Of a DNA stretch of 64,000 nucleotides, positions 1 to 64,000 are shown piece by piece. Position numbers and translations under genes: made by a program. Positions within the stretch are counted from its first letter, which is position 1. Each line of letters opens with the position of its first letter. The notes under the pieces were generated by a model. It worked only from the letters and a program-made list of their open reading frames with translations, did no database searches and had not been told where the DNA came from. Source of the DNA: Armatimonadota bacterium (lineage in GTDB: Bacteria; Armatimonadota; HRBIN16); assembly GCA_026003175.1 (NCBI GenBank), contig BPGT01000005.1, forward strand, positions 124,001-188,000, written 5' to 3'.

Positions 1-2
1 GG

Positions 3-3000
3 GTAGCAACGCAGAACGTCGTGCCTGCTTCTGGAGGAGGCTATGCCTTCATGGCAATCTATCAGTTCGATGTCGCAGGACGCATGGTGGAGGCGCATGA
101 CTTCGCGCAATATGCCGGCGCCCGCACATGGACGTACGCGGAGTATACGTTCACGGTGAACGCGCAGGCGGAATACATTGCTGTGCGCCTGGGCATCTAT
201 AATGCGAGCGGTACCGCGTGGTTCGATGACCTCAATCTGGTAAGGGGGCAAAAAGCTGTGGAGTGGAGGGAATCTGGAAGCACCTCGCGACGGACAGACT
301 ATCGTGCGGTGATACTACACGAGCCATCGCTGCCGGTGAAGGGAGCGTGTACGCCGCTGGAGACTTTTCAACGTGCCCTGGCGGCAGAGGGTATTCCGCT
401 GACCACGCTGAACGTCTCTCAACTCGCCGACCCCGCCACATTCAACGCCGACAAGTTTGACCTGCTTATCGTGCCTACCGGGGCATCGTTTCCGGTGGAA
501 GTGAGGAAGACTCTGCAGGCGTTCCTGATGCAGGGGGGCGACCTGCTATGTACCGGCGGGTATGCCTTCGATCATCTGTTGATGGAACAGAACGGTAAAT
601 GGATACCCTACGCGGAGTTCATCCGGCAGCAGATGGCTCGCGCCAGGGACCCACGTTTTGCCCGCGTGCCTGACGGCGGCTTTGAAGACGGGGGGGTCGG
701 CTGGGAGGCGGACGTGCGCGAGCAGTGCCGAATCGTGACCGAAAACCCTGCCGCGGGGAAGCGCTGTGCGAAAGTAACAGCCAGCAACGCACAATCGGGA
801 GCGCGCTTCAGCTACACCTTGCCGGTAGAGCCGGGCGGAATCTATCTGGTAGGGGCATCGATGCGTACTGAGAACGTGCAAGGAGCGGGATTCGCCTTTC
901 TGGCGGTGTATCAGTATGACCGCGAGGGCAAACTGGTAACCTTCAGGGATTTCGCGCAGGTACGCGGCACACAGGGCTGGAAACGCTACGAAGGGCGGTT
1001 CGAAATCGCACCAAACGCGGCGAAGGTGGTGTTTCACGCGGGGCTATACCTTGCTACCGGGGCGATGTGGTTCGACGAGGTCACCTGCGCCCCAGTTCCT
1101 CGCGAGGAGCGCATCAATGCCCACTATGGCAAGCCCGAAGATGGTCTGGTGATTACCCAAACGCAGCTCACCCTTTTCAGCCCCGACCAGCCGATAGCGG
1201 GCAAGCGAGTGGTTGCCACGCCGCTCATCGGTGCAGACTGGCGATCCGATGGCGAGGTCAAGGGTTATGAAGCCACCGCTCAATTGCGCCAGAACGCCCG
1301 GTGGCTGCCGCTGCTGACGGTGCAGGACGAATACGGGCGTTTTGCCGGGGTAGCGGGCGCGCTGGTGCATCATTTTGCCGGTACATTCACCGACTCCACC
1401 TGGGCGATTTTCGGCGTAGCCAACCGCGACATTTTTGCGGGCACGCAGGGGCAGACGTTGCTTCGGCGAACGGTGCGCTTGCTGCGGGCAGGGGTGTTCG
1501 CCGAGCTCCTGCACAGCGACTACGCCAGCTATCAGCGTGGAGAGACCGCGCGGATTCATCTGGAGATACGCAACACCTCTTCGCGCCCGCAGACGGTGAA
1601 CGCGGTCTGGCGATTGCTGTCACCGGAAGGGACGCTGTTGCAGCAGCAACAGAGCAAACTGGAAATACCCCCCAGCGGTAAGACAAGTACAGAGTGGAGC
1701 TGGACGGTAGCGCAAGACGTGCCTGACTTTGTGGTGGTGCAGGTGGACACTCAGCAGGGCAATCTCACGCTGGATCGTATCGAGAGCGGCTTCTGCGTGA
1801 AGGACGAAAAGGTAGTACAGAGGGGCGTGCGCATTACCTATCGTGACAACGCCTTTACCCTGACCCACCCGGATGGCTCCTCTCAGCGTGCGCTCCTGTT
1901 GGGCACGGATACCTATGGCAACTGGTTCCGGTCGCGCAGCCATAGCCCGCTGACGTGGTTTCGCGAGATTCAGCTGATGCGCGACTACGGGCTGCACATC
2001 TACGAGAACCTGCAGTATCACCCGCAGAACTACCGATTTACCGAAGCACAATGGCGGCAGCTGGATGCGGTGGTGCAGATTTCACAGCGATTCGGGCTAC
2101 CGTATATGGCGGGGTTGTTGATAGGGCAGGATGTGGTGGTGGACGATGCCACGCTGAAGCAACAGGCGGAAATGTGCCGGCAATTTGCGGCGCGGTACAG
2201 GCAGGTGCCCGGGCTGATTTACTACCTGAACGGCGACTTTCAACTCAACCTGAAGGACATTGCTGACATCCGGCGTCTGTGGAACGAGTTCTTGCGCCAG
2301 CGATACGGCAGCGACGAAGCGTTGCATCGGGCGTGGGCACCCCATGTTCCTGAAGCAAAGCTCGGCGAGATACCGGTGCAGAACGCCGTTTCGAGCAGCT
2401 GGTATGAGGTGCGCACGCGTGATGTGCGCGAGTTTCAGGTAATGCTAATGCGACGGTGGATTGGCGCACTGTGCGAAGCCATTCGCTCCGAAGATACCAC
2501 ACACCCCATCACCAGCGAGTACTATCAACGCCCCTTCAATGGCATCGACCTGCGCCTGTCCATCGACGGCATGGACGCCTCGAACATCGGCTACTTCAAC
2601 CCGCCACAGCAGGACCTGGCTCTGCTTATGGCAACCATCAAATGGAACGACATGCGCTTCGCAGGCAAGACGGTGAACCTCGGCGAGTTTGGGGTGAAGA
2701 CGCACGACGCATGGAAGTTGGAACTGGGGGGAACGCATTACCACATCCAGCGCACCGAATGGCAGCAACGGCAACTCTTCTGGTGGGTGGTACACGCCGC
2801 GCTCGCGCTGGATGTGACCAAAATTCAGAACTGGTGCTGGACAGACGACCCTGATAGCGTATTCCCGTGGGGTATCGTATGGAACAACCCTCTGCGCCCG
2901 AAGCCGGTGTTGAAACTCTACCGTAACTTGCGCCTTTTCTCCGACCGGGTGCCCCGCGAGTACCTTAGGTCGGATGTGGTGATGGTGCTCCCCGACAACT

Positions 3001-4097
3001 GGCGCCTGGGTGCGCCGGATGGGCTGGCACATACCTCACTCATGAACGCGATAGAATGCCTGCTGGCAACAGGCGTGCCCTTTGACGTGGCGAACGAAGG
3101 AGACCTGCCTGCGCTGGCGCAGACTCCCCCACGCGCGGTGTTGGTGCCGCTGGCATATACTCTGTTGGATGATTCGGTAGCTGCCCTGTCCAGACTAGCG
3201 GAGGCAGGATGTTCGGTGTATCTCTCCGGCGACCCTTCCACCGACCCTCTGGGCAAGCGTCGGGAAAACCGTCTGGAGCAGCTCTGTGGAGTGCGTCTGC
3301 GAGAGGTGCAGGAGCACCCGTCGGGCTTGCCACAGCCGGTAGTGGAAGCGGCTGGCGCAGAGGAATTGCGTTTATCCGGTGGCGCAACTGTCTACCGCTA
3401 CCGTCTTGGCAAGGGGATGGTGTTCTACACACCGGTTCCATGGGAGACGTTGCCGGGCAAGGACGTTTTCGGGCAGGAGGTATCTGCTACCGCCGACCAC
3501 AAGGTTAATCTATACCCGGACATCTTGCGGTCAATGGGAGTGGAACCACCCGTCACCCTGGAATCTGCTGGGGGAGTATGGCGGGTTGCGCTGTCCGGCA
3601 ACGGCTCGCTCCGGCTGGTATCTCTCTTCCCGCGCCATGTCCCACAGCCGATATCGAACGTCGCCTTACAGGTAGGCGAACATCGGCTGGAGATAGAGGC
3701 TCGGAACGACCTTCCCTGCGCGGTGCTGCTGGATAGAGCCGAACAACCTGTAGCGGCAACCGGTGGGAGAGGGTTGCGTATCGATGGCGCCTCGGTAGCT
3801 ACAGCGGAGAGCGCGTGGATGCTGGTGAGCCTGGATGGCAAGCCGCTACCGGCGTCCGAAATGTTAGCGGCAACCACCATGGATGGTGCCACTCTACGGT
3901 GGCGGAGCAGCGCACAAAGACTGTTAGCGTGGATAGTAGAGTGGCACAATGGCGTGGCACGCCCGGTAGCGGAAGCACCTCTACAGAAAACGGCGGAGGG
4001 ATGGACACTGACATGCCCGTTGGGCGAGCTGGTGATTGTCTGTCAGCAGGAAGCCCTGTCTACCGTCCTGGAAAAGATTTCCTTTACGAAGCCATAA
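3..4097 (+). CDS. Secreted GH42-like glycoside hydrolase, 5' end outside window
   Basis: The frame is open from base 3 to the window edge, so the N-terminus is missing. The visible part (about 1365 residues) starts with two copies of a jelly-roll module, each containing a Y-Q-(F/Y)-D-x-x-G stretch and ending in a WFD(D/E) motif; these resemble carbohydrate-binding modules. A TIM barrel of beta-galactosidase (GH42-like) type follows near bases 1900-2950, with the family-like stretch LRQRYGS and a GEFG motif near 2690 that probably holds the nucleophile. The usual Asn-Glu acid/base position appears to read Asn-Gly-Asp near 2230, so activity is uncertain. The C-terminal third resembles a trimerisation/ThuA-like domain and beta domains. 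Substrate is unknown; a plant or microbial polysaccharide fragment is likely. Confidence 0.75.
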   Translation, partial: VATQNVVPASGGGYAFMAIYQFDVAGRMVEAHDFAQYAGARTWTYAEYTFTVNAQAEYIAVRLGIYNASGTAWFDDLNLVRGQKAVEWRESGSTSRRTDYRAVILHEPSLPVKGACTPLETFQRALAAEGIPLTTLNVSQLADPATFNADKFDLLIVPTGASFPVEVRKTLQAFLMQGGDLLCTGGYAFDHLLMEQNGKWIPYAEFIRQQMARARDPRFARVPDGGFEDGGVGWEADVREQCRIVTENPAAGKRCAKVTASNAQSGARFSYTLPVEPGGIYLVGASMRTENVQGAGFAFLAVYQYDREGKLVTFRDFAQVRGTQGWKRYEGRFEIAPNAAKVVFHAGLYLATGAMWFDEVTCAPVPREERINAHYGKPEDGLVITQTQLTLFSPDQPIAGKRVVATPLIGADWRSDGEVKGYEATAQLRQNARWLPLLTVQDEYGRFAGVAGALVHHFAGTFTDSTWAIFGVANRDIFAGTQGQTLLRRTVRLLRAGVFAELLHSDYASYQRGETARIHLEIRNTSSRPQTVNAVWRLLSPEGTLLQQQQSKLEIPPSGKTSTEWSWTVAQDVPDFVVVQVDTQQGNLTLDRIESGFCVKDEKVVQRGVRITYRDNAFTLTHPDGSSQRALLLGTDTYGNWFRSRSHSPLTWFREIQLMRDYGLHIYENLQYHPQNYRFTEAQWRQLDAVVQISQRFGLPYMAGLLIGQDVVVDDATLKQQAEMCRQFAARYRQVPGLIYYLNGDFQLNLKDIADIRRLWNEFLRQRYGSDEALHRAWAPHVPEAKLGEIPVQNAVSSSWYEVRTRDVREFQVMLMRRWIGALCEAIRSEDTTHPITSEYYQRPFNGIDLRLSIDGMDASNIGYFNPPQQDLALLMATIKWNDMRFAGKTVNLGEFGVKTHDAWKLELGGTHYHIQRTEWQQRQLFWWVVHAALALDVTKIQNWCWTDDPDSVFPWGIVWNNPLRPKPVLKLYRNLRLFSDRVPREYLRSDVVMVLPDNWRLGAPDGLAHTSLMNAIECLLATGVPFDVANEGDLPALAQTPPRAVLVPLAYTLLDDSVAALSRLAEAGCSVYLSGDPSTDPLGKRRENRLEQLCGVRLREVQEHPSGLPQPVVEAAGAEELRLSGGATVYRYRLGKGMVFYTPVPWETLPGKDVFGQEVSATADHKVNLYPDILRSMGVEPPVTLESAGGVWRVALSGNGSLRLVSLFPRHVPQPISNVALQVGEHRLEIEARNDLPCAVLLDRAEQPVAATGGRGLRIDGASVATAESAWMLVSLDGKPLPASEMLAATTMDGATLRWRSSAQRLLAWIVEWHNGVARPVAEAPLQKTAEGWTLTCPLGELVIVCQQEALSTVLEKISFTKP

Positions 4098-4198
4098 AAC
4101 TTCCTTAACATCGAGGGGGTAAGATAATGAACAGAAAGGTCGCCTTAGAATTGCAGAACACAACACGCACCTGAGGCGCCCCGTAATCCCCCGGCTTC

Positions 4199-4231
4199 GG
4201 CGGCGGTTGAGCAAACTGCCGCCTTTTTCTT
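4199..4231 (+). terminator. Rho-independent terminator
   Basis: A 10-bp stem (GGCGGCGGTT paired with AACTGCCGCC, one G-T wobble) has a short loop and is followed by TTTTTCTT. It lies about 100 bp after the hydrolase stop and before the next gene. Confidence 0.8.
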
Positions 4232-4329
4232 CATTGCACCATCAAAAACCGGTATTCCCCTTCTGGCAGTTTTGTGGGCACAGTGATATACTGGAATCGA
4301 AAGGGTATCGTGTAGAGGAGGCGACCATC

Positions 4330-5070
4330 ATGGTTCGTATCAGTGAGGACTCGCGCCTGGTGGATCACCGTGTGACGGAGTCCATTCTGCGCTTGCGCAG
4401 CATCGAGGAGATACAGAGGCGTGAGCGGACGCGCAGCGTGCTTCCCGTGGTCACCATCTCGCGCCAGATGGGCACCGGCGGTTCGGAGGTAGCGCAGAAA
4501 CTGGTGGAGATACTCGGGGCACCGTGGCAAGTATGGGACCAGCAGATTATCGACGCCATTGCCAACCATGCCGAGGTGCGCAAGGAGATGGTGCAGTCGC
4601 TGGACGAACAAGCTCAGAGCGAGATAGAGACGGTGGTTAAATCCTTGCTGGGAGTAGACGTAATAGAAAGCCACAGCTACCACAGGCATCTGGCGGAAGT
4701 ACTTCTCACCATCGAGCGAGCGGGGTTTGCCATCATTCTGGGACGAGGAGCAAACTTCCTGCTGCCACGCGCCCTGCGCGTGCGATTGAAGGCGTCTTTG
4801 TCCGTGCGTATCGAGCGCGTGATGAAACAGATGAACCTGACGCGCGAGCAAGCGGAGCGTGCCATACGCCGGTCCGACAGACAGCGTGCTGCGTTCGTCC
4901 AACAGATGTTCGGCCGGCAGATCGACGAGGAGGGAGCTTATGACCTGATTATCCACACCGATGACCTCTCGCCGGAGGGGACAGCACGCATCATCTACGC
5001 CGCCGTGCTGGTTAAATACCCCGAACTGGAGAAGCCTTCATCGGTGTACGCCCTGGCACAAAAGCGCTAG
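4330..5070 (+). CDS. Cytidylate kinase-like family protein
   Basis: A 246-residue protein with a P-loop-like stretch SRQMGTGGSEVA at residues 44-55, typical of the cytidylate-kinase-like family (PF13189). Later motifs include GRGANFLL and an arginine-rich lid region (RAIRRSDRQR). Members probably phosphorylate a nucleotide or nucleotide-like substrate, but the true substrate of this subfamily is unknown. I chose the ATG at 4330 because GAGGAGG lies about 9 bases upstream. The longer open frame from 4207 begins inside the terminator hairpin and encodes unlikely sequence. The 3' end overlaps the convergent metallophosphoesterase gene by 59 bp. Confidence 0.75.
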   Translation: MVRISEDSRLVDHRVTESILRLRSIEEIQRRERTRSVLPVVTISRQMGTGGSEVAQKLVEILGAPWQVWDQQIIDAIANHAEVRKEMVQSLDEQAQSEIETVVKSLLGVDVIESHSYHRHLAEVLLTIERAGFAIILGRGANFLLPRALRVRLKASLSVRIERVMKQMNLTREQAERAIRRSDRQRAAFVQQMFGRQIDEEGAYDLIIHTDDLSPEGTARIIYAAVLVKYPELEKPSSVYALAQKR

Positions 5071-5914
5071 AGCGCAGCTCGAGCAGAGTAACTTCTGGCG
5101 GGCAGAACAGACGTGCTTTGAACAGCGGACCACCCACCGTTGCCACACCCGGCGAAACCGCGACGACCGGCTGAGGTTGAGGGCGGTTCAGACAGCGTGC
5201 AATCCGCTCGGGAGTGAGAACGCAATCGCCTGCCCACCGTCCCAGGCGCGTGTGGCTCCACAACGCACCCCATCCAGGAATGCGTATTTGCCCGCAGTGC
5301 GTATGCCCACACAGGATGAGGTCAAACCTTCCGCTGAGGGGATGGCGCAGGATGTCGGGAGAATGCGCCAGCAATAGGTGCAGGTCTGCACGGCGCGAAG
5401 TGGGAGCGATCGGCGTCAGGTCGTCATGTCCCGAATGCGGGTCATCTACTCCGGCAAGCCAGATAGTGGCGTTGCCGTACGTAAGGGTGGTGGCGTCGTT
5501 GGCGAGCACGTGTACTCCGGAGTCCGCCAACGCTCTTTCCAGAGTGTCACGGCGAGAGATCTTCTCAGGTTTATGCTCAGCGTTTCCCCATACGGCGTAA
5601 CTGCCCAGAGTTGTCCGAAGATGCGCGAGCACTTCCTGCAACGGCTGCATGCCGTTGTCTGAGTCCACCAGGTCTCCGGTAAGGACCGCGATGTCTGCCG
5701 ATGCGTGTGAGAGCAGCCGGATAAGTTTGCGTTCCAGCAAGCCCATCTTACGGATATGCAGGTCGCTCAGGTGCAGGATGGTTAGCCCCCCGATATGGGG
5801 GGAAAGATCAGGCAGAATCAAGGGGCGTTGCCGCAGGTGCAGGCGGAACGGTTCTATCAGGTTCGTCCACGCCCACACGGCTGCCGATGCCAGTAGTACC
5901 CATTCGCTGCTCAT
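5012..5914 (-). CDS. Metallophosphoesterase, membrane-anchored (YaeI-like)
   Basis: A 300-residue calcineurin-like phosphoesterase. All metal-binding motifs are present: D51-L-H53, G80-D81, G110-N111, H184 (in AHSPD) and GHTH at 203-206. The N-terminal 20 residues are hydrophobic and could anchor it in the membrane. Relatives act on lipid-linked phosphates such as UDP-diacylglucosamine or on phospholipids; the substrate here is not determinable. The ATG at 5914 overlaps the upstream methyltransferase stop as ATGA, so the two are probably translationally coupled. With the GT2 gene upstream this suggests a role in a glycan or glycolipid pathway. Confidence 0.85.
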   Translation of the reverse strand: MSSEWVLLASAAVWAWTNLIEPFRLHLRQRPLILPDLSPHIGGLTILHLSDLHIRKMGLLERKLIRLLSHASADIAVLTGDLVDSDNGMQPLQEVLAHLRTTLGSYAVWGNAEHKPEKISRRDTLERALADSGVHVLANDATTLTYGNATIWLAGVDDPHSGHDDLTPIAPTSRRADLHLLLAHSPDILRHPLSGRFDLILCGHTHCGQIRIPGWGALWSHTRLGRWAGDCVLTPERIARCLNRPQPQPVVAVSPGVATVGGPLFKARLFCPPEVTLLELRSSAFVPGRTPMKASPVRGI

Positions 5915-6642
5915 GGCTTTCGCAACACGGCGACCACGCTCACCCCCCAAGGGAAGCGCAGGCGCGCCAGCATGGCGGTCTCAATACGCTGGAATCGTAT
6001 AAGAAATCGGTTCAACCATTCTGGCAAAGGAGGCAACTGGGCTTCCGGTTCCTTATCAGGCGGTGGCCGGCGTTTGAGCAGTCGCATCACCAGCGCGAGA
6101 GGGAACAGGAAAAAGAGGGCGTACGTCAGGCGAACTATTTCGAAGCCTGCAGCGCGGCTGCGTTTTGCCAGCACGCTAGCCACGTAGCGCCGTCGGTGCA
6201 TGAGCGCAAGGTCGTGCTCGCTCCAGAGGATACTATAGGCGGGCACGGTAACCACCACGTATCCGCCCGGCTTCAGCACACGATAGAACTCTTTCAGAAC
6301 AGCAACGTCGTCGTCCAGATGTTCCAGGATATCGGTCGCAACGATAACGTCTACGCTTTCATGGGCAAGGGGCAGCCGCTCCGCTGCCGATAGCAACAGG
6401 TTGCCCAGCCCACGCTGTCGGCTCCACGCCAGGGCAAGGGGCGAAATGTCCACACCGATAACCGTACCGTACCGCTGCAGCTGTACAGCAGTTGCGCCCG
6501 TACCGCAGCCAACATCGACGATGACCGGACGGGATGTGAGAGGAAGCCGACGCACCAGCGAATCGACCAGCTCACGACGACTGACGAACCACCAGTAGCG
6601 GTCCTCGTAGCGATACATGCGTTCGTATTCGGCAGGGTTCAT
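5911..6642 (-). CDS. Class I SAM-dependent methyltransferase
   Basis: A 243-residue methyltransferase with motif I VDVGCGTG at about residues 42-49, an acidic post-I strand (VIGVDIS), and the motif LKPGGYVVVTVP. The C-terminal part holds a hydrophobic segment (LFFLFPLALVMRLL) as seen in methyltransferases associated with polyprenol-linked glycan synthesis. It overlaps the GT2 gene upstream and the phosphoesterase gene downstream by 4 bp each (ATGA), giving a tight three-gene operon. The methyl acceptor is unknown; a sugar or lipid-linked intermediate is the likeliest given the neighbours. Confidence 0.85.
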   Translation of the reverse strand: MNPAEYERMYRYEDRYWWFVSRRELVDSLVRRLPLTSRPVIVDVGCGTGATAVQLQRYGTVIGVDISPLALAWSRQRGLGNLLLSAAERLPLAHESVDVIVATDILEHLDDDVAVLKEFYRVLKPGGYVVVTVPAYSILWSEHDLALMHRRRYVASVLAKRSRAAGFEIVRLTYALFFLFPLALVMRLLKRRPPPDKEPEAQLPPLPEWLNRFLIRFQRIETAMLARLRFPWGVSVVAVLRKP

Positions 6643-7418
6643 GGCGCCTGATGTGGTTCTTGCACCACAGATCGCAACGCATGATGCCGTCGTGAGATGC
6701 GCAGCAAAGCGAGAAACATACGCACCGCATCCCGCAGCAAACGCACTTTAGACCCTTCGCGATGCATCCAGTGTACCGGCACTTCCGCTATCCGGTATCC
6801 CAGACGCAGGGCAACGTGCAACACCTCGATATCGAAGCTGAAACCGTTTTCTTCACATCGTGAGAATATCTCCCTTGCCGCTTCTCGTCGGAACAGTTTG
6901 AACCCGCATTGCGTGTCGTGAATACCGGGTACCGCCAGCAGTTGCACCATCAGGTTGAAACTACGTCCGGCGAACTCACGGTACCACGGCTGTCGCACCA
7001 CCAGCTGCGCGCCGCGCACCGCTCGCGAAGCGATGGCGATGTCATAGCCCTCGCGCAGTTTGGCAGCGAGGTTGGGCAGCTCCTCGATGGGGGTGGCTAA
7101 ATCGGCATCCGAGAAGAGCACCCATTCACCCTGCGATTGCAGAACACCGGTTCGCACCGCGTGCCCCTTGCCCCGGTTCGGCTGGTAGGAGATGAGCCGT
7201 ACCTCAGGATGTTGTTCGGCGAAGTCCCGGACGATAGCGGGTGTACGGTCAGTGGAGCCGTCGTCCACCACAAGTAGCTCGAACCATGAGAAATGTTCCT
7301 TCAGGAAGGCGTACATGAGGGGCAACGTGTTACCCAGCCGCCCTTCCTCATTATAAGCAGGCACCACCACCGAGATAGCCGGCGGCTCGGTGAAGGATAA
7401 CGTGTCTTTCTCGCTCAA
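6639..7418 (-). CDS. Family 2 glycosyltransferase (dolichyl-phosphate glucosyltransferase-like)
   Basis: A 259-residue GT2 enzyme. The N-terminus carries ISVVVPAYNEE, the first acidic site VDDGS at residues 51-55, and the metal-binding D104-A-D106. A TQCGFKLFRR stretch is typical of the ALG5/DPM1-like branch that transfers a sugar from a nucleotide to polyprenyl phosphate. The start is a TTG with GAGGA about 8 bases upstream; no other start exists before the catalytic fold. It is the first gene of the operon and has a TATAAT box 57 bp upstream. Confidence 0.85.
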   Translation of the reverse strand: MSEKDTLSFTEPPAISVVVPAYNEEGRLGNTLPLMYAFLKEHFSWFELLVVDDGSTDRTPAIVRDFAEQHPEVRLISYQPNRGKGHAVRTGVLQSQGEWVLFSDADLATPIEELPNLAAKLREGYDIAIASRAVRGAQLVVRQPWYREFAGRSFNLMVQLLAVPGIHDTQCGFKLFRREAAREIFSRCEENGFSFDIEVLHVALRLGYRIAEVPVHWMHREGSKVRLLRDAVRMFLALLRISRRHHALRSVVQEPHQAP

Positions 7419-7474
7419 AGGTGTCTATCCTCACTGCCGAAAGGTTTGTCTTTATTTGGCAACTTTTCCGTTCC

Positions 7475-7480
7475 ATTATA
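7475..7480 (-). promoter_or_regulatory. Probable -10 box of the GT2 operon
   Basis: TATAAT on the minus strand, 57 bp before the GT2 start codon. No convincing -35 hexamer at 16-18 bp. Confidence 0.45.
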
Positions 7481-7559
7481 CCACTTTTCGGTCGGCTCAG
7501 CAGGAGCCGCGTCTTTCAAGCACGGTGTTATTGCGAGCCGCGAACACGTTTGAAGGAGA

Positions 7560-7589
7560 TTGCTTCGGGTACTGGCGTACCCGAAGCAA
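7560..7589. repeat. Perfect 13-bp inverted repeat
   Basis: TTGCTTCGGGTAC and its exact complement flank a TGGC loop, 11 bp beyond the oxidoreductase stop. No T-tract follows on either strand. The surrounding ATTGCGAG...GGAGATTGCTTC pattern resembles the palindromic repeat at 49291-49374. Confidence 0.55.
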
Positions 7590-7599
7590 CGACACACCG

Positions 7600-8700
7600 C
7601 TATAGCTTAATCGCTGTGGATTTTGACGCCTGACGTACCTCGTCGGCTGTGACCTCACGCCCCAACTGGTCGGAAAGGTAGATACCTTCACTGATGAGCA
7701 TGGTTGCCAGGGCGATTTCGGCGGTGGGCAACAGCTCTACTCGCCCCTGCAGTGCGGCAATCCAGTGATGCTGGGGCGAGTCGTAGGCATCGGTGTTTTC
7801 CAGCAGCTGATGCCAGCGCCAGTCCGCGCTATTCAGGTCGAAAGTGGCGTTCATGTCCATATCGGCAACGGTGGTGAAGTAGCCGAACGGATGCAGTCGA
7901 ATGCCGCCTTTAGAGCCGAAGATGCTGCTCCCCTCGAAGCCGTCGAGGTGAACCGCCCATGCCTCGATGATGTCTATCGTGACGTTGTCGGCGCATTTCA
8001 CGAAGCCCAGTCCCAGTTCTTCCACGTCGTACCCGCTGATTTCGCGTCGGCGAGGGTCCATGTCGGTTTCCTGATAGACCTTCCCGCTGATACGTTCCAC
8101 CTTGGGCAAGCCAAGCAGGTACAGCACCTGCGCAATGTGGTAAACACCCATATCGTACAGCGCTCCACCTGCCGCAACCGCCTTTTGCACGAAGGACGCT
8201 GTCCCATAGCCGTCCACGTACGGTCTGCCGCGTCTGCGGAAGCCGGTCGAGCGGGCGTGGTACAGCCTGCCCAGATAGCCCTCGTTTATCAATCGCTTGG
8301 CAGCTTTGGTCTCTTTGGAGAACAGCGTTGCCAGCTGGATGGAGAGCTTCTTACCTGTGCGCTTCGCCGCTTCGTACATGGCGAGGGCGTCTACATACGC
8401 ACCTGCCATGGGCTTCTCGCAGTAGACGTGCTTGCCAGCCTGCAGAGCCTCAATAGTTACCGGCGCGTGCAGGTTGTTGTGCAGGCACACATCGACGGCG
8501 TCGATGTCGTCACGTTCCAGCAGTTTGCGGAAGTCGGTTGTGGTGTAGGGGATATGGTACTCTTCGGCAACACGTTGCAGCTCCGCCTCGTTGATGTCTG
8601 CGGCGGCAACTACTTGCGCGCCGGGTATCTGGGCGTACTGGCGTAGATGGCTCTTACCAATCTGCCCAACACCAATCATGCCAATGCGTATCGGTTGCAT
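7600..8700 (-). CDS. Gfo/Idh/MocA family oxidoreductase
   Basis: A 366-residue NAD(P)-dependent oxidoreductase acting on sugars, inositols or related polyols. The dinucleotide-binding motif GVGQIG lies at residues 10-15 and the substrate-domain signature CEKP near residue 93. I chose the ATG at 8700, which has AAGGGG about 9 bases upstream; a GTG nine bases earlier overlaps that site. It is transcribed alone, divergent from the structured RNA at 8849. The exact substrate cannot be told from sequence. Confidence 0.85.
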
Positions 8701-8813
8701 CAGTTCCACCCCTTGGCAAACAATGTGTATACACGATACTGTTCGTTGTGCATATGCCGGTTACCTTGTGGTGTGTCGCAGAAAAAATTCCCGAGGAATC
8801 ATAGGATTCCCCC

Positions 8814-8842
8814 TTGACAAAGATATGGAAATGATGTAGTGT
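8814..8842 (+). promoter_or_regulatory. Sigma70 promoter of the structured RNA
   Basis: A perfect TTGACA, 17-bp spacer, then TAGTGT. A TATAAG also starts at 8842. No coding sequence follows on this strand; the structured RNA begins about 7 bases downstream. Confidence 0.7.
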
Positions 8843-8848
8843 ATAAGT

Positions 8849-9053
8849 AGAGTGGACCCGTCCCGGTGAAGACCGGGCTACGGAGCCAAGAGGGGGTTTG
8901 CCTGCCCGAGCTGAAGTCGAGAGGCGGGAGGTTTCCCGTCCGGCTTAGTTCGGTACCTGCCCCGCCCTCTCCGGTGTGAAAGCCCCCCGCTCAGGGGTAA
9001 GCCGCTGGATCAAGAGCGCGGAGGTAAGGATTCAACCCCCTCTCCGATTTTTT
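8849..9053 (+). ncRNA. Candidate structured non-coding RNA, family unknown
   Basis: About 205 nt follow a consensus promoter and end in six T residues. A 5' hairpin (CCCGGT/ACCGGG with a GAAG loop) precedes a perfect 10-bp closing stem, AGAGGGGGTT at 8889-8898 with AACCCCCTCT at 9034-9043. Inside it are two arms: one at about 8907-8953, nested around GCGGGA/TCCCGT, and one at about 8954-9025 (ACCT...AGGT, with a CCCC/GGGG tip). The result is a three-way junction. There is no start codon with a plausible peptide. Downstream on this strand is only the convergent aspS 3' end, so it is not a riboswitch for a visible gene. It lacks the sequence signatures of RNase P RNA, tmRNA and SRP RNA. 6S RNA cannot be excluded but the 5' hairpin and branching argue against it. 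Confidence 0.6.
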
Positions 9054-10842
9054 ATGACCCCTTTTTCTGCTCCGGCAACACCACGCGAATGTGCAGCTCC
9101 TCCAGCTGTTTTTCGTCCACCGGTGCAGGCGCGCCGAAGAGCAGGTCCTGCCCTGTGGCGGTCTTGGGGAAGGCAATCACCTCGCGGATGTTCTCATCAT
9201 CGGTGAGGAACATCACGAGGCGGTCGATGCCGGGCGCGATCCCGCCGTGCGGCGGTGCACCGTACTCAAACGCCTCTAACATGTGCCCGAAGCGAGCCTG
9301 TGTTTCCTCCTCGCTGTAGTTGAGCAGCTGAAACACTTTCTGCTGGATGTCGCGCCGGTGGATACGGATACTGCCGCTTGCCCACTCTACCCCGTTGCAC
9401 ACCACATCGTAGCAAGAGGCGCGTACGCGGGCAGGGTCGGTATCCAGCAGAGGAATGTCCTCCGGGTGCGGCATGGTGAAGGGATGGTGCATCGGGTCCC
9501 AGCGCCCTTCCTCTTCGTTCCACTCCACCAGCGGGAAGTCCACAATCCAGCAGAACGCCAGCAGGTTAGGGTCTAACAGACCCAGCCGTTTACCAAACTC
9601 GTTACGCAAGCGCGACAGCACGTTCGCCACTACTTTCGGCTGGTCAGCCACGATGGCGACCATATCGCCTTCTTGTGACTCGGTGACGCGGCGAATGGCG
9701 TCTATCTCCTCGTGGGTGAGGAACTTGGCGATAGGCGAACGCACCCCCGTCTCCATCCATTGAATCGTCGCCAGTCCCTTCGCGCCGAAGCGTCGTGCAA
9801 ACTCGGTGATTTCGTCTAGGTCCTTGCGACTGTACTGCGCGCCGCCGGGGATGCGGATGGCTTTCACCTGCCCCCCGCTGTCCAGCACGCTACGGAAAAT
9901 CTGAGCCTGCGTGTTCGCCAGCGCGGAGGAGAGGTCTACCAGCTCCAGTCCGAAGCGCAAATCGGGTTTGTCGGTTCCGAAGCGCGCCATCGCCTCGTCG
10001 TAAGTCAGGCGGGGCCAGGGCTTAATCATCTTCTTGCTGGACACCGACTCCACCACGAAGATGGTCATCTCCTCAATCAGCTGCAGGATATCCTCCTGCT
10101 CCACGAAGGACATCTCCAGGTCCAGCTGGGTGAACTCGGGCTGGCGGTCGGCGCGGGTATCCTCGTCGCGGAAGCACTTGGCTATCTGGTAGTAACGCTC
10201 CACGCCCCCCACCATCAGCAGCTGCTTGAGTTGCTGGGGCGACTGCGGAAGGGCGTAGAAGTGCCCAGGATACAGGCGTGAGGGAACCAGATAGTCACGC
10301 GCTCCCTCGGGCGTAGACTTAATCAGGATCGGGGTTTCTACCTCTATGAATCCGCGCTCGTTCAGGAACTGGCGGATGAGGTTCACCACCTTGTGGCGCA
10401 GCTCCAGGCGATAGAACATCTCCGGCCGACGCAGGTCCAGATAGCGGTAGCGCAAACGAATCGACTCGTCCACGTTCAGGTTCTCGTCCGAGATCTGGAA
10501 GGGCAGAGGGCGACAGGTATTCAGCACCTCCACGTCAGATGCTAGCAGCTCTATCTCGCCGGTAGCCAGTTTGGGGTTCTCCAGCCCTTCCGGTCGGCGG
10601 CGGACGGTTCCCTCCACCGCCAGCACGTATTCGGCGCGCACCGTTTCGGCGACCGCATGTGCCTGTGGGGCAACGCTGGGGTCAAACACTACCTGCACCA
10701 GTCCGCTACGGTCGCGCAGGTCAATAAAGATAAGTCCTCCATGGTCGCGGCTGCGGTGTACCCAGCCGTTAAGTATCACCTTTTGTCCGATATGCTCTGG
10801 GCGCAGTGTTCCACAAAAGTGCGTACGTTTCCACCTTTGCAA
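9052..10842 (-). CDS. aspS: Aspartate-tRNA ligase
   Basis: A 596-residue class II synthetase that charges tRNA-Asp (or Asp/Asn). It has the N-terminal OB fold that binds the anticodon ([10 protein letters not shown]), motif 2 ([14 protein letters not shown]), a bacterial GAD insertion, and motif 3 ([11 protein letters not shown]) near the C-terminus. Length matches bacterial AspRS (about 590). The start is TTG, with GGAGG 9 bases upstream; the next residues align to the usual N-terminus (HFCGTLR). A good promoter lies 39-67 bp upstream. Its stop codon lies inside the 3' end of the convergent structured RNA. Confidence 0.95.
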
Positions 10843-10880
10843 GGGTCAAAACCTCCCCTCATGCTGACTGAAGCAGCATT

Positions 10881-10909
10881 ATTATACACCGTTTTGGTTG
10901 CTGTGTCAT
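10881..10909 (-). promoter_or_regulatory. Promoter of aspS
   Basis: On the minus strand, ATGACA, 17-bp spacer, TATAAT. The -10 box lies 38 bp before the aspS start. Confidence 0.65.
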
Positions 10910-11033
10910 CGCGAGCGAACGGTGGTGATTGCCTCCTGCCCGTGTATTGGGGAGTCCCAACGCTGCTGAGGATTTCTCGGAGGAGATGACGTTCTTGAAG
11001 CGGTGTAACAGGGCATCGCGGGGACGCGATGCC

Positions 11034-12020
11034 CTATTTGGACCAGTCTACCACCAGCTTCTTGCGTCCCCGCAGCTGCTTTTCCACCGCCATCGCGGCG
11101 ATGGCTCCCTCCGCCGCGGCGACAACAGCCTGCTTTACGTGGTTGCACAACACATCGCCCACCGCGTACACGCCGGGGATGGCGGTGCGGTATTCCGAAT
11201 CCACCATCAGGCATCCGCCCTCACTGAGAGGCAACTGCCCGCCGAGAAAGTCGGTAATCGGGTGTCCCCCCTGCAGGTAGATGAATACACCCGCTACCGA
11301 CAGTGTCTCCTCTGTGCCGATGGGGGTGCGGTAGCGAATGGCTTCTACCTTCTCTTCGCCCAGCACCTCACGCAGGGTCACGCCCCAGTGCATGATGACC
11401 TTCGGGTGCTCGGTCAGTTCCTGCACCAGTTCCGGGTCGGCGTGTATCTCCTTTTTGGGCGAAAGGAAGTGTACCCTGTCGGCGAACTGGGTGAGGAACA
11501 GCGCCTCTTCCACTGCCTCCTCGCTGCTCCCCACAACAGCCACCTCCGCATTGCGGAAAAAGGCGGCGTCGCAGGTGGCACAGTACGATACCCCACGCCC
11601 CAGCAGGCGGTCCTCGCCGGGTACACGATTGCCACGTCCCATCGAACCGGTGGCGATAATCACCGCCTTTGCGGTGTAGGTGCCGTTATTGCCGAACAGC
11701 ACCTTGGGTTCGCTGAGCAGGTCGGTGGCTTGAATACGGTCTTGTACGAACATCGCGCCGAACGATTCCGCCTGCTGGCGTATCCGACGAACCAGTTCTT
11801 CCCCACTAATCTCTTCGGGAACGCCCGGATAGTTAGCGATTTTGCTGGTGATGCCCAGCGCGCCGTTAGCGATGCCCTTATCAATCACCAGCGTCTTCAG
11901 GTTGGCACGGGCGGTGTAAATAGCAGCGGTGGTGCCTGCCGGACCACCGCCGATAATCGCTACGTCGTACACTTCCTCGTGTTCAGGAATAGAAGGGGTG
12001 AACTGGATGTTGAAATCCAT
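11034..12020 (-). CDS. Thioredoxin reductase-like flavoprotein with altered NADPH site
   Basis: A 328-residue member of the thioredoxin reductase family. The FAD motif GGGPAG is at residues 24-29, the redox-active C147-A-T-C150-D is intact, and the C-terminal FAD motif (GVYAVGD) is present. The second Rossmann motif, usually GGGNTA or GGGDSA, reads GSSEEA, and the NADPH-phosphate motif HRRxxxR is replaced by SPKKEIH. It may therefore use a donor other than NADPH, as known for ferredoxin-dependent relatives. It follows a GroES paralog by 12 bp, and a glutaredoxin gene lies upstream in the same direction. SD AAAGGAGG precedes the start. Confidence 0.85.
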   Translation of the reverse strand: MDFNIQFTPSIPEHEEVYDVAIIGGGPAGTTAAIYTARANLKTLVIDKGIANGALGITSKIANYPGVPEEISGEELVRRIRQQAESFGAMFVQDRIQATDLLSEPKVLFGNNGTYTAKAVIIATGSMGRGNRVPGEDRLLGRGVSYCATCDAAFFRNAEVAVVGSSEEAVEEALFLTQFADRVHFLSPKKEIHADPELVQELTEHPKVIMHWGVTLREVLGEEKVEAIRYRTPIGTEETLSVAGVFIYLQGGHPITDFLGGQLPLSEGGCLMVDSEYRTAIPGVYAVGDVLCNHVKQAVVAAAEGAIAAMAVEKQLRGRKKLVVDWSK

Positions 12021-12033
12021 CGCCTCACCTCCT

Positions 12034-12321
12034 TTAGCCTTCGGCGAGTTTGGCCAGAATGTCGCTTGCTTCCATAATCAGATAGTCAACGCCGTTGTAG
12101 CGAAACTCGGTGCCGGTGTATTTGGGGAAGATGACCTTATCCCCCGCTTTCACCTTGATTTCCTCGTCGTCGCCGACTGCGACCACCAGACCGAGCTGCG
12201 GTTTCTCTTTGGCGGTGTCGGGCAGGAAGATGCCTCCCGCCGTTCGAGACTCTTCCTCCACTGGCTGCACCAGTACTCGCGAGCCAAGCGGCTGGATGGG
12301 CGGTGTAGTGTTGTTGCTCAT
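12034..12321 (-). CDS. Second GroES/Cpn10 co-chaperonin
   Basis: A 95-residue Cpn10 fold protein with [14 protein letters not shown] at the start, the mobile-loop region [16 protein letters not shown], and a C-terminal DILAKL. It is shorter and more divergent than the GroES at 32587. It sits between glutaredoxin (22 bp upstream) and the thioredoxin-reductase-like gene (12 bp downstream), has no CIRCE operator and no GroEL partner nearby. It may cap the same GroEL under other conditions or have a specialised redox-stress role; that is inference. SD GGAGGG lies 7 bases before the ATG. Confidence 0.9.
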
Positions 12322-12343
12322 GATGCTTCCCTCCGGATGATGC

Positions 12344-12589
12344 TTATTTCAGTCCTAGCAGCTGGTTGATTTTAGCGCGGTCGAAGCCGACCACGATTTT
12401 GCCATTGATATCGATGACAGGCACGCCCTGTTGTCCTGACCGACGTACCATATCGCGCGCGGCGGCGGGGTCACGACTCACATCCACATCGCGAAAGCGA
12501 ATGCCCCGCTCGCGCAGATAGCGTTTTGCCATATTGCAGTACGGACAGTTCGGCGTCGAGAACACAATCACTCGCGGCTGGTTGTTCAT
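12344..12589 (-). CDS. Glutaredoxin family protein
   Basis: An 81-residue glutaredoxin/NrdH-like protein with active site C15-P-Y-C18 and the cis-proline loop GVPVI. It reduces disulfides using glutathione or a thioredoxin reductase. Because the neighbour two genes downstream is thioredoxin-reductase-like, the pair may act together, as NrdH redoxins do. The ATG at 12589 is chosen because AAGGAG lies 5 bases upstream; the open frame extends to 12655 but lacks a site there. Confidence 0.85.
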
Positions 12590-12676
12590 AGGCTCCTTAT
12601 CCTCTGTGCGTTTTCCCACAGAGTTAGATACGCGGTACAAGAGAGAAGATTCCAAAAGCAGCGAAAAGGGGGTCCT

Positions 12677-13981
12677 TTAACCTACGACACCCACACCCGT
12701 TGCGCGTATACCCGGGAATACCTTTGCCACGTTGGGGTTGCCCATTCGGCGACGTACTATCTCCGCCAGCACCTCGCGGTAATCAGTGGTGACGCGCAGG
12801 TCGCCGGGCTCCTCCAGCTGATGCGGCTCCAATCCCTGCCATCGAGCGTACACCTTGCCTCCTCGCACGTTACCGCCCAACACCAGCATCACCCCTGCGC
12901 GTCCGTGGTCGGTGCCCAACCCGCTGTTCTCGCGCACGCGCCTGCCGAATTCGGTCATCGCTATCAGCGTGATATGGTGCATTCCATCACCCATATCGGT
13001 GACGAAGGCAGCAAGGCTCCGGGCGAGGTCGGTCAGGTTCGCTGCCATCCAGCCGGTGGTGCTTCCCTGCGCAACGTGCGTATCCCAGCCGCCTTTGTCC
13101 AAACAGGCAACCTCCAGCCCGACCTGCGCCTTGATGAGGGCTGCAACCTGTTTCAGCCCGCGCCCCAGGTCGCTATCGGGATAGGCTGCGCTGTTCGCGG
13201 GGCGGTAGCGGGTGGGATCTACGCGCTGCAACGTCTGCAACACTTGCAGGGTGTCTCGGGCTGCTTGTTTCACGCCATGCCGGTCCGCACCCGCGTACAT
13301 CTCGCGCAGGGTATACTGAAGCTCCTCCGCTTGCGTGATGCCCATGCTCTTCGGCATGGCAAGGCGGAAGTCGGAGAGGGCTTGCAGCACTACAGCGTCA
13401 GTACTACCGCGCAGGGATTCAGGCAGCACGTTGCTGAACGCCACCGCCCGCAGAGGAGAAGAACCCTTTCGCGGCACGCTTAGCAGATGACGCGCAATCC
13501 AGCCACTCCCGATGCTCGCTTTCGCCTCGGCGACACCTCGCTCCATGGCGGACATGGCTTCAAAATGCGAACGGGACCTCTCTGCCGAACCGCAGGCGTG
13601 GATGATTGCCAGCTTGCCTTGCGCGTACAAGGGGTAGAGCGGTCTCAGCGCGGGGTGCAACGCGAAAAGGTCGTTCAGAACTATCGCACGTTCGTTCGCG
13701 GGGCGACGGCGGTCGTTGGGGGCGGGTATCGCCAGCGAGGGGCGGTTGCGGTAATAGGCGTCTTCCGCATAAGGAACGACCATATTGAGCCCATCTGCAC
13801 CGCCACGAAGGAACAGACAAACCAGCACATCGCCCTTGCGTTCCGTTCCGACGGGCTGGAAGGCGACCTGCGCCAACGCGCTGCCACCGCTGAGGAACCA
13901 TCCTAACGCGACGGAGACACCGCTTAGCAGTATTTGACGTCTTGCTGGAGAGTATTCATCTTCGCCCGGATACCTTTCCAT
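12677..13981 (-). CDS. DUF1501 domain protein, exported
   Basis: A 434-residue DUF1501 (sulfatase-fold-like) protein. The N-terminus has an ARRQILLSG stretch followed by a hydrophobic run and AxA-like cleavage site, compatible with Tat export. Family motifs present are LFLRGGADGLNMVVP, the GGWDTH stretch and TEFGRRV near the C-terminus. Such proteins are nearly always paired with DUF1800 proteins, as here (78 bp downstream of that gene). Function of the pair is unknown; a role in polymer metabolism at the cell surface has been suggested for related lineages. Start at 13981 has GGAGG 8 bases upstream. Confidence 0.85.
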   Translation of the reverse strand: MERYPGEDEYSPARRQILLSGVSVALGWFLSGGSALAQVAFQPVGTERKGDVLVCLFLRGGADGLNMVVPYAEDAYYRNRPSLAIPAPNDRRRPANERAIVLNDLFALHPALRPLYPLYAQGKLAIIHACGSAERSRSHFEAMSAMERGVAEAKASIGSGWIARHLLSVPRKGSSPLRAVAFSNVLPESLRGSTDAVVLQALSDFRLAMPKSMGITQAEELQYTLREMYAGADRHGVKQAARDTLQVLQTLQRVDPTRYRPANSAAYPDSDLGRGLKQVAALIKAQVGLEVACLDKGGWDTHVAQGSTTGWMAANLTDLARSLAAFVTDMGDGMHHITLIAMTEFGRRVRENSGLGTDHGRAGVMLVLGGNVRGGKVYARWQGLEPHQLEEPGDLRVTTDYREVLAEIVRRRMGNPNVAKVFPGIRATGVGVVG

Positions 13982-14059
13982 GTTTTGCCCTCCGTCGATT
14001 TTGTTCAAAGTTGCGCGTTCGTCGCGCACCATGACACAGTGGAAACCTCTGCATGAACG

Positions 14060-15512
14060 TCAGTATCGCCACTGGAACTGCGGCGACGCTAGCATCAACG
14101 CCGCCTGCTGTGCCAGCGTGCCATGCAGTCGCTCGCGCAAGGGGCGCAATGCAGGCGAGCTGGACGGCAGGCAGAAGACCGTCTGCAACAGCGCATCGGT
14201 TGCGGGCTGCTTACCTACCAGAGCAGGCAAGTCTATCTGCGTACCCCGTATCTCGTTGGCGCACAGCGCGATAGCAAAGTTCCACCGCGTTAGCAGGGTT
14301 CCCTTCCATGCCTGTTCGCCGTGCGGATAACCGTCGGGCAAGGGCCACTGGTAGAGTGGCTGCCCCATCTTTTGCAGATACTCCTGCAGGGGGCGGTTGC
14401 CGTCGGTCAGGGCATACAGCGCGCGCAGGGCGGATACCATGAAATCGAACGGGCGCTTGAAAGCAGGCGGCGACTGCAGAAACTCCTCTGAAAGCAACAG
14501 CTCACGCAGTACCCTCGCTGATGTCGCCGCCGGTGCTCAGGTACACCCCGCTCAGGCGATGCACGATGGTTTCAGGCGTGTGTCCCATGAAGTGCATACA
14601 CAGCTTCCGGCACAGGTGCTTTGCGGTAGATGGATGCAGCGCCAGCATCTCCAGCACGCGCTCGCCGTCTTCTATGCCACCTCCAGCGGGGAGATGTTGT
14701 ACCAACACCTGCTTCTCGCCGTCGTCATGCTGGGAGAGGTCAAAGCGGAACGTGCCGCGCGGGTGTAGGAAGCGTTCCTCCACCGTCCAGCCAGTGAAGC
14801 AGCGAGCAACCTCCTGTACGTCCTTCTGGGTATAGCCCCCATGTACGCCCAGCGTATGCAGTTCCATCAGCTCGCGAGCATAGTTTTCATTAGGTACGCC
14901 GCGACGGTTGCGGTAATTGTCCAGGTAGAGAAGCATAGCAGGACTGCGAGCGGTCGCCTTCAGTAGGTCTGAGAATTTGCCCAGCGCATGCTTACGCAAC
15001 ACATCGCGCTCATACTGGGGCAGATAGTAAGCGCATAGTCCTTTGTGGGCATAAACGTTGAAATGGTCACGCCAGAAGTCTACCATGCGCTCGTACAGCT
15101 GGTAGCGGCTGTACACCGCGCGCAGGATGGCGTGTTGCTGTAGCTGGCGCAACACTTCAGGCACGGGCAGGTCACCCAGCTCGGCTGGCGCAGCCTGAAA
15201 TATCTCGAAACCACGCAAGCGCAGCCGCACCAGCCACTGCTCGCCCATCTCGTTGGGGTGCAATTGCTGTTCGAGATAGGCGACTTTGCCCAGCTCCGCC
15301 AGCCGGTCCAGCTCGGTCAACGCGACACCAAAAGTGATCCGATTGAGCCACCGCACGTCGGCGGGTAGCCCCTCGCGCGCAGGCAGCCCCGTCACCAGAG
15401 GAGGTGGAGCCATCGCCCGACGCAGAATCGGCTGACAACCGGTTATCATCCCCGCACCTGCCAGCAGCACAAGGTGCAGGCACTCTCTGCGGCTAAGTTG
15501 CACTGTCGCCAC
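14060..15512 (-). pseudogene. DUF1800 family protein, split by a one-base frameshift
   Basis: Two frames together give one full-length DUF1800 protein of about 480 residues. The N-terminal part (15512-14502) has a lipoprotein- or Tat-like start (SRRECLHLVLLAGAG, then GCQ) and the family stretches WRDHFNVY and NENYARELMELHTLGV. It ends in a premature stop after GGDISEGTA. Removing one G of the GGG at 14512-14514 restores SEVLRELLLSEEF and the frame to 14060. All later sequence is conserved, so either the gene broke very recently or the base is a sequence error. DUF1501, its usual partner, is intact downstream. Confidence 0.85.
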
Positions 15513-15521
15513 CTTCTCCGG

Positions 15522-16046
15522 CTAGGAAGCAGAGGTATTTGCGGGCTGAGACGGCGCCACAGCGTGCGGACGCGCGAACAGAGCTTCCACCCCCGCACCC
15601 AGCGACGCGAAGCCCATCAGCGGACCTACCACGAACCAGCCCAGTATCGGCACCAGTGTTGCCAGCACGCAGAGCAGCGCGCCTCGTGACAGGGCGCTGT
15701 ACGGCGTTAAGGCAGGTTCGAGCTTCGCCAGACGATGCGCTACCAGTGTCGCCAGCCCGCTGAAGCCGACCGCTCCCGCCACCAACATCAGCAGGTAGAT
15801 GATCCAGCCGACAAGTTTCAGCGCGGGGGCAGGCTGGTTGATGAGCGCAACGATGATAACGCCTAACACCAGCCCGACCGCCGCGCCAAGTAGAATAACC
15901 TTGCCAGGGGAATGTTCCAGCTGCTCGCGAGCCCGTGCGGTACGTTCTCTGAACAGTATCGACGTCGCCATCACCAGCGCCCACAGGGAAAGCACCGTAA
16001 CGACGATAATACCAATCACAGCCAGAACGTCGCCGATTGTGGTCAT
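15522..16046 (-). CDS. Hypothetical membrane protein
   Basis: A 174-residue protein with four or five predicted membrane segments (residues 5-30, 48-70, 76-100, 120-150) and a short cytosolic linker rich in Arg and Glu (FRERTARAREQLEH). It resembles the membrane domain found at the end of some bactofilin-like proteins, but I do not recognise a named family. It lies 9 bp upstream of the DUF1800 gene in the same direction, so it is probably the first gene of that operon. SD GAGGTGA precedes the ATG. Confidence 0.7.
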   Translation of the reverse strand: MTTIGDVLAVIGIIVVTVLSLWALVMATSILFRERTARAREQLEHSPGKVILLGAAVGLVLGVIIVALINQPAPALKLVGWIIYLLMLVAGAVGFSGLATLVAHRLAKLEPALTPYSALSRGALLCVLATLVPILGWFVVGPLMGFASLGAGVEALFARPHAVAPSQPANTSAS

Positions 16047-16111
16047 GAGTAATCACCTCATTTTATAGACGTTCGCTCGCGAAAAAGGTTTTCCCTGTGT
16101 GAAGCACGAAT

Positions 16112-17092
16112 CTATTCTTCCCCTATCCTGCCGAAGTTCTTGACCAGAATGCCGAAGTCGAACAGCGTGACCTCGCTGTCGCCGTCGATGTCGCCAAAGA
16201 AGACATCGAAGAAGCTGATGGGTATCACGCTGCCGTCCCCAAACTCCACGTTCCTCTGTACAGCAGGCAGAGCGCTACCGATGCGAAGCACCACGTCATA
16301 CGTGCCGTCGGGAACGTCGAAGTCCGCATCGAAGTCACCATCGTCGTCTATCTGCACATGCATCATATCGGCGATGTTGCCATCACGTGTGCGCAGTTCG
16401 AGGATGGCGTTGCGTTTGCCCGTAAAATCCGCCAAATTCACATGCCCAACGATGTATCGCCTGTACAGGCGGAACGCCAGGTCATCGGGCTGGTTGTCGC
16501 AAGCGTCCAGAATGGGCTGGGTGAAGGGCGGTGACTGCACAGCAGGGCAAAGCAGGATGGGACGGTGTGCTGACCAGCGGAAGTCCTCCACGCCTGCTCT
16601 CGCGCTCTCCCTGTCTACCTCCGAAATCTGTATCCAGTAATGCTGCTCTATCTGCTGCATGAACGGGGTCGGGAGCCGTGCCGAGAAGTAGAAGACTCGC
16701 TGCTGTTTGCAATCCCATCTACCGGTGTAGCGAAGCACGTCTGGTTTGACGCACGCGCGGTAGACAGGTTCTGGCTCCGGTTCACAGGTTCCCGGTTTGT
16801 TACGGTAGATGGCGATGTAGTAGCTCCACTGCTTGCTATACTGCGTGCTGGTTAGCAGTACTCCCCACCAGCCCACGCGCACGATGGGACCGGTTCTGGT
16901 ACATATCCAGTCGTCCATCGCGATTTTGTCCAGAGGGCGAGGTATGTCGCAGCTGAACACGCGCGACTCGTGCGAAGCGAGAGGCCAGGTGTAGGGTTGG
17001 TTCCACTTAAAGCTCCAGTACGCCACAGGGTACTGCGCCCACACGCTCACCGTCAGGAAGAGCAGTGTCATCACGGACATCAGACGTTTCAT
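16112..17092 (-). CDS. Secreted protein with C-terminal dockerin-like repeat
   Basis: A 326-residue exported protein. A signal peptide (residues 1-18, ending VWA) precedes a beta-rich region with many Trp and Cys (for example DNQPDDLAFRLYRRYI), related to domains seen in Armatimonadota PEP-CTERM-like or dockerin proteins. The C-terminus ends in one calcium-binding repeat, GDIDGDSEVTLFDFG, as in dockerin type I modules. The start at 17092 has AAAGGAG 8 bases upstream; the longer open frame runs through a palindromic repeat and is rejected. It follows the subtilisin gene, which carries the same kind of tail. Confidence 0.75.
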   Translation of the reverse strand: MKRLMSVMTLLFLTVSVWAQYPVAYWSFKWNQPYTWPLASHESRVFSCDIPRPLDKIAMDDWICTRTGPIVRVGWWGVLLTSTQYSKQWSYYIAIYRNKPGTCEPEPEPVYRACVKPDVLRYTGRWDCKQQRVFYFSARLPTPFMQQIEQHYWIQISEVDRESARAGVEDFRWSAHRPILLCPAVQSPPFTQPILDACDNQPDDLAFRLYRRYIVGHVNLADFTGKRNAILELRTRDGNIADMMHVQIDDDGDFDADFDVPDGTYDVVLRIGSALPAVQRNVEFGDGSVIPISFFDVFFGDIDGDSEVTLFDFGILVKNFGRIGEE

Positions 17093-17129
17093 GGTGTAGT
17101 CTCCTTTGATGTTCAGGTTATTACCCGCA

Positions 17130-17190
17130 CCCCTTGCCCCTCTCCCGCTCCGGGAGAGGGGCAGATACCTTCTTCTCCTCGTGGGGGAAG
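17130..17190. repeat. Compound palindromic repeat
   Basis: A perfect 13-bp stem (TGCCCCTCTCCCG and complement, loop CTC) is nested with a second hairpin inside an outer CCCTTGCCC/GGGCAAGGG stem. It lies between two co-directional genes and lacks a T-tract. The layout resembles the core of the 186-bp MITEs at 40813 and 59730, but without their ends. Confidence 0.65.
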
Positions 17191-17209
17191 AGGGCAAGGG
17201 ATGAAGGGG

Positions 17210-20200
17210 CTAATCGTCCCCGATCGCGCCGAAGTTCCTGACCAGGATTCCGAAGTCAAACAGCGTGACCTCTTCATCCCCGTCCAGATCGGCGTTGGCG
17301 TTCCAGTTGCTGTCGCCTGGTACCGCGCCGAACGCGGCAACCAGTGCACCGAAGTCAAACAGCGTCACCTCGTTGTCCCCGTCGACATCACCGTTGATGA
17401 GGCTGAAATCCACCGTCACGTTGGTGGTGATGGAGATGCTGCTTCTCGTTTGCCTCAGCCAGTGCGATGCTTTCGCAGCCACATCGAACGTGCCGCTCAG
17501 CGCGGTGTCGAAGGAGTACTGACTGCTGCCGTCTAGCGTCACCACGTGCGTCTCCAGCGCGGAAGTGCTGCCCGGGTTGCGGATTTCGATGGATACCGAC
17601 TGCGTCGTGGGGTCACCGCCGAAGTCCTGCAGGTCCACGGTTCCCGCCACCCGACGGGTATTGGCGGAGACGTTGAGCGTGCCCGTACCGCTACCGGCAT
17701 TAAGCGGGTCGTCTCCAGCGAAGTCCACCCGAATAGTATGCGCTCCTAACGACGCGCCCGAGGGGATATTGTAGTTGAGGCTGGCGACGCCGCTGGAGTT
17801 GGTCACCGCGCTGCCGACGGACGAGCCATCTACCCGGAAAACGAGGGTGCGTCCGCCGATTAACGCGCCATCGTGTGCGCGCTTGAGGGTAGCGCTGAGC
17901 ACTACCGTGTCGCCCCGACGTCCGCTGGTGTTTGCCACATCCACTGTGGTGTTCGCGTAGCGGCGGAAAGTGGCGCTATCCGACGTGCCGTGATAGGTGC
18001 TGTCCCCCGCAAATGAGGCGCTCATGGTGCGATCGCCCAACACCCCGGAGGTCACTACCCACGAACGGGTAGCGACACCAGAGGCGTCGGTGTTCGCCGC
18101 GCCCGCGTTCGTGCCGTCCACGTTGAAGCTCACCGATTTACCACTTAGCAGTGCCCCGTCCGACACGCGACGCAGGGTAGCTCTCAGTGTGGCGGACTGC
18201 CCTATCGTGCCCGAAGCGTTGTCCAACTCCAGCGTGGTGGTGTATTTGGTAGCGACAGTATAAGCCGGGCTGTAACCCCAGGTTCCTGCCAAATCGCTCA
18301 CCGCGAACTGGATTCTGTTGGCAGACGCGCTCTGCTGGTTGAAAGGCACATCGCTGGCGGTGATGGTCTGGAAGGCGGTCGTGCCGTCCGAACCAGTAAC
18401 ACTACCCAGGAACCAGCTGCTCCATGTGGTGCCGCCATCGGTGGAGTAGCGGTACCAGCCTCCGCTTGAGATGTTTAATCCGGACAGGATATCGCGCGCC
18501 TGTACGGTACAGGTGGGTGTCAACCCGGTACTGCCCACACTGGTAACGGCGAAGTTCTGCCAGTCCTGCGGAGCAGTGAGGTCTATCTTTACCACCTGCC
18601 AGCCGCTGTCGCTGTAGTTGCCTGCGCGGTCGTAGGCGCGGAAATAGACCTGGTTCTGGCCACTACCGCCTTCCTGATTGAAGGGCACGCTGGCAGCGTA
18701 AATCCACTCCAGCGCAGTGCTTCCATTGGAAGCAGGGGTTCCACAAGCAAATGGTCCTTGCGTGCCTGTGCCCGAGGTCCAGTACCAGTAATACAGTGCG
18801 CTGGTATTCAAGCCGGACAATGTATCCTGCACCTTGATCCAGCACGAGGGCGTGGCACTGTTCGTCCAGTCGGGCCAGAAGCTCTGCCAGTTCGTGGGGG
18901 CAGTGCCGTCCACGATAATCGTGTTCGTCACGGTGGCAGTGCCTCCGTTGATGGAACGCACACGGTAGCGTACACTCTTGCTGCCTTCGGAGGTGCCGCG
19001 CAGGTTCCATACCAGCCGGCGCCAGTAGCCTGCAGGGATATTGCCCTGATTCGTGCCAGAGGCGCCCGAAAAGGTGAAGCTCTCTTCGGCGCCGTCGGGT
19101 GCATAGCGCACGTAGGTCATGCTGTTGAGGCTGATGCCGGAGGTGAGCAGAGAGATGTCCCCGTACACTCCGGACGCCACAAAGGAGTCGGCACGCGCCC
19201 AGCCGGTCACGTCGAAGTTCACATTCGGCTTCACCGCCACAGGCGTCTGGAAGACCTGTGTGATGTTGGGGTTGACCGGTCCGTACACCACACGCACCGC
19301 CACTGACCATGCCTGTGAGGAGCCTTCGTTCTGGGCATAGGTGTATACCTTGATGCGGTAGTCGCCTGCGGTAGCGTTATACACTGTGATGACCTCTACA
19401 TTGTCTCTGGCAGAAAGAGACCACCAATCGCCGCTGGCTCCGCCAGAGAACGGCGCTTTGTCGAGATAGAGGTCCAGGTCATTCTTGAGCGCGACGCTTC
19501 CGCCAGAGGGAGCCGGAGCATCGGGATATACCAGCACCACGCGCAGCATGGAGGCGTTCTGTGGCAGGTTGAAGTCCACCGTGCGTAGGTCGCCCGTTCC
19601 ACCGTTGCCCCACCACCATGTGTACCACCAGCCGTCCGTGTTGTAATGGGAGAGGAAAGCATCCACCTTACCTCGTCCTTGATTGGCGGAGGAGTCCCCG
19701 AGATTGATAGTGTTGGCAAGGATGACCGCTTTGGTCGCCCAGGCGGGGAAGTTGTAGTGACCTATCATGCCCGCCACCAGTCCAGCCACATGAGGAGCCG
19801 CCATCGAGGTGCCGCTCCAACCGTAGGCGTAGCCTGAGCTGTTAGTGTTGCTCAGCGAGTCGATCCACGAGCCGGGCGCCACCACATCGGGCTTCACGCG
19901 ACTGTCGCCTGTGGGACCACGTGAGGAGTAGTCGGTCACCTGGTCTAGGTATCCGATAGCGTCATCATATATGGCGCCCACAGTGAAGGCTCCTTTTGCC
20001 ACGCCGGGGCTACCGATGGTGCTTCCCCCCGGTCCATCGTTTCCAGCGGAAATCACCGGCACGATGTTCTGCTGGAAAATCTCGTCCACTTTACGAGATT
20101 GGGCGTCCGTACCGACAAGGTTGGTACCGCTGGCACCGCCGCTGTAGTTAAACACCTGACGGGTATAGCGCGCTTCCCTACCCTGCATGTCCAGCAGACC

Positions 20201-21490
20201 CTCGTATACCGAGTTACCTTCCGAGACGCCTCTTCCATCAGCGGCGCGACGGAACACCTTGCTGATGAGCAGGTCATAACCGTCTACATCCGTATCGCGC
20301 AGACCTTGTGCCGTGCCACGATAGCGCGCCTGAATGTTGCCTTCGCCCATGAAGGTGCCCGTGACGTGCGTGCCGTGACCATGCACATCATCCCACCAGT
20401 TGGCTTCGGTCGTGCGGTTGTAACCCGCCGCGCCTCCCCAGATGTTGTTCAGGTCCCAGTGGAAGCTCAGTCCGGTGTCCATCACGCCCACCTTGATGGA
20501 ACGCCCACCTTCGGGACGACCGTCGTGCTGGTAATACCACAAGAGGTCGGCGTTGATGGACGCCTGTGACTCGGTGTGCATCGTGTGTGATTGACGTATC
20601 GGCTCTACGAACAGCACCGCATCCATGTCTAACAAGCGGTTGACCGTAGAGGCATCCGCCATTATCGCGAACACACCCAGCGAGGGGTCATACACCCCCG
20701 TCTCCGCCACCATGCTCGCGATAGCTGCCTTCGCGCCTTCATCCGCACCGAACAGGTTCACATACAGCCAGATGCGCTCCCCCGTCTGACCGCCCATGAA
20801 GTAGAGCAACTCGGGGTCCAACTTCTGCACCGGGTTGGGTTGCCCCACCCAGCGCACCTGCGGATGAGATGCCACTGCGTTCAAGGCATCCACCGGTATG
20901 CGCGCCTGGTAGGCACTGTAGGGGTAGAAGCCGAGCAGTTCCACCCCGCGCTCCTTTAGCCACGCCTGCAGGTCTTCGTCCAGCCTGCCGTTCAGCAGGA
21001 TGAGCGCATACACCGCAGGTTTGGTGCTGGAGGTTTGTGCGGAGAGTTGTGCTGCCCGCTGTTGCGCCAGCCTTGCCAGTGCAGGCTGCAGTTTTTCGCC
21101 TGGCGGGGGCACATAGTCACCGCTGAGGAACGCCAGTGCGACCTTCTCGCCCTTGGTGCCAAAGGGGAGCGGGAAGCGACCGGCTTCGATAACGCCTTCG
21201 TTGCCCAGACCCTTTCCCTCCTGAAGGTACAGAGGACCCACAGGCAGCTGCTTATTCGCCAGCTCGGGGCGGGTGTGCGCTACGGAGGACTCGTACTGCA
21301 TAGGGGGTGTCGCTCCGGGAGCTGCTAGCAGAAGGTCTAAGGGACTGCCCGGGAGCAGAAAGAAAGGTGTCCCGGAAGGGGATGTCGTTTTCTTCGCCTG
21401 TTGTGCAAACGCAAGCGGTGCCAGAACGGTGACGAGCAGCATCGCTATCGCCCACACTGCAGGCAGAAGCCTGATAGGGTTGAGTCTCAT
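17210..21490 (-). CDS. Secreted subtilisin-like protease with Ig-like and dockerin-like domains
   Basis: A 1426-residue S8 family serine protease. The signal peptide spans residues 1-29. The catalytic triad is D338 (VMDTG), H372 (HGHGTHV) and S562 (GTSMAAPH), with oxyanion N484 (AGNDG). The 300-residue propeptide-like region is unusually long. After the catalytic domain come a pre-peptidase-type beta domain, repeated DxxSGL-type beta modules with the phrase TAPxxWQxF, two Ig-like modules (TLRATLRRVSDGALL and SATLKRAHDGALI), and a two-repeat dockerin-like tail (DGDNEVTLFDFG and DGDEEVTLFDFG). The start is supported by AAGGAGG 7 bases upstream. It probably degrades external protein; the tail may dock it to a surface partner not in this window. 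Confidence 0.9.
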   Translation of the reverse strand: MRLNPIRLLPAVWAIAMLLVTVLAPLAFAQQAKKTTSPSGTPFFLLPGSPLDLLLAAPGATPPMQYESSVAHTRPELANKQLPVGPLYLQEGKGLGNEGVIEAGRFPLPFGTKGEKVALAFLSGDYVPPPGEKLQPALARLAQQRAAQLSAQTSSTKPAVYALILLNGRLDEDLQAWLKERGVELLGFYPYSAYQARIPVDALNAVASHPQVRWVGQPNPVQKLDPELLYFMGGQTGERIWLYVNLFGADEGAKAAIASMVAETGVYDPSLGVFAIMADASTVNRLLDMDAVLFVEPIRQSHTMHTESQASINADLLWYYQHDGRPEGGRSIKVGVMDTGLSFHWDLNNIWGGAAGYNRTTEANWWDDVHGHGTHVTGTFMGEGNIQARYRGTAQGLRDTDVDGYDLLISKVFRRAADGRGVSEGNSVYEGLLDMQGREARYTRQVFNYSGGASGTNLVGTDAQSRKVDEIFQQNIVPVISAGNDGPGGSTIGSPGVAKGAFTVGAIYDDAIGYLDQVTDYSSRGPTGDSRVKPDVVAPGSWIDSLSNTNSSGYAYGWSGTSMAAPHVAGLVAGMIGHYNFPAWATKAVILANTINLGDSSANQGRGKVDAFLSHYNTDGWWYTWWWGNGGTGDLRTVDFNLPQNASMLRVVLVYPDAPAPSGGSVALKNDLDLYLDKAPFSGGASGDWWSLSARDNVEVITVYNATAGDYRIKVYTYAQNEGSSQAWSVAVRVVYGPVNPNITQVFQTPVAVKPNVNFDVTGWARADSFVASGVYGDISLLTSGISLNSMTYVRYAPDGAEESFTFSGASGTNQGNIPAGYWRRLVWNLRGTSEGSKSVRYRVRSINGGTATVTNTIIVDGTAPTNWQSFWPDWTNSATPSCWIKVQDTLSGLNTSALYYWYWTSGTGTQGPFACGTPASNGSTALEWIYAASVPFNQEGGSGQNQVYFRAYDRAGNYSDSGWQVVKIDLTAPQDWQNFAVTSVGSTGLTPTCTVQARDILSGLNISSGGWYRYSTDGGTTWSSWFLGSVTGSDGTTAFQTITASDVPFNQQSASANRIQFAVSDLAGTWGYSPAYTVATKYTTTLELDNASGTIGQSATLRATLRRVSDGALLSGKSVSFNVDGTNAGAANTDASGVATRSWVVTSGVLGDRTMSASFAGDSTYHGTSDSATFRRYANTTVDVANTSGRRGDTVVLSATLKRAHDGALIGGRTLVFRVDGSSVGSAVTNSSGVASLNYNIPSGASLGAHTIRVDFAGDDPLNAGSGTGTLNVSANTRRVAGTVDLQDFGGDPTTQSVSIEIRNPGSTSALETHVVTLDGSSQYSFDTALSGTFDVAAKASHWLRQTRSSISITTNVTVDFSLINGDVDGDNEVTLFDFGALVAAFGAVPGDSNWNANADLDGDEEVTLFDFGILVRNFGAIGDD

Positions 21491-21711
21491 AGAAATACCT
21501 CCTTTTTTCAGGACTCGCCCGCTGCTCTACCCGGCACCTGGAGGAACAGCGCGGTTCGCCCTGAAGCATCGCGGCGTGTTCTGTCGCATCAGAACTACTT
21601 TACCAAGTATATATTATGCAAGATTCGTGCCAAAACGCGCATTTTTGAGGGGTGCAGGAAGTTTTTTTAAAATTTTTTTTGCAAAGATTGCGAAAGTGGG
21701 ATTGGCTGACA

Positions 21712-22474
21712 CTAAAAGATGTCGTTAAGCCACTGTCGTAGGGTGCGTGCATCCTCCAGAAACGCCTCTGGCGAGTCGCCGCGTACGAACTCCACCAGCA
21801 CCCAGCGGTCATCTCCCGCTAGACGCACAATATCAAGGAAGTGTCTCCAATCGCTCCACCCCTCTCGCAGGGGACGTCTTTCGCCTCTGGCGGTCCACCA
21901 GAAGGCATGCACGTTCACCAACCAGGGCAGGACAGCGCGCAGGTCGCGCAGGTTACGCAGAACGGTCTGCTCTGCTCGTGGTTGCCAGTAGGTGCGCATT
22001 GCAGGGTGGTTCACCGATTCCAGTAACCGTTTTGTCGAGCCTGCGCTATCAGTGAGCGTGTCACGGTGGAACTCGTAGCAAAGGGTGATGCCTTCGTCAG
22101 AAGCTATCTCAGCGATGCGTCGTGAGTCATCAATCACCTGCCTCCAGTAGTCGGGGGGTAGCGTCTTTTGTGCCTCGTTTGCCCGCCCACACGCGCACAA
22201 CGGGCGCGCCCAGCTCTTTCGCGGTTGCCAGCACCTTCTCAAAAGGCAGTTCGTCTCCGTGCCCCACGCGGTAGTAGGAGCCGTAGGAGCTGACCATCAG
22301 CCCTGCCTCTTGCGTTTGGCGTGCGACCTGGCGGGCTGTTTGCAGGTCGCCGTGAGGCACATGGATGTCGCCTCCCCACTCGATGCCCTGCAGACCAGCC
22401 TGTGCCGACAGGCGGATCACTTCCTGCACAGGTAACTTTCGAAAGGTGACAGAACATACGCCTGCTTTGAGCAT
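21712..22474 (-). pseudogene. Xylose isomerase-like TIM-barrel protein, frameshifted
   Basis: Two frames make one sugar-phosphate isomerase/epimerase-like protein of about 253 residues. The first runs from the ATG at 22474 (GGAGG upstream) through GIEWGGDIHVPHGD to VRVWAG. The second carries YEFHRDTLTDSAGST, the metal-site region and LVNVHAFWW. Deleting one A of the AAA complement at 22178-22180 gives VRVWAGNEAQKTLPPDYW and joins them. Metal-binding residues remain, so the break is recent or artefactual. It sits beside a clearly decayed dehydrogenase gene. Confidence 0.75.
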
Positions 22475-22584
22475 TGTTCCTTTCCTCCATGTCTCTGAAA
22501 GCCTTCGTCTCACCATGACCACACAGGGTTGTGCCCAGTCCCGACACCATCCAGCCAAGCACCTGCCGTCCGTTTGAGGTCTGC

Positions 22585-22814
22585 GCCAGTTCGGTTTCAC
22601 GACACCCTTGGTGTAGCCATCCTCCTGCGACAACGCCATCTCGAACGCCTCACCGATGTCCTGGAAGGCAAAGCGGTGAGCACCATCTCGCTGCGGCAGA
22701 TTCCGCACGCTTCTACACGCACCCATACCTGATTGGGGCGTATCTCCACCCCTTCTTCCTGCAGTTCAAATCGTCGCGGTTCCACCAGCACGCCACCACA
22801 CGTTTGCGTTTCAT
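22585..22814 (-). pseudogene. Relic of a zinc-dependent alcohol dehydrogenase (MDR family)
   Basis: An ATG at 22814 with GGAGGG upstream begins MKRKRVV, then a frameshift leads into VRVEACGICRSEM, which is the catalytic-zinc cysteine region of medium-chain dehydrogenases. A second jump leads directly to HRFAFQDIGEAFEMAL and GYTKGVVKP, which is the C-terminal end of the same family. About 250 internal residues are missing. This is a true pseudogene with an internal deletion. It directly precedes the frameshifted isomerase-like gene, so a sugar-catabolic pair may have been lost. Confidence 0.7.
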
Positions 22815-22825
22815 CGGAACCCTCC

Positions 22826-24874
22826 TCAGAGAAGTTGTAACAACCGGGTTTGTCCTTTGTCTATCCGCAGGTGTAACGACCATGCGCGCCGTTTAATGAC
22901 CTCTCCATGCACAGCATCATACACAGTAGCAACCTGCGGCAGGGTGATATAGGTTTCCCAATCGAACTGCTGGGTGCCGTGTAATGCCAGTAATCCATTG
23001 CCCGCGCTCACGACAGGCTGTTCGTAACGGCTATACCGATGTACTCCCGCCTCCTTCGCCAGTGCCTGGAGCAGGAAGACGCCTGCACGTAGCGTGCCGA
23101 TATACACCGACCAGCCTTGCTCCACCCGCTTCATCGCTGCGGCCACTTCGCTGGTAGCGAGAAAGGTAGCCAGCGTGCGCGCGGAGGCATCCTGCACGAC
23201 AAAACCTGGCGAGAGCGGCGCCTGCACTCCGAACTCCTCTCGCTGTTCCAGTTCTATCCCCGCTCTGCTCGGTATAATGGCTGCCCCCGTGTAAGCCATT
23301 CCCGACGGCATCTCTTCCTTTTCCACTACCCGGATGCCCGTCAGGTCGCTGATGTTGTCGGCGGAGGCGGAGTTGCCGCGGATATAGCCGGGCGCATAGA
23401 ACCACACCACCATCTTGCCCCGGCGCACCAGCTCCTTCAGCGCTCGGCGTTGCGCTTCGGTCGGGGCGAAGGCGTTGAGCATCAGATACATCCTGGCGTG
23501 CTTCACCTTGCCAGAGCAGACATCGCTCAGCAGGTAGAACCCCAAAGGCGCACCGATGCGGTACAGTTCATGCCGTATCTGGGAAAGCAGGGGGAGTGTT
23601 ACGGCGTTCCCGTACGAGAGATGACACAGGCTGGCTTCATCCACCACCACGGCGATTTCGGGCTGGTAAGGTTCGAGATGGGGAAGGATGTCTTCGTATA
23701 CCTTCACCAGTTTCGCCAGATTCTGCCATATCTCTGCACTGTCCAGCCAGCCCGCGCCCATCAGGTCCATCCACCAGCATGCCGCCCCGCGTGTGGCGAT
23801 GTGCGCAAAGTTGCGCTGATGCACCGCCAGCGTGTCCTTCAGTGTGTCCGCCCTGCCGAAATTGTCTTCGGGTTTGGAGAGGTAGGTGCGGGTGTCGTCC
23901 TCGTTCAGCCAGAGCTTGCCGTGCAACTGCACCGAGTCCACTGGCGCCATAAAACCGCCCGCGCCGCCTGCTTGCCGATCAAAATAAGAGATGGGCGAGC
24001 AACAGATGTCCACGTACGGGCAATTCAGTAGCCGTTCCAGCGCGAGATGCCCCGATACCGCCGCGCCGCCCGGCAACCCGGACAATTCAAAGGTATAGCC
24101 ATAGAAGAGCACCACCAGCTTGCGCCCATCGGTCTCCTCTTTGATGATTCGGGCGAAGTGCTCCAGAGGCTGCACCATCACCTCTTGCTGGAACTGCCAG
24201 AACCGGTACAGCCGACGTTGGGTAACAGGATGCAGGAAAAAGCCCTTACCTTTTGCTTTACGCTCCTCGGCGGTGGGCAGAGTGGCGTTGCGGTCGCGCA
24301 GGTATCGGCGGAAGGCGGTTCCCATCGGCTTCTCAAAGCTGGGTAAAAGACCTTCCCACACGCGGTCGTAGAACCATTCGCCGGTGTTCTGTCCGCAGGG
24401 ATGGTAACCCACGATATGGTCGCCGTAATATGATTCCAGGTGGTTTACCAGCTGGCGCAGCACGTCGCCCGCTTCCGCTCGCCACTTTTCGGACGCCATG
24501 CTCACATAACCTCGCTCACCGTTGTCGTACAGCATCATCTCTTCGGGGTTCTGTTTCGCCCACCAGTCAGGCACGTATCCCACACCGAAGCGAGGTAGCA
24601 ACAGCGCGCGCGGGTTTTCCTGGAGGATAGCGTCCATTTGCTCCTCAAAGGGGCGATAGTTCGGCGTTTCGCCCGCTTGTGCCCACGGGAAGAAGTGCAC
24701 GTCGAACGAGACGATATGCACCCCCGCTTGCGCGGCGCGGCGGACGATGCTTAACCCAGCCTCGCGTTTCTCCCCCACGAGGTTCACGAACACCATCAGT
24801 GGAGGGACGGGCTTGCCGTTCACCAGTAGCGTCGGCACGCCTTTACGGTTCACCACCTGTGCGGTCAGGGGCAT
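22826..24874 (-). CDS. GH42-like putative glycoside hydrolase
   Basis: A 682-residue protein resembling beta-galactosidases of the GH42 clan. Residues 20-340 form a TIM barrel with HPCGQNTGEWFYD (E166, likely acid/base) and LWLNEDDTRTY (E325, likely nucleophile). A trimerisation/ThuA-like domain follows at about 430-560. No signal peptide is seen, so it probably acts on imported oligosaccharides. The ATG at 24874 has GGAGGG 8 bases upstream; the frame stays open for 20 more codons without a ribosome site. Substrate unknown. Confidence 0.75.
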   Translation of the reverse strand: MPLTAQVVNRKGVPTLLVNGKPVPPLMVFVNLVGEKREAGLSIVRRAAQAGVHIVSFDVHFFPWAQAGETPNYRPFEEQMDAILQENPRALLLPRFGVGYVPDWWAKQNPEEMMLYDNGERGYVSMASEKWRAEAGDVLRQLVNHLESYYGDHIVGYHPCGQNTGEWFYDRVWEGLLPSFEKPMGTAFRRYLRDRNATLPTAEERKAKGKGFFLHPVTQRRLYRFWQFQQEVMVQPLEHFARIIKEETDGRKLVVLFYGYTFELSGLPGGAAVSGHLALERLLNCPYVDICCSPISYFDRQAGGAGGFMAPVDSVQLHGKLWLNEDDTRTYLSKPEDNFGRADTLKDTLAVHQRNFAHIATRGAACWWMDLMGAGWLDSAEIWQNLAKLVKVYEDILPHLEPYQPEIAVVVDEASLCHLSYGNAVTLPLLSQIRHELYRIGAPLGFYLLSDVCSGKVKHARMYLMLNAFAPTEAQRRALKELVRRGKMVVWFYAPGYIRGNSASADNISDLTGIRVVEKEEMPSGMAYTGAAIIPSRAGIELEQREEFGVQAPLSPGFVVQDASARTLATFLATSEVAAAMKRVEQGWSVYIGTLRAGVFLLQALAKEAGVHRYSRYEQPVVSAGNGLLALHGTQQFDWETYITLPQVATVYDAVHGEVIKRRAWSLHLRIDKGQTRLLQLL

Positions 24875-25044
24875 TTCTAAAGCCCTCCGAGTAATGGCTT
24901 CGCCAGAGAATCGATCATACCCTGTGCGATACACCTGCTGCTAATTCAGCAGGCGGAATAATCACGGGCGATACTCTCCTCCAGCCAAAGGGTAGCAGGT
25001 CGTGCGAGAATGGGGTGGCATAAACAAACCGGAAGAGTTGCTCC

Positions 25045-26604
25045 TTACTTCTCAATCTTCCTCATCTGCTCGTCCCACATGGCTTTCAGCTTGCGGGCTT
25101 GTTCGTCGTACGCCGCTCTATCCCGCCAGGTCTGGCGCGGGTCCAGAATCTCCGTTGGGACCCCCGGGCACGCCTTCGGGACGCGCAAGCCAAAAACCGG
25201 ATCTGTTCGGTACTCCACCCCGTCGAGGTCGCCTCTAAGCGCAGCACGCACCATCGCCCGCGTGTAAGGGATACTGATTCGGTGTCCAACGCCATACGGA
25301 CCGCCTGTCCAGCCGGTATTCACCAGCCATACCTGCGCTTTGTGCTTGTGCAGACGGTCGCCCAGCAGGTTGGCGTATACTTTCGGCTGCAGTGGCAGGA
25401 ACGGTGCCCCAAAACAGGTGCTGAAGGTTGCCTGCGGTTGGGTAATACCGGTCTCTGTACCTGCCACCTTTGCCGTATAGCCCAGCAAGAACTGCTCCAT
25501 CGCCTGCTCTTCGGTGAGGCGGGCAACAGGCGGCAACACACCAAAGGCATCGCAGGTGAGAAAGAACACGTTCCTGGGATGCCCCGCCACGCTGGGGATG
25601 ACCGCGTTTTCAACGAAGCTCAGCGGGTACGCCGCGCGGGTGTTCTCGGTGAGGCTGGCGTCGTTAAAGTCCAGCAAGCGTGTCTGCATATCAATGGCTA
25701 CGTTCTCCAGCACCGCGCCAAAGCGGATGGCGTTCCAGATCTGTGGCTCGTTTTCTTTCGAGAGGCGGATGCACTTGGCATAGCAACCGCCCTCAAAGTT
25801 GAAGATACCATCATCACTCCAGCCGTGTTCGTCGTCACCGATAAGCCGCCGTTCCGGGTCGGCGGAAAGGGAGGTCTTGCCGGTGCCGCTTAACCCGAAA
25901 AACAGCGCCACATCGCCCCCCGGTCCCATGTTTGCGGCGCAGTGCATAGACAGTACACCCTGCTCGGGCAACAGGTAGTTCATAATGGTGAAGATGGACT
26001 TCTTCATCTCACCGGCATACTCGGTGCCCCCGATGAGAATGATGCGTCTGGTGAAGTTGACAATAATGAACACCCCTGACCGCGTGCCATCGATTTCTGG
26101 GTCAGAATGGAAGCCGGGCGCGGAGACGATAACAAATTCTGGCTTATGCTCGCCTGTCTTTGTCCAGTCAGGACGAACAAACAGCTGGCGGGCGAACAGG
26201 TTATGCCAGGCGTACTGCGTTACCACACGAATCGGGATGCGATAGCGCTCGTCCGCCCCCACGAAGCAGTCCTGCACGAACAAGCGCTTGTCCTGCAGGT
26301 ATGCCAGCACTCGTTTGTAAAGCGCGTCAAACCTCTCGGGATCAAACGGCTGGTTCACCGAACCCCACCAGATTTTATGTTCTACATTGGGGTCGCGAAC
26401 CACGAACTTGTCTTGCGGTGACCGACCGGTATGCAACCCGGTGCGCACCACTAGCGCCCCTCCCGACGCCAGCACACCCTCCTGCTGGCTTAAGCTATAC
26501 TCTATCAACTGGGCGGTCCCCAGATTCCACAGTGCCACCCTTGCCTGCTTAATCCCATGCATCTCCAGTCCGTATCGGCTAGGGTTCACTCCCAGGTTTT
26601 GCAT
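25045..26604 (-). CDS. pckA: Phosphoenolpyruvate carboxykinase (ATP)
   Basis: A 519-residue ATP-type PEPCK that converts oxaloacetate and ATP to PEP, CO2 and ADP, the entry step to gluconeogenesis. Signatures: [14 protein letters not shown] near the N-terminus, the substrate loop, the P-loop [10 protein letters not shown] at 237-246, and the metal-binding DDEHGW. Length fits the family (about 530). SD AAAGGAGG is 5 bases before the ATG. It lies 18 bp after rsmE and may be co-transcribed with it. Confidence 0.97.
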
Positions 26605-26622
26605 ACGAACCTCCTTTGCCAG

Positions 26623-27417
26623 CTATCCAGCCCGATTTTCGATATAACTGCAGGCTTCAGCCTGCGCAAGAAGCCTTTGCCTCTGCTCCGTCATCAGCAA
26701 TATCTGACTGACCGCTACCAACGCCGCCGTCTCCGTGCGCAGGATACGAGGCATCAAGGAAACTGTTGTCGCCCCGTGTTCCTGACACAGTACTACCTCT
26801 TCGTCCGTCAACCCTCCTTCCGGTCCCACAACGACTGCAACCCCCGCAGCCAGAGAACCACTTTCCAGCCATTCCGCAAGCGACAACGTCGCATCACCAG
26901 GGTGTAACACCAGAATACTCGCGTCAGCCACTTGTTCCAGTGCCTGTCGAAGAGACAAAACGCCGTCCAATGCAGGAACCTTCGCCCGACGAGCCTGTTC
27001 CGCAGCTTCTTTGGCGATTCTCCGCCAGCGTTCCATCCGCGACCTTGCGCGCTCCGCGCTCAACCTCATCACACTCCGCTCGGTGTGTACCAGCAGAAAA
27101 CGTGAGACGCCGATCTCCGTTCCGTGTTGAATTACCTGCTCTACCTTCTCGCCCTTCGCCAGCGACTGCACGACCGTAATATGCACCCTTGGTTCCACAT
27201 CCAGATCTACCCAGTTCCCTACGCGCGCGACCGTTTCATCTTTTCGCACCGACTCCAGCACACAGTGATACTCCCTGCCCGAGCCATCCAGTACGCCGAT
27301 TTCATCGCCGGGTTGCAATCGGAGTACCACACGAATCTGGCGAGCGTCTTCTCCCCCAATGCGCACGATGCCGTCCGAAAATTGCTCCGGCGCTACAAAG
27401 AAACGATGCCTGGACAC
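26623..27417 (-). CDS. rsmE: 16S rRNA (uracil-1498-N3)-methyltransferase
   Basis: A 264-residue SPOUT-class enzyme that methylates U1498 of 16S rRNA. The N-terminal PUA-like domain begins RHRFFVAPEQF; the C-terminal knot has VVVGPEGGLTDEEV near residues 200-213 and LRTETAALVAVS at the end. The start is GTG with GAGAGG 7 bases upstream, inside the end of prmA; only 3 bp separate the two genes. The prmA-rsmE pair is a common bacterial arrangement. Confidence 0.95.
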   Translation of the reverse strand: MSRHRFFVAPEQFSDGIVRIGGEDARQIRVVLRLQPGDEIGVLDGSGREYHCVLESVRKDETVARVGNWVDLDVEPRVHITVVQSLAKGEKVEQVIQHGTEIGVSRFLLVHTERSVMRLSAERARSRMERWRRIAKEAAEQARRAKVPALDGVLSLRQALEQVADASILVLHPGDATLSLAEWLESGSLAAGVAVVVGPEGGLTDEEVVLCQEHGATTVSLMPRILRTETAALVAVSQILLMTEQRQRLLAQAEACSYIENRAG

Positions 27418-27420
27418 GTT

Positions 27421-28269
27421 CTAACCTCTCCGTACAGCGACTGCGCACCACTCCCCACGCCCGCGATGTTGCATATTTTGCCAGGGAGGTTGCGACAAAG
27501 TCTCGCGAATGCGCTCGCATCGCTCCTGCACGATGCCACTCACTACCAGCCATCCCCCACGACGGATACAACGCACAAAGTCGGGCAGCAATTGCAGGAT
27601 AACCTCTGCCGTGATGTTGGCAACTAGCAGGTCGCACCCCGGCGAGCCCTCACAGCCCTCTGTCAGATGTACCGACACCACCCTTTGCACACCGTTTTGA
27701 GCCACATTGCGCTGAGCCGTCAATACCGCCACAGGGTCGTTGTCGCCAGCCCAGACGGACGCGGCTCCCAGCTTGGCTGCTGCAATTGCCAGTATACCCG
27801 AACCCGTACCTATATCTGCCACTTTCATACCAGGCTGTATAAGTTTCTCCAAAAACTCTAAACACAATTGAGTGGTTTCATGCTGTCCGGTGCCAAAAGC
27901 CATACCTGGGTCCAGCTCAATCACCACATCGTCTTCTTGTGTCTCATATGCTTCCCATGAAGGTTTAATGACTATGCGCTCGCCCACCCGCAGCACGTGG
28001 AAGAACTGCTTCCATGCATCCGCCCATTCGGATTCATCTCGTACCCGCTCTTCGATGTGCTGCACGGACGGAAGACCCCACTCTGACAGGCGCGACAGCT
28101 GTGTTGTGAGCCATTGTTTGCACTCGTCCAGTTCGTCGGTGACGGGCAGGCTGGTAATCACCCTGTCCGCCTCCAGCTGGACGCCTTGCGCCCCCGCCTG
28201 TTGGCAGAGTTCCGCTATCGCCTCATGCGAGTAAGGATGAGCTACTATCTGCAACTCGATCCATTTCAT
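27421..28269 (-). CDS. prmA: Ribosomal protein L11 methyltransferase
   Basis: A 282-residue SAM methyltransferase that trimethylates ribosomal protein L11. It has the N-terminal substrate-recognition domain, then LDPGMAFGTGQHETT and motif I ADIGTGSGILAIAA near residues 146-159, and the NPP-like motif VANITAEV. The ATG at 28269 overlaps the stop of the upstream ABC permease gene (ATGA). The open frame reaches 28371 but those extra residues are low-complexity and in the permease region, so they are rejected. Confidence 0.95.
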   Translation of the reverse strand: MKWIELQIVAHPYSHEAIAELCQQAGAQGVQLEADRVITSLPVTDELDECKQWLTTQLSRLSEWGLPSVQHIEERVRDESEWADAWKQFFHVLRVGERIVIKPSWEAYETQEDDVVIELDPGMAFGTGQHETTQLCLEFLEKLIQPGMKVADIGTGSGILAIAAAKLGAASVWAGDNDPVAVLTAQRNVAQNGVQRVVSVHLTEGCEGSPGCDLLVANITAEVILQLLPDFVRCIRRGGWLVVSGIVQERCERIRETLSQPPWQNMQHRGRGEWCAVAVRRG

Positions 28270-29673
28270 GCTGTCGCTGCCCCAGCCCCTGCATCCTGTC
28301 GTCTTCGGCGTCCCAGAGCCGCCCCGCCCACCAGGACTACCGCCCCCAGCACAGGATACAATCTGCTCCATAGAACAAGGTTGCCCTGGCTGGCAAACAG
28401 GTCAACGGGAGCAGATAGGTTAGTCAGAGACCTCCATCCTGCGTAATGCGGATACTCTCCTAGCAGAACAAAGAAATGCGACGCAGCATACAGTATACCT
28501 GCCAACGCAAACAACGCTCCCCACCGGTTTTGAATCCGTACGGAGACCGTGTATCCCATGCACCACAGCCACCAGAGGTAACCCGCCACGTAGCACCACG
28601 CTAGCGGGCTACTACGCATGCTACGGGGTGTGAACATATCTGCCACAACACCCATTAACAACAGCAAGAGCAAATAGAGCGGCGCGCTTTGCACTGCCCC
28701 CCTTTGCCAGCGAGCGCGGGTGCAACCATTCAACCCATCTGACCCCGGGAAGCGGAACGCCCGTTGCTGCTACAAGGGCAATGGCCCCCAGCAAAACTGC
28801 GACCGTCTGTGCCATAAACTGGGGCATAGGGACAGCTGCTGTACTTCTTGTCATGTCTACTGTTGCAACCAGCAACCATACGTACAGCGCCGCTGTTAAC
28901 AGTCGGGTTTTCCACGCGCCCTGGCGAGGGTCGGGCAGGAGGTAATTTGCCGCCACCTGCAGCAGGATGAAAGTGAACAACAGCACAGCACCTGTAATGA
29001 ACACCCAGACCTGCCATGTACCGAACCCGGAACTGAACCAGAAGACCCCAGAAGAGCCAGGTCCAAAAACCCTGGACATGACGAACGCAGCCCCCACCAC
29101 GGCGGCGGCAAAATAGCCTGCAGCCAGTCCACCGTAAGTGAGCAGGTTCGCCAGCGTAGAGGTAGCACATATCGCGCTCATCATCAAGCCGAACGCCGCC
29201 AGCAGTATACCGGTGATGAGCATCCCCGCATACCGTTCCAGCATGATGCCGGTGTCCACCCCGCCCATCAGGAACAGTACTGCCACCAGCGGCATCCCGC
29301 ACAAAATCATCACCACCACAAACGCCAGCGCAGAAGCGAACTTGCCCCACACAATCGCAAAACGGGATAGAGGCGTCATGACCAGCAGGTCAAACGTGCG
29401 CTGTTCCCGCTCCATTGTGATCGCGCTGGTGGTGAGGGCAGGAGTGATAAATGCCACCAGAAACCATTGAGTCGTCACCAGAGTCTCGAACAGCATTTGT
29501 GCCAAACCGGTAGTGGTACGTTGCACTCCGTACGTGATGAACTGGCTGTAAGAGATAAGCACCACCAGCGCCAGCGTCAGCAGGTAGGCTACCAGACAAC
29601 CATAGGTACGTGCCCCACGCATCCGCTGACGCGAGGATTGCCGAAAAACAGGGTTTTCCAGACGTTCAATCAC
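28266..29673 (-). pseudogene. ABC-2 type transporter permease, split by a one-base frameshift
   Basis: Frame one (29673-28621) encodes about 325 meaningful residues with at least six membrane segments and an N-terminal REQRTFDLLVMTPLS motif typical of ABC-2 permeases. Its last residues (after AKGG) stop looking membrane-like. Frame two (to 28266) resumes with a strong membrane segment, APLYLLLLLLMGVV, and three more. Both frames meet at a run of six G (complement of 28697-28702); with five, HPRSLAKGAVQSAPLY is continuous and the protein is about 468 residues. The GTG start shares one base with the ATPase stop. Its role with the ATPase is export of an unknown substrate. Confidence 0.75.
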
Positions 29674-30608
29674 TATTGTACCGCTCCCTGTGTGACGCGC
29701 ATAAAGATATCTTCCAGGTCGGTAGGTTGCTCAGCGAAGGAAAGCACCTTTATCCGCTTCTCTGCCAGTGCCCACACTACCCGATAATGTTCGCCCGGAG
29801 GACCCACGTAGTGCGCCCGAATCACTCCATCCTCTACCTGCACATCGCGAATGTCCTCCAGCTGGCTTTGCAACACCTGTACAGCAGAGTCGGTGTCCTC
29901 GGCGACCCTTATCTCCAGCACATGCGAGCCGGTCAGCTGGCGCATGATGGTGTTAATCTCGCCGCTGATGAGCAGCTCGCCGCGCTCGATGATGGCAATC
30001 TTGTTGCAGATGTCCGCCAGCTCTGGCAGGATATGCGAGGAAATCAGGATGGTTTTGCCCATATTACGCAGCTCTTTCAACAGCTCTTTAATCTCGATAC
30101 GAGCACGGGGGTCCAAACCTGAAGCGGGTTCGTCCAGCAACAACACCTGCGGATTGTGCAGCAGCGTTTTGGCAAGGCACAGCCTCTGCTTCATCCCGCG
30201 CGACAGCGCCTCGACGTAGTCATTTTTCTTATGCGATAGGTCGGTGAGCGCAAGCACATCGTCTATCAGCTTCCCCCGCTCGGAGCGGGGCACGCGATAG
30301 GCGCACGCAAAAAAATCCAGATACTCCCACACCTTCACATCGTCGTATACACCAAAAAAGTCGGGCATATAGCCGATAACCCGCCTGACAGCCTCCGGTT
30401 CCTTGACCACGTCATGTCCTGCGATGGTTGCCGTGCCGCTCGTCGGCTCCAGCAAGGTAGCGAGTATCCGAATGGTCGTGGTCTTGCCTGCGCCGTTGGG
30501 TCCAATAAAACCCAGGATGTCGCCCTCTTCTAAACGCAGGTTCAGATTGTTCACAGCCACCAGGTTGCCGTACTTTTTGGTCAAATGATGGGTTTCAACC
30601 AGCGCCAC
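29673..30608 (-). CDS. ABC transporter ATP-binding protein
   Basis: A 311-residue ATPase of the ABC-2 exporter class (CcmA/NatA-like). Walker A GPNGAGKTT, Q-loop region VIGYMPDFFGVYDD, signature LSRGMKQR, Walker B LLLDEPASGLD and the H-loop ISSHIL are all intact. The C-terminal 80 residues form the small extra domain seen in this class. I chose the GTG at 30608 because GAGGGG lies about 9 bases before it; a GTG three codons earlier overlaps that site. It is first in the operon with the permease, prmA and rsmE. Confidence 0.9.
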   Translation of the reverse strand: MALVETHHLTKKYGNLVAVNNLNLRLEEGDILGFIGPNGAGKTTTIRILATLLEPTSGTATIAGHDVVKEPEAVRRVIGYMPDFFGVYDDVKVWEYLDFFACAYRVPRSERGKLIDDVLALTDLSHKKNDYVEALSRGMKQRLCLAKTLLHNPQVLLLDEPASGLDPRARIEIKELLKELRNMGKTILISSHILPELADICNKIAIIERGELLISGEINTIMRQLTGSHVLEIRVAEDTDSAVQVLQSQLEDIRDVQVEDGVIRAHYVGPPGEHYRVVWALAEKRIKVLSFAEQPTDLEDIFMRVTQGAVQ

Positions 30609-30840
30609 CGTTGCCACCCCCCTCTTGCAGCCGTTCCTGCGTCCGCGCTGTTTCCTGTGGTGCTAGAGATTAACACAAAACCCCGCCATCTGGCAAGAGG
30701 ATGCGAGCCGATGCAAGGCGAATTTACGAATGAGTACATCACCAATCGCAAGAGGTCGCAGAGAGAACACTCCTATCCTCTGTGTTCTCGCTAGCGACAA
30801 CACACAAAGTATAACAATGAACCATACTGGGAGGTCACAC

Positions 30841-31917
30841 ATGTCCGTCATTCGGATAGCCATTGTCGGGTGTGGCAGCGTCAGTCGTCATTACCTGAAC
30901 GACTTGCAAACCAGCAAACACGCACAGGTGGTTGCAGTATGTGATGTGAAGGAAGAACGTGCTCGTGAACGCGCTGAACAGTTCAACATCCCGCAGGTAT
31001 ATACCGAGGTAGACGACTTGCTCAGCCGTTGCGAGTTCGATATGCTGATCAATCTCACTTCCATGCAGCAGCATTACCCGATTAACCTGAAGGCGTTGCA
31101 AGCAGGCAAGCACGTGTTGTGTGAAAAACCGTTCGCTACCACGCTGGATGAAGGGCGCACGCTGATAGAAACCGCTAGACAGCACGGCGTTTACCTCTGG
31201 GGCGCGCCGACGGTGGTCACCAGCCCAGCGTTCCAGTGCATGGCAGAGCTGCTAGCGCATAAGGCGGTAGGCGACGTATATGTTGCCCGCGCATGGTACG
31301 GACATGGCGGACCCAGCTGGGGACCCTGGTTCTATCAGAAAGGCGGCGGATGCCTGTTTGACCTGGGCGTCTATAACATCACCACGCTCACCGGACTGCT
31401 CGGTCCCGCCAAAAGCGTCACCGCACTGATGGGAACTGCTATTAAAGAGCGGTTTGTGGAAGGACAGCATGTGAAGGTGGAAGCCGACGACAACACCATC
31501 GTGCTGATGGATCACGGCAACAGCGTCTTCTCCTGCGTGATGACCGGTTTCGTATACGGTCCCTACCACGAGGAGCGCACCATCGAACTGGTTGGCACGA
31601 AAGGGAGCATCAGCATGCTGGGCTGGGACTGGCATCCCAAAGGTGTGGAGATATGGGATACCGAAACCGGCACATGGAAATTGGTTTGCGCAGACCAGAA
31701 GGGCTACAACTGGAATCAGGGCGGTTCGTACCTCGCGCGGTGTCTTGCCACTGGTGAAAAGCCTTTGATGACTGCTGAGCACGCCTTCCACGTGCTGGAG
31801 GTAATGCTCGCTGCGCAGAAGTCGGCGGAAACGGGGCAGCGTGTGGAGGTGCACAGTCGGTTCTCTGCTCCCTGGCTGGATGAGATAAGGGCTTACGAAA
31901 CCGAGCAGTCCATCTGA
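30841..31917 (+). CDS. Gfo/Idh/MocA family oxidoreductase
   Basis: A 358-residue NAD(P)-dependent oxidoreductase with dinucleotide motif VGCGSVS near residues 8-14 and CEKPF near residue 98. The conserved catalytic-domain stretch GGGCLFDLGVYNI is intact. GGGAGGT lies 6 bases before the ATG at 30841; the earlier in-frame start at 30730 has no such site. It differs clearly from the gene at 7600, so the two are not recent duplicates. A glycosidase relic follows directly, suggesting this gene once belonged to a sugar-degradation operon. Confidence 0.88.
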   Translation: MSVIRIAIVGCGSVSRHYLNDLQTSKHAQVVAVCDVKEERARERAEQFNIPQVYTEVDDLLSRCEFDMLINLTSMQQHYPINLKALQAGKHVLCEKPFATTLDEGRTLIETARQHGVYLWGAPTVVTSPAFQCMAELLAHKAVGDVYVARAWYGHGGPSWGPWFYQKGGGCLFDLGVYNITTLTGLLGPAKSVTALMGTAIKERFVEGQHVKVEADDNTIVLMDHGNSVFSCVMTGFVYGPYHEERTIELVGTKGSISMLGWDWHPKGVEIWDTETGTWKLVCADQKGYNWNQGGSYLARCLATGEKPLMTAEHAFHVLEVMLAAQKSAETGQRVEVHSRFSAPWLDEIRAYETEQSI

Positions 31918-31942
31918 AAGGGGGAGAAATCGCACGGCAACA

Positions 31943-32371
31943 CTACTTGGCACGACCGCATGGGCGGGCAGAATACCCGACCTGTTCCATCGCTGTGAGG
32001 TGGTTGCAGAGCCTGACCGGGACGAGCCCGAATGGTGGGCGGGCGCGCCATCGGTGGTGCGTGATAGAAAAGGCGTCTTCTGGATGGCAATACGCGTGCG
32101 CACTGCGGAAGGCGATCTGGGCAAACGCGGATACGAGATACGTATCCTGCGCAGTGACGATGGCATACACTTTGTAAAAGTTCATAGCCTGAAGCGTGAA
32201 CAGATATCCACTATTGGGCTCGAACGCCCCGCCCTGCTGGTAGAGCCTCACACGGACAAGTTCAAACTTTACGTTTGTGGACAGCTCACCAGAGAGTGGA
32301 CGAGGAGTTATGGGTGTATGCAGAAGTGGAAAAACCGAACGGCGCCCATGCAACCCGATTATATCGGCTAA
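31943..32371 (+). pseudogene. Relic of a predicted glycosidase (GH43/GH130-like N-terminal part)
   Basis: The frame contains GRIPDLFHRCEVVAEPD, APSVVRDRKGVFWMAIRVR, YEIRILRSDDGIHFVK and LERPALLVEP, which resemble the first blades of five-bladed beta-propeller glycosidases. There is no usable start codon upstream, and after KFKLYVCG the sequence degenerates and stops at 32371. Only about one third of a normal gene remains. It starts just after the oxidoreductase stop. The following 150 bp hold nothing recognisable before the groES promoter. Confidence 0.6.
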
Positions 32372-32519
32372 CCCGTAACCCAGCCTGAGCCGCAAAACGA
32401 GTTCATGTACGAGTGTCTGTTTATGGAGAGCACGAATCTCCTGCCATGCTCACTGAGCGGCTCACTATGGTATGCACTTGCAGAGATTCACCCTTGCATC
32501 TTTGCCAAAGTTAGGGTAT

Positions 32520-32525
32520 TATAAT
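32520..32525 (+). promoter_or_regulatory. -10 box of groESL
   Basis: A perfect TATAAT eight bases upstream of the CIRCE operator. A TTGCAT lies 20 bp upstream, a long spacing for a -35. Confidence 0.6.
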
Positions 32526-32532
32526 TCACGGA

Positions 32533-32559
32533 TTAGCACTCGGCGATGTCGAGTGCTAA
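32533..32559 (+). promoter_or_regulatory. CIRCE operator (HrcA binding site)
   Basis: TTAGCACTC, nine bases, GAGTGCTAA: an exact match to the CIRCE consensus, placed at the expected transcription start of groES. It implies heat-shock control by the repressor HrcA, which is not encoded in this window. Confidence 0.97.
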
Positions 32560-32586
32560 AATTCTGCTGAAGGAGGTGACTCTGCG

Positions 32587-32898
32587 ATGCCTGAGACCGC
32601 AGTTAAGGTACAGATCAAACCGCTTGCAGATCGCATCGTGGTTAAGCCGATGGAAGCTGAAGAGGTAACCAGTGGAGGCATCGTGTTGCCCGATACTGCC
32701 AAAGAGAAGCCCCAGAAGGGGGAGGTTGTCGCCGTCGGTCCCGGCAAGATGCTGGACAACGGCAAAGTAGTAGAGATGGAAGTCAAAGTGGGTGACGTTA
32801 TCTTCTACTCCAAGTACGGTGGCACCGAAATCAAAATCAACGGCGAGGAGTACGTCATCTTGCGCCAGGACGACGTGCTCGCAGTTCTGGAGAAATAA
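32587..32898 (+). CDS. groES: GroES co-chaperonin
   Basis: A 103-residue Cpn10 that caps GroEL. It shows [17 protein letters not shown], the mobile loop with [15 protein letters not shown], and the C-terminal [21 protein letters not shown] lies 7 bases before the ATG. Control is through the CIRCE operator upstream, and groEL follows after 17 bp. This is the housekeeping copy; a divergent second copy lies at 12034. Confidence 0.97.
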
Positions 32899-32912
32899 GA
32901 GAGGAGGAGTGA

Positions 32913-34523
<1,611 letters not shown>

Positions 34524-34550
34524 TCTGGGAGCTGCGTATCTCATGCACTT

Positions 34551-34578
34551 GGGACGGGCATTCTGCCCGTCCCCTTTT
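34551..34578 (+). terminator. groESL terminator
   Basis: A perfect 9-bp stem (GGGACGGGC and complement), five-base loop, then TTTT. It also lies at the stop of the convergent GT-C gene. Confidence 0.85.
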
Positions 34579-36464
34579 CATCTATTGAGGACGAACAGAA
34601 TCCAGCCCGGCGGTTCCAGCCTACTCACTACACCAGCCCGCCCCTCTGGCACGGGATAAAACCCTCCAAGCACAGGGTCGTACGGAGTAAGCCGCCGCGC
34701 CTTCCATGCTTGTGCTAGCTGCTGCATCTGTTTCTCGTCCGCGACAAAATAGGACTGGAAGATGAACTGCCTCGCTCGATTGTAGTGTGCAACCCATCCC
34801 TGTAAGCGCTCACCGTCGGGCGTCCCACCTACCGCCGGTGTCATGATAGCAAATTGGGGCTGTACCTTCCGCAGTAAGTCCCACGCCGCTGAAATGTTGG
34901 GCAAAGACCGGTTCCACGTCACCTTATTGCGCCCCTGTCCCAGCTCGACAGGAACCTGCACCAGAGGTGTTTCGGGCAGCCACACCCAGATGTGGTGCGT
35001 ATACCACGCTGCACGCCATGGTACATCGCTAATGCCGACGATGGGCGTTGGTAGTGTTGCTTGGGGGTTGCGCTGTTTCATCTCAGAAAGCGTCCTGTCC
35101 AGTCGCTGGGAAATGACGCTGAAAGCAATCAGATCCTCCCGTGTTTCCTTCGGCTCACGAAAGACCAGCGTCAGCACCAGCGGTACGAACAGTATCAACA
35201 TGACTCCAGCCACTGCCCACCGCCATACTTGCTCTGCGTTTTCGAACAGAGCCTGAATCAAATCCTCCAACGTGCCTGTCGCTAATACACTGAATGGCAC
35301 CGCGAAACAGTACAACGCAAATACGTTCGCCCCGGGTACCCCGAATGAGCACCCCACCAGTACCAGTATCGCCGTCCACCACACCATGTTGCGCCACAAT
35401 GCCAATGCACGCTGACGCACAGGGATGAACAGCCCTGCGAACGCCAGAGCGGTAATCACCGGATGGGGAAAAGTTAATAGCGCACCGATGCCGTTGCCCA
35501 GGTTGCGCGACCACTTGCCCATCACCTGCTGGGCGTTTTCCATGAACAGCGTGCTGATTTTGGGTGGGCGTTTGCCCTCTTCATACCGACGGTACAACGA
35601 ATAGCCTGGGTATGGCTTCGTCGCCATCCCTACCTCGTACACACGCAGATTGAAGAACGGGTTGCCAAACAGACGCGCGTTGCGTATCCAGTACGGCAGG
35701 CTGATAAGCACAAACCCCAGTAGAAACAACACCACATGCTTTCTGCGATGCTCTGGGTTGGTAATCATCAGGTAGACGGTAGCGGGTATCAACAGCAGCC
35801 ACAAAGACAGCTGTGTGAGATAGCTCGCCCCTGCCAGAACGCCAGCCCAGAAGCTGCGCCGAGGAGTTCGTTCCTCCCAGACCTCGATAACCTGCCCCGA
35901 TTGAGGATCCAGCTCCTCTCGGCTGCGGCGATACAACAGGTAACACGCTGCCAGTAACAAGAAACCTGCCATCGCCGCAGGCAAGCCTGATATCGCAATC
36001 CATGCCAGTGCGCCCTCTGCAAACAGCAGCATCGCTGCCGCCCAGTAGCCCACACGCCGGCTGAACAGACGACTGCCCACGAAATAGACCAGTACCAGAC
36101 TCAGCACAAACCATATCATCGAACCCAGCGCAAGCGTGCTGTTTTGAGCACCCCTGTACAGGAGAAGAGCCAGATACACTGGGTAGACAGGACCGTGCTC
36201 GATATCGTACGCCTTGCGCACATCCTTCCAGAAGTATAACCCCAGAGGCACAATGTTGTTGGTGACAAAACCGCGCCCCTTGGACAGATTGTAGGCTATT
36301 TGCCCATAGTCCATCGCTTCATCTGTGGGACCGGTAAAGCGTGCCCGGTAGAAAACACCTAGCACTAACGCCACCACAGCCAGCGAAATGACCCACACCA
36401 CCATTAGCTTTACGACATTGGTTATTCTGGTTTCGGCAGTGCCTCGAGGCGCATCTACCACCAT
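34578..36464 (-). CDS. GT-C type membrane glycosyltransferase (ArnT/PMT-like)
   Basis: A protein of 628 residues with about ten membrane segments and an early acidic motif TDEAMDYGQIAYNL in the first outer loop, where GT-C enzymes keep their catalytic Asp. The middle has GPVYPVYLALLL, typical of the PMT_2/GT83 clan that moves sugars from polyprenyl phosphate to protein or lipid. The C-terminal 150 residues form a soluble domain. The ATG at 36464 is preceded by GGAGGA at about 10 bases, while the ATG six codons earlier has no clear site. It is divergent from the DUF6785 gene. Confidence 0.8.
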   Translation of the reverse strand: MVVDAPRGTAETRITNVVKLMVVWVISLAVVALVLGVFYRARFTGPTDEAMDYGQIAYNLSKGRGFVTNNIVPLGLYFWKDVRKAYDIEHGPVYPVYLALLLYRGAQNSTLALGSMIWFVLSLVLVYFVGSRLFSRRVGYWAAAMLLFAEGALAWIAISGLPAAMAGFLLLAACYLLYRRSREELDPQSGQVIEVWEERTPRRSFWAGVLAGASYLTQLSLWLLLIPATVYLMITNPEHRRKHVVLFLLGFVLISLPYWIRNARLFGNPFFNLRVYEVGMATKPYPGYSLYRRYEEGKRPPKISTLFMENAQQVMGKWSRNLGNGIGALLTFPHPVITALAFAGLFIPVRQRALALWRNMVWWTAILVLVGCSFGVPGANVFALYCFAVPFSVLATGTLEDLIQALFENAEQVWRWAVAGVMLILFVPLVLTLVFREPKETREDLIAFSVISQRLDRTLSEMKQRNPQATLPTPIVGISDVPWRAAWYTHHIWVWLPETPLVQVPVELGQGRNKVTWNRSLPNISAAWDLLRKVQPQFAIMTPAVGGTPDGERLQGWVAHYNRARQFIFQSYFVADEKQMQQLAQAWKARRLTPYDPVLGGFYPVPEGRAGVVSRLEPPGWILFVLNR

Positions 36465-36577
36465 TGCAAAGATTTCCTCCATGTTGCTCTTGCTCTATTG
36501 TCTGCTTTTTGATTCTCGTCAGGGAAAGGATTGTCCTCTAGATGATACCGCATCTGCCTTCTCAAACCGCTTAGCCC

Positions 36578-36606
36578 TTGCAACTACCAGGCAAATATCC
36601 TAAAAT
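36578..36606 (+). promoter_or_regulatory. Promoter of the DUF6785-like gene
   Basis: TTGCAA, 17-bp spacer, TAAAAT; the -10 box is 52 bp upstream of the ATG. Confidence 0.5.
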
Positions 36607-36658
36607 AGGGGCGCAGTGTTCCGCGAGATACAGTATTCAGGACTCAGGAGCGTTTCAC

Positions 36659-38687
36659 ATGCTGAACATAGGAAAAGCGCGTTGGGTCGCGCAGGCTCCC
36701 CCCGTGTCTATAACACACTTGGGGGAAAGGGAAGCGGTTGAAGAGGCTGCCCGCGAGCGAGGGGTTACTCTCCGCTCGGTGCTTATCGGTACCTTGTTGA
36801 TACCTGTGAACACCTACTGGATTATTCAGGTAGAGGGCATTTGGCACCGCAATCATGCCACAGCGATGTCGCTCTTCTGGAACACCGTCTTCTGCCTGAT
36901 GATACTTATCCTGATCAATGTGCTCTTGTTGAAACGCTTTCTCCCGCGCTACGCGCTCACACAAGGCGAGCTGATTGTCATCTATGTGATGATCACCATC
37001 GCCTCCGCACTGGCAGGGCATGACACCCTGCAGCTGGGTATTCCCGCTCTGTCCATGCCTTTTTGGGGGGCAAACGAGACAAATGGCTGGAACCAGCTAT
37101 TCAACCATTACTTCCCCAAATGGCTTACCGTGCAGGATAGAGAGTTCCTTCGCCCATACTACGAGGGGCACAGTTCGCTGTACATTCAGGGGCGTATTCT
37201 GGTGTGGCTCAAGCCTGTGCTGATATGGAGCGTGTTCATTGGCGTGATGGGGCTGGTAATGGTCTGTTTGAACGTCATCCTGCGCAAGCAGTGGATGGAA
37301 AACGAGAAGCTCACCTACCCCATCGTGCAGCTGCCGATGGCAATGGTGGCAAACGGTGGTAACACCTCCTTCTTCCTGCAGAAACCGCTTATCATTGGCG
37401 CGTTGCTGGGTGGAGGTCTGGACGTACTCAACGGTCTACACGTGCTGTTCCCCACCATCCCAGAGATTGTGGTGCGCCATGACGATCCCTCACGCAATCT
37501 GCAACAGTACTTCACCACTCCACCATGGAACGGCATAGGCTGGTTCCCTTTGCCACTGTATCCCTTCATCATTGCACTGGGCTACTTCTTGCCCGTAGAC
37601 CTTTCGTTCTCGATATGGTTCTTTTTCCTGCTGAAAATGGCTCTGCGCGTGGTAGCAACCGCCGCAGGCGTAGAGCAAGGACGCCCCTACACCTTCCCCT
37701 TCTTCAACGAGCAGTCTTACGGCGCGTGGTTCGCCATCTTCGCCTTCGCGATATGGGGCGCACGACACCACCTGCGCGAGGTCTGGCGGAAAGCCATTCA
37801 CCCGCACTATGCAGGCATTGACGACTCGCGTGAGGCACTGAGCTATCGTGGAGCAGTAGTGGGATTACTGCTGGGCATGGCATTTCTCACCGTCTTCTGC
37901 GTGGCTGCGGGTATGAAGCTGTGGGTAGTAGTATTGTTTTTCCTCATCTTCTTTATCATATCCATCGGTATCACCCGCGTACGAGCAGAGCTGGGTCCCC
38001 CCGGCGCATGAAGTGGTAGGAATGAACTCCCAGACCTTCCTTATCATGATGTTCGGTTCCACCGCCATCGGCGCGCCCAGCCTGACGATGATGACCATGT
38101 TCTGGTGGTTCAGCGGTCGCGGCTACCGCACGCATCCCATGCCTTGCCAGCTGGAGGCGATGAAAATGGCACAGCAGGGTGGTATTAACATGAAAGGCAT
38201 GGGCTGGGTGATGATGTTTGCGATGTTCTTCGGTGGGCTGGCTTCTTACTGGGCAGCCCTGCACCTGAAATACGCAAACACAACCGGCGTGGACTATATG
38301 GATATGCACAACTGGGGCAACTACTACTGGCTCGAGAGCATCCTGCGCTCGCCGCGAGAGCCCAGCGTGACTGCGATGCTGGCAGTGGTGTTTGGCTTTG
38401 CCGCCGCCTCGTTGATGCACCTGGCGCGCATACGCTTCCTGTGGTGGCCCTTCCACCCTGCCGGATACGCATTGTCGCTCAACTTCGGTGTGGAGTACTT
38501 CTGGTCGTGCTTGCTCATCGCCAGTGTCATTAAATGGCTGGTGCTGCGTTACGGCGGCTACAAGATCAACCGCCAGATGATGCCCTTCATGTTCGGGGTA
38601 ATCCTTGGCGAGTACTGCGTAGGGGCTTTCTGGAGTGCGATGAGCGTGATACTGGACACGCGAATGTACGACTTCTGCCCGGGCTAA
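36659..38687 (+). pseudogene. DUF6785-type membrane protein, split by a one-base frameshift
   Basis: Two adjacent frames form one membrane protein of about 675 residues with around 14 membrane segments, similar to DUF6785/DUF6784 proteins (oligopeptide-transporter-like fold) common in Armatimonadota and Planctomycetota. The first frame ends at 38011 just after VRAELGPPG. The second begins there and continues with MNSQTFLIMMFG. The break is a run of six C (37997-38002); with five, the joint reads ELGPPAHEVVGMNSQ, matching the family's conserved ELGPPAHE. The ATG at 36659 has AGGAG 8 bases upstream. Function is unknown, transport is likely. Confidence 0.75.
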
Positions 38688-38726
38688 AATTATTATCCAA
38701 ACTCTCTCGAAGGATGCAGGAAACCC

Positions 38727-38755
38727 TTGACACCGGCGCGAAGTTATGGTAGCGT
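38727..38755 (+). promoter_or_regulatory. Promoter of the LysM/copper-amine-oxidase-N protein gene
   Basis: A perfect TTGACA, 17-bp spacer, TAGCGT, 67 bp before the start codon. The -10 resembles that of the structured RNA (TAGTGT). Confidence 0.6.
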
Positions 38756-38822
38756 AGAGTGCCCGTTACGCTGAAGTGTGGCGCCAACCGTAATACCTGA
38801 GTGAGAAAAAGGAGGCAGGTGC

Positions 38823-40400
38823 ATGAAAAGAACCATGTACGTTTTTGCTGTGGCAGCTGCGTTGCTGACATCCACAGCGTGGTTGCCAGCAAACGTGCAA
38901 GCGATTCCCGACAACGCACCCCGCCTGCAGATTATCAACGCGCGTGATTTGGCGCAGCCGCTGCAGGTAAGTACAGAACTGTCGGTGCGGTACCAGGGCA
39001 AGGCGATAGTAAAGCTGGAGCTGTGGGTAGATAATGTGCTCTTCGCCGAAAAGCCTCTGGACACCCCCATCGAGCGAGGTGTCGCCTCGTTTATACTGGA
39101 CCCCGCCTATCTTAGCGCGGGAAAACACACAATTACCCTGAAAGCTATTGAAGCAAATGGCACGGTGGGCACCACACGCACCAGCGTAACAGTAGAGGCG
39201 CCTGCTCTAACCAACCTGCCTCTCGCCATTGTTTCCCCGGCAAACGGTACCGCCGTGTCGGGCAAGGTGGAGATTGGGCTTCGAGTGAGCGAGCAACTGG
39301 GCAGAGCGTATGTCAGCCTGTTCATTGACCGCCAGTTCAAGACGTTGCGCAACTTCCCGCCCTATACTTATACATGGGACACCACTACCGTAGAAAACGG
39401 GTGGCACCTCATCGAGGCGCTGGGCGTGGACGAAGCGCGAAACACGCACAAAGCTGCTCCTGTTCGCGTGCTGGTCAATAATCCGGGCGGTCAAACCATT
39501 CGCGAGACGCGCTTGCCCGAGGCTGCACCCAGCTCGCCGGACATCCTGCTCTCCCCGCTGGGCAGCACGCTTTCGCTGCAGACCGTCGAAGCAGTGCCTA
39601 CCTCTACCGTGCGCGACGCGGTACCGTCATCGGTAACCGGCATCGGGGCAAAACGCACGCTAGGCGAGGCAGCAATACCCCCTGCTATAGCCCCGCAGCA
39701 GATAGCGCGTGCGGTTGCGCCACCTGCCCCGCTGGGCGTACAGCGCGACGCGACACCAGTCTCCGAACCGCGCGTCTCTGTGCAATCGCCTGCTGTAGAT
39801 ACCGAGAGTGTACGCCAGATCGAAACGCTGTCGTCCTCTACTGCGCCGGCAGGGCAAAAGCTAGTAGTTCCGCAAATGGTGGCGATGGCGCCTCCTGCCC
39901 CGCAGACGGTGTACGAAGTGCGCCGGGGCGATACCCTCATCGGCATCGCCAAACGGCATGGCGTTTCACCAGAGGCAGTGGCAACCGTCAACGGCATCAC
40001 CAACCCGAATCGCGTGCGCGCGGGCGATAAGCTGATTATCCCCGGTTCCACGTTCCAGGTGGTGTTCGATAACACACGCATCGCCTTCGACGTGCCGCCG
40101 CGCGTGCAGGACGGTATACCGCTGGCGCCCTTCCGCCAGATATTCGAACATACCGGCGGATGGCTCTACTGGTATCCCCAGTCCCGAACGGTAAGGGCAG
40201 TGAATGCCGAGCGAGAGATCGAACTCCGAATCGGTCACCCCACCGCCCGGGTGAATAACCAGACCCTGCCGGTGGAGGTCGCGCCATTCATCGACAGAGG
40301 GCGCACCATCGTGCCGCTATCGTTTGTGCGCGATGCCCTAGATGTCAAAATCCACTACGACCCGAAAACGGGCAACCTGCTTATCGAGAGCGAGAGGTAA
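38823..40400 (+). CDS. Exported LysM protein with Ig-like and copper-amine-oxidase N-terminal domains
   Basis: A 525-residue exported protein. Residues 1-27 are a signal peptide. Two beta-sandwich domains follow (about 35-125 and 130-225, the second with WDTTTVENGWHLIEALGVD, like Big/Ig domains), then a Pro/Ala-rich linker. A LysM domain at about 363-407 (YEVRRGDTLIGIAKRHGV) binds peptidoglycan. The last 100 residues match the copper amine oxidase N-terminal-like domain (PF07833), with GRTIVPLSFVRDAL. It probably sits in the cell wall; no catalytic site is visible. SD AAGGAGG and a strong promoter precede it, and a terminator follows. Confidence 0.85.
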   Translation: MKRTMYVFAVAAALLTSTAWLPANVQAIPDNAPRLQIINARDLAQPLQVSTELSVRYQGKAIVKLELWVDNVLFAEKPLDTPIERGVASFILDPAYLSAGKHTITLKAIEANGTVGTTRTSVTVEAPALTNLPLAIVSPANGTAVSGKVEIGLRVSEQLGRAYVSLFIDRQFKTLRNFPPYTYTWDTTTVENGWHLIEALGVDEARNTHKAAPVRVLVNNPGGQTIRETRLPEAAPSSPDILLSPLGSTLSLQTVEAVPTSTVRDAVPSSVTGIGAKRTLGEAAIPPAIAPQQIARAVAPPAPLGVQRDATPVSEPRVSVQSPAVDTESVRQIETLSSSTAPAGQKLVVPQMVAMAPPAPQTVYEVRRGDTLIGIAKRHGVSPEAVATVNGITNPNRVRAGDKLIIPGSTFQVVFDNTRIAFDVPPRVQDGIPLAPFRQIFEHTGGWLYWYPQSRTVRAVNAEREIELRIGHPTARVNNQTLPVEVAPFIDRGRTIVPLSFVRDALDVKIHYDPKTGNLLIESER

Positions 40401-40418
40401 CGCAACCAAATGAAGCAT

Positions 40419-40449
40419 CGCCGGAGAGGGTGTCCTCTCCGGCGTTTTT
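40419..40449 (+). terminator. Rho-independent terminator
   Basis: A perfect 11-bp stem (CGCCGGAGAGG and complement), four-base loop GTGT, then TTTTT. Confidence 0.92.
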
Positions 40450-40472
40450 CTTCAGCTTCCGAACCTGCCCTG

Positions 40473-40724
40473 TTAAACAATCCCCGCGATTTTCTCCTCT
40501 TTCTTGCCCGAATCGCCCTCCGATTTGCTCTCCGACGGCTTGTCGGACTTCCGGTAGTCGGTAATATGGAATCCCGGTCCCTTAAACAGGATGCCAACGG
40601 GGTACAGCAACCGTCGCACCGTACCACCACAATGCGGACATTCCGTCAAGGGCGGTTCGGTAATGCGCTGAAACTGCTCGAACTCCCCACCGCAACTATC
40701 ACATCGGTAGCCGTATGTAGGCAT
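40473..40724 (-). CDS. FmdB-family zinc ribbon protein
   Basis: An 83-residue protein whose first 50 residues match the FmdB zinc ribbon: MPTYGYRCDSCGGEFE with C8 and C11, then CPHCGG with the second pair, and RRLLYPVGI. The charged C-terminal tail (KSDKPSESKSEGD) is variable in the family. Zinc-binding regulatory function is proposed but unproven. SD GGAGGTGATG lies 6 bases before the ATG. It converges with the LysM gene. Confidence 0.88.
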   Translation of the reverse strand: MPTYGYRCDSCGGEFEQFQRITEPPLTECPHCGGTVRRLLYPVGILFKGPGFHITDYRKSDKPSESKSEGDSGKKEEKIAGIV

Positions 40725-40812
40725 TCTTCACATCACCTCCGATAAATATTATGACAACCCTTGGGAGAAGCGGTCAACCTTACCTGAAAAAATCGCGGGA
40801 GCGTGCAGGACT

Positions 40813-40998
40813 GAGGGTGTTCGAGAATTGTTGAGAAGTTGGTTGTAGCGCAAGGAGAGAGGCGTTCTTGCTATCCCTGCCTTACCTCACCCCCGTCCCC
40901 TCTCCTACGAGGAGAGGGGCGTTCCCCCTTCCCTTGCAGGGAAGGGGGCAAGGGGGTTAGGTTATCTATCCATTCAACCAGCAATTTCGAACACCCTC
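40813..40998. mobile_element. 186-bp MITE, copy A, with 9-bp target duplication
   Basis: The element begins GAGGGTGTTCGAGAATTG and ends in the inverted form of GAGGGTGTTCGAAATTG. It is flanked on both sides by the exact 9-bp duplication TGCAGGACT (40804-40812 and 40999-41007). Its core has two long hairpins (CCCCTCTCC...GGAGAGGGG and CCCCCTTCCC...GGGAAGGGGG). It encodes no protein. Near-identical copies are at 59730 and 59925, and its ends match the IS at 60120. Confidence 0.95.
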
Positions 40999-41006
40999 TG
41001 CAGGAC

Positions 41007-41036
41007 TTGACAAATCCCCTGTCGAATGGGTATAGT
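41007..41036 (+). promoter_or_regulatory. Promoter of the NlpC/P60 gene, at the MITE edge
   Basis: A perfect TTGACA, 18-bp spacer, TATAGT. The first T of the -35 box is the last base of the MITE target duplication. Confidence 0.75.
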
Positions 41037-41109
41037 CACGAGGCGTTGTGCTGCCGGGACAACGCCGTGGCTATCTTTAAGCCACTAAACACACTGAGGA
41101 GGTGAACCG

Positions 41110-42081
41110 ATGCAACGATGGCTCACACTCTGCACCTTGACAATAGTATACGGCTCGTTGTGGGCGACAGGTGCGATAGCGCAACGTGTGGTTGTGGTGA
41201 AAGAGAACGATACGGTGTGGTCCTTGGCAAAGCGATACCATGTGCTGCCTCAGGACATCGTGAAAGCAAATGGGTTGAAGAATCCGGACTCCTTGCAGCC
41301 GGGCACTCGCTTGCGCATTCCTTCTGCCGTAAAGCCAGTAATCGTCCCTGTAACTATGCGGAAGACCGCCGTGATCAACGGGGACAGGGTGTGCGTTCGC
41401 TATGCTCCTAACCGCACCGACCGCTCTGTGACCTTGCTGGATAAAGGACATCCTGTGCTGGTGACCGCACGCAAAGGCAGCTGGCTGCAGGTGAAGATAC
41501 CTACAACAGGTCAACTGGGCTGGGTGAGGGACGATCTGGTGAAAGTAACAGGCATGCTGGCGGTAAAGCCCCCAACGGCTGTGGCGAAGCAAGTTGCCAA
41601 ACGCCCGGCTGTCCGGCATAGGCGCAACGGCGAACAAGCCGCAAAAGTGGTAATGCGTAGGAGCACACCGCATCGCAGCGCGAGTTATAAAGGGGCATCG
41701 AACAGCTCCGCTGGCGAATCTATCGTGCGGGTAGCGTCGCGCTTCAGGGGCGTGCGTTACCGATGGGGAGGGTCCTCACGCAGTGGCTTTGACTGCTCGG
41801 GCTTCACGCGCTATGTCTTTCGCCAGAGGACCGGCATTGAGCTGCCCCACTCCGCCAGTGCGCAGTTCCGCATGGGCACGCCCGTATCGCGCAGCGAGAT
41901 CAAGCCGGGCGACCTAGTGTTCTTCCAGACCTATCGGCGCGGTGCCTCGCATGTGGGCATCTACATTGGGAACGGTAAGTTCATCCATGCCTCCAGTGCA
42001 GGAGGGCGCGTGCGGGTGGACAGCCTCAACGACGGTTACTACCGCCAGCGGTACGTTGGAGCGCGTCGGCTCACCAGGTAG
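41110..42081 (+). CDS. Exported LysM-SH3-NlpC/P60 peptidoglycan endopeptidase
   Basis: A 323-residue cell-wall hydrolase. A signal peptide (1-25) is followed by LysM at about 27-71, a bacterial SH3 domain at about 84-146, a basic linker, and the NlpC/P60 domain at about 203-323. The catalytic C229 (FDCSGF), H281 (ASHVGIYIG) and H293 (FIHASS) are all present. It cleaves stem peptides of peptidoglycan, most often between D-Glu and the diamino acid. SD AGGAGGTG lies 6 bases before the ATG. Its promoter directly abuts a MITE insertion. Confidence 0.92.
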   Translation: MQRWLTLCTLTIVYGSLWATGAIAQRVVVVKENDTVWSLAKRYHVLPQDIVKANGLKNPDSLQPGTRLRIPSAVKPVIVPVTMRKTAVINGDRVCVRYAPNRTDRSVTLLDKGHPVLVTARKGSWLQVKIPTTGQLGWVRDDLVKVTGMLAVKPPTAVAKQVAKRPAVRHRRNGEQAAKVVMRRSTPHRSASYKGASNSSAGESIVRVASRFRGVRYRWGGSSRSGFDCSGFTRYVFRQRTGIELPHSASAQFRMGTPVSRSEIKPGDLVFFQTYRRGASHVGIYIGNGKFIHASSAGGRVRVDSLNDGYYRQRYVGARRLTR

Positions 42082-42184
42082 AGATTAGCAACATTTTTCG
42101 CAAGATAGTCTCCGGCACAAGCAGGAGTCTTACACGGTATTCTATAATAAAAAGGTTGGCACTTCCCCTTCGCGAGGGGTGCAG

Positions 42185-42445
42185 ATGGAACAGCACGAGG
42201 TCGGACAGGAGTTTGACCTGCACCGTGTACGCAAGGTAGTAGAGGTTCGTGCCAACATCGTGAACGAACTGCTGGATCAGGGCTGGATACTGCACGACAT
42301 TTACATCTCGAACGAGTATCGCAGCGTGTACATTCTGTTGATGTTGGACGAGCTGACCTGCCCCCGCTGCGGTGCGCCGGCGAATATCGAGGTATCCGAA
42401 GAAGGAGACCGCTACCGCTACATCTGCACAAAGGAATGTTCATAG
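42185..42445 (+). CDS. Small zinc-ribbon-like hypothetical protein
   Basis: An 86-residue protein. The N-terminal 60 residues contain a mixed alpha/beta pattern (QGWILHDIYISNEYRSVYILLML), and the C-terminus has CPRCGAPANIEV and YICTKEC, which together give a four-cysteine zinc site. I do not recognise the family. ATG at 42185 has GAGGGG 6 bases upstream; a TATAAT box lies at 42143. It stands between the NlpC/P60 gene and the sigma factor, all on the same strand. Confidence 0.7.
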   Translation: MEQHEVGQEFDLHRVRKVVEVRANIVNELLDQGWILHDIYISNEYRSVYILLMLDELTCPRCGAPANIEVSEEGDRYRYICTKECS

Positions 42446-42613
42446 CGGCTGGCGTATCCCTTTTTGCACGGCAACGTTTTGTGAGTTGCAATGCGTAATT
42501 CCCATTGGGTAGAATCTCAAGAACGGCGTGAAACCGAATCCGCCGTCCGCGTGTCGAACTAACTGGAAATAGTAGCAGTAACCTGCTGGTGTGACCGACT
42601 TTTGAGGAACAAA

Positions 42614-43519
42614 ATGGGCAGCAACAATCCAGTCAACCGAAGAGGAAGCTCTCAAGGCAACCCTACCCTGACGCCAAGCCGTAAGGCGGCGCCATCGGAG
42701 ATACCGTCCTTGCTCAACCGGCTGACGCGGGTCGCTTTGCTCACGCCAGAGGAAGAGCTGGAACTGGCGGAACGCGCTCGCAAAGGTGACGAGGAAGCAA
42801 AGCAGAAGCTGGTCGAGGCGAACATGCGCCTCGTGATGAATATCGCCAAGCATTACCGCAACGCGCTCGTGCCTTTCGAGGACCTGGTGCAGGAAGGAGC
42901 CATCGGGCTGATGAACGCTGTGGAGCGATACGACCCCTCCAAAGGCTATCGCTTTAGCACGTACGCCACGCACTGGATCCGGCAGGCTATCGGTCGGGCG
43001 ATAGACAACAAGGCGAAGACGGTGCGCATTCCCGCTCATGTTGCCGAACAACTGCGCCGTATGGAACGCGAACGCGAGCGGCTGCGCCGCGAAACCGGTG
43101 ACGAGCCAAGCATCGAACAGCTGGCGAAAGCAATGGGCGTATCGCCCAAGAAGATATTGCAGCTCCAGCAAGCGGCACAGGAGCCTCTGTCGCTGGATAT
43201 GCTGGTCGGCGAGGAAGAGGATACCTCGCTGGGTTCGCTCATCCATGACCAGAATGTACGCGACCCTGAAGAGGTCATGCTGGAAATGGAGCGGCGAAAG
43301 GTGCTGGACGAGCTCCTGGAGACGGAGCTGACCGACCGCGAGCGACAGGTGATTATCCGCAGGCTGGGCTATGGCGACCAGGAAGAGCAAGTCTTACAGG
43401 AGATAGGAGAAGCGCTGAAAATCTCGCGCGAACGTGTGCGCCAGATTGAAGCGCAAGCCATGCGTAAACTCAAAGACGCCGCCAAGCGCAGGGGTTTACG
43501 CGAGTATCTTCTGCAGTAG
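42614..43519 (+). CDS. RNA polymerase sigma factor, RpoD/SigA type
   Basis: A 301-residue sigma70 protein with region 1.2 (LTPEEELELAERARKGD), region 2 (PFEDLVQEGAIGLMNAVERYDPSKG... STYATHWIRQAI), region 3 and region 4 (LTDRERQVIIRRLGYGD... ISRERVRQIEAQAM). Region 1.1 is absent, so this is either a short primary sigma factor or a group 2 alternative. The promoter-contact residues of 2.4 and 4.2 look like the housekeeping class. GAGGA lies 6 bases before the ATG at 42614. A terminator follows. Confidence 0.9.
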   Translation: MGSNNPVNRRGSSQGNPTLTPSRKAAPSEIPSLLNRLTRVALLTPEEELELAERARKGDEEAKQKLVEANMRLVMNIAKHYRNALVPFEDLVQEGAIGLMNAVERYDPSKGYRFSTYATHWIRQAIGRAIDNKAKTVRIPAHVAEQLRRMERERERLRRETGDEPSIEQLAKAMGVSPKKILQLQQAAQEPLSLDMLVGEEEDTSLGSLIHDQNVRDPEEVMLEMERRKVLDELLETELTDRERQVIIRRLGYGDQEEQVLQEIGEALKISRERVRQIEAQAMRKLKDAAKRRGLREYLLQ

Positions 43520-43554
43520 CGGTTAACTTTTTAACCGCCTGTCTCCCTCACTCC

Positions 43555-43591
43555 AACGGCACGAGGGGTTCTCCTCGTGCCGTTCGCCTTT
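43555..43591 (+). terminator. Terminator after the sigma factor gene
   Basis: A perfect 12-bp stem (AACGGCACGAGG and complement), six-base loop, followed by CGCCTTT. A second short hairpin (GCGGTTAA/TTAACCGC) lies directly after the stop codon. Confidence 0.75.
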
Positions 43592-43629
43592 CAGAGAGCC
43601 GCCTGAAGAGCTGATGAACCACTGATGCA

Positions 43630-43824
43630 CTATTCGCGCTCCCCTAGCTCAGAGCGAGGCTGGCGGTGAGCGCTTCCCTTCCACCGCCCAGCACGGCGTG
43701 CCGCTTCTTTCAGCAGGTACTCAATCTGCGCGTTCACACTGCGCAGATCGTCCGCTGCCCACTTCTCCAGCACCTCGTATAGCTCCTCGTCGAGGCGCAG
43801 CAGGAACCGCTTCTTCTCAGGCAT
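43630..43824 (-). CDS. Ribbon-helix-helix (Arc-type) DNA-binding protein
   Basis: A 64-residue protein. [26 protein letters not shown] fits the Arc/MetJ ribbon-helix-helix fold: a beta strand that inserts into the major groove, then two helices with [12 protein letters not shown]. The tail is basic and hydrophilic. The ATG at 43824 overlaps the SPFH stop by 8 bp, so it is translated with that gene. No toxin partner is next to it, so it is more likely a small regulator than an antitoxin. Confidence 0.8.
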
Positions 43825-44701
43825 ATAGAGTCCCAGTGTTGATGACCGGAGTAGCCTCGCTCTCTGAAACCAGCGCGACCAACAGGTTGTTGACCATCGC
43901 AGCTTTGCGCTCCTCATCCAGCTCCACCACGTTGTGCTCGCTGAGCTGCTGCAACGCCATCTCTACCATGCCTACCGCGCCCTCTACGATACGCTGGCGC
44001 GCCGCGATAATCGCCTCTGCCTGCTGACGGCGCAACATCGCCTGCGCGATCTCGGGAGCATAAGCGAGATGACTGATGCGCGCCTCCATGACCTCTACGC
44101 CAGCAACCTCCAGCCTTGCCTGTACCTCGCGTTTCAACTCCTGAGAGATTTCATCCGGATTGCCTCGCAGAGACTCTTCCCCTTCCCGATGCGAGTCGTA
44201 AGGGTACCGAGTTGCCAGTGCGCGGATGGCGGTTTCACTCTGTGTGGCGACGAACTCCTGATAGTTTTCTACATCCAGCAGAGCCTTCGCCGAATCCACA
44301 ACACGCCACACGACCACGGCTGCAATCTCAATGGGATTGCCCAGCGCGTCGTTCACCTTCAGTTTCTCACTGTTGAAGTTGTGGATACGCAGCGACACGC
44401 GAGGCTTCAGGGTAAAGGGGTTCGTCCACCAGAACCCGCTCTGTCGTGCGGAACCAACGTAACGTCCGAAGAACACAATCACCCGCGCGGTGTTCGGCTG
44501 AACCACGAAAAAGCCCGACCACAGCAGGCTGGCAAGCACCAGTAGAATCATGCCATACCAGAACCTGCCGGGCCAGGCAATATCCTGGTCTATCGCTGCG
44601 CGGATGATGAGCCATAAACACAGCACATGCACCGCAAATTGCAACAGTAGCACCACGAACCCGTTGACGTACCACGCCTTGCTTTCGCGAATGGGTTCCA
44701 T
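43817..44701 (-). CDS. SPFH/band 7 membrane protein
   Basis: A 294-residue protein with two N-terminal membrane helices (about 12-36 and 46-68) followed by the SPFH domain ([31 protein letters not shown]) and a helical region with [16 protein letters not shown] and [11 protein letters not shown]. It belongs to the stomatin/flotillin-like group that organises membrane microdomains. SD GGAGG lies 6 bases before the ATG and a good promoter lies 32-61 bp upstream. Confidence 0.9.
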
Positions 44702-44732
44702 TTCACTCCTCCGATTTCATTTTGATATCATT

Positions 44733-44762
44733 ATTATATCACACCTGGAGACGACTTGGCAA
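44733..44762 (-). promoter_or_regulatory. Promoter of the SPFH gene
   Basis: On the minus strand, TTGCCA, 18-bp spacer, TATAAT. Confidence 0.65.
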
Positions 44763-44907
44763 GAGGTGCTCTCAGGGAGATAGGGGGTCGCTTCGTCATG
44801 CCTGGCGACCTCGGTCCGTGCTCTGAACACAGTGGATAGGAGGGAGGAGTCAGCGCAAGAGAGAAAATCAAGCGTAGAGCACTGCGGAAAGAAAGGTGGC
44901 GCAGAAG

Positions 44908-46893
44908 ATGCGGAGAACAAAATCAGAGGATGACTGGCGAAGTGGTTCTGTGAAAGCTTTCCAGCTGCACGAATGGACTTTCGCTCTTGCTCCTGTTGGT
45001 AATCCTTTCTCTCCTGCCGACAACGACATCCTCGCAGAGATTCTTCTGCCCGGCGGGCAGACGATACAACAGCCCGCATTCTGGGATGGCGATAACATCT
45101 GGAGAGTGCGTTTGACCCCTGTGCGCTCAGGGACTATTCGCTGGCGGCTGCTCCGGAATGGAAAGCCTGTCCACGTCGATGTGCAAATGCAGATCAAACC
45201 GATTTCGGCACAAGCGTCCCTGGGCTTCGTACGAAGACATCCTCGCCTGCCGCATTTTGTGAATGACAGAAGCAAAATCTTCTACCCTGTGGGGCAAAAC
45301 GTTGCATGGCGAACTCCAAGCGCCGACTACCCGGTCTTTTTCCAGCAGATGTCACGCGCAGGCATGAACTGGGCAAGAGTCTGGCTGTGCCACTGGGATA
45401 ACAAAAACCCCGACTGGCTCATGGACAAACGCATAGAACCGGGCTGGTTAGACCTGGGCGTCATTCGTCGTCTGGAGGAGATACTGCAACTCGCAGAGCG
45501 ATACGGCATCTTCATCCAGCTCACCCTGCAACATCACGGACAGTACTCCACGCGCACCAACCCCAACTGGGCGGAAAATCCCTGGAACGAGCGAAACGGG
45601 GGTTTTCTGGCTTCGCCAGAGCAGTTTTTCACCCACCCCCGCGCTATCGAAATCACCCGCCATAAGTATCGCTACTTCGTGGCGCGATGGGGATACTCAC
45701 CGCATCTCATGGCGTGGGAGCTGTTTAACGAGGTGGAATGGACAGATGCCGCCGCAGGTGGTCAATGGGACGTCGTCGCGCAGTGGCATCGTGAGATGGC
45801 AAAGTTCTTGCGCTCTATCGATGTACACCAACATCTCATCACCACCAGCTCCGCCATGCACATCCCTTCATTGTGGACGGAGATGGATTATTACCAACCT
45901 CACTATTACGTGCCGGACATCGCGGGCACCCTGCTGGCAATGACATCTGCGCGGTGGAATAAGCCCATCTTCATCGGAGAATGGGGAGGCGCTAGCCCTC
46001 GGCAGTGGGGTGATGAGGCTTTCCTCCGGCAGGGGCTGTGGGTCGGCGTCATGCGCGGACTGGCAGGCGCAGCGCAGTGGTGGTCGTGGGACACCACCGA
46101 ACCGCGCAAATGGTACACCCACTGGGCATCTTTGACCCGGTTCCTGAAACTGGCAGGCTTCCCCTCTGCACAGGTCTGGCAGCCGCTTTCAGCGCAGGTG
46201 CTCTCCGAGAAAAGAGCACCCTTCCGCTTCTCCCCAGGCGGCGGTTGGGAAAGCACCACACGCTACCGCTTCTCGGTACCCACTGATGGCTCCGCCATAG
46301 AGGGGTTATCCGCGCTGTCGCGATTCGTGCAGGGCGAGTCGCACCGTGGCATGTGCAAAGAGCCGATTGTGTTCGAGGTGAACTTCGCACAGGAAGGTAC
46401 TTGCAGTCTACACATCGGCACCGTAGCCCGTAGTGGTGCCGCCATCACGGTGAAGCTGGACAACCGCACCGTCGCCGAAGAGCGCTTCCCTTCGGCGGAG
46501 CGAGATACTTTCGTGAATCGGGAGATTGTCTTCGCAGTGCCTGCAGGCAAACACACTCTATCCATCTACAATCCCGGAGCCGACTGGTTCACGCTGGATA
46601 GCATTACTTTGACACCCTACGCCCCACCGAACAAGGTGGTCGCCTGCAGCGATGGTCAGAGCGCAATGTGGTACCTGTGGAGAGAACAACCGATAGACGC
46701 GCGGATAACGCTGAAGCTACCGGGGATTCGGCAGGGGAAGTATCGCGTGGTATGGTGGGACATCCTTCAAGCGAAGGTGTTACGCACGGAATCGGTCACG
46801 GTATCCGAGAAGGGATTACAGGTAGAGGTTCCTGCGCACGAGCGAGACATTGCGGGATGTCTGCTTCCTGCCAGGCGCCGAGTCAGCCTGTAA
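44908..46893 (+). CDS. GH5-like glycoside hydrolase with N-terminal DUF5060 domain
   Basis: A 661-residue protein without an obvious signal peptide. Residues 10-105 match DUF5060, a beta-sandwich found before GH5-type cellulases (NPFSPADNDILAEIL... FWDGDNIWRVR). The TIM barrel follows, with N-E275 in WELFNEVEW as acid/base and E358 in IFIGEWGG as nucleophile. The C-terminal 230 residues form beta domains, one similar to a CBM. Substrate is probably a beta-linked glycan. The ATG at 44908 follows AAAGGTGG by 8 bases. Its 3' end overlaps the RNase P RNA gene on the other strand by about 19 bp. Confidence 0.85.
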   Translation: MRRTKSEDDWRSGSVKAFQLHEWTFALAPVGNPFSPADNDILAEILLPGGQTIQQPAFWDGDNIWRVRLTPVRSGTIRWRLLRNGKPVHVDVQMQIKPISAQASLGFVRRHPRLPHFVNDRSKIFYPVGQNVAWRTPSADYPVFFQQMSRAGMNWARVWLCHWDNKNPDWLMDKRIEPGWLDLGVIRRLEEILQLAERYGIFIQLTLQHHGQYSTRTNPNWAENPWNERNGGFLASPEQFFTHPRAIEITRHKYRYFVARWGYSPHLMAWELFNEVEWTDAAAGGQWDVVAQWHREMAKFLRSIDVHQHLITTSSAMHIPSLWTEMDYYQPHYYVPDIAGTLLAMTSARWNKPIFIGEWGGASPRQWGDEAFLRQGLWVGVMRGLAGAAQWWSWDTTEPRKWYTHWASLTRFLKLAGFPSAQVWQPLSAQVLSEKRAPFRFSPGGGWESTTRYRFSVPTDGSAIEGLSALSRFVQGESHRGMCKEPIVFEVNFAQEGTCSLHIGTVARSGAAITVKLDNRTVAEERFPSAERDTFVNREIVFAVPAGKHTLSIYNPGADWFTLDSITLTPYAPPNKVVACSDGQSAMWYLWREQPIDARITLKLPGIRQGKYRVVWWDILQAKVLRTESVTVSEKGLQVEVPAHERDIAGCLLPARRRVSL

Positions 46894-47257
46894 GCGGGGT
46901 TCTGTGCCCTGCCTCTGGAGGGCAGGCGGCGGCTATCTCTCTGGGATACCGGTTACCCGGTACCTCTAGCGGCTGTACCCGGAGGCTCAGCGGGCGCACC
47001 TCACTGCCTCCCTATTCAGCCTTGCTCCCGATGGGGTTTGCCCTGCCGGCGACATTACTGCCGCCGCGGTGCGCTCTTACCGCACCTTTTCACCCTTGCC
47101 CGCATTCAGCACAGCGCTGAACCGCTGGCGGTATGTTTTCTGTGGCACTTTCCGTAGGGTCGCCCCTCCCGGACGCTATCCGGCATCGTGCCCTGTGGAG
47201 CCCCGACTTTCCTCCCCACCCGAACGGGTGAGGCAGCCGCCCGGCTGGCTCGGCACC
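46875..47257 (-). ncRNA. rnpB: RNase P RNA, bacterial type A
   Basis: Read on the minus strand, this gives the universal core GAGGAAAGTCGGGGCTCC near the 5' end, the ACAGAAA motif near 47120, the GGTAAGAGCGCACC stretch, and a 3' end whose CTCGGC pairs with the 5' GCCGAG (bases 47249-47254 with 46877-46882) to form P1. Length (about 383 nt) fits type A. It cleaves the 5' leader of tRNA precursors. A TATAAT box at 47265-47270 sits where expected for a start near 47257. Boundaries are good to a few bases. Confidence 0.95.
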
Positions 47258-47264
47258 CACCATC

Positions 47265-47270
47265 ATTATA
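47265..47270 (-). promoter_or_regulatory. -10 box of rnpB
   Basis: TATAAT on the minus strand, 7 bases before the predicted RNA start and 1 base beyond the stop of the propeller gene. Confidence 0.7.
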
Positions 47271-48458
47271 TCACTTTTGCTTGCCCGGATGTGGAGACCA
47301 GGTGGGAGCATAGTTATCACTGGTGCCATCCGTCAATCGCCGGGCATCCGAGCCATCCGCGTTCACTATCCACAGGTCGCGTTTTCCATCCTCGCGAAAC
47401 TTCACGTACACCAGACTCGTGCCGCCCTGCGACCACGTGGGCGTTATCGCGTTGCCCTCTACAATCAGGCGAGGTTCGGGGTCGCCGATACCCATCACGC
47501 CGATACCTGCCCGATCCTTTTCCTCCCCTTTAACGCGCCACATCTCAAAAGCAAGATGTGTTCCTTCCGGCGCCCATACCACCGCGCCAGGCGCAAGGTC
47601 TCCTTGTCCACGCCAAAGAGGCTGCATCGTTTCGGTTACCAGATTATACAGCGCTACAGCGTGTCCAATCTGGCTGTTGCCCATCACGGTAACGGCTAAC
47701 TGTGTGCCGTCCGGCGAGAGCGCAATATGCACCTCCTGCCCGCCGATAATCGGCTCGGGCAGCTTTTGCGGGGTGGGAAGATGAGCCTGTTGCTCCTCCG
47801 GTGTCCCGCCCTCTTCATGTTGGTGGTCCGCGCCACCCTGCCGATAGCGAACCAGCGCCTCGCCGCCCTCGGTGCGTTGCACCGCGTAGACGATTCGCTT
47901 CTCCGGGTCGTACGTCGGCTCGCGGAAAAGCACGCTGCCGCCGAAAGTATTGCGCCACTGTTGCTCCAGCTCAAACGGAGGCAAAATCTTCTCCGCTTCG
48001 CCCCCCTCGATATCCACCAGTAATACCTGTCCCTGCAACAGGAAGATGATATGTTTGCCATCGGGCAGGAACTGCGGCTTCTCTTTTGCCCCTACACTGA
48101 CGGTCAACTGCTGAACTCGCCTGCCCTCCGGGTCCGAATAGAACAGCTGGGGAATACGATTATCCCTGTCGGAGATAAATGCGATAAGCCTGCCGTCGGG
48201 CGACCATGCCGGGTCCGTTTCGGCAGAAGGCTCCGTTGTAATCTGGCGTAATCCACTGCCGTCCGGGCGTATCACCCACAAGTCAGGATTGCCCGAACGG
48301 TCGGAAACGAACAATATCCAGTCCTTCGTGTCAATATCGGCAGGCTTGACGCGGAAGGGATTGAAGTAGCGAATCCAGAACATGCCTGCCGCCACCAGCA
48401 CCACCACTGCCAGCAAGCCCAGCAGGGTGTGCTTAAGCCAAACGCGCCGTAGATACAT
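47271..48458 (-). CDS. Membrane-anchored TolB-like beta-propeller protein
   Basis: A 395-residue protein with one N-terminal membrane helix (about 10-30) and a series of PD40/WD40-like repeats: SDRSGNPDLWVIRPDGSG, PAWSPDGRLIAFISDRD, VHIALSPDGTQLAV, IVNADGSDARRLTDG. This is the TolB-type propeller, used as a scaffold or sensor outside the membrane. A His/Glu-rich loop (DHQHEEGGTPEEQQ) interrupts it. GGGAGC lies 6 bases before the ATG. The stop codon sits directly against the rnpB promoter. Confidence 0.82.
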   Translation of the reverse strand: MYLRRVWLKHTLLGLLAVVVLVAAGMFWIRYFNPFRVKPADIDTKDWILFVSDRSGNPDLWVIRPDGSGLRQITTEPSAETDPAWSPDGRLIAFISDRDNRIPQLFYSDPEGRRVQQLTVSVGAKEKPQFLPDGKHIIFLLQGQVLLVDIEGGEAEKILPPFELEQQWRNTFGGSVLFREPTYDPEKRIVYAVQRTEGGEALVRYRQGGADHQHEEGGTPEEQQAHLPTPQKLPEPIIGGQEVHIALSPDGTQLAVTVMGNSQIGHAVALYNLVTETMQPLWRGQGDLAPGAVVWAPEGTHLAFEMWRVKGEEKDRAGIGVMGIGDPEPRLIVEGNAITPTWSQGGTSLVYVKFREDGKRDLWIVNADGSDARRLTDGTSDNYAPTWSPHPGKQK

Positions 48459-48609
48459 CCGTGCGCTCCCTTTGGAATGTTTCCTTCTGAGGTTTGCTCT
48501 TCGCTATCGGAAGAGAAAAATCCTGCGCAAGGCTTTGTTTGGGAAGGAACAGCATTAGCCATGCACACAACACGCCGCTTTTGCGCAGGCTAAGGTCTGA
48601 GAAGCTCAG

Positions 48610-49219
48610 CTAGTGGAGCTGCACGCTCAATGGGCGGGCTATCAGGTCGGCAATGCTGTTGTGACTATAAGGAACCTGCACCAGCAGGTGTCTTTCCCCA
48701 GGGTTAGCGATAAAGAACGCCATCCCACAGGCGAAGGTCAAGCCTTCCAACGCACGCTCTGCAAGAAGGCGCAGCTTGAAGAATCGGGGCAACTGTCCGC
48801 GTCGGACGGTTCCACGTATATCCTCTACCAGCCGCTCACCCATCGTGCTTCGTTGAAAATGGTAGGCGTAGATGTTCTGATAACTTATCCAGTCAAAGCG
48901 GTCGTACACCACAAAGAGCGACAGCTCGTTCACGCTGTGGATAAACTCTGTGTGGGGGAGGTGATACAGCCTGTCCAGCAGCTCTAAGGTCTCTTTGACC
49001 CCAACAAAATGGTGAGTGAACTCGCCGAGAGCACCGGAAAACTCCTCCGGTAGTTCACGAAACTCGTAGTAACAGCCATTGCTGGATAAAACCACACGAG
49101 CGATTTCGTTGCTGAACTCCATCCCCTCGCCCACTTGCTGTTTGACGTAACGAGCCAGTACCTGGGTTGTTCCCCCCGTCCGCTTCCAGTTGTTCGGCAA
49201 ACCATTCACTATCCATCAT
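48610..49219 (-). pseudogene. Hypothetical protein, probably split by a one-base frameshift
   Basis: The main frame (49209-48610) encodes FSNEIARVVLSSNGCYYEFRELPEEF and further well-structured sequence, but its N-terminus is unconvincing. The other frame supplies MMDSEWFAEQLEADGG just upstream. The frames meet at a run of six G (complement of 49172-49177); with five, EADGGTTQVLARYVKQ is continuous and the protein is about 202 residues. I do not recognise the family; it has no membrane segment or signal peptide. The start (49219) is provisional because no clear ribosome site is seen. Confidence 0.55.
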
Positions 49220-49290
49220 CAACCCATCCACGACCGTTCCCTTCCTTCCAAAAGAGAGGTTTGAAATGCTCTGTCGCAAACGCCTCATCG

Positions 49291-49374
49291 GAGGGGATTG
49301 CTTCAGCTTGCAATGACACCAGGTAATGTTCATCACGTCATTGCGAGGTAGCGCAGTAACCGAAGCAACCTCCC
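49291..49374. repeat. Palindromic intergenic repeat
   Basis: An imperfect inverted repeat with outer arms GAGGGGATTGCTTC.../...GAAGCAACCTCCC and inner arms GCAATGAC/GTCATTGC. A related shorter copy is at 7519-7589, and a fragment is near 10905. It lies in the gap between the hypothetical gene and glcF, where nothing else is visible. Confidence 0.5.
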
Positions 49375-49537
49375 ACTATATCGTTGCAACAGAACAACGC
49401 CTGAACGATACCAATCCGATTCTAAGCAATATGTGCCTCTGAAGTCAACGATTACGACACGAGTTTGCGTAAAAAACAGCATTTTGACGGGGTGTGTTGG
49501 CAAAGAGCGATTCGTCGTTCAAGCAACCTGGACGGCT

Positions 49538-50821
49538 CTACGTCCCATTGCGCGGTTCATACGCACGGTATAGCAGCTCCACCGGATGCATCACTGTTAT
49601 CGGTTGAGGCGGTTCACGCAATCCTTGTGCAATCCACGCTAGACAACCCGGGTTGCCGGTCAGCACGATTTCCGCTCCTGTGGCGCGGATACGTTCTATC
49701 TTGCGCTGCAACAGGCGTAACGCCATCTCGGGCTGCAACAGGTTGTAGACGCCTGCACTGCCACAGCATAAATCCGCTTCTTCCAGCTCTACCAGTTGCA
49801 CGCCGGGAATGCTACGGATAATTTGCCGGGGTTGCCTGCGTATTCCCTGTGCATGTGCCAGATGGCAGGCATCGTGGTAGGTAACAACAAGGTCGGAACG
49901 CCCATCTCGCCCCGCTAAAGCGTGCTCCGGCACCTGGATACCTACTTCTGCCAGAAACTCCATCACGTCTTTTACTTTGTCTGCAAAGGCGCATGCTCGC
50001 GCTTCGTGGGGGGTACACTCAAACAGCCTGCCATACTCCTTCATCGTGGAACCACACCCTGCCGAGTTGACGATAATAGCGTCCACTGCCTCGCGTTCGA
50101 AGCATTGTATCAGACGCAAAGCCAGCTGACGCGCCTGCTCGGGGAAGCCGTTATGCACATGCAGTGCGCCGCAGCATCCCTGCCCAGGCGGCACAACCAC
50201 CTCAAAGCCGTTGCGCTGTAATACAGCGACAGTGGCCACGTTGACATCATGAAACAGCACCGAAGCCACACAGCCGGTTAACAATCCCACCCTGCCCCGT
50301 CGCTCACCCACCGCCGGATACACAGAGGCAAGCCTGCCCCGCCTGCCAGACACCTGCGGTAGTTTTGCGACCACCTCTTTTACCCCCAGCATCCGTGCCA
50401 GTGGTGCAGGTATAGCTCTATCGCCGAACAGAGGAGAAAACAGACGGGCGGCGCGTACGGCAAACGCAAAGGCTCTAGGGCGTGTCATCAGGTTCAGAAT
50501 CCATCGCTTCGCCACCCTCTGACTGGCTGGGCGTGCAGACGACCTCTCCACCTGTGTTCTGGCAATCTCCAGCAGCAGCCCGTAGGCAACCCCTGAGGGA
50601 CACGCCGTCTCGCAGGCGCGGCACCCCAGGCAGCGGTCTATATGTTCTATCGCCCCTGCTTCCCAACGAATGCGTCCCTCAGATACCGCTCGCATGAGGT
50701 AGATGCGACCGCGAGGCGAGTCCGCTTCGTTGCTGTCTTCTAAATACGTCGGACAGGACTGCAAACACAAGCCACAGTGAATGCATTTCAACAATTGCTC
50801 AGGGCGAAACTCGTGCATCAT
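49538..50821 (-). CDS. glcF: Glycolate oxidase iron-sulfur subunit-like protein
   Basis: A 427-residue protein with two 4Fe-4S motifs, C13-x2-C16-x2-C19-x3-CP and C64-x2-C67-x2-C70-x3-CP, then two CCG-type domains (GQGCCGALHVHNG and DLCCGSAGVYN) that bind a further cofactor. It passes electrons from the flavin subunit to the quinone pool in oxidation of glycolate or a similar 2-hydroxyacid. Its ATG overlaps the glcE stop (ATGA). The third usual subunit, GlcD, is not in the window. Confidence 0.88.
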   Translation of the reverse strand: MMHEFRPEQLLKCIHCGLCLQSCPTYLEDSNEADSPRGRIYLMRAVSEGRIRWEAGAIEHIDRCLGCRACETACPSGVAYGLLLEIARTQVERSSARPASQRVAKRWILNLMTRPRAFAFAVRAARLFSPLFGDRAIPAPLARMLGVKEVVAKLPQVSGRRGRLASVYPAVGERRGRVGLLTGCVASVLFHDVNVATVAVLQRNGFEVVVPPGQGCCGALHVHNGFPEQARQLALRLIQCFEREAVDAIIVNSAGCGSTMKEYGRLFECTPHEARACAFADKVKDVMEFLAEVGIQVPEHALAGRDGRSDLVVTYHDACHLAHAQGIRRQPRQIIRSIPGVQLVELEEADLCCGSAGVYNLLQPEMALRLLQRKIERIRATGAEIVLTGNPGCLAWIAQGLREPPQPITVMHPVELLYRAYEPRNGT

Positions 50822-52053
50822 AGCCCCTCCACGAACCTACCTGGAGCCAGTATTGCCAAGGGGTCAAACATCTCCTTGAGCCGACGCATGACTTTCTCTC
50901 CGTTCCGCACCCCGTCCCACACCCCCAAAGCATTCTTTATCTCTACGGGTGCGTGCTCCAGCACACAGAATCCCTCAAGCCGGTAAACTTCCCTACGCAC
51001 ATCCTGCAAAGCCTGCACGTCAGGCGAGCCATTGCTCCACCAAACGCGCACCACGCCCACACCAAAGTGAGCCTGCATCTCTGCCTCAGCAAAACGCTGC
51101 GACAGCCATTGCATCATCCCCGCCGTCTGCGCAGGCGGCACCACGCACCGGCAACGGCACACCGAATCCGCCAGCAAGTAGCGGTCGCGTAGACTATCCA
51201 CCTCCTCCGGCAGCATCTGTGCCCACCCCAGCCGCGTTTGTTCGTGCAGAAAATCGCTCTGCCAGCGTACGTCTTCCTCAAAGCCCGCTAATCCGCAGAT
51301 GATACGCCAGCCGTTTTCGGGATCGTAAGTCACTTCCAGTATCTCCGGCTGCAGCAGCGGGTGGCTCCATGCATCGCGTAGTGATGACAGGCTCTGTGCA
51401 TCACTCAGGGTGGCACGGTAAACAGAGCGCACCTCTGGCACAGGTGCTACCTTGAAGGTCAATTCGGTGAGCACACCCAGCGTGCCCCAGGAACCTGCGA
51501 AAAGGCGCGGCAGGTCATAACCGGCAACGTTTTTCACTACCCCCACGCCCGCCCTGATCACTTCTCCCGAAGGCAACACCGCCCGGATCGCCAGGAGCCA
51601 TTCGCGCGGTAAGCCGTAGCGCTGGCGCCGCGGCCCCGCGCCGTTCGTCGCGACGATACCTCCCATCGTTTGTCTGTTGGGCAAGGGGGCGTCTATGGGC
51701 AGCCATTGCTGGTGTGGACGGAGAAGATTCTGCAGCGTATCGAGGGTCATGCCCGCCTCTACGGTAACCGTCAGGTCCCCCGGCGAGTAGTCCACCAGCT
51801 GCGATAGCGCGCGCATGTCCATCGCCCAGCGATACGAGCGCGGCGGGCTGCCAACGGCTACGTGCGTGCCACCGCCCCAGATAACGCCGGGCGCGGTATA
51901 CTTGCTACAGACCTTCAGCACATCGCGCACCTCGTTGGCGGAGGCTGGACGAACAAGCACATCGGGCACACAATCGTCCAGTGTGTATGCCGCGCATTGC
52001 TCTCCCGTTACGACCTCCGTAACCTTTTCCAGTTCCTCGACAATGTCCGTCAT
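50818..52053 (-). CDS. glcE: FAD-binding oxidase, glycolate oxidase subunit GlcE-like
   Basis: A 411-residue FAD_binding_4 protein: the PP-loop region has VRPASANEVRDVLKVC and GGGTHVAVG; later come TMGGIVATNGAGPRRQRYG and GVGVVKNVAGYDL, all typical of GlcE. The start MTDIVEELEKV at 52053 is consistent with the family. A TATAAT box begins only 10 bases before this ATG and there is no Shine-Dalgarno, so the mRNA may be leaderless. The open frame runs 22 codons further but across this box. Confidence 0.85.
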   Translation of the reverse strand: MTDIVEELEKVTEVVTGEQCAAYTLDDCVPDVLVRPASANEVRDVLKVCSKYTAPGVIWGGGTHVAVGSPPRSYRWAMDMRALSQLVDYSPGDLTVTVEAGMTLDTLQNLLRPHQQWLPIDAPLPNRQTMGGIVATNGAGPRRQRYGLPREWLLAIRAVLPSGEVIRAGVGVVKNVAGYDLPRLFAGSWGTLGVLTELTFKVAPVPEVRSVYRATLSDAQSLSSLRDAWSHPLLQPEILEVTYDPENGWRIICGLAGFEEDVRWQSDFLHEQTRLGWAQMLPEEVDSLRDRYLLADSVCRCRCVVPPAQTAGMMQWLSQRFAEAEMQAHFGVGVVRVWWSNGSPDVQALQDVRREVYRLEGFCVLEHAPVEIKNALGVWDGVRNGEKVMRRLKEMFDPLAILAPGRFVEGL

Positions 52054-52062
52054 AGTATCCGC

Positions 52063-52068
52063 ATTATA
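52063..52068 (-). promoter_or_regulatory. -10 box of glcEF, giving a near-leaderless mRNA
   Basis: TATAAT on the minus strand, placed so that transcription would start about 3-4 bases before the glcE ATG. The -35 is weak (TTGCGT at 18 bp). Confidence 0.5.
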
Positions 52069-52226
52069 GACCAGACGCACCTGCGTACGCAAGTCAGGTG
52101 TCGGGCAGAATGCAGCCACAGCCTTCGGGTCTACTTACCCCCCCATAATCATGTGGTGGCAAAGTATTACTACCATGAGGTTTATAAAATTTTTTGAAAA
52201 TTTATTGAAAATTCTAATAAATAATA

Positions 52227-52255
52227 TTGATTTTTTGAATATCAGGCGTTACAAT
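52227..52255 (+). promoter_or_regulatory. Promoter of the small-protein/pseudopilin cluster
   Basis: TTGATT, 17-bp spacer, TACAAT, inside a markedly AT-rich stretch (52180-52260) unlike the rest of the window. Confidence 0.5.
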
Positions 52256-52358
52256 ATGAAACACGAACGCCGGATACGGTGTCTGTATACAGTGGACAGG
52301 GCAGGTAGAAGATGTGAGTTTCAGGCTGCCCAGAGGCGTGATGAACAGGAGGTCCGTG

Positions 52359-52550
52359 ATGCAAGCAGTGTTGGAGAGAGAGCAACAGCAGTTGAACCGT
52401 GCACCACTAAGAGCACCTGTACGGTTGCAAGCGGAGAATTGGCTGTTCCTGTGTGACCGATGCGGTCAGCCTATCACCTACGATGAGCCTCTGCAGGTGA
52501 ACTGCAACGGCAGCGATATGGAGGTAACCCATCTTCAATGCCAGTGCTAA
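52359..52550 (+). CDS. Small zinc-binding hypothetical protein
   Basis: A 63-residue protein with LFLCDRCGQPITYDEPL near the middle and HLQCQC at the end; the four to five cysteines and a His probably hold one zinc. No known family recognised. The ATG at 52359 follows AGGAGG by 6 bases; in-frame starts further upstream have no site. It is the first gene after the cluster promoter. Confidence 0.6.
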   Translation: MQAVLEREQQQLNRAPLRAPVRLQAENWLFLCDRCGQPITYDEPLQVNCNGSDMEVTHLQCQC

Positions 52551-52586
52551 CGTGGCATGAACATCTGCGTGATAAGGAGCACAACA

Positions 52587-53006
52587 ATGCGACTGGCACG
52601 CGAAACATGGCTCTTGCTGGCTATCGGTTTGGTAGACCTGGCAAGCACGCTCTACCTGATACACAGGGGTCTGGCGCGAGAAGCCAATCCGGTGATGGCG
52701 TGGTACCTTGTCCACTTCGGCGTCTGGGCTTTCTGTGCTGCCAAAACCACCATGCTGGTCTGCCCGCTGGTGATATTGGAGTGGGCTCGGCGCATCAAGC
52801 CGTATCTGGGATTGTGGGCGTTGCGAATCGCGCTGGTGGGTTACCTGTTCGTCTACTTCGGCGTCGTGTGGCGCGCAAACGAAGCGCACATCGAGTGCAT
52901 TACCGGTGCGTACCTGTGCCGCATTAGCCGACTCTGGCAGCAACGGTCGAAGCCCTCCGTACCTGTCGATCAGCACCACAGACCGATGATGATGCCCATC
53001 GAGTAG
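52587..53006 (+). CDS. DUF5658-like small membrane protein
   Basis: A 139-residue protein with four membrane segments. The first segment holds VDLASTLYLIHRGLAREANPVMAWYL, which matches the DUF5658 pattern (D-x3-T-x9-E-x-NP). The function of the family is unknown. SD AAGGAG lies 6 bases before the ATG at 52587. It follows the small zinc protein after 36 bp. The His/Met-rich end (DQHHRPMMMP) could bind metal, which is speculative. Confidence 0.7.
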   Translation: MRLARETWLLLAIGLVDLASTLYLIHRGLAREANPVMAWYLVHFGVWAFCAAKTTMLVCPLVILEWARRIKPYLGLWALRIALVGYLFVYFGVVWRANEAHIECITGAYLCRISRLWQQRSKPSVPVDQHHRPMMMPIE

Positions 53007-53135
53007 GGTTCCTTCATGTCGTTCCACAGAAACCCCATCACTTCAACGGTGTTTATCATGCTATTTTACCGAATACCCCGTTCTTTTGTCGTACAAATGC
53101 CTTCCTGGGTGCAATATACAAGATGGTGAGTTGGG

Positions 53136-53822
53136 ATGCGTACAGAAGCACACCGTAACGACAAAACCTCACTGGCTTTGGCGTGCCTTCTTTTTCTGGC
53201 AAGCGTGCTCCTGCTCAGCTGGGCGATCTTCCCCCATCTTCCTCAACAGGTCGCGCGGGCACTGCGCGAGCGTTCCCTGCAAAAACAACGGGCGGAGATA
53301 CGCCGTCTGCTGGCTCGTGACCCCAAGCCAGGGCAAACCATGCCTGCTATCGCCAGCGACCTTTTCGGACGCCCCCTTCCCAAGGCAACGCAGAGGTACA
53401 TCGCATTCGTGGGTATGGTCAGCGAGCGCCATTTTGCCAGAGTGACAGCGTGGCTTCAGCAGGAAACTTCAGACCGCAGCGCGAAGTGGGTAGTGGTTGG
53501 CATCGGGAAGCAGGAAGATTTACGAAAACTGCAGGAGCATTTGGGCGCCAGGTCGCGCGTGGTGCGGGACGCGGATGGCAAACTGCACCGGCAATGGAAC
53601 GCGGTGTTGCTGCCTCGGGTGTATGAGGTAGATGCCACGTGGCGTTTGAAAAGGATAACCCGTCCCTCCGGTGGCTGCGGTGGGGGATGCGGTGGATGCG
53701 GAGGTGGTTCAGATGAGACCGGTTCGCGCGTTCACTCTGGTGGAGATGCTGGTGGTGCTGGCGATCATCGCCGTGCTGGTGGCGCTGCTGCTTGGAGGTA
53801 TTCAATTGACGAGGCGACATAG
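53136..53822 (+). CDS. Membrane-anchored redoxin-like protein with Gly-Cys tail
   Basis: A 228-residue protein. Residues 12-34 form a membrane anchor. The middle (about 65-172) has the outline of a thioredoxin/TlpA fold (SDLFGRPLPKATQRYIAFVG, then VVRDADGKLHRQWNAV and PRVYEVDATWRLK), but the redox CxxC site is missing. The C-terminus holds GGCGGGCGGCGGGSD, then 36 residues encoded in another frame over the start of pseudopilin 1. Those last residues look like a shadow of the pilin, so the original stop may have been lost when the pilin cassette was placed here. Ribosome site is weak (GGTGAG). Confidence 0.6.
   Translation: MRTEAHRNDKTSLALACLLFLASVLLLSWAIFPHLPQQVARALRERSLQKQRAEIRRLLARDPKPGQTMPAIASDLFGRPLPKATQRYIAFVGMVSERHFARVTAWLQQETSDRSAKWVVVGIGKQEDLRKLQEHLGARSRVVRDADGKLHRQWNAVLLPRVYEVDATWRLKRITRPSGGCGGGCGGCGGGSDETGSRVHSGGDAGGAGDHRRAGGAAAWRYSIDEAT
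53694..53787 (+). repeat. 94-bp direct repeat, copy 1
   Basis: Pairs with 54814-54907 with three mismatches. It covers the ribosome site and the first 25 codons of pseudopilin 1 and the end of the Gly-Cys tail. Similarity stops abruptly at 53787. Confidence 0.9.
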
Positions 53823-54282
53823 CAACCGTACAACATGCGCCAGCAACATGCGTCAGCTGGTCATCGCCCTCAAGATGTACGACGAGGCATGGGGCGGACC
53901 ACCACCATTGAAAGTCGCCTTTTATTCCTGGGATGAGGTGCAGCCTGAGATCAAACCGGTGCTGTTGTGTCCCAACGACTACACCAGAGGGGAATACTGG
54001 CCGCACGGAGCAAAGCGCAAGCCTGAGTTAGTGCGCACTTCCTACTGGTTCCATTTTACGCATGAGATCCTCGAGTGTTCTGGCTGGGCACCGTTGCCAG
54101 ACTCGGAGCGCATCTGGTTCCGATGCGATTGGTGTATTGGAAGGCACCGGGGTGTGCACGCCTACGCCGATGGGCATGTTGCCCCAGAAGGCCCGTATGA
54201 GATGGATTTGAGCCACGAAATGGCTTACAGGTATAAGCTCGAAAAGGCATGTAAGGGCCGTCCCAAAACTATCGCCTTTTGA
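53713..54282 (+). CDS. Type II/IV pseudopilin 1, ADGH type
   Basis: A 189-residue pseudopilin. The short leader is followed by the prepilin peptidase motif, FTLVEMLVVLAIIAVLVALL, with Glu at +5. The globular part has conserved SNMRQLVIALKMYDE and LLCPND, and ends with VHAYADGHVAP, matching the H-x9-DG type seen in Planctomycetota and Armatimonadota. It contains six cysteines. GGAGGTGG lies 5 bases before the ATG. A 14-cysteine secreted protein gene follows after 25 bp. Confidence 0.88.
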   Translation: MRPVRAFTLVEMLVVLAIIAVLVALLLGGIQLTRRHSNRTTCASNMRQLVIALKMYDEAWGGPPPLKVAFYSWDEVQPEIKPVLLCPNDYTRGEYWPHGAKRKPELVRTSYWFHFTHEILECSGWAPLPDSERIWFRCDWCIGRHRGVHAYADGHVAPEGPYEMDLSHEMAYRYKLEKACKGRPKTIAF

Positions 54283-54307
54283 CGCCTGAAAAGGGGAGGC
54301 GAACACA

Positions 54308-54727
54308 ATGAGCAGGCGTATGGCAAGGTTAGTAGCCTTCTGGTTTATTCTGGCAGTGTTCGCGACGTGGGTAGCTGCCACCAACGCGCGAGAAACAACT
54401 ACGCCAACATCCGTCGGTATAACACCGCAGCAGGTGTATGGTGATGCGTGCCCTAACACCTGTCCACCATTAGATGAGTGTTCAGAATGGTGGTACGAGG
54501 GCCGCTACTCTTATGACTGCTGCAGGTGGGACTGGGGGTGCTGGCTGAATCCCCGTGAGCCCAATTACCAATTGAAGCTTTGCACAAGAGGACACTTCAC
54601 TTGCCGATGGTATGATTATCCCGGTGGCGGTTATATCCTGATCCGCTGTTGCGATGAGGGCGCGAGCTGCCAAGAAGTGAACGGATGGCCATGCTGTCAC
54701 CCGCTGAATAACGTGATCTGTCCGTGA
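54308..54727 (+). CDS. Secreted 14-cysteine protein 1
   Basis: A 139-residue protein with a signal peptide (about 1-28, ending ATNA). The mature part has 14 cysteines in the order CPxTC, C, CC, GCW, C, C, CC, C, CC, CP-end, enough for seven disulfides, and many Trp (SEWWYEG, CCRWDWGCW). Spacing is matched by the protein at 55483. The stretch GGGYILIRCCDEG faintly recalls the light chain of methylamine dehydrogenase; this is weak. Family not recognised. GGGGAGG precedes the ATG. Confidence 0.75.
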   Translation: MSRRMARLVAFWFILAVFATWVAATNARETTTPTSVGITPQQVYGDACPNTCPPLDECSEWWYEGRYSYDCCRWDWGCWLNPREPNYQLKLCTRGHFTCRWYDYPGGGYILIRCCDEGASCQEVNGWPCCHPLNNVICP

Positions 54728-54813
54728 TGCGATGTTTGGGGCGGGCGGCGTTTGCCGCCCGCCGGTTATAGGAGGGGAAATGCAATGGATATGAGGTAAG
54801 TTCCGCGTGGGGA

Positions 54814-54907
54814 GGATGCGGAGGTGGTTCAGATGAGACTGGTTCGCGCGTTCACTCTGGTGGAGATGCTGGTGGTGCTGGCGATCATCGCCGCGCTGGT
54901 GGCGTTG
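54814..54907 (+). repeat. 94-bp direct repeat, copy 2
   Basis: Partner of 53694-53787; three mismatches. It contains the ribosome site and first 25 codons of pseudopilin 2 plus a fossil of the Gly-Cys tail (WGGCGGGSDE in the shifted frame). Confidence 0.9.
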
Positions 54908-55411
54908 ATACTGGGAGTGGTGCAGTTAGGGCGTCGGTATGCCTATCGGGGCACATGCATGAGCAACATGAGGCAGCTGGTGGCGGCGGTAAAGATGTAC
55001 TACGACGGTCACGATGTACCTCCCATGTATACCGGTTATCGTACCCCCATTACCGGTCGCCAGCTGGTACAGATGTGGGATAGGGTCCAACCCGGTGTGG
55101 CGAAACTCCTGCTTTGTCCCTCCGATCCATATCACGGAGTCATGTACCGCTGGTGTCCTGAGGTCAAGCCGCGTGAGCCAACTGTACCGGTGAGCTCATA
55201 TCAGCTGGATTATCTGCACGAATGGATTCAGTGCGAAGGTAGATGGTCGCCTCAGTCGGAATCGGAGCGTATGTGGTTCAATTGCTTCTGGCATTCGGGA
55301 TGCACATTTCCGCGAAGTAAGGTGACGGCATTTGCTGACGGTCACGTCAAAGTGATATCTAGTGGGGAGTATAACCGCTACATAGAACTGCTCGACAAAG
55401 CATGCCCATGA
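54833..55411 (+). CDS. Type II/IV pseudopilin 2, ADGH type
   Basis: A 192-residue paralog of pseudopilin 1. The N-terminus (RLVRAFTLVEMLVVLAII) is nearly identical, also in DNA, while the globular part is very different apart from SNMRQLVAAVKMY, LLCPSDPYHG, SERMWFNCFW and VTAFADGHVK. Six cysteines are present. GGAGGTGG lies 5 bases before the ATG. It precedes the second 14-cysteine gene. Confidence 0.88.
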   Translation: MRLVRAFTLVEMLVVLAIIAALVALILGVVQLGRRYAYRGTCMSNMRQLVAAVKMYYDGHDVPPMYTGYRTPITGRQLVQMWDRVQPGVAKLLLCPSDPYHGVMYRWCPEVKPREPTVPVSSYQLDYLHEWIQCEGRWSPQSESERMWFNCFWHSGCTFPRSKVTAFADGHVKVISSGEYNRYIELLDKACP

Positions 55412-55482
55412 GGAGGCTACCGAGACAGGCAGAGTTTTGCCCCTGTCTGATACTCCTCATTTTGAGAGAAGGAGGGATTGCG

Positions 55483-55936
55483 ATGAGAAAGAACCGTGTG
55501 CATTTGGGCTGGCTGTTTACAGTATGGCTAGTGCTAGCCACCCTTGCCGTTCTGGCAGTGGGTGAGGTGGCTCGGTCGTCCCCCACTAGCGCATCCTCAC
55601 AGCCCCTCGTGTATCGCTACGACGGATGCCCGGACACGTGCCTGAGTTCAGCTCCATGTCCTCCTCCCGGATGGCGTATCCATCGAGAAGGGGCGCTGTA
55701 CTATTGCTGTGTACCGGACCTGGGCTGTTGGGCTAACCCTCAGGAGCCGGATTTTCAAAAAGCGCCTTGCAAACGGGATGTCTACATTTGCCGCGGGGGG
55801 TGAACCGGCGGGGGTTCGACAGCGCGCCGAGCCGCAGTCTATACCTACCAGGTACTGTTGCTCCCAGTACTATCAGTGCGGAGAAGAAGATGGGCAACCC
55901 TGCTGTGAGCCGAGAAACGACGTAGCGTGCCCATGA
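55483..55936 (+). pseudogene. Secreted 14-cysteine protein 2, split by a one-base frameshift
   Basis: The first frame (55483-55803) gives a signal peptide and eight cysteines, ending at YICRGG. Removing one G from the six at 55795-55800 continues into RYCCSQYYQCGEEDGQPCCEPRNDVACP-type sequence, ending at 55936. The repaired 150-residue protein has exactly 14 cysteines with the same order as the protein at 54308, so selection has kept the distal part. The break is therefore recent, an artefact, or read by slippage. SD AAGGAGG lies 7 bases before the ATG. Confidence 0.75.
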
Positions 55937-55997
55937 AGCCCAGTGTTGGCGGGCGGCGTTTGCCGCCTGCTGTTTACAGGAAGGGGAGAAAAGCAGG

Positions 55998-56531
55998 ATG
56001 GACATCGCGATGCTGAACGAAGTGGTACAAAAAGCCCTCCGCAAAGCGTATCGCTGGCAAACCCCAGGCAACTGGAGCACTGCTGAGTGGCGGGAGGAGC
56101 TGGTGGGCGTTGCCTACCTTGCTTGTCTGGAGGCAGAGGGTGAGTACGACCCTGCGCAGGGACCGTCGCTGCAGCATTACCTGCTGCAACGCACGCTGTC
56201 TGCTCTGCTCAGCCATTATCGCAGAGAGTGGAGGTTTGCCTCACGGTGTACCTGCCTCGACGCTGTTGGTCCTAACGACAAACTAAACACCGCCCCGCCG
56301 GACCCGCCCGACCCTGAATCAGCTGCCTTTGTCAACCGGGTGTGCCTTTCGGTAGATGTTCGCCGTGCCCTGTCCAGTCTCACTGCCCGCGAGCGACAGG
56401 TGCTGATGATGGTCTTCTGGGATGGCATGAGTGAACGCGATATTGCTGCAAGGACAGGCGTCGCGCTATCCACTGTGTGCGTGTATAAAGATCGCGCCCT
56501 GCGCAAGCTACGCAGGGCGATTGGATATTAA
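55998..56531 (+). CDS. Sigma70-family RNA polymerase sigma factor
   Basis: A 177-residue sigma factor with regions 2 and 4 only. Region 2 is degenerate (WREELVGVAYLACLEAEGEYDP), like the non-canonical ECF group; region 4 is clear: LTARERQVLMMVFWDGMSERDIAARTGV... VYKDRALRKLRRAI. No anti-sigma gene is next to it. It lies about 60 bp downstream of the second 14-cysteine gene in the same direction and may control the cluster. GGGGAG lies about 9 bases before the ATG. Confidence 0.82.
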   Translation: MDIAMLNEVVQKALRKAYRWQTPGNWSTAEWREELVGVAYLACLEAEGEYDPAQGPSLQHYLLQRTLSALLSHYRREWRFASRCTCLDAVGPNDKLNTAPPDPPDPESAAFVNRVCLSVDVRRALSSLTARERQVLMMVFWDGMSERDIAARTGVALSTVCVYKDRALRKLRRAIGY

Positions 56532-56683
56532 GCGTCTACTTTTTGCCTTCCTGCTTGTGTGAATTCCCTCAAACTACCGCTTTCTCAGTTGTTCATCCTG
56601 GGATAGCACAGGAGCGTCGCTGGCGGCAGGATTCCCTTCCCTCGTCACGGAAGCATTTATCAAAACGAGCAGGAGGGATCACC

Positions 56684-57712
56684 TTGCGAAAGGCTTTGTG
56701 GCTCACACTGATACTGGCGGGCGCGATGCACCTGCTGGTCGCCTGCGGAAAGAAGCAAGCACCCTCAGGAGGCACCACCGCTACGAGCACCCGAACCAAA
56801 CTGGTGGTGGCGGTGATGCCCAAGCTGAAAGGCATTGACTACTTCAACGCCGTAGAGCGAGGTGCCAGAGAAGCGGCGCAGGAATTGGGTAATATTGACC
56901 TCACCTACGATGGTCCCACCGAGGGCAAGGTAGACCAGCAGATTCCTTTCATCGAAAGCTGGACGCTGCAGAAAGTAGACGTGATCGCGGTAGCGTGCAA
57001 CGACCCCGACGCCATCTCCCCTGCCCTGAAGCGTGCGCGGGACAAGGGCGTGCACGTGATCACTTATGACGCTGACGCCAACGCCGAAAAGTCGGGGCGG
57101 GAGTTTTTTGTCAATCAGGCGACCTTTGAGGACATCGGGCGTGCGCTGGTAGACGAAATGGCTTCGCAGGCAGGTGAAGATGCGAAAGTGGCTATTGTCA
57201 GCTCCTCCCCCACCGCGCCCAACCAGAACGCCTGGATTGCTGTCATGAAGCGCTACATGGCGGAAAAGTACCCGAAGATGCAGATTGTCACTATCCAGTA
57301 CCCTGAGGAGGACCAGGGACGCGCCTTCAGTATGACGCAGGATATCCTGAAGACCTACTCCGACGTGAAGGGCGTGTTCGGGCTGTCATCGGTAGCGTTT
57401 CCCGGAGCTGCCGATGCGGTGCGTCAGGCAGGCAAGAGCGGCAAGGTAGCCGTCGTCGGGCTGTCCACCCCCAAGAGCATGAAAGAGTTCGTCAAGGACG
57501 GCACCGTGAAGACGGTCATCCTGTGGAATCCGGTGGACCTGGGCTACCTGACCGTATACGTGGCAAAAGCGGTTGCAGAAGGCACGCTGAAGCCGGGGGC
57601 TACCGAATTCGAAGCAGGAAGGCTGGGCAAAGTCAAAGTGGAGGGCGACCAGGTACTGCTGGGACCTCCCATGAAGTTCACCGCAGAGAACATTGACCAG
57701 TATGACTTCTGA
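56684..57712 (+). CDS. Sugar ABC transporter substrate-binding lipoprotein
   Basis: A 342-residue periplasmic-binding protein of the ribose/autoinducer-2/rhamnose group (Peripla_BP_4). The start is TTG at 56684 with GGAGG 7 bases upstream, giving the lipobox LLVAC. Conserved parts: VVAVMPKLKGIDYFNAVERGAREAA, VDVIAVACNDPDAI, HVITYDADA, and VFGLSSVAFPGAADAVR. It most resembles RhaS/LsrB-like proteins. Ligand cannot be fixed from sequence. The first permease start lies inside its last codons. Confidence 0.88.
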   Translation: MRKALWLTLILAGAMHLLVACGKKQAPSGGTTATSTRTKLVVAVMPKLKGIDYFNAVERGAREAAQELGNIDLTYDGPTEGKVDQQIPFIESWTLQKVDVIAVACNDPDAISPALKRARDKGVHVITYDADANAEKSGREFFVNQATFEDIGRALVDEMASQAGEDAKVAIVSSSPTAPNQNAWIAVMKRYMAEKYPKMQIVTIQYPEEDQGRAFSMTQDILKTYSDVKGVFGLSSVAFPGAADAVRQAGKSGKVAVVGLSTPKSMKEFVKDGTVKTVILWNPVDLGYLTVYVAKAVAEGTLKPGATEFEAGRLGKVKVEGDQVLLGPPMKFTAENIDQYDF

Positions 57713-58670
57713 GCGTATCTCCCCCACTCGTTTCGCCCTGTGGCGTCAGTACGGGCGCGAGATGAGCGTGGGGGTATTTCTGGTGTTGCTACTGGGCTAT
57801 TTTGGCACCACCCCGGGCTTCTTGCGGGCAGACAATCTGCGCGACATTCTCATTAACGCTGCGCCGCTGGTGATTGCCTCCTGTGGGATGAGCATGGTCA
57901 TCATCGCGGGCATGATAGACATCTCCGCGGGCTCTGCGCTGGCGGTGTGTGCGGTGCTCGCGGGGCTCACCGCCAAATTGGGAGCTCCTCTGGTGCTTGT
58001 CATTCTTCTGCCCATGCTGGCGGGTGCAGCTATCGGTGCGGTAAACGGGTGGCTGGTGGCTTTCGTGCGCATCCCGGCGATTATCGTCACGCTAGGCATG
58101 ATGAGCGTGTTGCGCGGTGGCATTATCTGGTGGACGCGCGGCGAGTGGATTGGCAACCTGCCCCCATCCTTCTCCGCCATCGGGCGCGGCGAGGTTGTCG
58201 GTATCCCCGCGCCGGTGCTGATTGCGATGGGCATTGTGGCGACAGCCGCTCTTTTGCTGGCTCGCACCCCCTTGGGACGCCACATCTACGCGGTGGGCGG
58301 CAATCCCCTTGCTGCCGCCCGCATGGGCATCCCCGTGCGGCGTGTGTTGTGGCTGGTGTTCGTGATGCACGGCGCACTGCTGGGGCTATCTGCGCTGGTG
58401 TACGCCTCACGCTTCAGCGTCATCCAGAGCAACGCGGGTGCAGGCTTCGAACTGCTCGCCATCAGCGCGGTGGTGGTTGGCGGTGTGAACATCTTCGGCG
58501 GACAGGGCACAGTGTGGGGCAGCGCGATTGGCGGACTGTTGCTTCAGGTCATCAGCACCGGACTGATTTTCCGCCGCGTCTCCGAATACTGGGCACCCAG
58601 CGTGCAGGGCGCGCTGGTGCTGCTGGCAGTGGTGGCAGATGCTCTGCGCACGCGGAGGGCAAGGCGGTGA
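57702..58670 (+). CDS. Sugar ABC transporter permease 1 (RbsC-like)
   Basis: A 322-residue permease with about nine membrane segments. Signatures: AGMIDISAGSALAVCAVLAG, the coupling region ARTPLGRHIYAVGGNPLAAARMGI, and a GGVNIFGGQGTVWGSAIGG stretch. The ATG at 57702 overlaps the binding-protein stop by 11 bp. It forms a heterodimer with the next permease, as in rhamnose and autoinducer-2 systems, where two different permeases are used. Confidence 0.9.
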   Translation: MTSERISPTRFALWRQYGREMSVGVFLVLLLGYFGTTPGFLRADNLRDILINAAPLVIASCGMSMVIIAGMIDISAGSALAVCAVLAGLTAKLGAPLVLVILLPMLAGAAIGAVNGWLVAFVRIPAIIVTLGMMSVLRGGIIWWTRGEWIGNLPPSFSAIGRGEVVGIPAPVLIAMGIVATAALLLARTPLGRHIYAVGGNPLAAARMGIPVRRVLWLVFVMHGALLGLSALVYASRFSVIQSNAGAGFELLAISAVVVGGVNIFGGQGTVWGSAIGGLLLQVISTGLIFRRVSEYWAPSVQGALVLLAVVADALRTRRARR

Positions 58671-59608
58671 AACAACTCATCGCCCGGCGAGAAACGGTGC
58701 TGTTTCTGTTGCTCCTCGTGGAGATGGCGGCGATGCAGTCGCTGTCTCCCCTCTTCCTCACGCCCGACAACCTCCTTGAGGTCGTACGCCAGTCCGCCGA
58801 GATTGGGTTGATTGCGCTTGCCATGACGCTGGTTATCATCACCGCAGGAATAGACCTTTCGGTCGGCTCCATCGTGGGCTTAAGCATCATAACGATGGGC
58901 ATGTTGTGGGAAGACGCGCGTTTGTCGCTATGGCTGGCGGTTCCGCTGGCGCTGGTGGCGGGTGCACTGCTTGGTGGCTTCAATGGCGCGCTCATCACCG
59001 CTGTGGGCATTCCCCCGCTCATCGTCACGCTGGCGACGATGGCAGGCTTTCGTGGCATCGCGTTGGGTATGAGTCAGGCGCGCTCCATCCGCAACTTCCC
59101 TGAGGGTTTCCTCTGGCTCGGGCAGGGTTATGCGGCAGACATCCCTGTACAGGTGTGGGTGCTGGCTGTGGCTGCCCTGCTCTTCCATCTGGCTTTGACG
59201 CGCACCGCGTGGGGGCGGTCGGTATTCAGCATCGGCGCGAACGAGGCAGCAGCGAGGCTCTCCGGCGTGCCCGTGAATCGCGTGAAGATGCAGGTGTATA
59301 TGCTATCGGGGTTCATGAGCGCGCTGGCAGCGGTTATCTATGCGGCGCATGCTTCCGTCGCCAAACCCGATGCGGGAATGGGGTTCGAACTCACTGCCAT
59401 CACCGCCGTCGTGCTAGGCGGCACGGCTGTCTCGGGTGGTGAGGGCGGCGTGTTGGGGACGTTGATTGCGCTGTTGATGGTGGGCTTCCTGCGAAGCGGG
59501 TTGACTCTGGCGCGCGTGCCTTCTGAAGCACAGGATATGATGGTCGGCTCGTTGCTTATCCTCGTGGTGGCGATTGACCGCTGGAGCCGTCGCGCGGGGA
59601 GAGAGTAA
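58667..59608 (+). CDS. Sugar ABC transporter permease 2 (RbsC-like)
   Basis: A 313-residue permease, paralog of the first. It has AGIDLSVGSIVGLSIITMG, LTRTAWGRSVFSIGANEAAARLSGV and VLGGTAVSGGEGGVLGT. The GTG start overlaps the preceding stop as GTGA, with GGAGG 8 bases upstream. A much longer open frame in the same reading phase extends back to 57947 but is a shadow of permease 1. No ATP-binding gene follows; MITEs and an IS begin about 120 bp later. Confidence 0.9.
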   Translation: MKQLIARRETVLFLLLLVEMAAMQSLSPLFLTPDNLLEVVRQSAEIGLIALAMTLVIITAGIDLSVGSIVGLSIITMGMLWEDARLSLWLAVPLALVAGALLGGFNGALITAVGIPPLIVTLATMAGFRGIALGMSQARSIRNFPEGFLWLGQGYAADIPVQVWVLAVAALLFHLALTRTAWGRSVFSIGANEAAARLSGVPVNRVKMQVYMLSGFMSALAAVIYAAHASVAKPDAGMGFELTAITAVVLGGTAVSGGEGGVLGTLIALLMVGFLRSGLTLARVPSEAQDMMVGSLLILVVAIDRWSRRAGRE

Positions 59609-59729
59609 GGGGGCTGTAAAGTGTCATGTCGAGCCACGAAGCGCAGTGATAGTAGACGAGTAGAACAGGAAGGTGTTGTGCGTTCACGGATTGACGCATA
59701 GCCGTTCTTTGAACACCCTCCCACCCCCT

Positions 59730-59915
59730 GAGGGTGTTCGAGAATTGTTGAGAAGTTGGTTGTAGCGCAAGGAGAGAGGCGTTCTTGCTATCCCTGCCTT
59801 ACCTCACCCCCGTCCCCTCTCCTACGAGGAGAGGGGCGTTCCCCCTTCCCTTGCAGGGAAGGGGGCAAGGGGGTTAGGTTATCTACCCATTCAACCAGCA
59901 ATTTCGAACACCCTC
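59730..59915. mobile_element. 186-bp MITE, copy B
   Basis: Almost identical to the copy at 40813 (one difference noticed, TACC for TATC near the right end). Left flank is CCACCCCCT, right flank GTTCCATCT, so its own target duplication does not match. Before it, at 59711-59720, is another inverted end (GAACACCCTC) without its partner. Confidence 0.95.
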
Positions 59916-59924
59916 GTTCCATCT

Positions 59925-60110
59925 GAGGGTGTTCGAGAATTGTTGAGAAGTTGGTTGTAGCGCAAGGAGAGAGGCGTTCTTGCTATCCCTGCCTTACCTC
60001 ACCCCCGTCCCCTCTCCTACGAGGAGAGGGGCGTTCCCCCTTCCCTTGCAGGGAAGGGGGCAAGGGGGTTAGGTTATCTATCCATTCAACCAGCAATTTC
60101 GAACACCCTC
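59925..60110. mobile_element. 186-bp MITE, copy C
   Basis: Same orientation as copy B, nine bases after it. Left flank GTTCCATCT, right flank CCACCCCCT. Taken together, B and C are bounded by CCACCCCCT on the outside and share GTTCCATCT inside, which fits recombination between elements rather than two simple insertions. Confidence 0.95.
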
Positions 60111-61065
60111 CCACCCCCTGAGGGTGTTCGAAAAATCGCATAGACCCCACACCCACCACCAACACACAAAACAACCGCTACCAGCCACCTGCACCACACC
60201 CACCATGTTCCACAACACAAACATGCCCCACACCCACACCCGTGCAACCACCCACGAACGCGCTCGCCACACACTCCCATAAGCTCCCTTCACACTACCA
60301 AACACCTGCTCTATCCGATAACGCTCCCGCAACGCCCAACCATATGTCTGCGCACGTGCACGCGCACGCAACCGCGCATCCGCACGCACCTGCTGCCACA
60401 CGCCATCCCGAACCACTGCCACAGGCAACCAACCCGCACGCTCCAACGCAACCAATAACTGCGCCCGATAACCATACAACCCGTCCCCAACTAATAAAGT
60501 GCCACACGACAAACCACCAAGCCCATGACGCTCCACCCACTCCCACAACAGACGCCCCTCATCCGCATATGCCCCCCCACACGATAACCCCATCACCCAC
60601 ACCCGACCCCCCTGCCAACACCCCAACGCCACCACCTTCACATGCGACCGCTGCTGACGTACCTGTGCCCCACGCAAATACTGCGCCAAAAACGGTGAGG
60701 CATACCCCACGCCCGTGCCATCCACAAACACACACGGCGTTTCACGGGTCGGTGTCTCTGACGCGATGCCCTGCTGGGCAAGCCAAGTGAGCAGTTGGTG
60801 CAGGCGTTCGTCTGCAAGATGCTGCAACAGGCAGGGGTTGGTCGGGCAGCAGTTCTGGGGCGAGGGCGAACAGTAGGCGTCGGTAGGAGGCGTTTTCGCG
60901 CACTCCCAGCAAGAGGAGGGTGAGGATGAGCGCTTCGGGGTATTTGTAGGGTCGCCCGCGGCGTGGGGGCAGAGGATGGATTTGGCAGAAGCGTTGGACG
61001 ATGGTGAAGATGACCTTCACCGACAGGGTAGTGAGTCTGCTTTGTGGTAGGTATCGTCGTTTCAT
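60078..61065 (-). pseudogene. DDE transposase, two frames
   Basis: The N-terminal frame starts at ATG 61065 (MKRRYLPQSRLTTL) and covers a helix-turn-helix-like region with GRPYKYPEALILTLLLLG. The C-terminal frame carries the DDE residues: D in FVDGTGVGYA, D in LLVGDGLYGY, E in RYRIEQVFGSVKGAYG. It belongs to the DDE_Tnp_1 (IS4/IS5-like) clan. The frames join at CAA CCC CTG (GGGG at 60834-60837 on the plus strand) if one C is skipped, giving PDQPCLLQHLADERL. This CCC-C site could support programmed +1 shifting or be a real break. The frame has no stop inside the IS and runs 42 bases into the neighbouring MITE. Confidence 0.8.
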
Positions 61066-61108
61066 GGAATCGATATACCCGATACTAACCGATTTTTTGA
61101 ACACCCTC
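60120..61108. mobile_element. 989-bp insertion sequence with 9-bp target duplication
   Basis: Ends are GAGGGTGTTCGAAAAATCG and the inverted GAGGGTGTTCAAAAAATCG. It is flanked on both sides by CCACCCCCT (60111-60119, 61109-61117). It holds one transposase reading region on the minus strand. The 12 terminal bases are the same as those of the MITEs, so it is their likely source of transposase. Confidence 0.93.
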
Positions 61109-61116
61109 CCACCCCC

Positions 61117-61145
61117 TTGACTTCCTCAGCAAATCCTGTTAGCAT
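61117..61145 (+). promoter_or_regulatory. Promoter of the methyltransferase gene, at the IS edge
   Basis: TTGACT, 17-bp spacer, TAGCAT, 31 bp before the start codon. The first T is the last base of the IS target duplication. Confidence 0.6.
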
Positions 61146-61175
61146 TTTGTGTAACGGAACAACGGAGGATGCCTA

Positions 61176-62183
61176 TTGACACCCATCAACAAAACAGCGC
61201 ATCAGCTCTACACGCTTTTTTCTCGGGCTTTGGCCAGCGAAAATAAAGAACGATATCACGAGGGACTGTGGTGCTCGTACGGGCATGTTGCTACCCTTTC
61301 GGGTGCGCGCAGGCGTGTACAGTTCGTATATGACCTGTGTCGCCTCGCCCAATTCGACCCACAGGATAAAGTTATCCTCGACGCCGGTTGTGGGTATGGA
61401 GTCATCGCCATTATCCTAATGCTCATGGGAGCCCGCAAGGTGTGGGGGCTGGATATTTCGGAGGAAAGGTTGACAACCTTCCGGCGAATGATTCAGGACC
61501 ATCGCCTTGCTGAGCGACTAGATGCCCAGCTGCGCGGAGTAGAGGATACCGGTCTGGAGGATAGATCTGTGGACGCAGTGGTATCCAATGAAGCTATCTC
61601 GCACTACTATGATGTGGAAGCCTTCTTGCGCGAGGCGGCGCGTGTGCTCAAACCGGGCGGTGTGTTGTTGATAGCAGACGGCAACAATGCAGCCAACCCC
61701 CTTCGTCGGCGCGACACCGAAGAGATATGGAACCGTTTTGAAAACGGACCTGCGGGCGAGGTGCATGGACACAAGTTAGAGACCCCATACGGGGAGATGC
61801 GTCGGCAAATCATTCGTTCCGCTGCCCCCGATCTGCCGGCGCAGACCGTAGACCAGCCGGCGCAAGAGACTGCTTACATGAAGCAGGAACAGATAGTGCA
61901 CGCGGTAAACGAGTATCTGACCACCGGAAAGCTGCCCGGCTCGCGCTTTGACAGGAGACGTTGTCCGGTGAACCCGGTGTCGGGCGCTTACATGGAGCGG
62001 ATGTTCCACCCTGCGCAGCTTGCGCGGGAGATAGAACAATACGGGTTCCGGGCAAAGTACTATGCGGCTTTAGGCGGAGCGATACCCACCTGGCTTAGCG
62101 TGCCCAGTCGCCTTTTCACCGCGCTGACACCGCTGACCTTGCCGATTGCTCGCGCTTTTCGGATTGTGGCGGTGCGCAGGTGA
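61176..62183 (+). CDS. Class I SAM-dependent methyltransferase
   Basis: A 335-residue methyltransferase with motif I LDAGCGYGV at about residues 69-77 and ARVLKPGGVLLIADG further on. The N-terminus and the C-terminal 120 residues are specific to this protein and contain YMERMFHPAQLAREIEQYGF. Start is TTG with GGAGG 7 bases upstream. The acceptor is unknown. The next 220 bp (62184-62407) hold no gene that I can support. Confidence 0.82.
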   Translation: MTPINKTAHQLYTLFSRALASENKERYHEGLWCSYGHVATLSGARRRVQFVYDLCRLAQFDPQDKVILDAGCGYGVIAIILMLMGARKVWGLDISEERLTTFRRMIQDHRLAERLDAQLRGVEDTGLEDRSVDAVVSNEAISHYYDVEAFLREAARVLKPGGVLLIADGNNAANPLRRRDTEEIWNRFENGPAGEVHGHKLETPYGEMRRQIIRSAAPDLPAQTVDQPAQETAYMKQEQIVHAVNEYLTTGKLPGSRFDRRRCPVNPVSGAYMERMFHPAQLAREIEQYGFRAKYYAALGGAIPTWLSVPSRLFTALTPLTLPIARAFRIVAVRR

Positions 62184-62407
62184 CACGCGAATGTTAATGT
62201 TTAAGTAGGTACGTGTGGAAGATTGCAAGCGCGGACTGTGAACGCAGTTACAGTCTAGTCACCGAAAAACCTTTTACCGCCCGGCAGCCAATCTACCATT
62301 CCCGTCATAGCTCGGTGGTCGAGTGGAGCCACCTTCCGCACACCGCCTGTTCAGAGGGTTCACCTGATTATGTTTCTGATAAGCATGCAGATTGACAGTA
62401 ACTAGAG

Positions 62408-62452
62408 TGGAGCCGACGGGCGGATTCGAACCGCCGACCTACGCATTACGAG
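62408..62452 (-). other. Attachment site: 3' half of a tRNA-Thr(CGT) gene
   Basis: Read on the minus strand, this has the anticodon loop CTCGTAA, the 3' anticodon stem TGCGT, a five-base variable loop, a perfect T-arm (GGCGG TTCGAAT CCGCC), the 3' acceptor strand CGTCGGC, a T and CCA. The 5' half is missing: the bases beyond 62452 cannot form it. This is what an integrase leaves when an element enters a tRNA gene, so the mobile element extends to the right from here. An intact tRNA-Thr should stand at its other end. Confidence 0.88.
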
Positions 62453-62545
62453 ATTGACCTCCTGCCTCTATTATTGTCTGTTAACGTCCATGAATGTATA
62501 AAATTCAGGCAGTCTGGTGATGTATTTTCTCTCTTTTTCCACGTT

Positions 62546-62587
62546 CGTCTACCGCCGTCTACCACAATTGGCATCAAATTGGCATCA
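62546..62587. repeat. Paired short direct repeats next to the att site
   Basis: CGTCTACC occurs twice, 10 bp apart (62546, 62556), and AATTGGCATCA twice in exact tandem (62566, 62577). The one-helical-turn spacing is typical of integrase arm or excisionase sites, which normally lie close to the attachment core. Confidence 0.55.
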
Positions 62588-63151
62588 GCGTGAGATGGAG
62601 ATGAGCATGCGGGCGAGCGCACCGGTGATGGCGACACCGCATGCGATGATGCCGTCGTCCGGGCCCAGCTCGGTCGCGAGCCTCTCCATCTGGGTGTGGG
62701 GGATGGCTTGCCGAACCTCTGCAGCGAGCCGGAAAAACCGACGGCGGGCTGCCGCGTAGGTCTCGCCGCGGAGGTCAGCCATTTGGCGAAGGGTTGCTTC
62801 CAGGTCGCCCAACGCCATGAAGTGGCGCGCAGCCTCAAAGAGCCACACGTAACTGCGAGAGTAGCGTTCCTGCCGAGTGTTGGGGGCTACCAGGCTGGCA
62901 ACGATTGCCTTGAACTCCTTCACGGGGTCGGGGCTTTGCGCCGCTTTCGCGATGGCGCATGGTAACCAGCTGAGGCTTTCGTAGACCCTTCGGTCAGCCG
63001 CGTCCGTCCAGTTGTGGCGCCAGCGACGCAACACATGCACCCGCGCCGCGTCAAGAAAACCCTCCGTGTCATCGCCGCCCACAAGAAACTCACGCGCAGC
63101 AGCGATGGCTTCATCCAGTCGTGCCTCAAAGTCTTCATATTCCTGCGACAT
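62585..63151 (-). CDS. Hypothetical protein of the integrated element
   Basis: A 188-residue, mainly helical, charged protein beginning MSQEYEDFEARLDEAIAAAREFL. It has Trp-rich helices (RRWRHNWTDAADRR, ESLSWLPCAIAKA) and a Gly-rich end (GIIACGVAITGALA). No family recognised, no membrane segment before the last 20 residues. The ATG at 63151 has GGTGG about 8 bases upstream. It is the first gene inside the element, pointing to the attachment site, and diverges from the excisionase-like gene. Confidence 0.6.
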   Translation of the reverse strand: MSQEYEDFEARLDEAIAAAREFLVGGDDTEGFLDAARVHVLRRWRHNWTDAADRRVYESLSWLPCAIAKAAQSPDPVKEFKAIVASLVAPNTRQERYSRSYVWLFEAARHFMALGDLEATLRQMADLRGETYAAARRRFFRLAAEVRQAIPHTQMERLATELGPDDGIIACGVAITGALARMLISISR

Positions 63152-63289
63152 GATGTGATCCACCACACGCGAAGTGACAGAATACCGAGAGATGCGCTGG
63201 GCAGGCTCTTTTCCCTGTCACCGCCAGCCAGCTCTGTGCTAAAATCATACTTGAAATCTCAAAAAACGTCAAGATGTCAGGAGGTCCGT

Positions 63290-63487
63290 ATGGACGACGT
63301 CAAGCTGTTGCTGAAAATGACGGAGGCAGCGGAGATGCTGTCGGTCTCTCGCGCCAATTTCTACCGGCTGGTCAGTGACGGTCGCATCAGAACTGTCCGC
63401 CTGGGGCGGGCACGGCGCGTGCCGGTGGACGAGCTCCGGCGGTTTGTCGACGACTTGTGCCGCGCTCAATCGGAGGGGGAGGCGTGA
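63290..63487 (+). CDS. Excisionase-family helix-turn-helix protein
   Basis: A 65-residue protein with LLLKMTEAAEMLSVSRANFYRLVSDGRIRTVRLGRARRVPVDELRRFVD, the HTH_17/excisionase pattern: winged helix-turn-helix for bending att DNA or repressing nearby promoters. SD AGGAGG lies 6 bases before the ATG; a TAAAAT box is near 63239. Typical for the early region of integrated phages and plasmids. No integrase is seen in the window; it is probably at the other end of the element. Confidence 0.85.
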   Translation: MDDVKLLLKMTEAAEMLSVSRANFYRLVSDGRIRTVRLGRARRVPVDELRRFVDDLCRAQSEGEA

Positions 63488-63500
63488 TGGTGGTTGCAAA

Positions 63501-63537
63501 GACGAAAGCCCGCGTCAGCACGACGCGGGCTTTCGTC
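63501..63537. repeat. Perfect 16-bp stem between excisionase and primase genes
   Basis: GACGAAAGCCCGCGTC and its exact complement, loop AGCAC. No T-tract follows on the plus strand. It may be an attenuator, a processing site or a protein-binding palindrome. Confidence 0.75.
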
Positions 63538-63562
63538 GACGATGGAGGAACACATAGACACC

Positions 63563-64000
63563 ATGAGTATACCACAGCAAGCGCAAAACATTCTACACAA
63601 GCTACGCGGTGTGCGTCAACAGAGAGACGGCAGCTGGTTCGCCCTCTGCCCCGCACACGGTGACCACGAGCCAAGCCTGCATGTTTCGCTGAACCATGAC
63701 CGCATCCTGCTGCATTGCTTCGCGGGATGTAATGTGGACAGCATCTGCAGGGCACTCGGCATCCGCGCCGCCGACCTGTTCCTGCACAACGGACACTCTG
63801 AATCTTCCGATGACGGGCTGACCCTTGAGCAGTTTGCGCAGGCGAAAGGTCTGGACGTTAACCTGCTACAGGCGTGGTACGTGCGTGACAGCACCTTGCA
63901 GGGCAAGCCGGTGGTGGCGTTCTCCTACATAGACGCCGATGGCAATCTGCAAGCGGTGCGCTACCGCACAGCCCTCACGGGCGACCGCTTCCGCTGGCAG
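63563..64000 (+). CDS. Primase-like protein of the integrated element, 3' end outside window
   Basis: The frame is open to the last base; 146 residues are visible. An N-terminal CHC2-type zinc-finger is clear: FALCPAHGDHEPSLHVS and ILLHCFAGCNVDSICRALGI, as in phage and plasmid primases. A region with TLEQFAQAKGLDVNLLQ and VAFSYIDADGNLQAVRYR follows, typical of the linker before the TOPRIM domain. The start is either ATG 63563 or the in-frame ATG 63542; GGAGG at 63544 slightly favours the former, although it is 14 bases away. Confidence 0.85.
   Translation, partial: MSIPQQAQNILHKLRGVRQQRDGSWFALCPAHGDHEPSLHVSLNHDRILLHCFAGCNVDSICRALGIRAADLFLHNGHSESSDDGLTLEQFAQAKGLDVNLLQAWYVRDSTLQGKPVVAFSYIDADGNLQAVRYRTALTGDRFRWQ

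What the first reader, a model, noticed from the sequence alone, without database searches (positions are those of the whole stretch)
52227..56531. Tandem pseudopilin plus 14-cysteine secreted protein modules with a dedicated sigma factor: candidate undescribed system
Two consecutive modules each contain an ADGH-type pseudopilin (six Cys each) followed closely by a small secreted protein with 14 cysteines in the same order. Upstream are a membrane-anchored redoxin-like protein without active cysteines, a DUF5658-like membrane protein and a small zinc protein; downstream is a sigma factor. Everything is on one strand behind one AT-rich promoter. The secreted proteins match no family I recognise. 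A reasonable inference is that they are exported disulfide-rich partners or cargo displayed on, or moved by, the pseudopilins.
Basis: partly seen in the sequence, partly recalled or inferred. Interest (0 to 1): 0.75.

Follow-up and report, generated by a model that had tools for sequence, protein, structure and literature searches.

The report
Pilin cassette with disulfide-rich secreted partner
Across a little-studied bacterial phylum, a pilus-type protein gene sits in a small recurring cassette with a thioredoxin-like gene and a gene for an unknown exported protein packed with cysteines, a module I could not find described, in which one protein probably builds disulfide bonds in another that works with the pilin.

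Summary
The window carries redoxin, pilin 1, 14-Cys protein 1, pilin 2, 14-Cys protein 2 (frameshifted at a G6 run) and a sigma factor. Searches of 291 Armatimonadota genomes find the core cassette, a membrane-anchored ResA/TlpA-like redoxin, a short prepilin and a small signal-bearing Cys-rich protein, in at least 47 genomes of 10 families. It is often followed by a single-TM protein. The Cys-rich proteins (8-17 Cys) match nothing in Pfam, NCBIfam, PHROGs or the PDB. Their cysteine number is even in 50 of 57 (p = 4e-9), as expected for disulfides. Elsewhere in the same loci such genes are almost absent, and 18 other pilin loci of this genome lack them. Most cassette redoxins have CxxC; the window's lost it but gained a GGCGGGCGGCGGG tail. 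The zinc protein and DUF5658 gene are not part of it: they stay at the site in sister genomes without the cassette. The sigma factor is linked in only a minority of loci. Most likely mechanism: the redoxin oxidatively folds the Cys-rich protein, which acts with or on its pilin. The cassette is strongly shown; the mechanism is inferred. I found no prior description.

The parts
53136..53712 (+). membrane-anchored ResA/TlpA-like redoxin without CxxC, ending in a GGCGGGCGGCGGG tail; the open frame runs on to 53822 over pilin 1
53713..54282 (+). pilin 1: short prepilin with GFTLxE-type N-terminus and ADGH motif, 6 Cys
54308..54727 (+). Cys-rich secreted protein 1, 139 aa, N-terminal signal, 14 Cys, core CC-x-W-D-x-GCWLNP
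54740..54759 (+). GC-rich hairpin after module 1; one of only two copies in the genome
54833..55411 (+). pilin 2, 7 Cys; orthologue (74%) of the single pilin of sister genome G007
55483..55936 (+). Cys-rich secreted protein 2, frameshifted at the G6 run 55795-55800; 14 Cys over both frames
55948..55967 (+). second copy of the GC-rich hairpin
55998..56531 (+). ECF-like sigma-70 factor; also beside the cassette in G008, G007 and (distant) G187 and G032
52314..52550 (+). small CxxC protein: neighbour, judged NOT part of the cassette
   Evidence: stays at the site without the cassette
52587..53006 (+). DUF5658 membrane protein: neighbour, judged NOT part of the cassette

Best explanation
The window holds a tandem version of a conserved Armatimonadota cassette: a membrane-tethered thiol-disulfide oxidoreductase (redoxin), a dedicated short prepilin and a Sec-exported, disulfide-rich small protein. 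Proposed mechanism: prepilin and Cys-rich protein are exported separately (prepilin peptidase path and signal peptide); the redoxin forms or proofreads the 4-8 disulfides of the Cys-rich protein (and perhaps the pilin's); the folded Cys-rich protein then binds the globular domain of its partner pilin and is displayed on, or carried outward by, a type IV/type II-like filament whose core machinery is encoded elsewhere. Shown: the cassette, its recurrence, its specificity, the redoxin family, the even cysteine numbers. Inferred: oxidative folding of the Cys protein by this redoxin, physical pairing with the pilin, display. In this genus the module is decaying and the redoxin has lost its CxxC, perhaps replaced by cysteines of its tail.
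For: Direct homologues in G001 and G008 (same genus) and in three genomes of a distant family (G186, G187, G191) all lie right behind a pilin and, except G001 where only the redoxin tail remains, behind a redoxin. Redoxin-profile searches of 291 genomes find redoxin-pilin-Cys loci in 47 genomes of 10 families, often with the pilin start overlapping the redoxin stop (-3 bp). Of 84 redoxin loci, 77 have a pilin within 2.6 kb and 40 a strictly defined Cys-rich ORF on the same strand, against 2 such ORFs in 283 kb of flanking DNA, one of those itself in a second cassette. 18 other pilin loci of the own genome show no credible Cys-rich neighbour. Even cysteine number in 50 of 57. The redoxin profile matches ResA in the PDB (2.6e-5) and a member hits AhpC-TSA (8.7e-9); 56 of 75 resolvable copies have CxxC. 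Pilin and Cys-protein distances correlate after allowing for redoxin (partial 0.23, permutation p about 0.002), more than redoxin and Cys protein allowing for pilin (0.10).
Against: No expression, interaction or secretion data. The window redoxin lacks catalytic cysteines, so its own activity is doubtful. Homology of the window Cys family (f1 + f29) with the Cys-rich proteins of other families is weak by sequence (hhalign probability 32%) and rests on position and cysteine pattern. ResA/TlpA relatives are often reductants, not oxidants (own knowledge). Some redoxin-pilin pairs have no Cys gene found. The correlation corrects relatedness only through the redoxin. The loci were chosen by redoxin score, so frequencies are not unbiased estimates.
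Confidence: 0.58

Rival explanations
1. The Cys-rich protein is a diffusible antimicrobial or toxin-like product; redoxin matures it and the pilin serves a secretion pseudopilus that expels it.
For: Only cysteines are conserved across families, several unlike copies occur per genome, and copies are lost or broken often, as in conflict genes. Dedicated oxidoreductases are known in bacteriocin clusters, e.g. tmcD for TMcin (PMC13252029).
Against: No immunity gene was recognised; proteins of about 70-120 mature residues are large for such peptides; one dedicated pilin per product is not a known feature of bacteriocin export; no activity data.
Confidence: 0.17
2. Redoxin serves the pilin (its own disulfides), as DsbA-type enzymes do for ComGC, and the Cys-rich protein is a separate exported protein that happens to share the operon.
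For: Redoxin and pilin are the tightest pair (-3 bp overlap; redoxin-pilin partial correlation 0.31) and some redoxin-pilin pairs lack a Cys gene. DsbA is needed for ComGC display in S. aureus (title of a reference cited in PMC13252029).
Against: Cassette pilins often have only 2-4 Cys while the third gene has 8-17; the other pilin loci looked at in the own genome (3-10 Cys each) showed no Cys-rich neighbour and were not seen to have a redoxin; the Cys gene follows the pilin too consistently for chance.
Confidence: 0.15
3. The Cys-rich protein binds metal (for example copper) and the ResA/TlpA-like redoxin keeps its thiols reduced for loading; the pilin anchors it at the surface.
For: Relatedness of the redoxin to ResA, a reductant (own knowledge).
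Against: Even cysteine numbers in 50 of 57 and lack of a recurrent CxxC/CxxxC/His-Met arrangement favour disulfides.
Confidence: 0.06
4. In this genus the locus is a dying remnant with no function left.
For: Frameshift in Cys gene 2 and in the G008 Cys and redoxin genes, redoxin remnant in G001, no Cys gene beside the pilin in G007, deletion scar in G004 and sigma remnant in G009.
Against: Cys 1, both pilins and sigma are intact here, all 14 Cys are kept in G001, and the frameshifts lie at homopolymers where an assembly error is possible.
Confidence: 0.2

Closest known systems
ComGC pseudopilin with DsbA/BdbD-type oxidoreductases (competence pseudopili)
   Same: a thiol-disulfide oxidoreductase needed for a pseudopilin
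   Different: no extra Cys-rich secreted protein; oxidoreductase is DsbA-type and not in a recurring pilin-redoxin-Cys cassette (own knowledge; DsbA requirement from a reference title in PMC13252029)
H-X9-DG / DUF1559-type prepilins (TIGR04294, PF07596)
   Same: prepilin N-terminus and ADGH-like C-terminal motif; own genome has 86 N_methyl loci
   Different: window pilins are short, score below both cut-offs and come with redoxin and Cys partner
ResA/TlpA thiol-disulfide oxidoreductases
   Same: N-terminal membrane anchor, redoxin fold, CxxC in most cassette copies
   Different: coupled to a pilin; window copy without CxxC and with a GC-rich Cys tail
MauD + MauA of methylamine dehydrogenase (own knowledge)
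   Same: redoxin gene next to a small Cys-rich exported protein
   Different: no pilin in mau; none of 55 Cys-rich members matches the MauA family in Pfam at E 0.1
Bacteriocin clusters with a dedicated oxidoreductase (TMcin, PMC13252029)
   Same: dedicated disulfide enzyme for an exported Cys-containing product
   Different: no pilin; TMcin has one disulfide and a transmembrane helix

Membership tests
type IV filament / pseudopilin superfamily (pilins of the cassette) | prepilin cleavage/methylation motif plus hydrophobic helix | tested here: met
   N_methyl above cut-off for both pilins, TIGR02532 above cut-off
type IV filament / pseudopilin superfamily (pilins of the cassette) | assembly into a filament by an ATPase/platform/peptidase encoded in the genome | not tested
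   core machinery of G000 was not searched for
H-X9-DG prepilin family (TIGR04294) / DUF1559 (PF07596) | score above curated cut-off | tested here: not met
   11.3 of 19 bits; 17.2 and 14.5 of 23.3 bits
ResA/TlpA-like redoxin | redoxin fold by profile | tested here: met
   A7 profile vs ResA 2.6e-5; L082 member AhpC-TSA 8.7e-9 above cut-off; the window protein alone only AhpC-TSA_2 at 0.013, below cut-off
ResA/TlpA-like redoxin | CxxC active site | tested here: not met
   window copy has neither cysteine; 56 of 75 resolvable copies of the set have both
any known Cys-rich secreted family | match in Pfam, NCBIfam, PHROGs or PDB sequence | tested here: not met
any known Cys-rich fold | structural match in PDB | tested here: inconclusive
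   model of the L104 homologue, pLDDT 78: no PDB match at E<=0.001; window model pLDDT 60, too poor to search
ECF-like sigma-70 factor | region 2 and region 4 above cut-off | tested here: met
   PF04542 24.2 of 24 bits, PF08281 and PF04545 well above

The most novel reading that the evidence does not exclude
A phylum-wide modular surface system in Armatimonadota: each module pairs one prepilin with its own fast-diverging, disulfide-locked secreted protein of a new fold plus a private oxidoreductase, giving the cell an exchangeable set of pilus-borne effectors or adhesins.
Probability: 0.35. Interest if true: 0.85.

Novelty: new variant of a known kind. Interest (0 to 1): 0.72.

Why it matters
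Armatimonadota genomes carry dozens of prepilin genes (79 PulG-type in Fimbriimonas ginsengisoli, PMC4072686; 86 N_methyl loci here) with no assigned purpose. A conserved cassette that gives some of these pilins a private oxidoreductase and a private disulfide-rich partner is a handle on what they do, supplies a protein family with no known relatives, and would be a new case of one-operon disulfide folding tied to a type IV filament protein.

Tried and rejected
Known-family searches of the Cys proteins one by one and as a set of 55: nothing consistent. PDB sequence profile: nothing. AlphaFold of window Cys 1: pLDDT 60, not used for fold search; of the f12 homologue L104: pLDDT 78, beta-rich, no PDB match. 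MauA relationship considered because mau pairs a redoxin with a Cys-rich protein: no Pfam match. One-operon reading including zinc and DUF5658 genes: rejected because they stay at the site without the cassette. Plasmid search with a cassette redoxin: no match. Literature: five full-text searches found no description of the cassette.
Full report
What is in the window. The window lies at G000:C5:124001-188000 of a 4.1 Mb genome. A same-genus genome, G001, is the public 'Chthonomonadia bacterium Ch118', so the phylum is Armatimonadota. On the + strand lie a redoxin-like gene (53136-), pilin 1 (53713-54282), Cys protein 1 (54308-54727, 14 Cys), pilin 2 (54833-55411), Cys protein 2 (55483-55936, broken at a G6 run, 14 Cys over two frames) and a sigma factor (55998-56531). 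The pilins are 45% identical over 196 aligned positions and the Cys proteins 38% with all 14 cysteines in register. A GC-rich hairpin follows each Cys gene and its 20-base core occurs nowhere else in the genome, so the duplicated unit appears to be pilin + Cys gene + hairpin.

Closest relatives. Among 9 other same-genus genomes, Cys homologues occur in G001 and G008. In G008 the order is redoxin, pilin, Cys, sigma; in G001 the redoxin is reduced to its Gly/Cys tail, with pilin and Cys intact. Both lie on other contigs than the orthologous window site. A profile search of 291 phylum genomes gave only marginal hits elsewhere, but three of them (G186, G187, G191, one distant family) prove real: each is a 108-122 aa signal-bearing protein with the core CC-x-[WF]-D-x-GC[WF][LF]NP, directly behind a pilin and a redoxin, in G187 with a sigma factor upstream.

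The cassette is phylum-wide. Searching the 291 genomes with redoxin alignments and reading 80 fetched neighbourhoods showed redoxin, pilin, Cys-rich protein again and again, in most cases with the pilin start overlapping the redoxin stop by a few bases. I collected 57 Cys-rich proteins. Cys-bearing loci occur in 47 genomes of 10 families. A single-TM protein with a similar ...AL..GD...L..LA.PEE...LNLT... stretch follows in more than half; it is absent from the window. Variants exist: Cys-pilin-redoxin order in G001 (L134), Cys before pilin in L081, L092 and others, and pilin-like proteins without the prepilin motif in L113, L116, L123 and L135.

Specificity. With a strict definition (signal, 8 or more Cys, at least 7% Cys, not buried in a larger ORF), 40 of 84 redoxin loci have such an ORF on the same strand within 2.6 kb, and 77 of 84 have a pilin; the remaining 283 kb of flanking DNA has 2, one an antisense-like frame and one itself behind a pilin in a second cassette. 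20 other stretches of the own genome were looked at: of the 18 with a pilin recognised, only the one belonging to the second cassette locus has a credible Cys-rich neighbour, so 17 recognised-pilin controls plus two stretches where my motif missed the pilin are clean. That second own locus is L126: redoxin, a pilin-like protein and, about 2 kb on, pilin + 9-Cys protein. I rounded this in the summary as 18 other pilin loci; the exact count of motif-recognised controls is 17.

Chemistry. 50 of 57 Cys-rich proteins have an even number of cysteines after the signal (p = 4e-9 treating them as independent), which favours disulfides over metal thiolates. The redoxin profile matches ResA structures. 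The catalytic CxxC is present in 56 of 75 copies that could be read there; the f29 family and some others keep one Cys, and the window copy has neither. The window, G008 and G007 copies and the G001 remnant share a C-terminal Gly/Cys tail (GGCGGGCGGCGGG, GGCAEGCGGCGGS, GGCTEGCGGCGGG, RGCGGCTGCGGD). That tail cysteines took over from the CxxC is a guess.

Evolution in the genus. At the orthologous site, G001, G002 and G003 have the glycolate-oxidase side and then the sugar ABC gene with no cassette between; the DUF5658/zinc DNA is still there. G004, 94% identical downstream, has a scar: window positions 53246 and 56450 are joined, fusing the redoxin start to the sigma end in one 63-aa frame. 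G009 keeps a sigma end with the same right edge. Pilin 2 is the orthologue of the single pilin of G007 (74%), while pilin 1 resembles those of G001 and G008 (56-59%). The pilin N-terminal DNA of G008 matches pilin 2 at 92% although the rest matches pilin 1: modules exchange pilin heads and partners. So the module turns over quickly.

Mechanism. Distances between pilin globular domains and between Cys proteins correlate after allowing for redoxin (0.23), more than redoxin-Cys allowing for pilin (0.10). This is modest support for a pilin-Cys partnership. I therefore propose oxidative folding of the Cys protein by the redoxin and use of the folded protein with its pilin on a filament. Steps shown: cassette, specificity, families, even cysteines. 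Steps inferred: enzyme-substrate relation, binding, display. The confidence is 0.58 for the whole statement; that the cassette is real and recurring I hold at about 0.95.

Known or new. No Pfam, NCBIfam, PHROG or PDB match for the Cys proteins, and a fair model of one homologue has no PDB counterpart. The Fimbriimonas ginsengisoli genome paper counts 79 PulG-type genes without mentioning such a cassette in the passages read (PMC4072686). Parts are known kinds (pilin, redoxin, sigma); the combination and the Cys family I could not find described. Hence 'new variant of a known kind', with the more radical reading kept as novel case. Homology of all Cys families is not proven, and occurrence beyond the phylum was not testable here.

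Noticed in passing
L091 6272-6463 (G004), window 53246 / 56450: Deletion scar at the orthologous site fuses the redoxin start in frame to the sigma end, apparently at a short repeat (ACAGG...GTCGCGC).
   Followed up: partly
L009 7806-8705, L078 7444-7704, L025 1-240: Rhs/YD-repeat gene pieces flank the cassette in G001 and in two f29 genomes; in L078 the piece follows the pilin where the Cys gene would be expected.
   Followed up: no
L126 4022-4516 and L138 2771-3253: A pilin-like protein without prepilin motif (ends ...H[TL]xAVCPYCG or similar) is shared between the own genome's second locus and family f21.
   Followed up: no
L113 4943-5338, L137 791-1144, L139 5111-5608, L140 4815-5231: A second thioredoxin-like gene with CxCxxC (CGCEPC-type) sits just upstream of the cassette redoxin in several f12/f28 genomes.
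   Followed up: no
window 59756-60121: A near-identical pair of short ORFs (MVVAQGERRSCYPCLTSPPSPLLRGEGRSPFPCREG...) suggests a tandem repeat, of a kind also seen beside other loci.
   Followed up: no
window 54813-54999 and 53693-53880: The 5' ends of the two pilin genes are much more alike than the rest, and G008's matches pilin 2 at 92%, pointing to gene conversion of the pilin head.
   Followed up: partly
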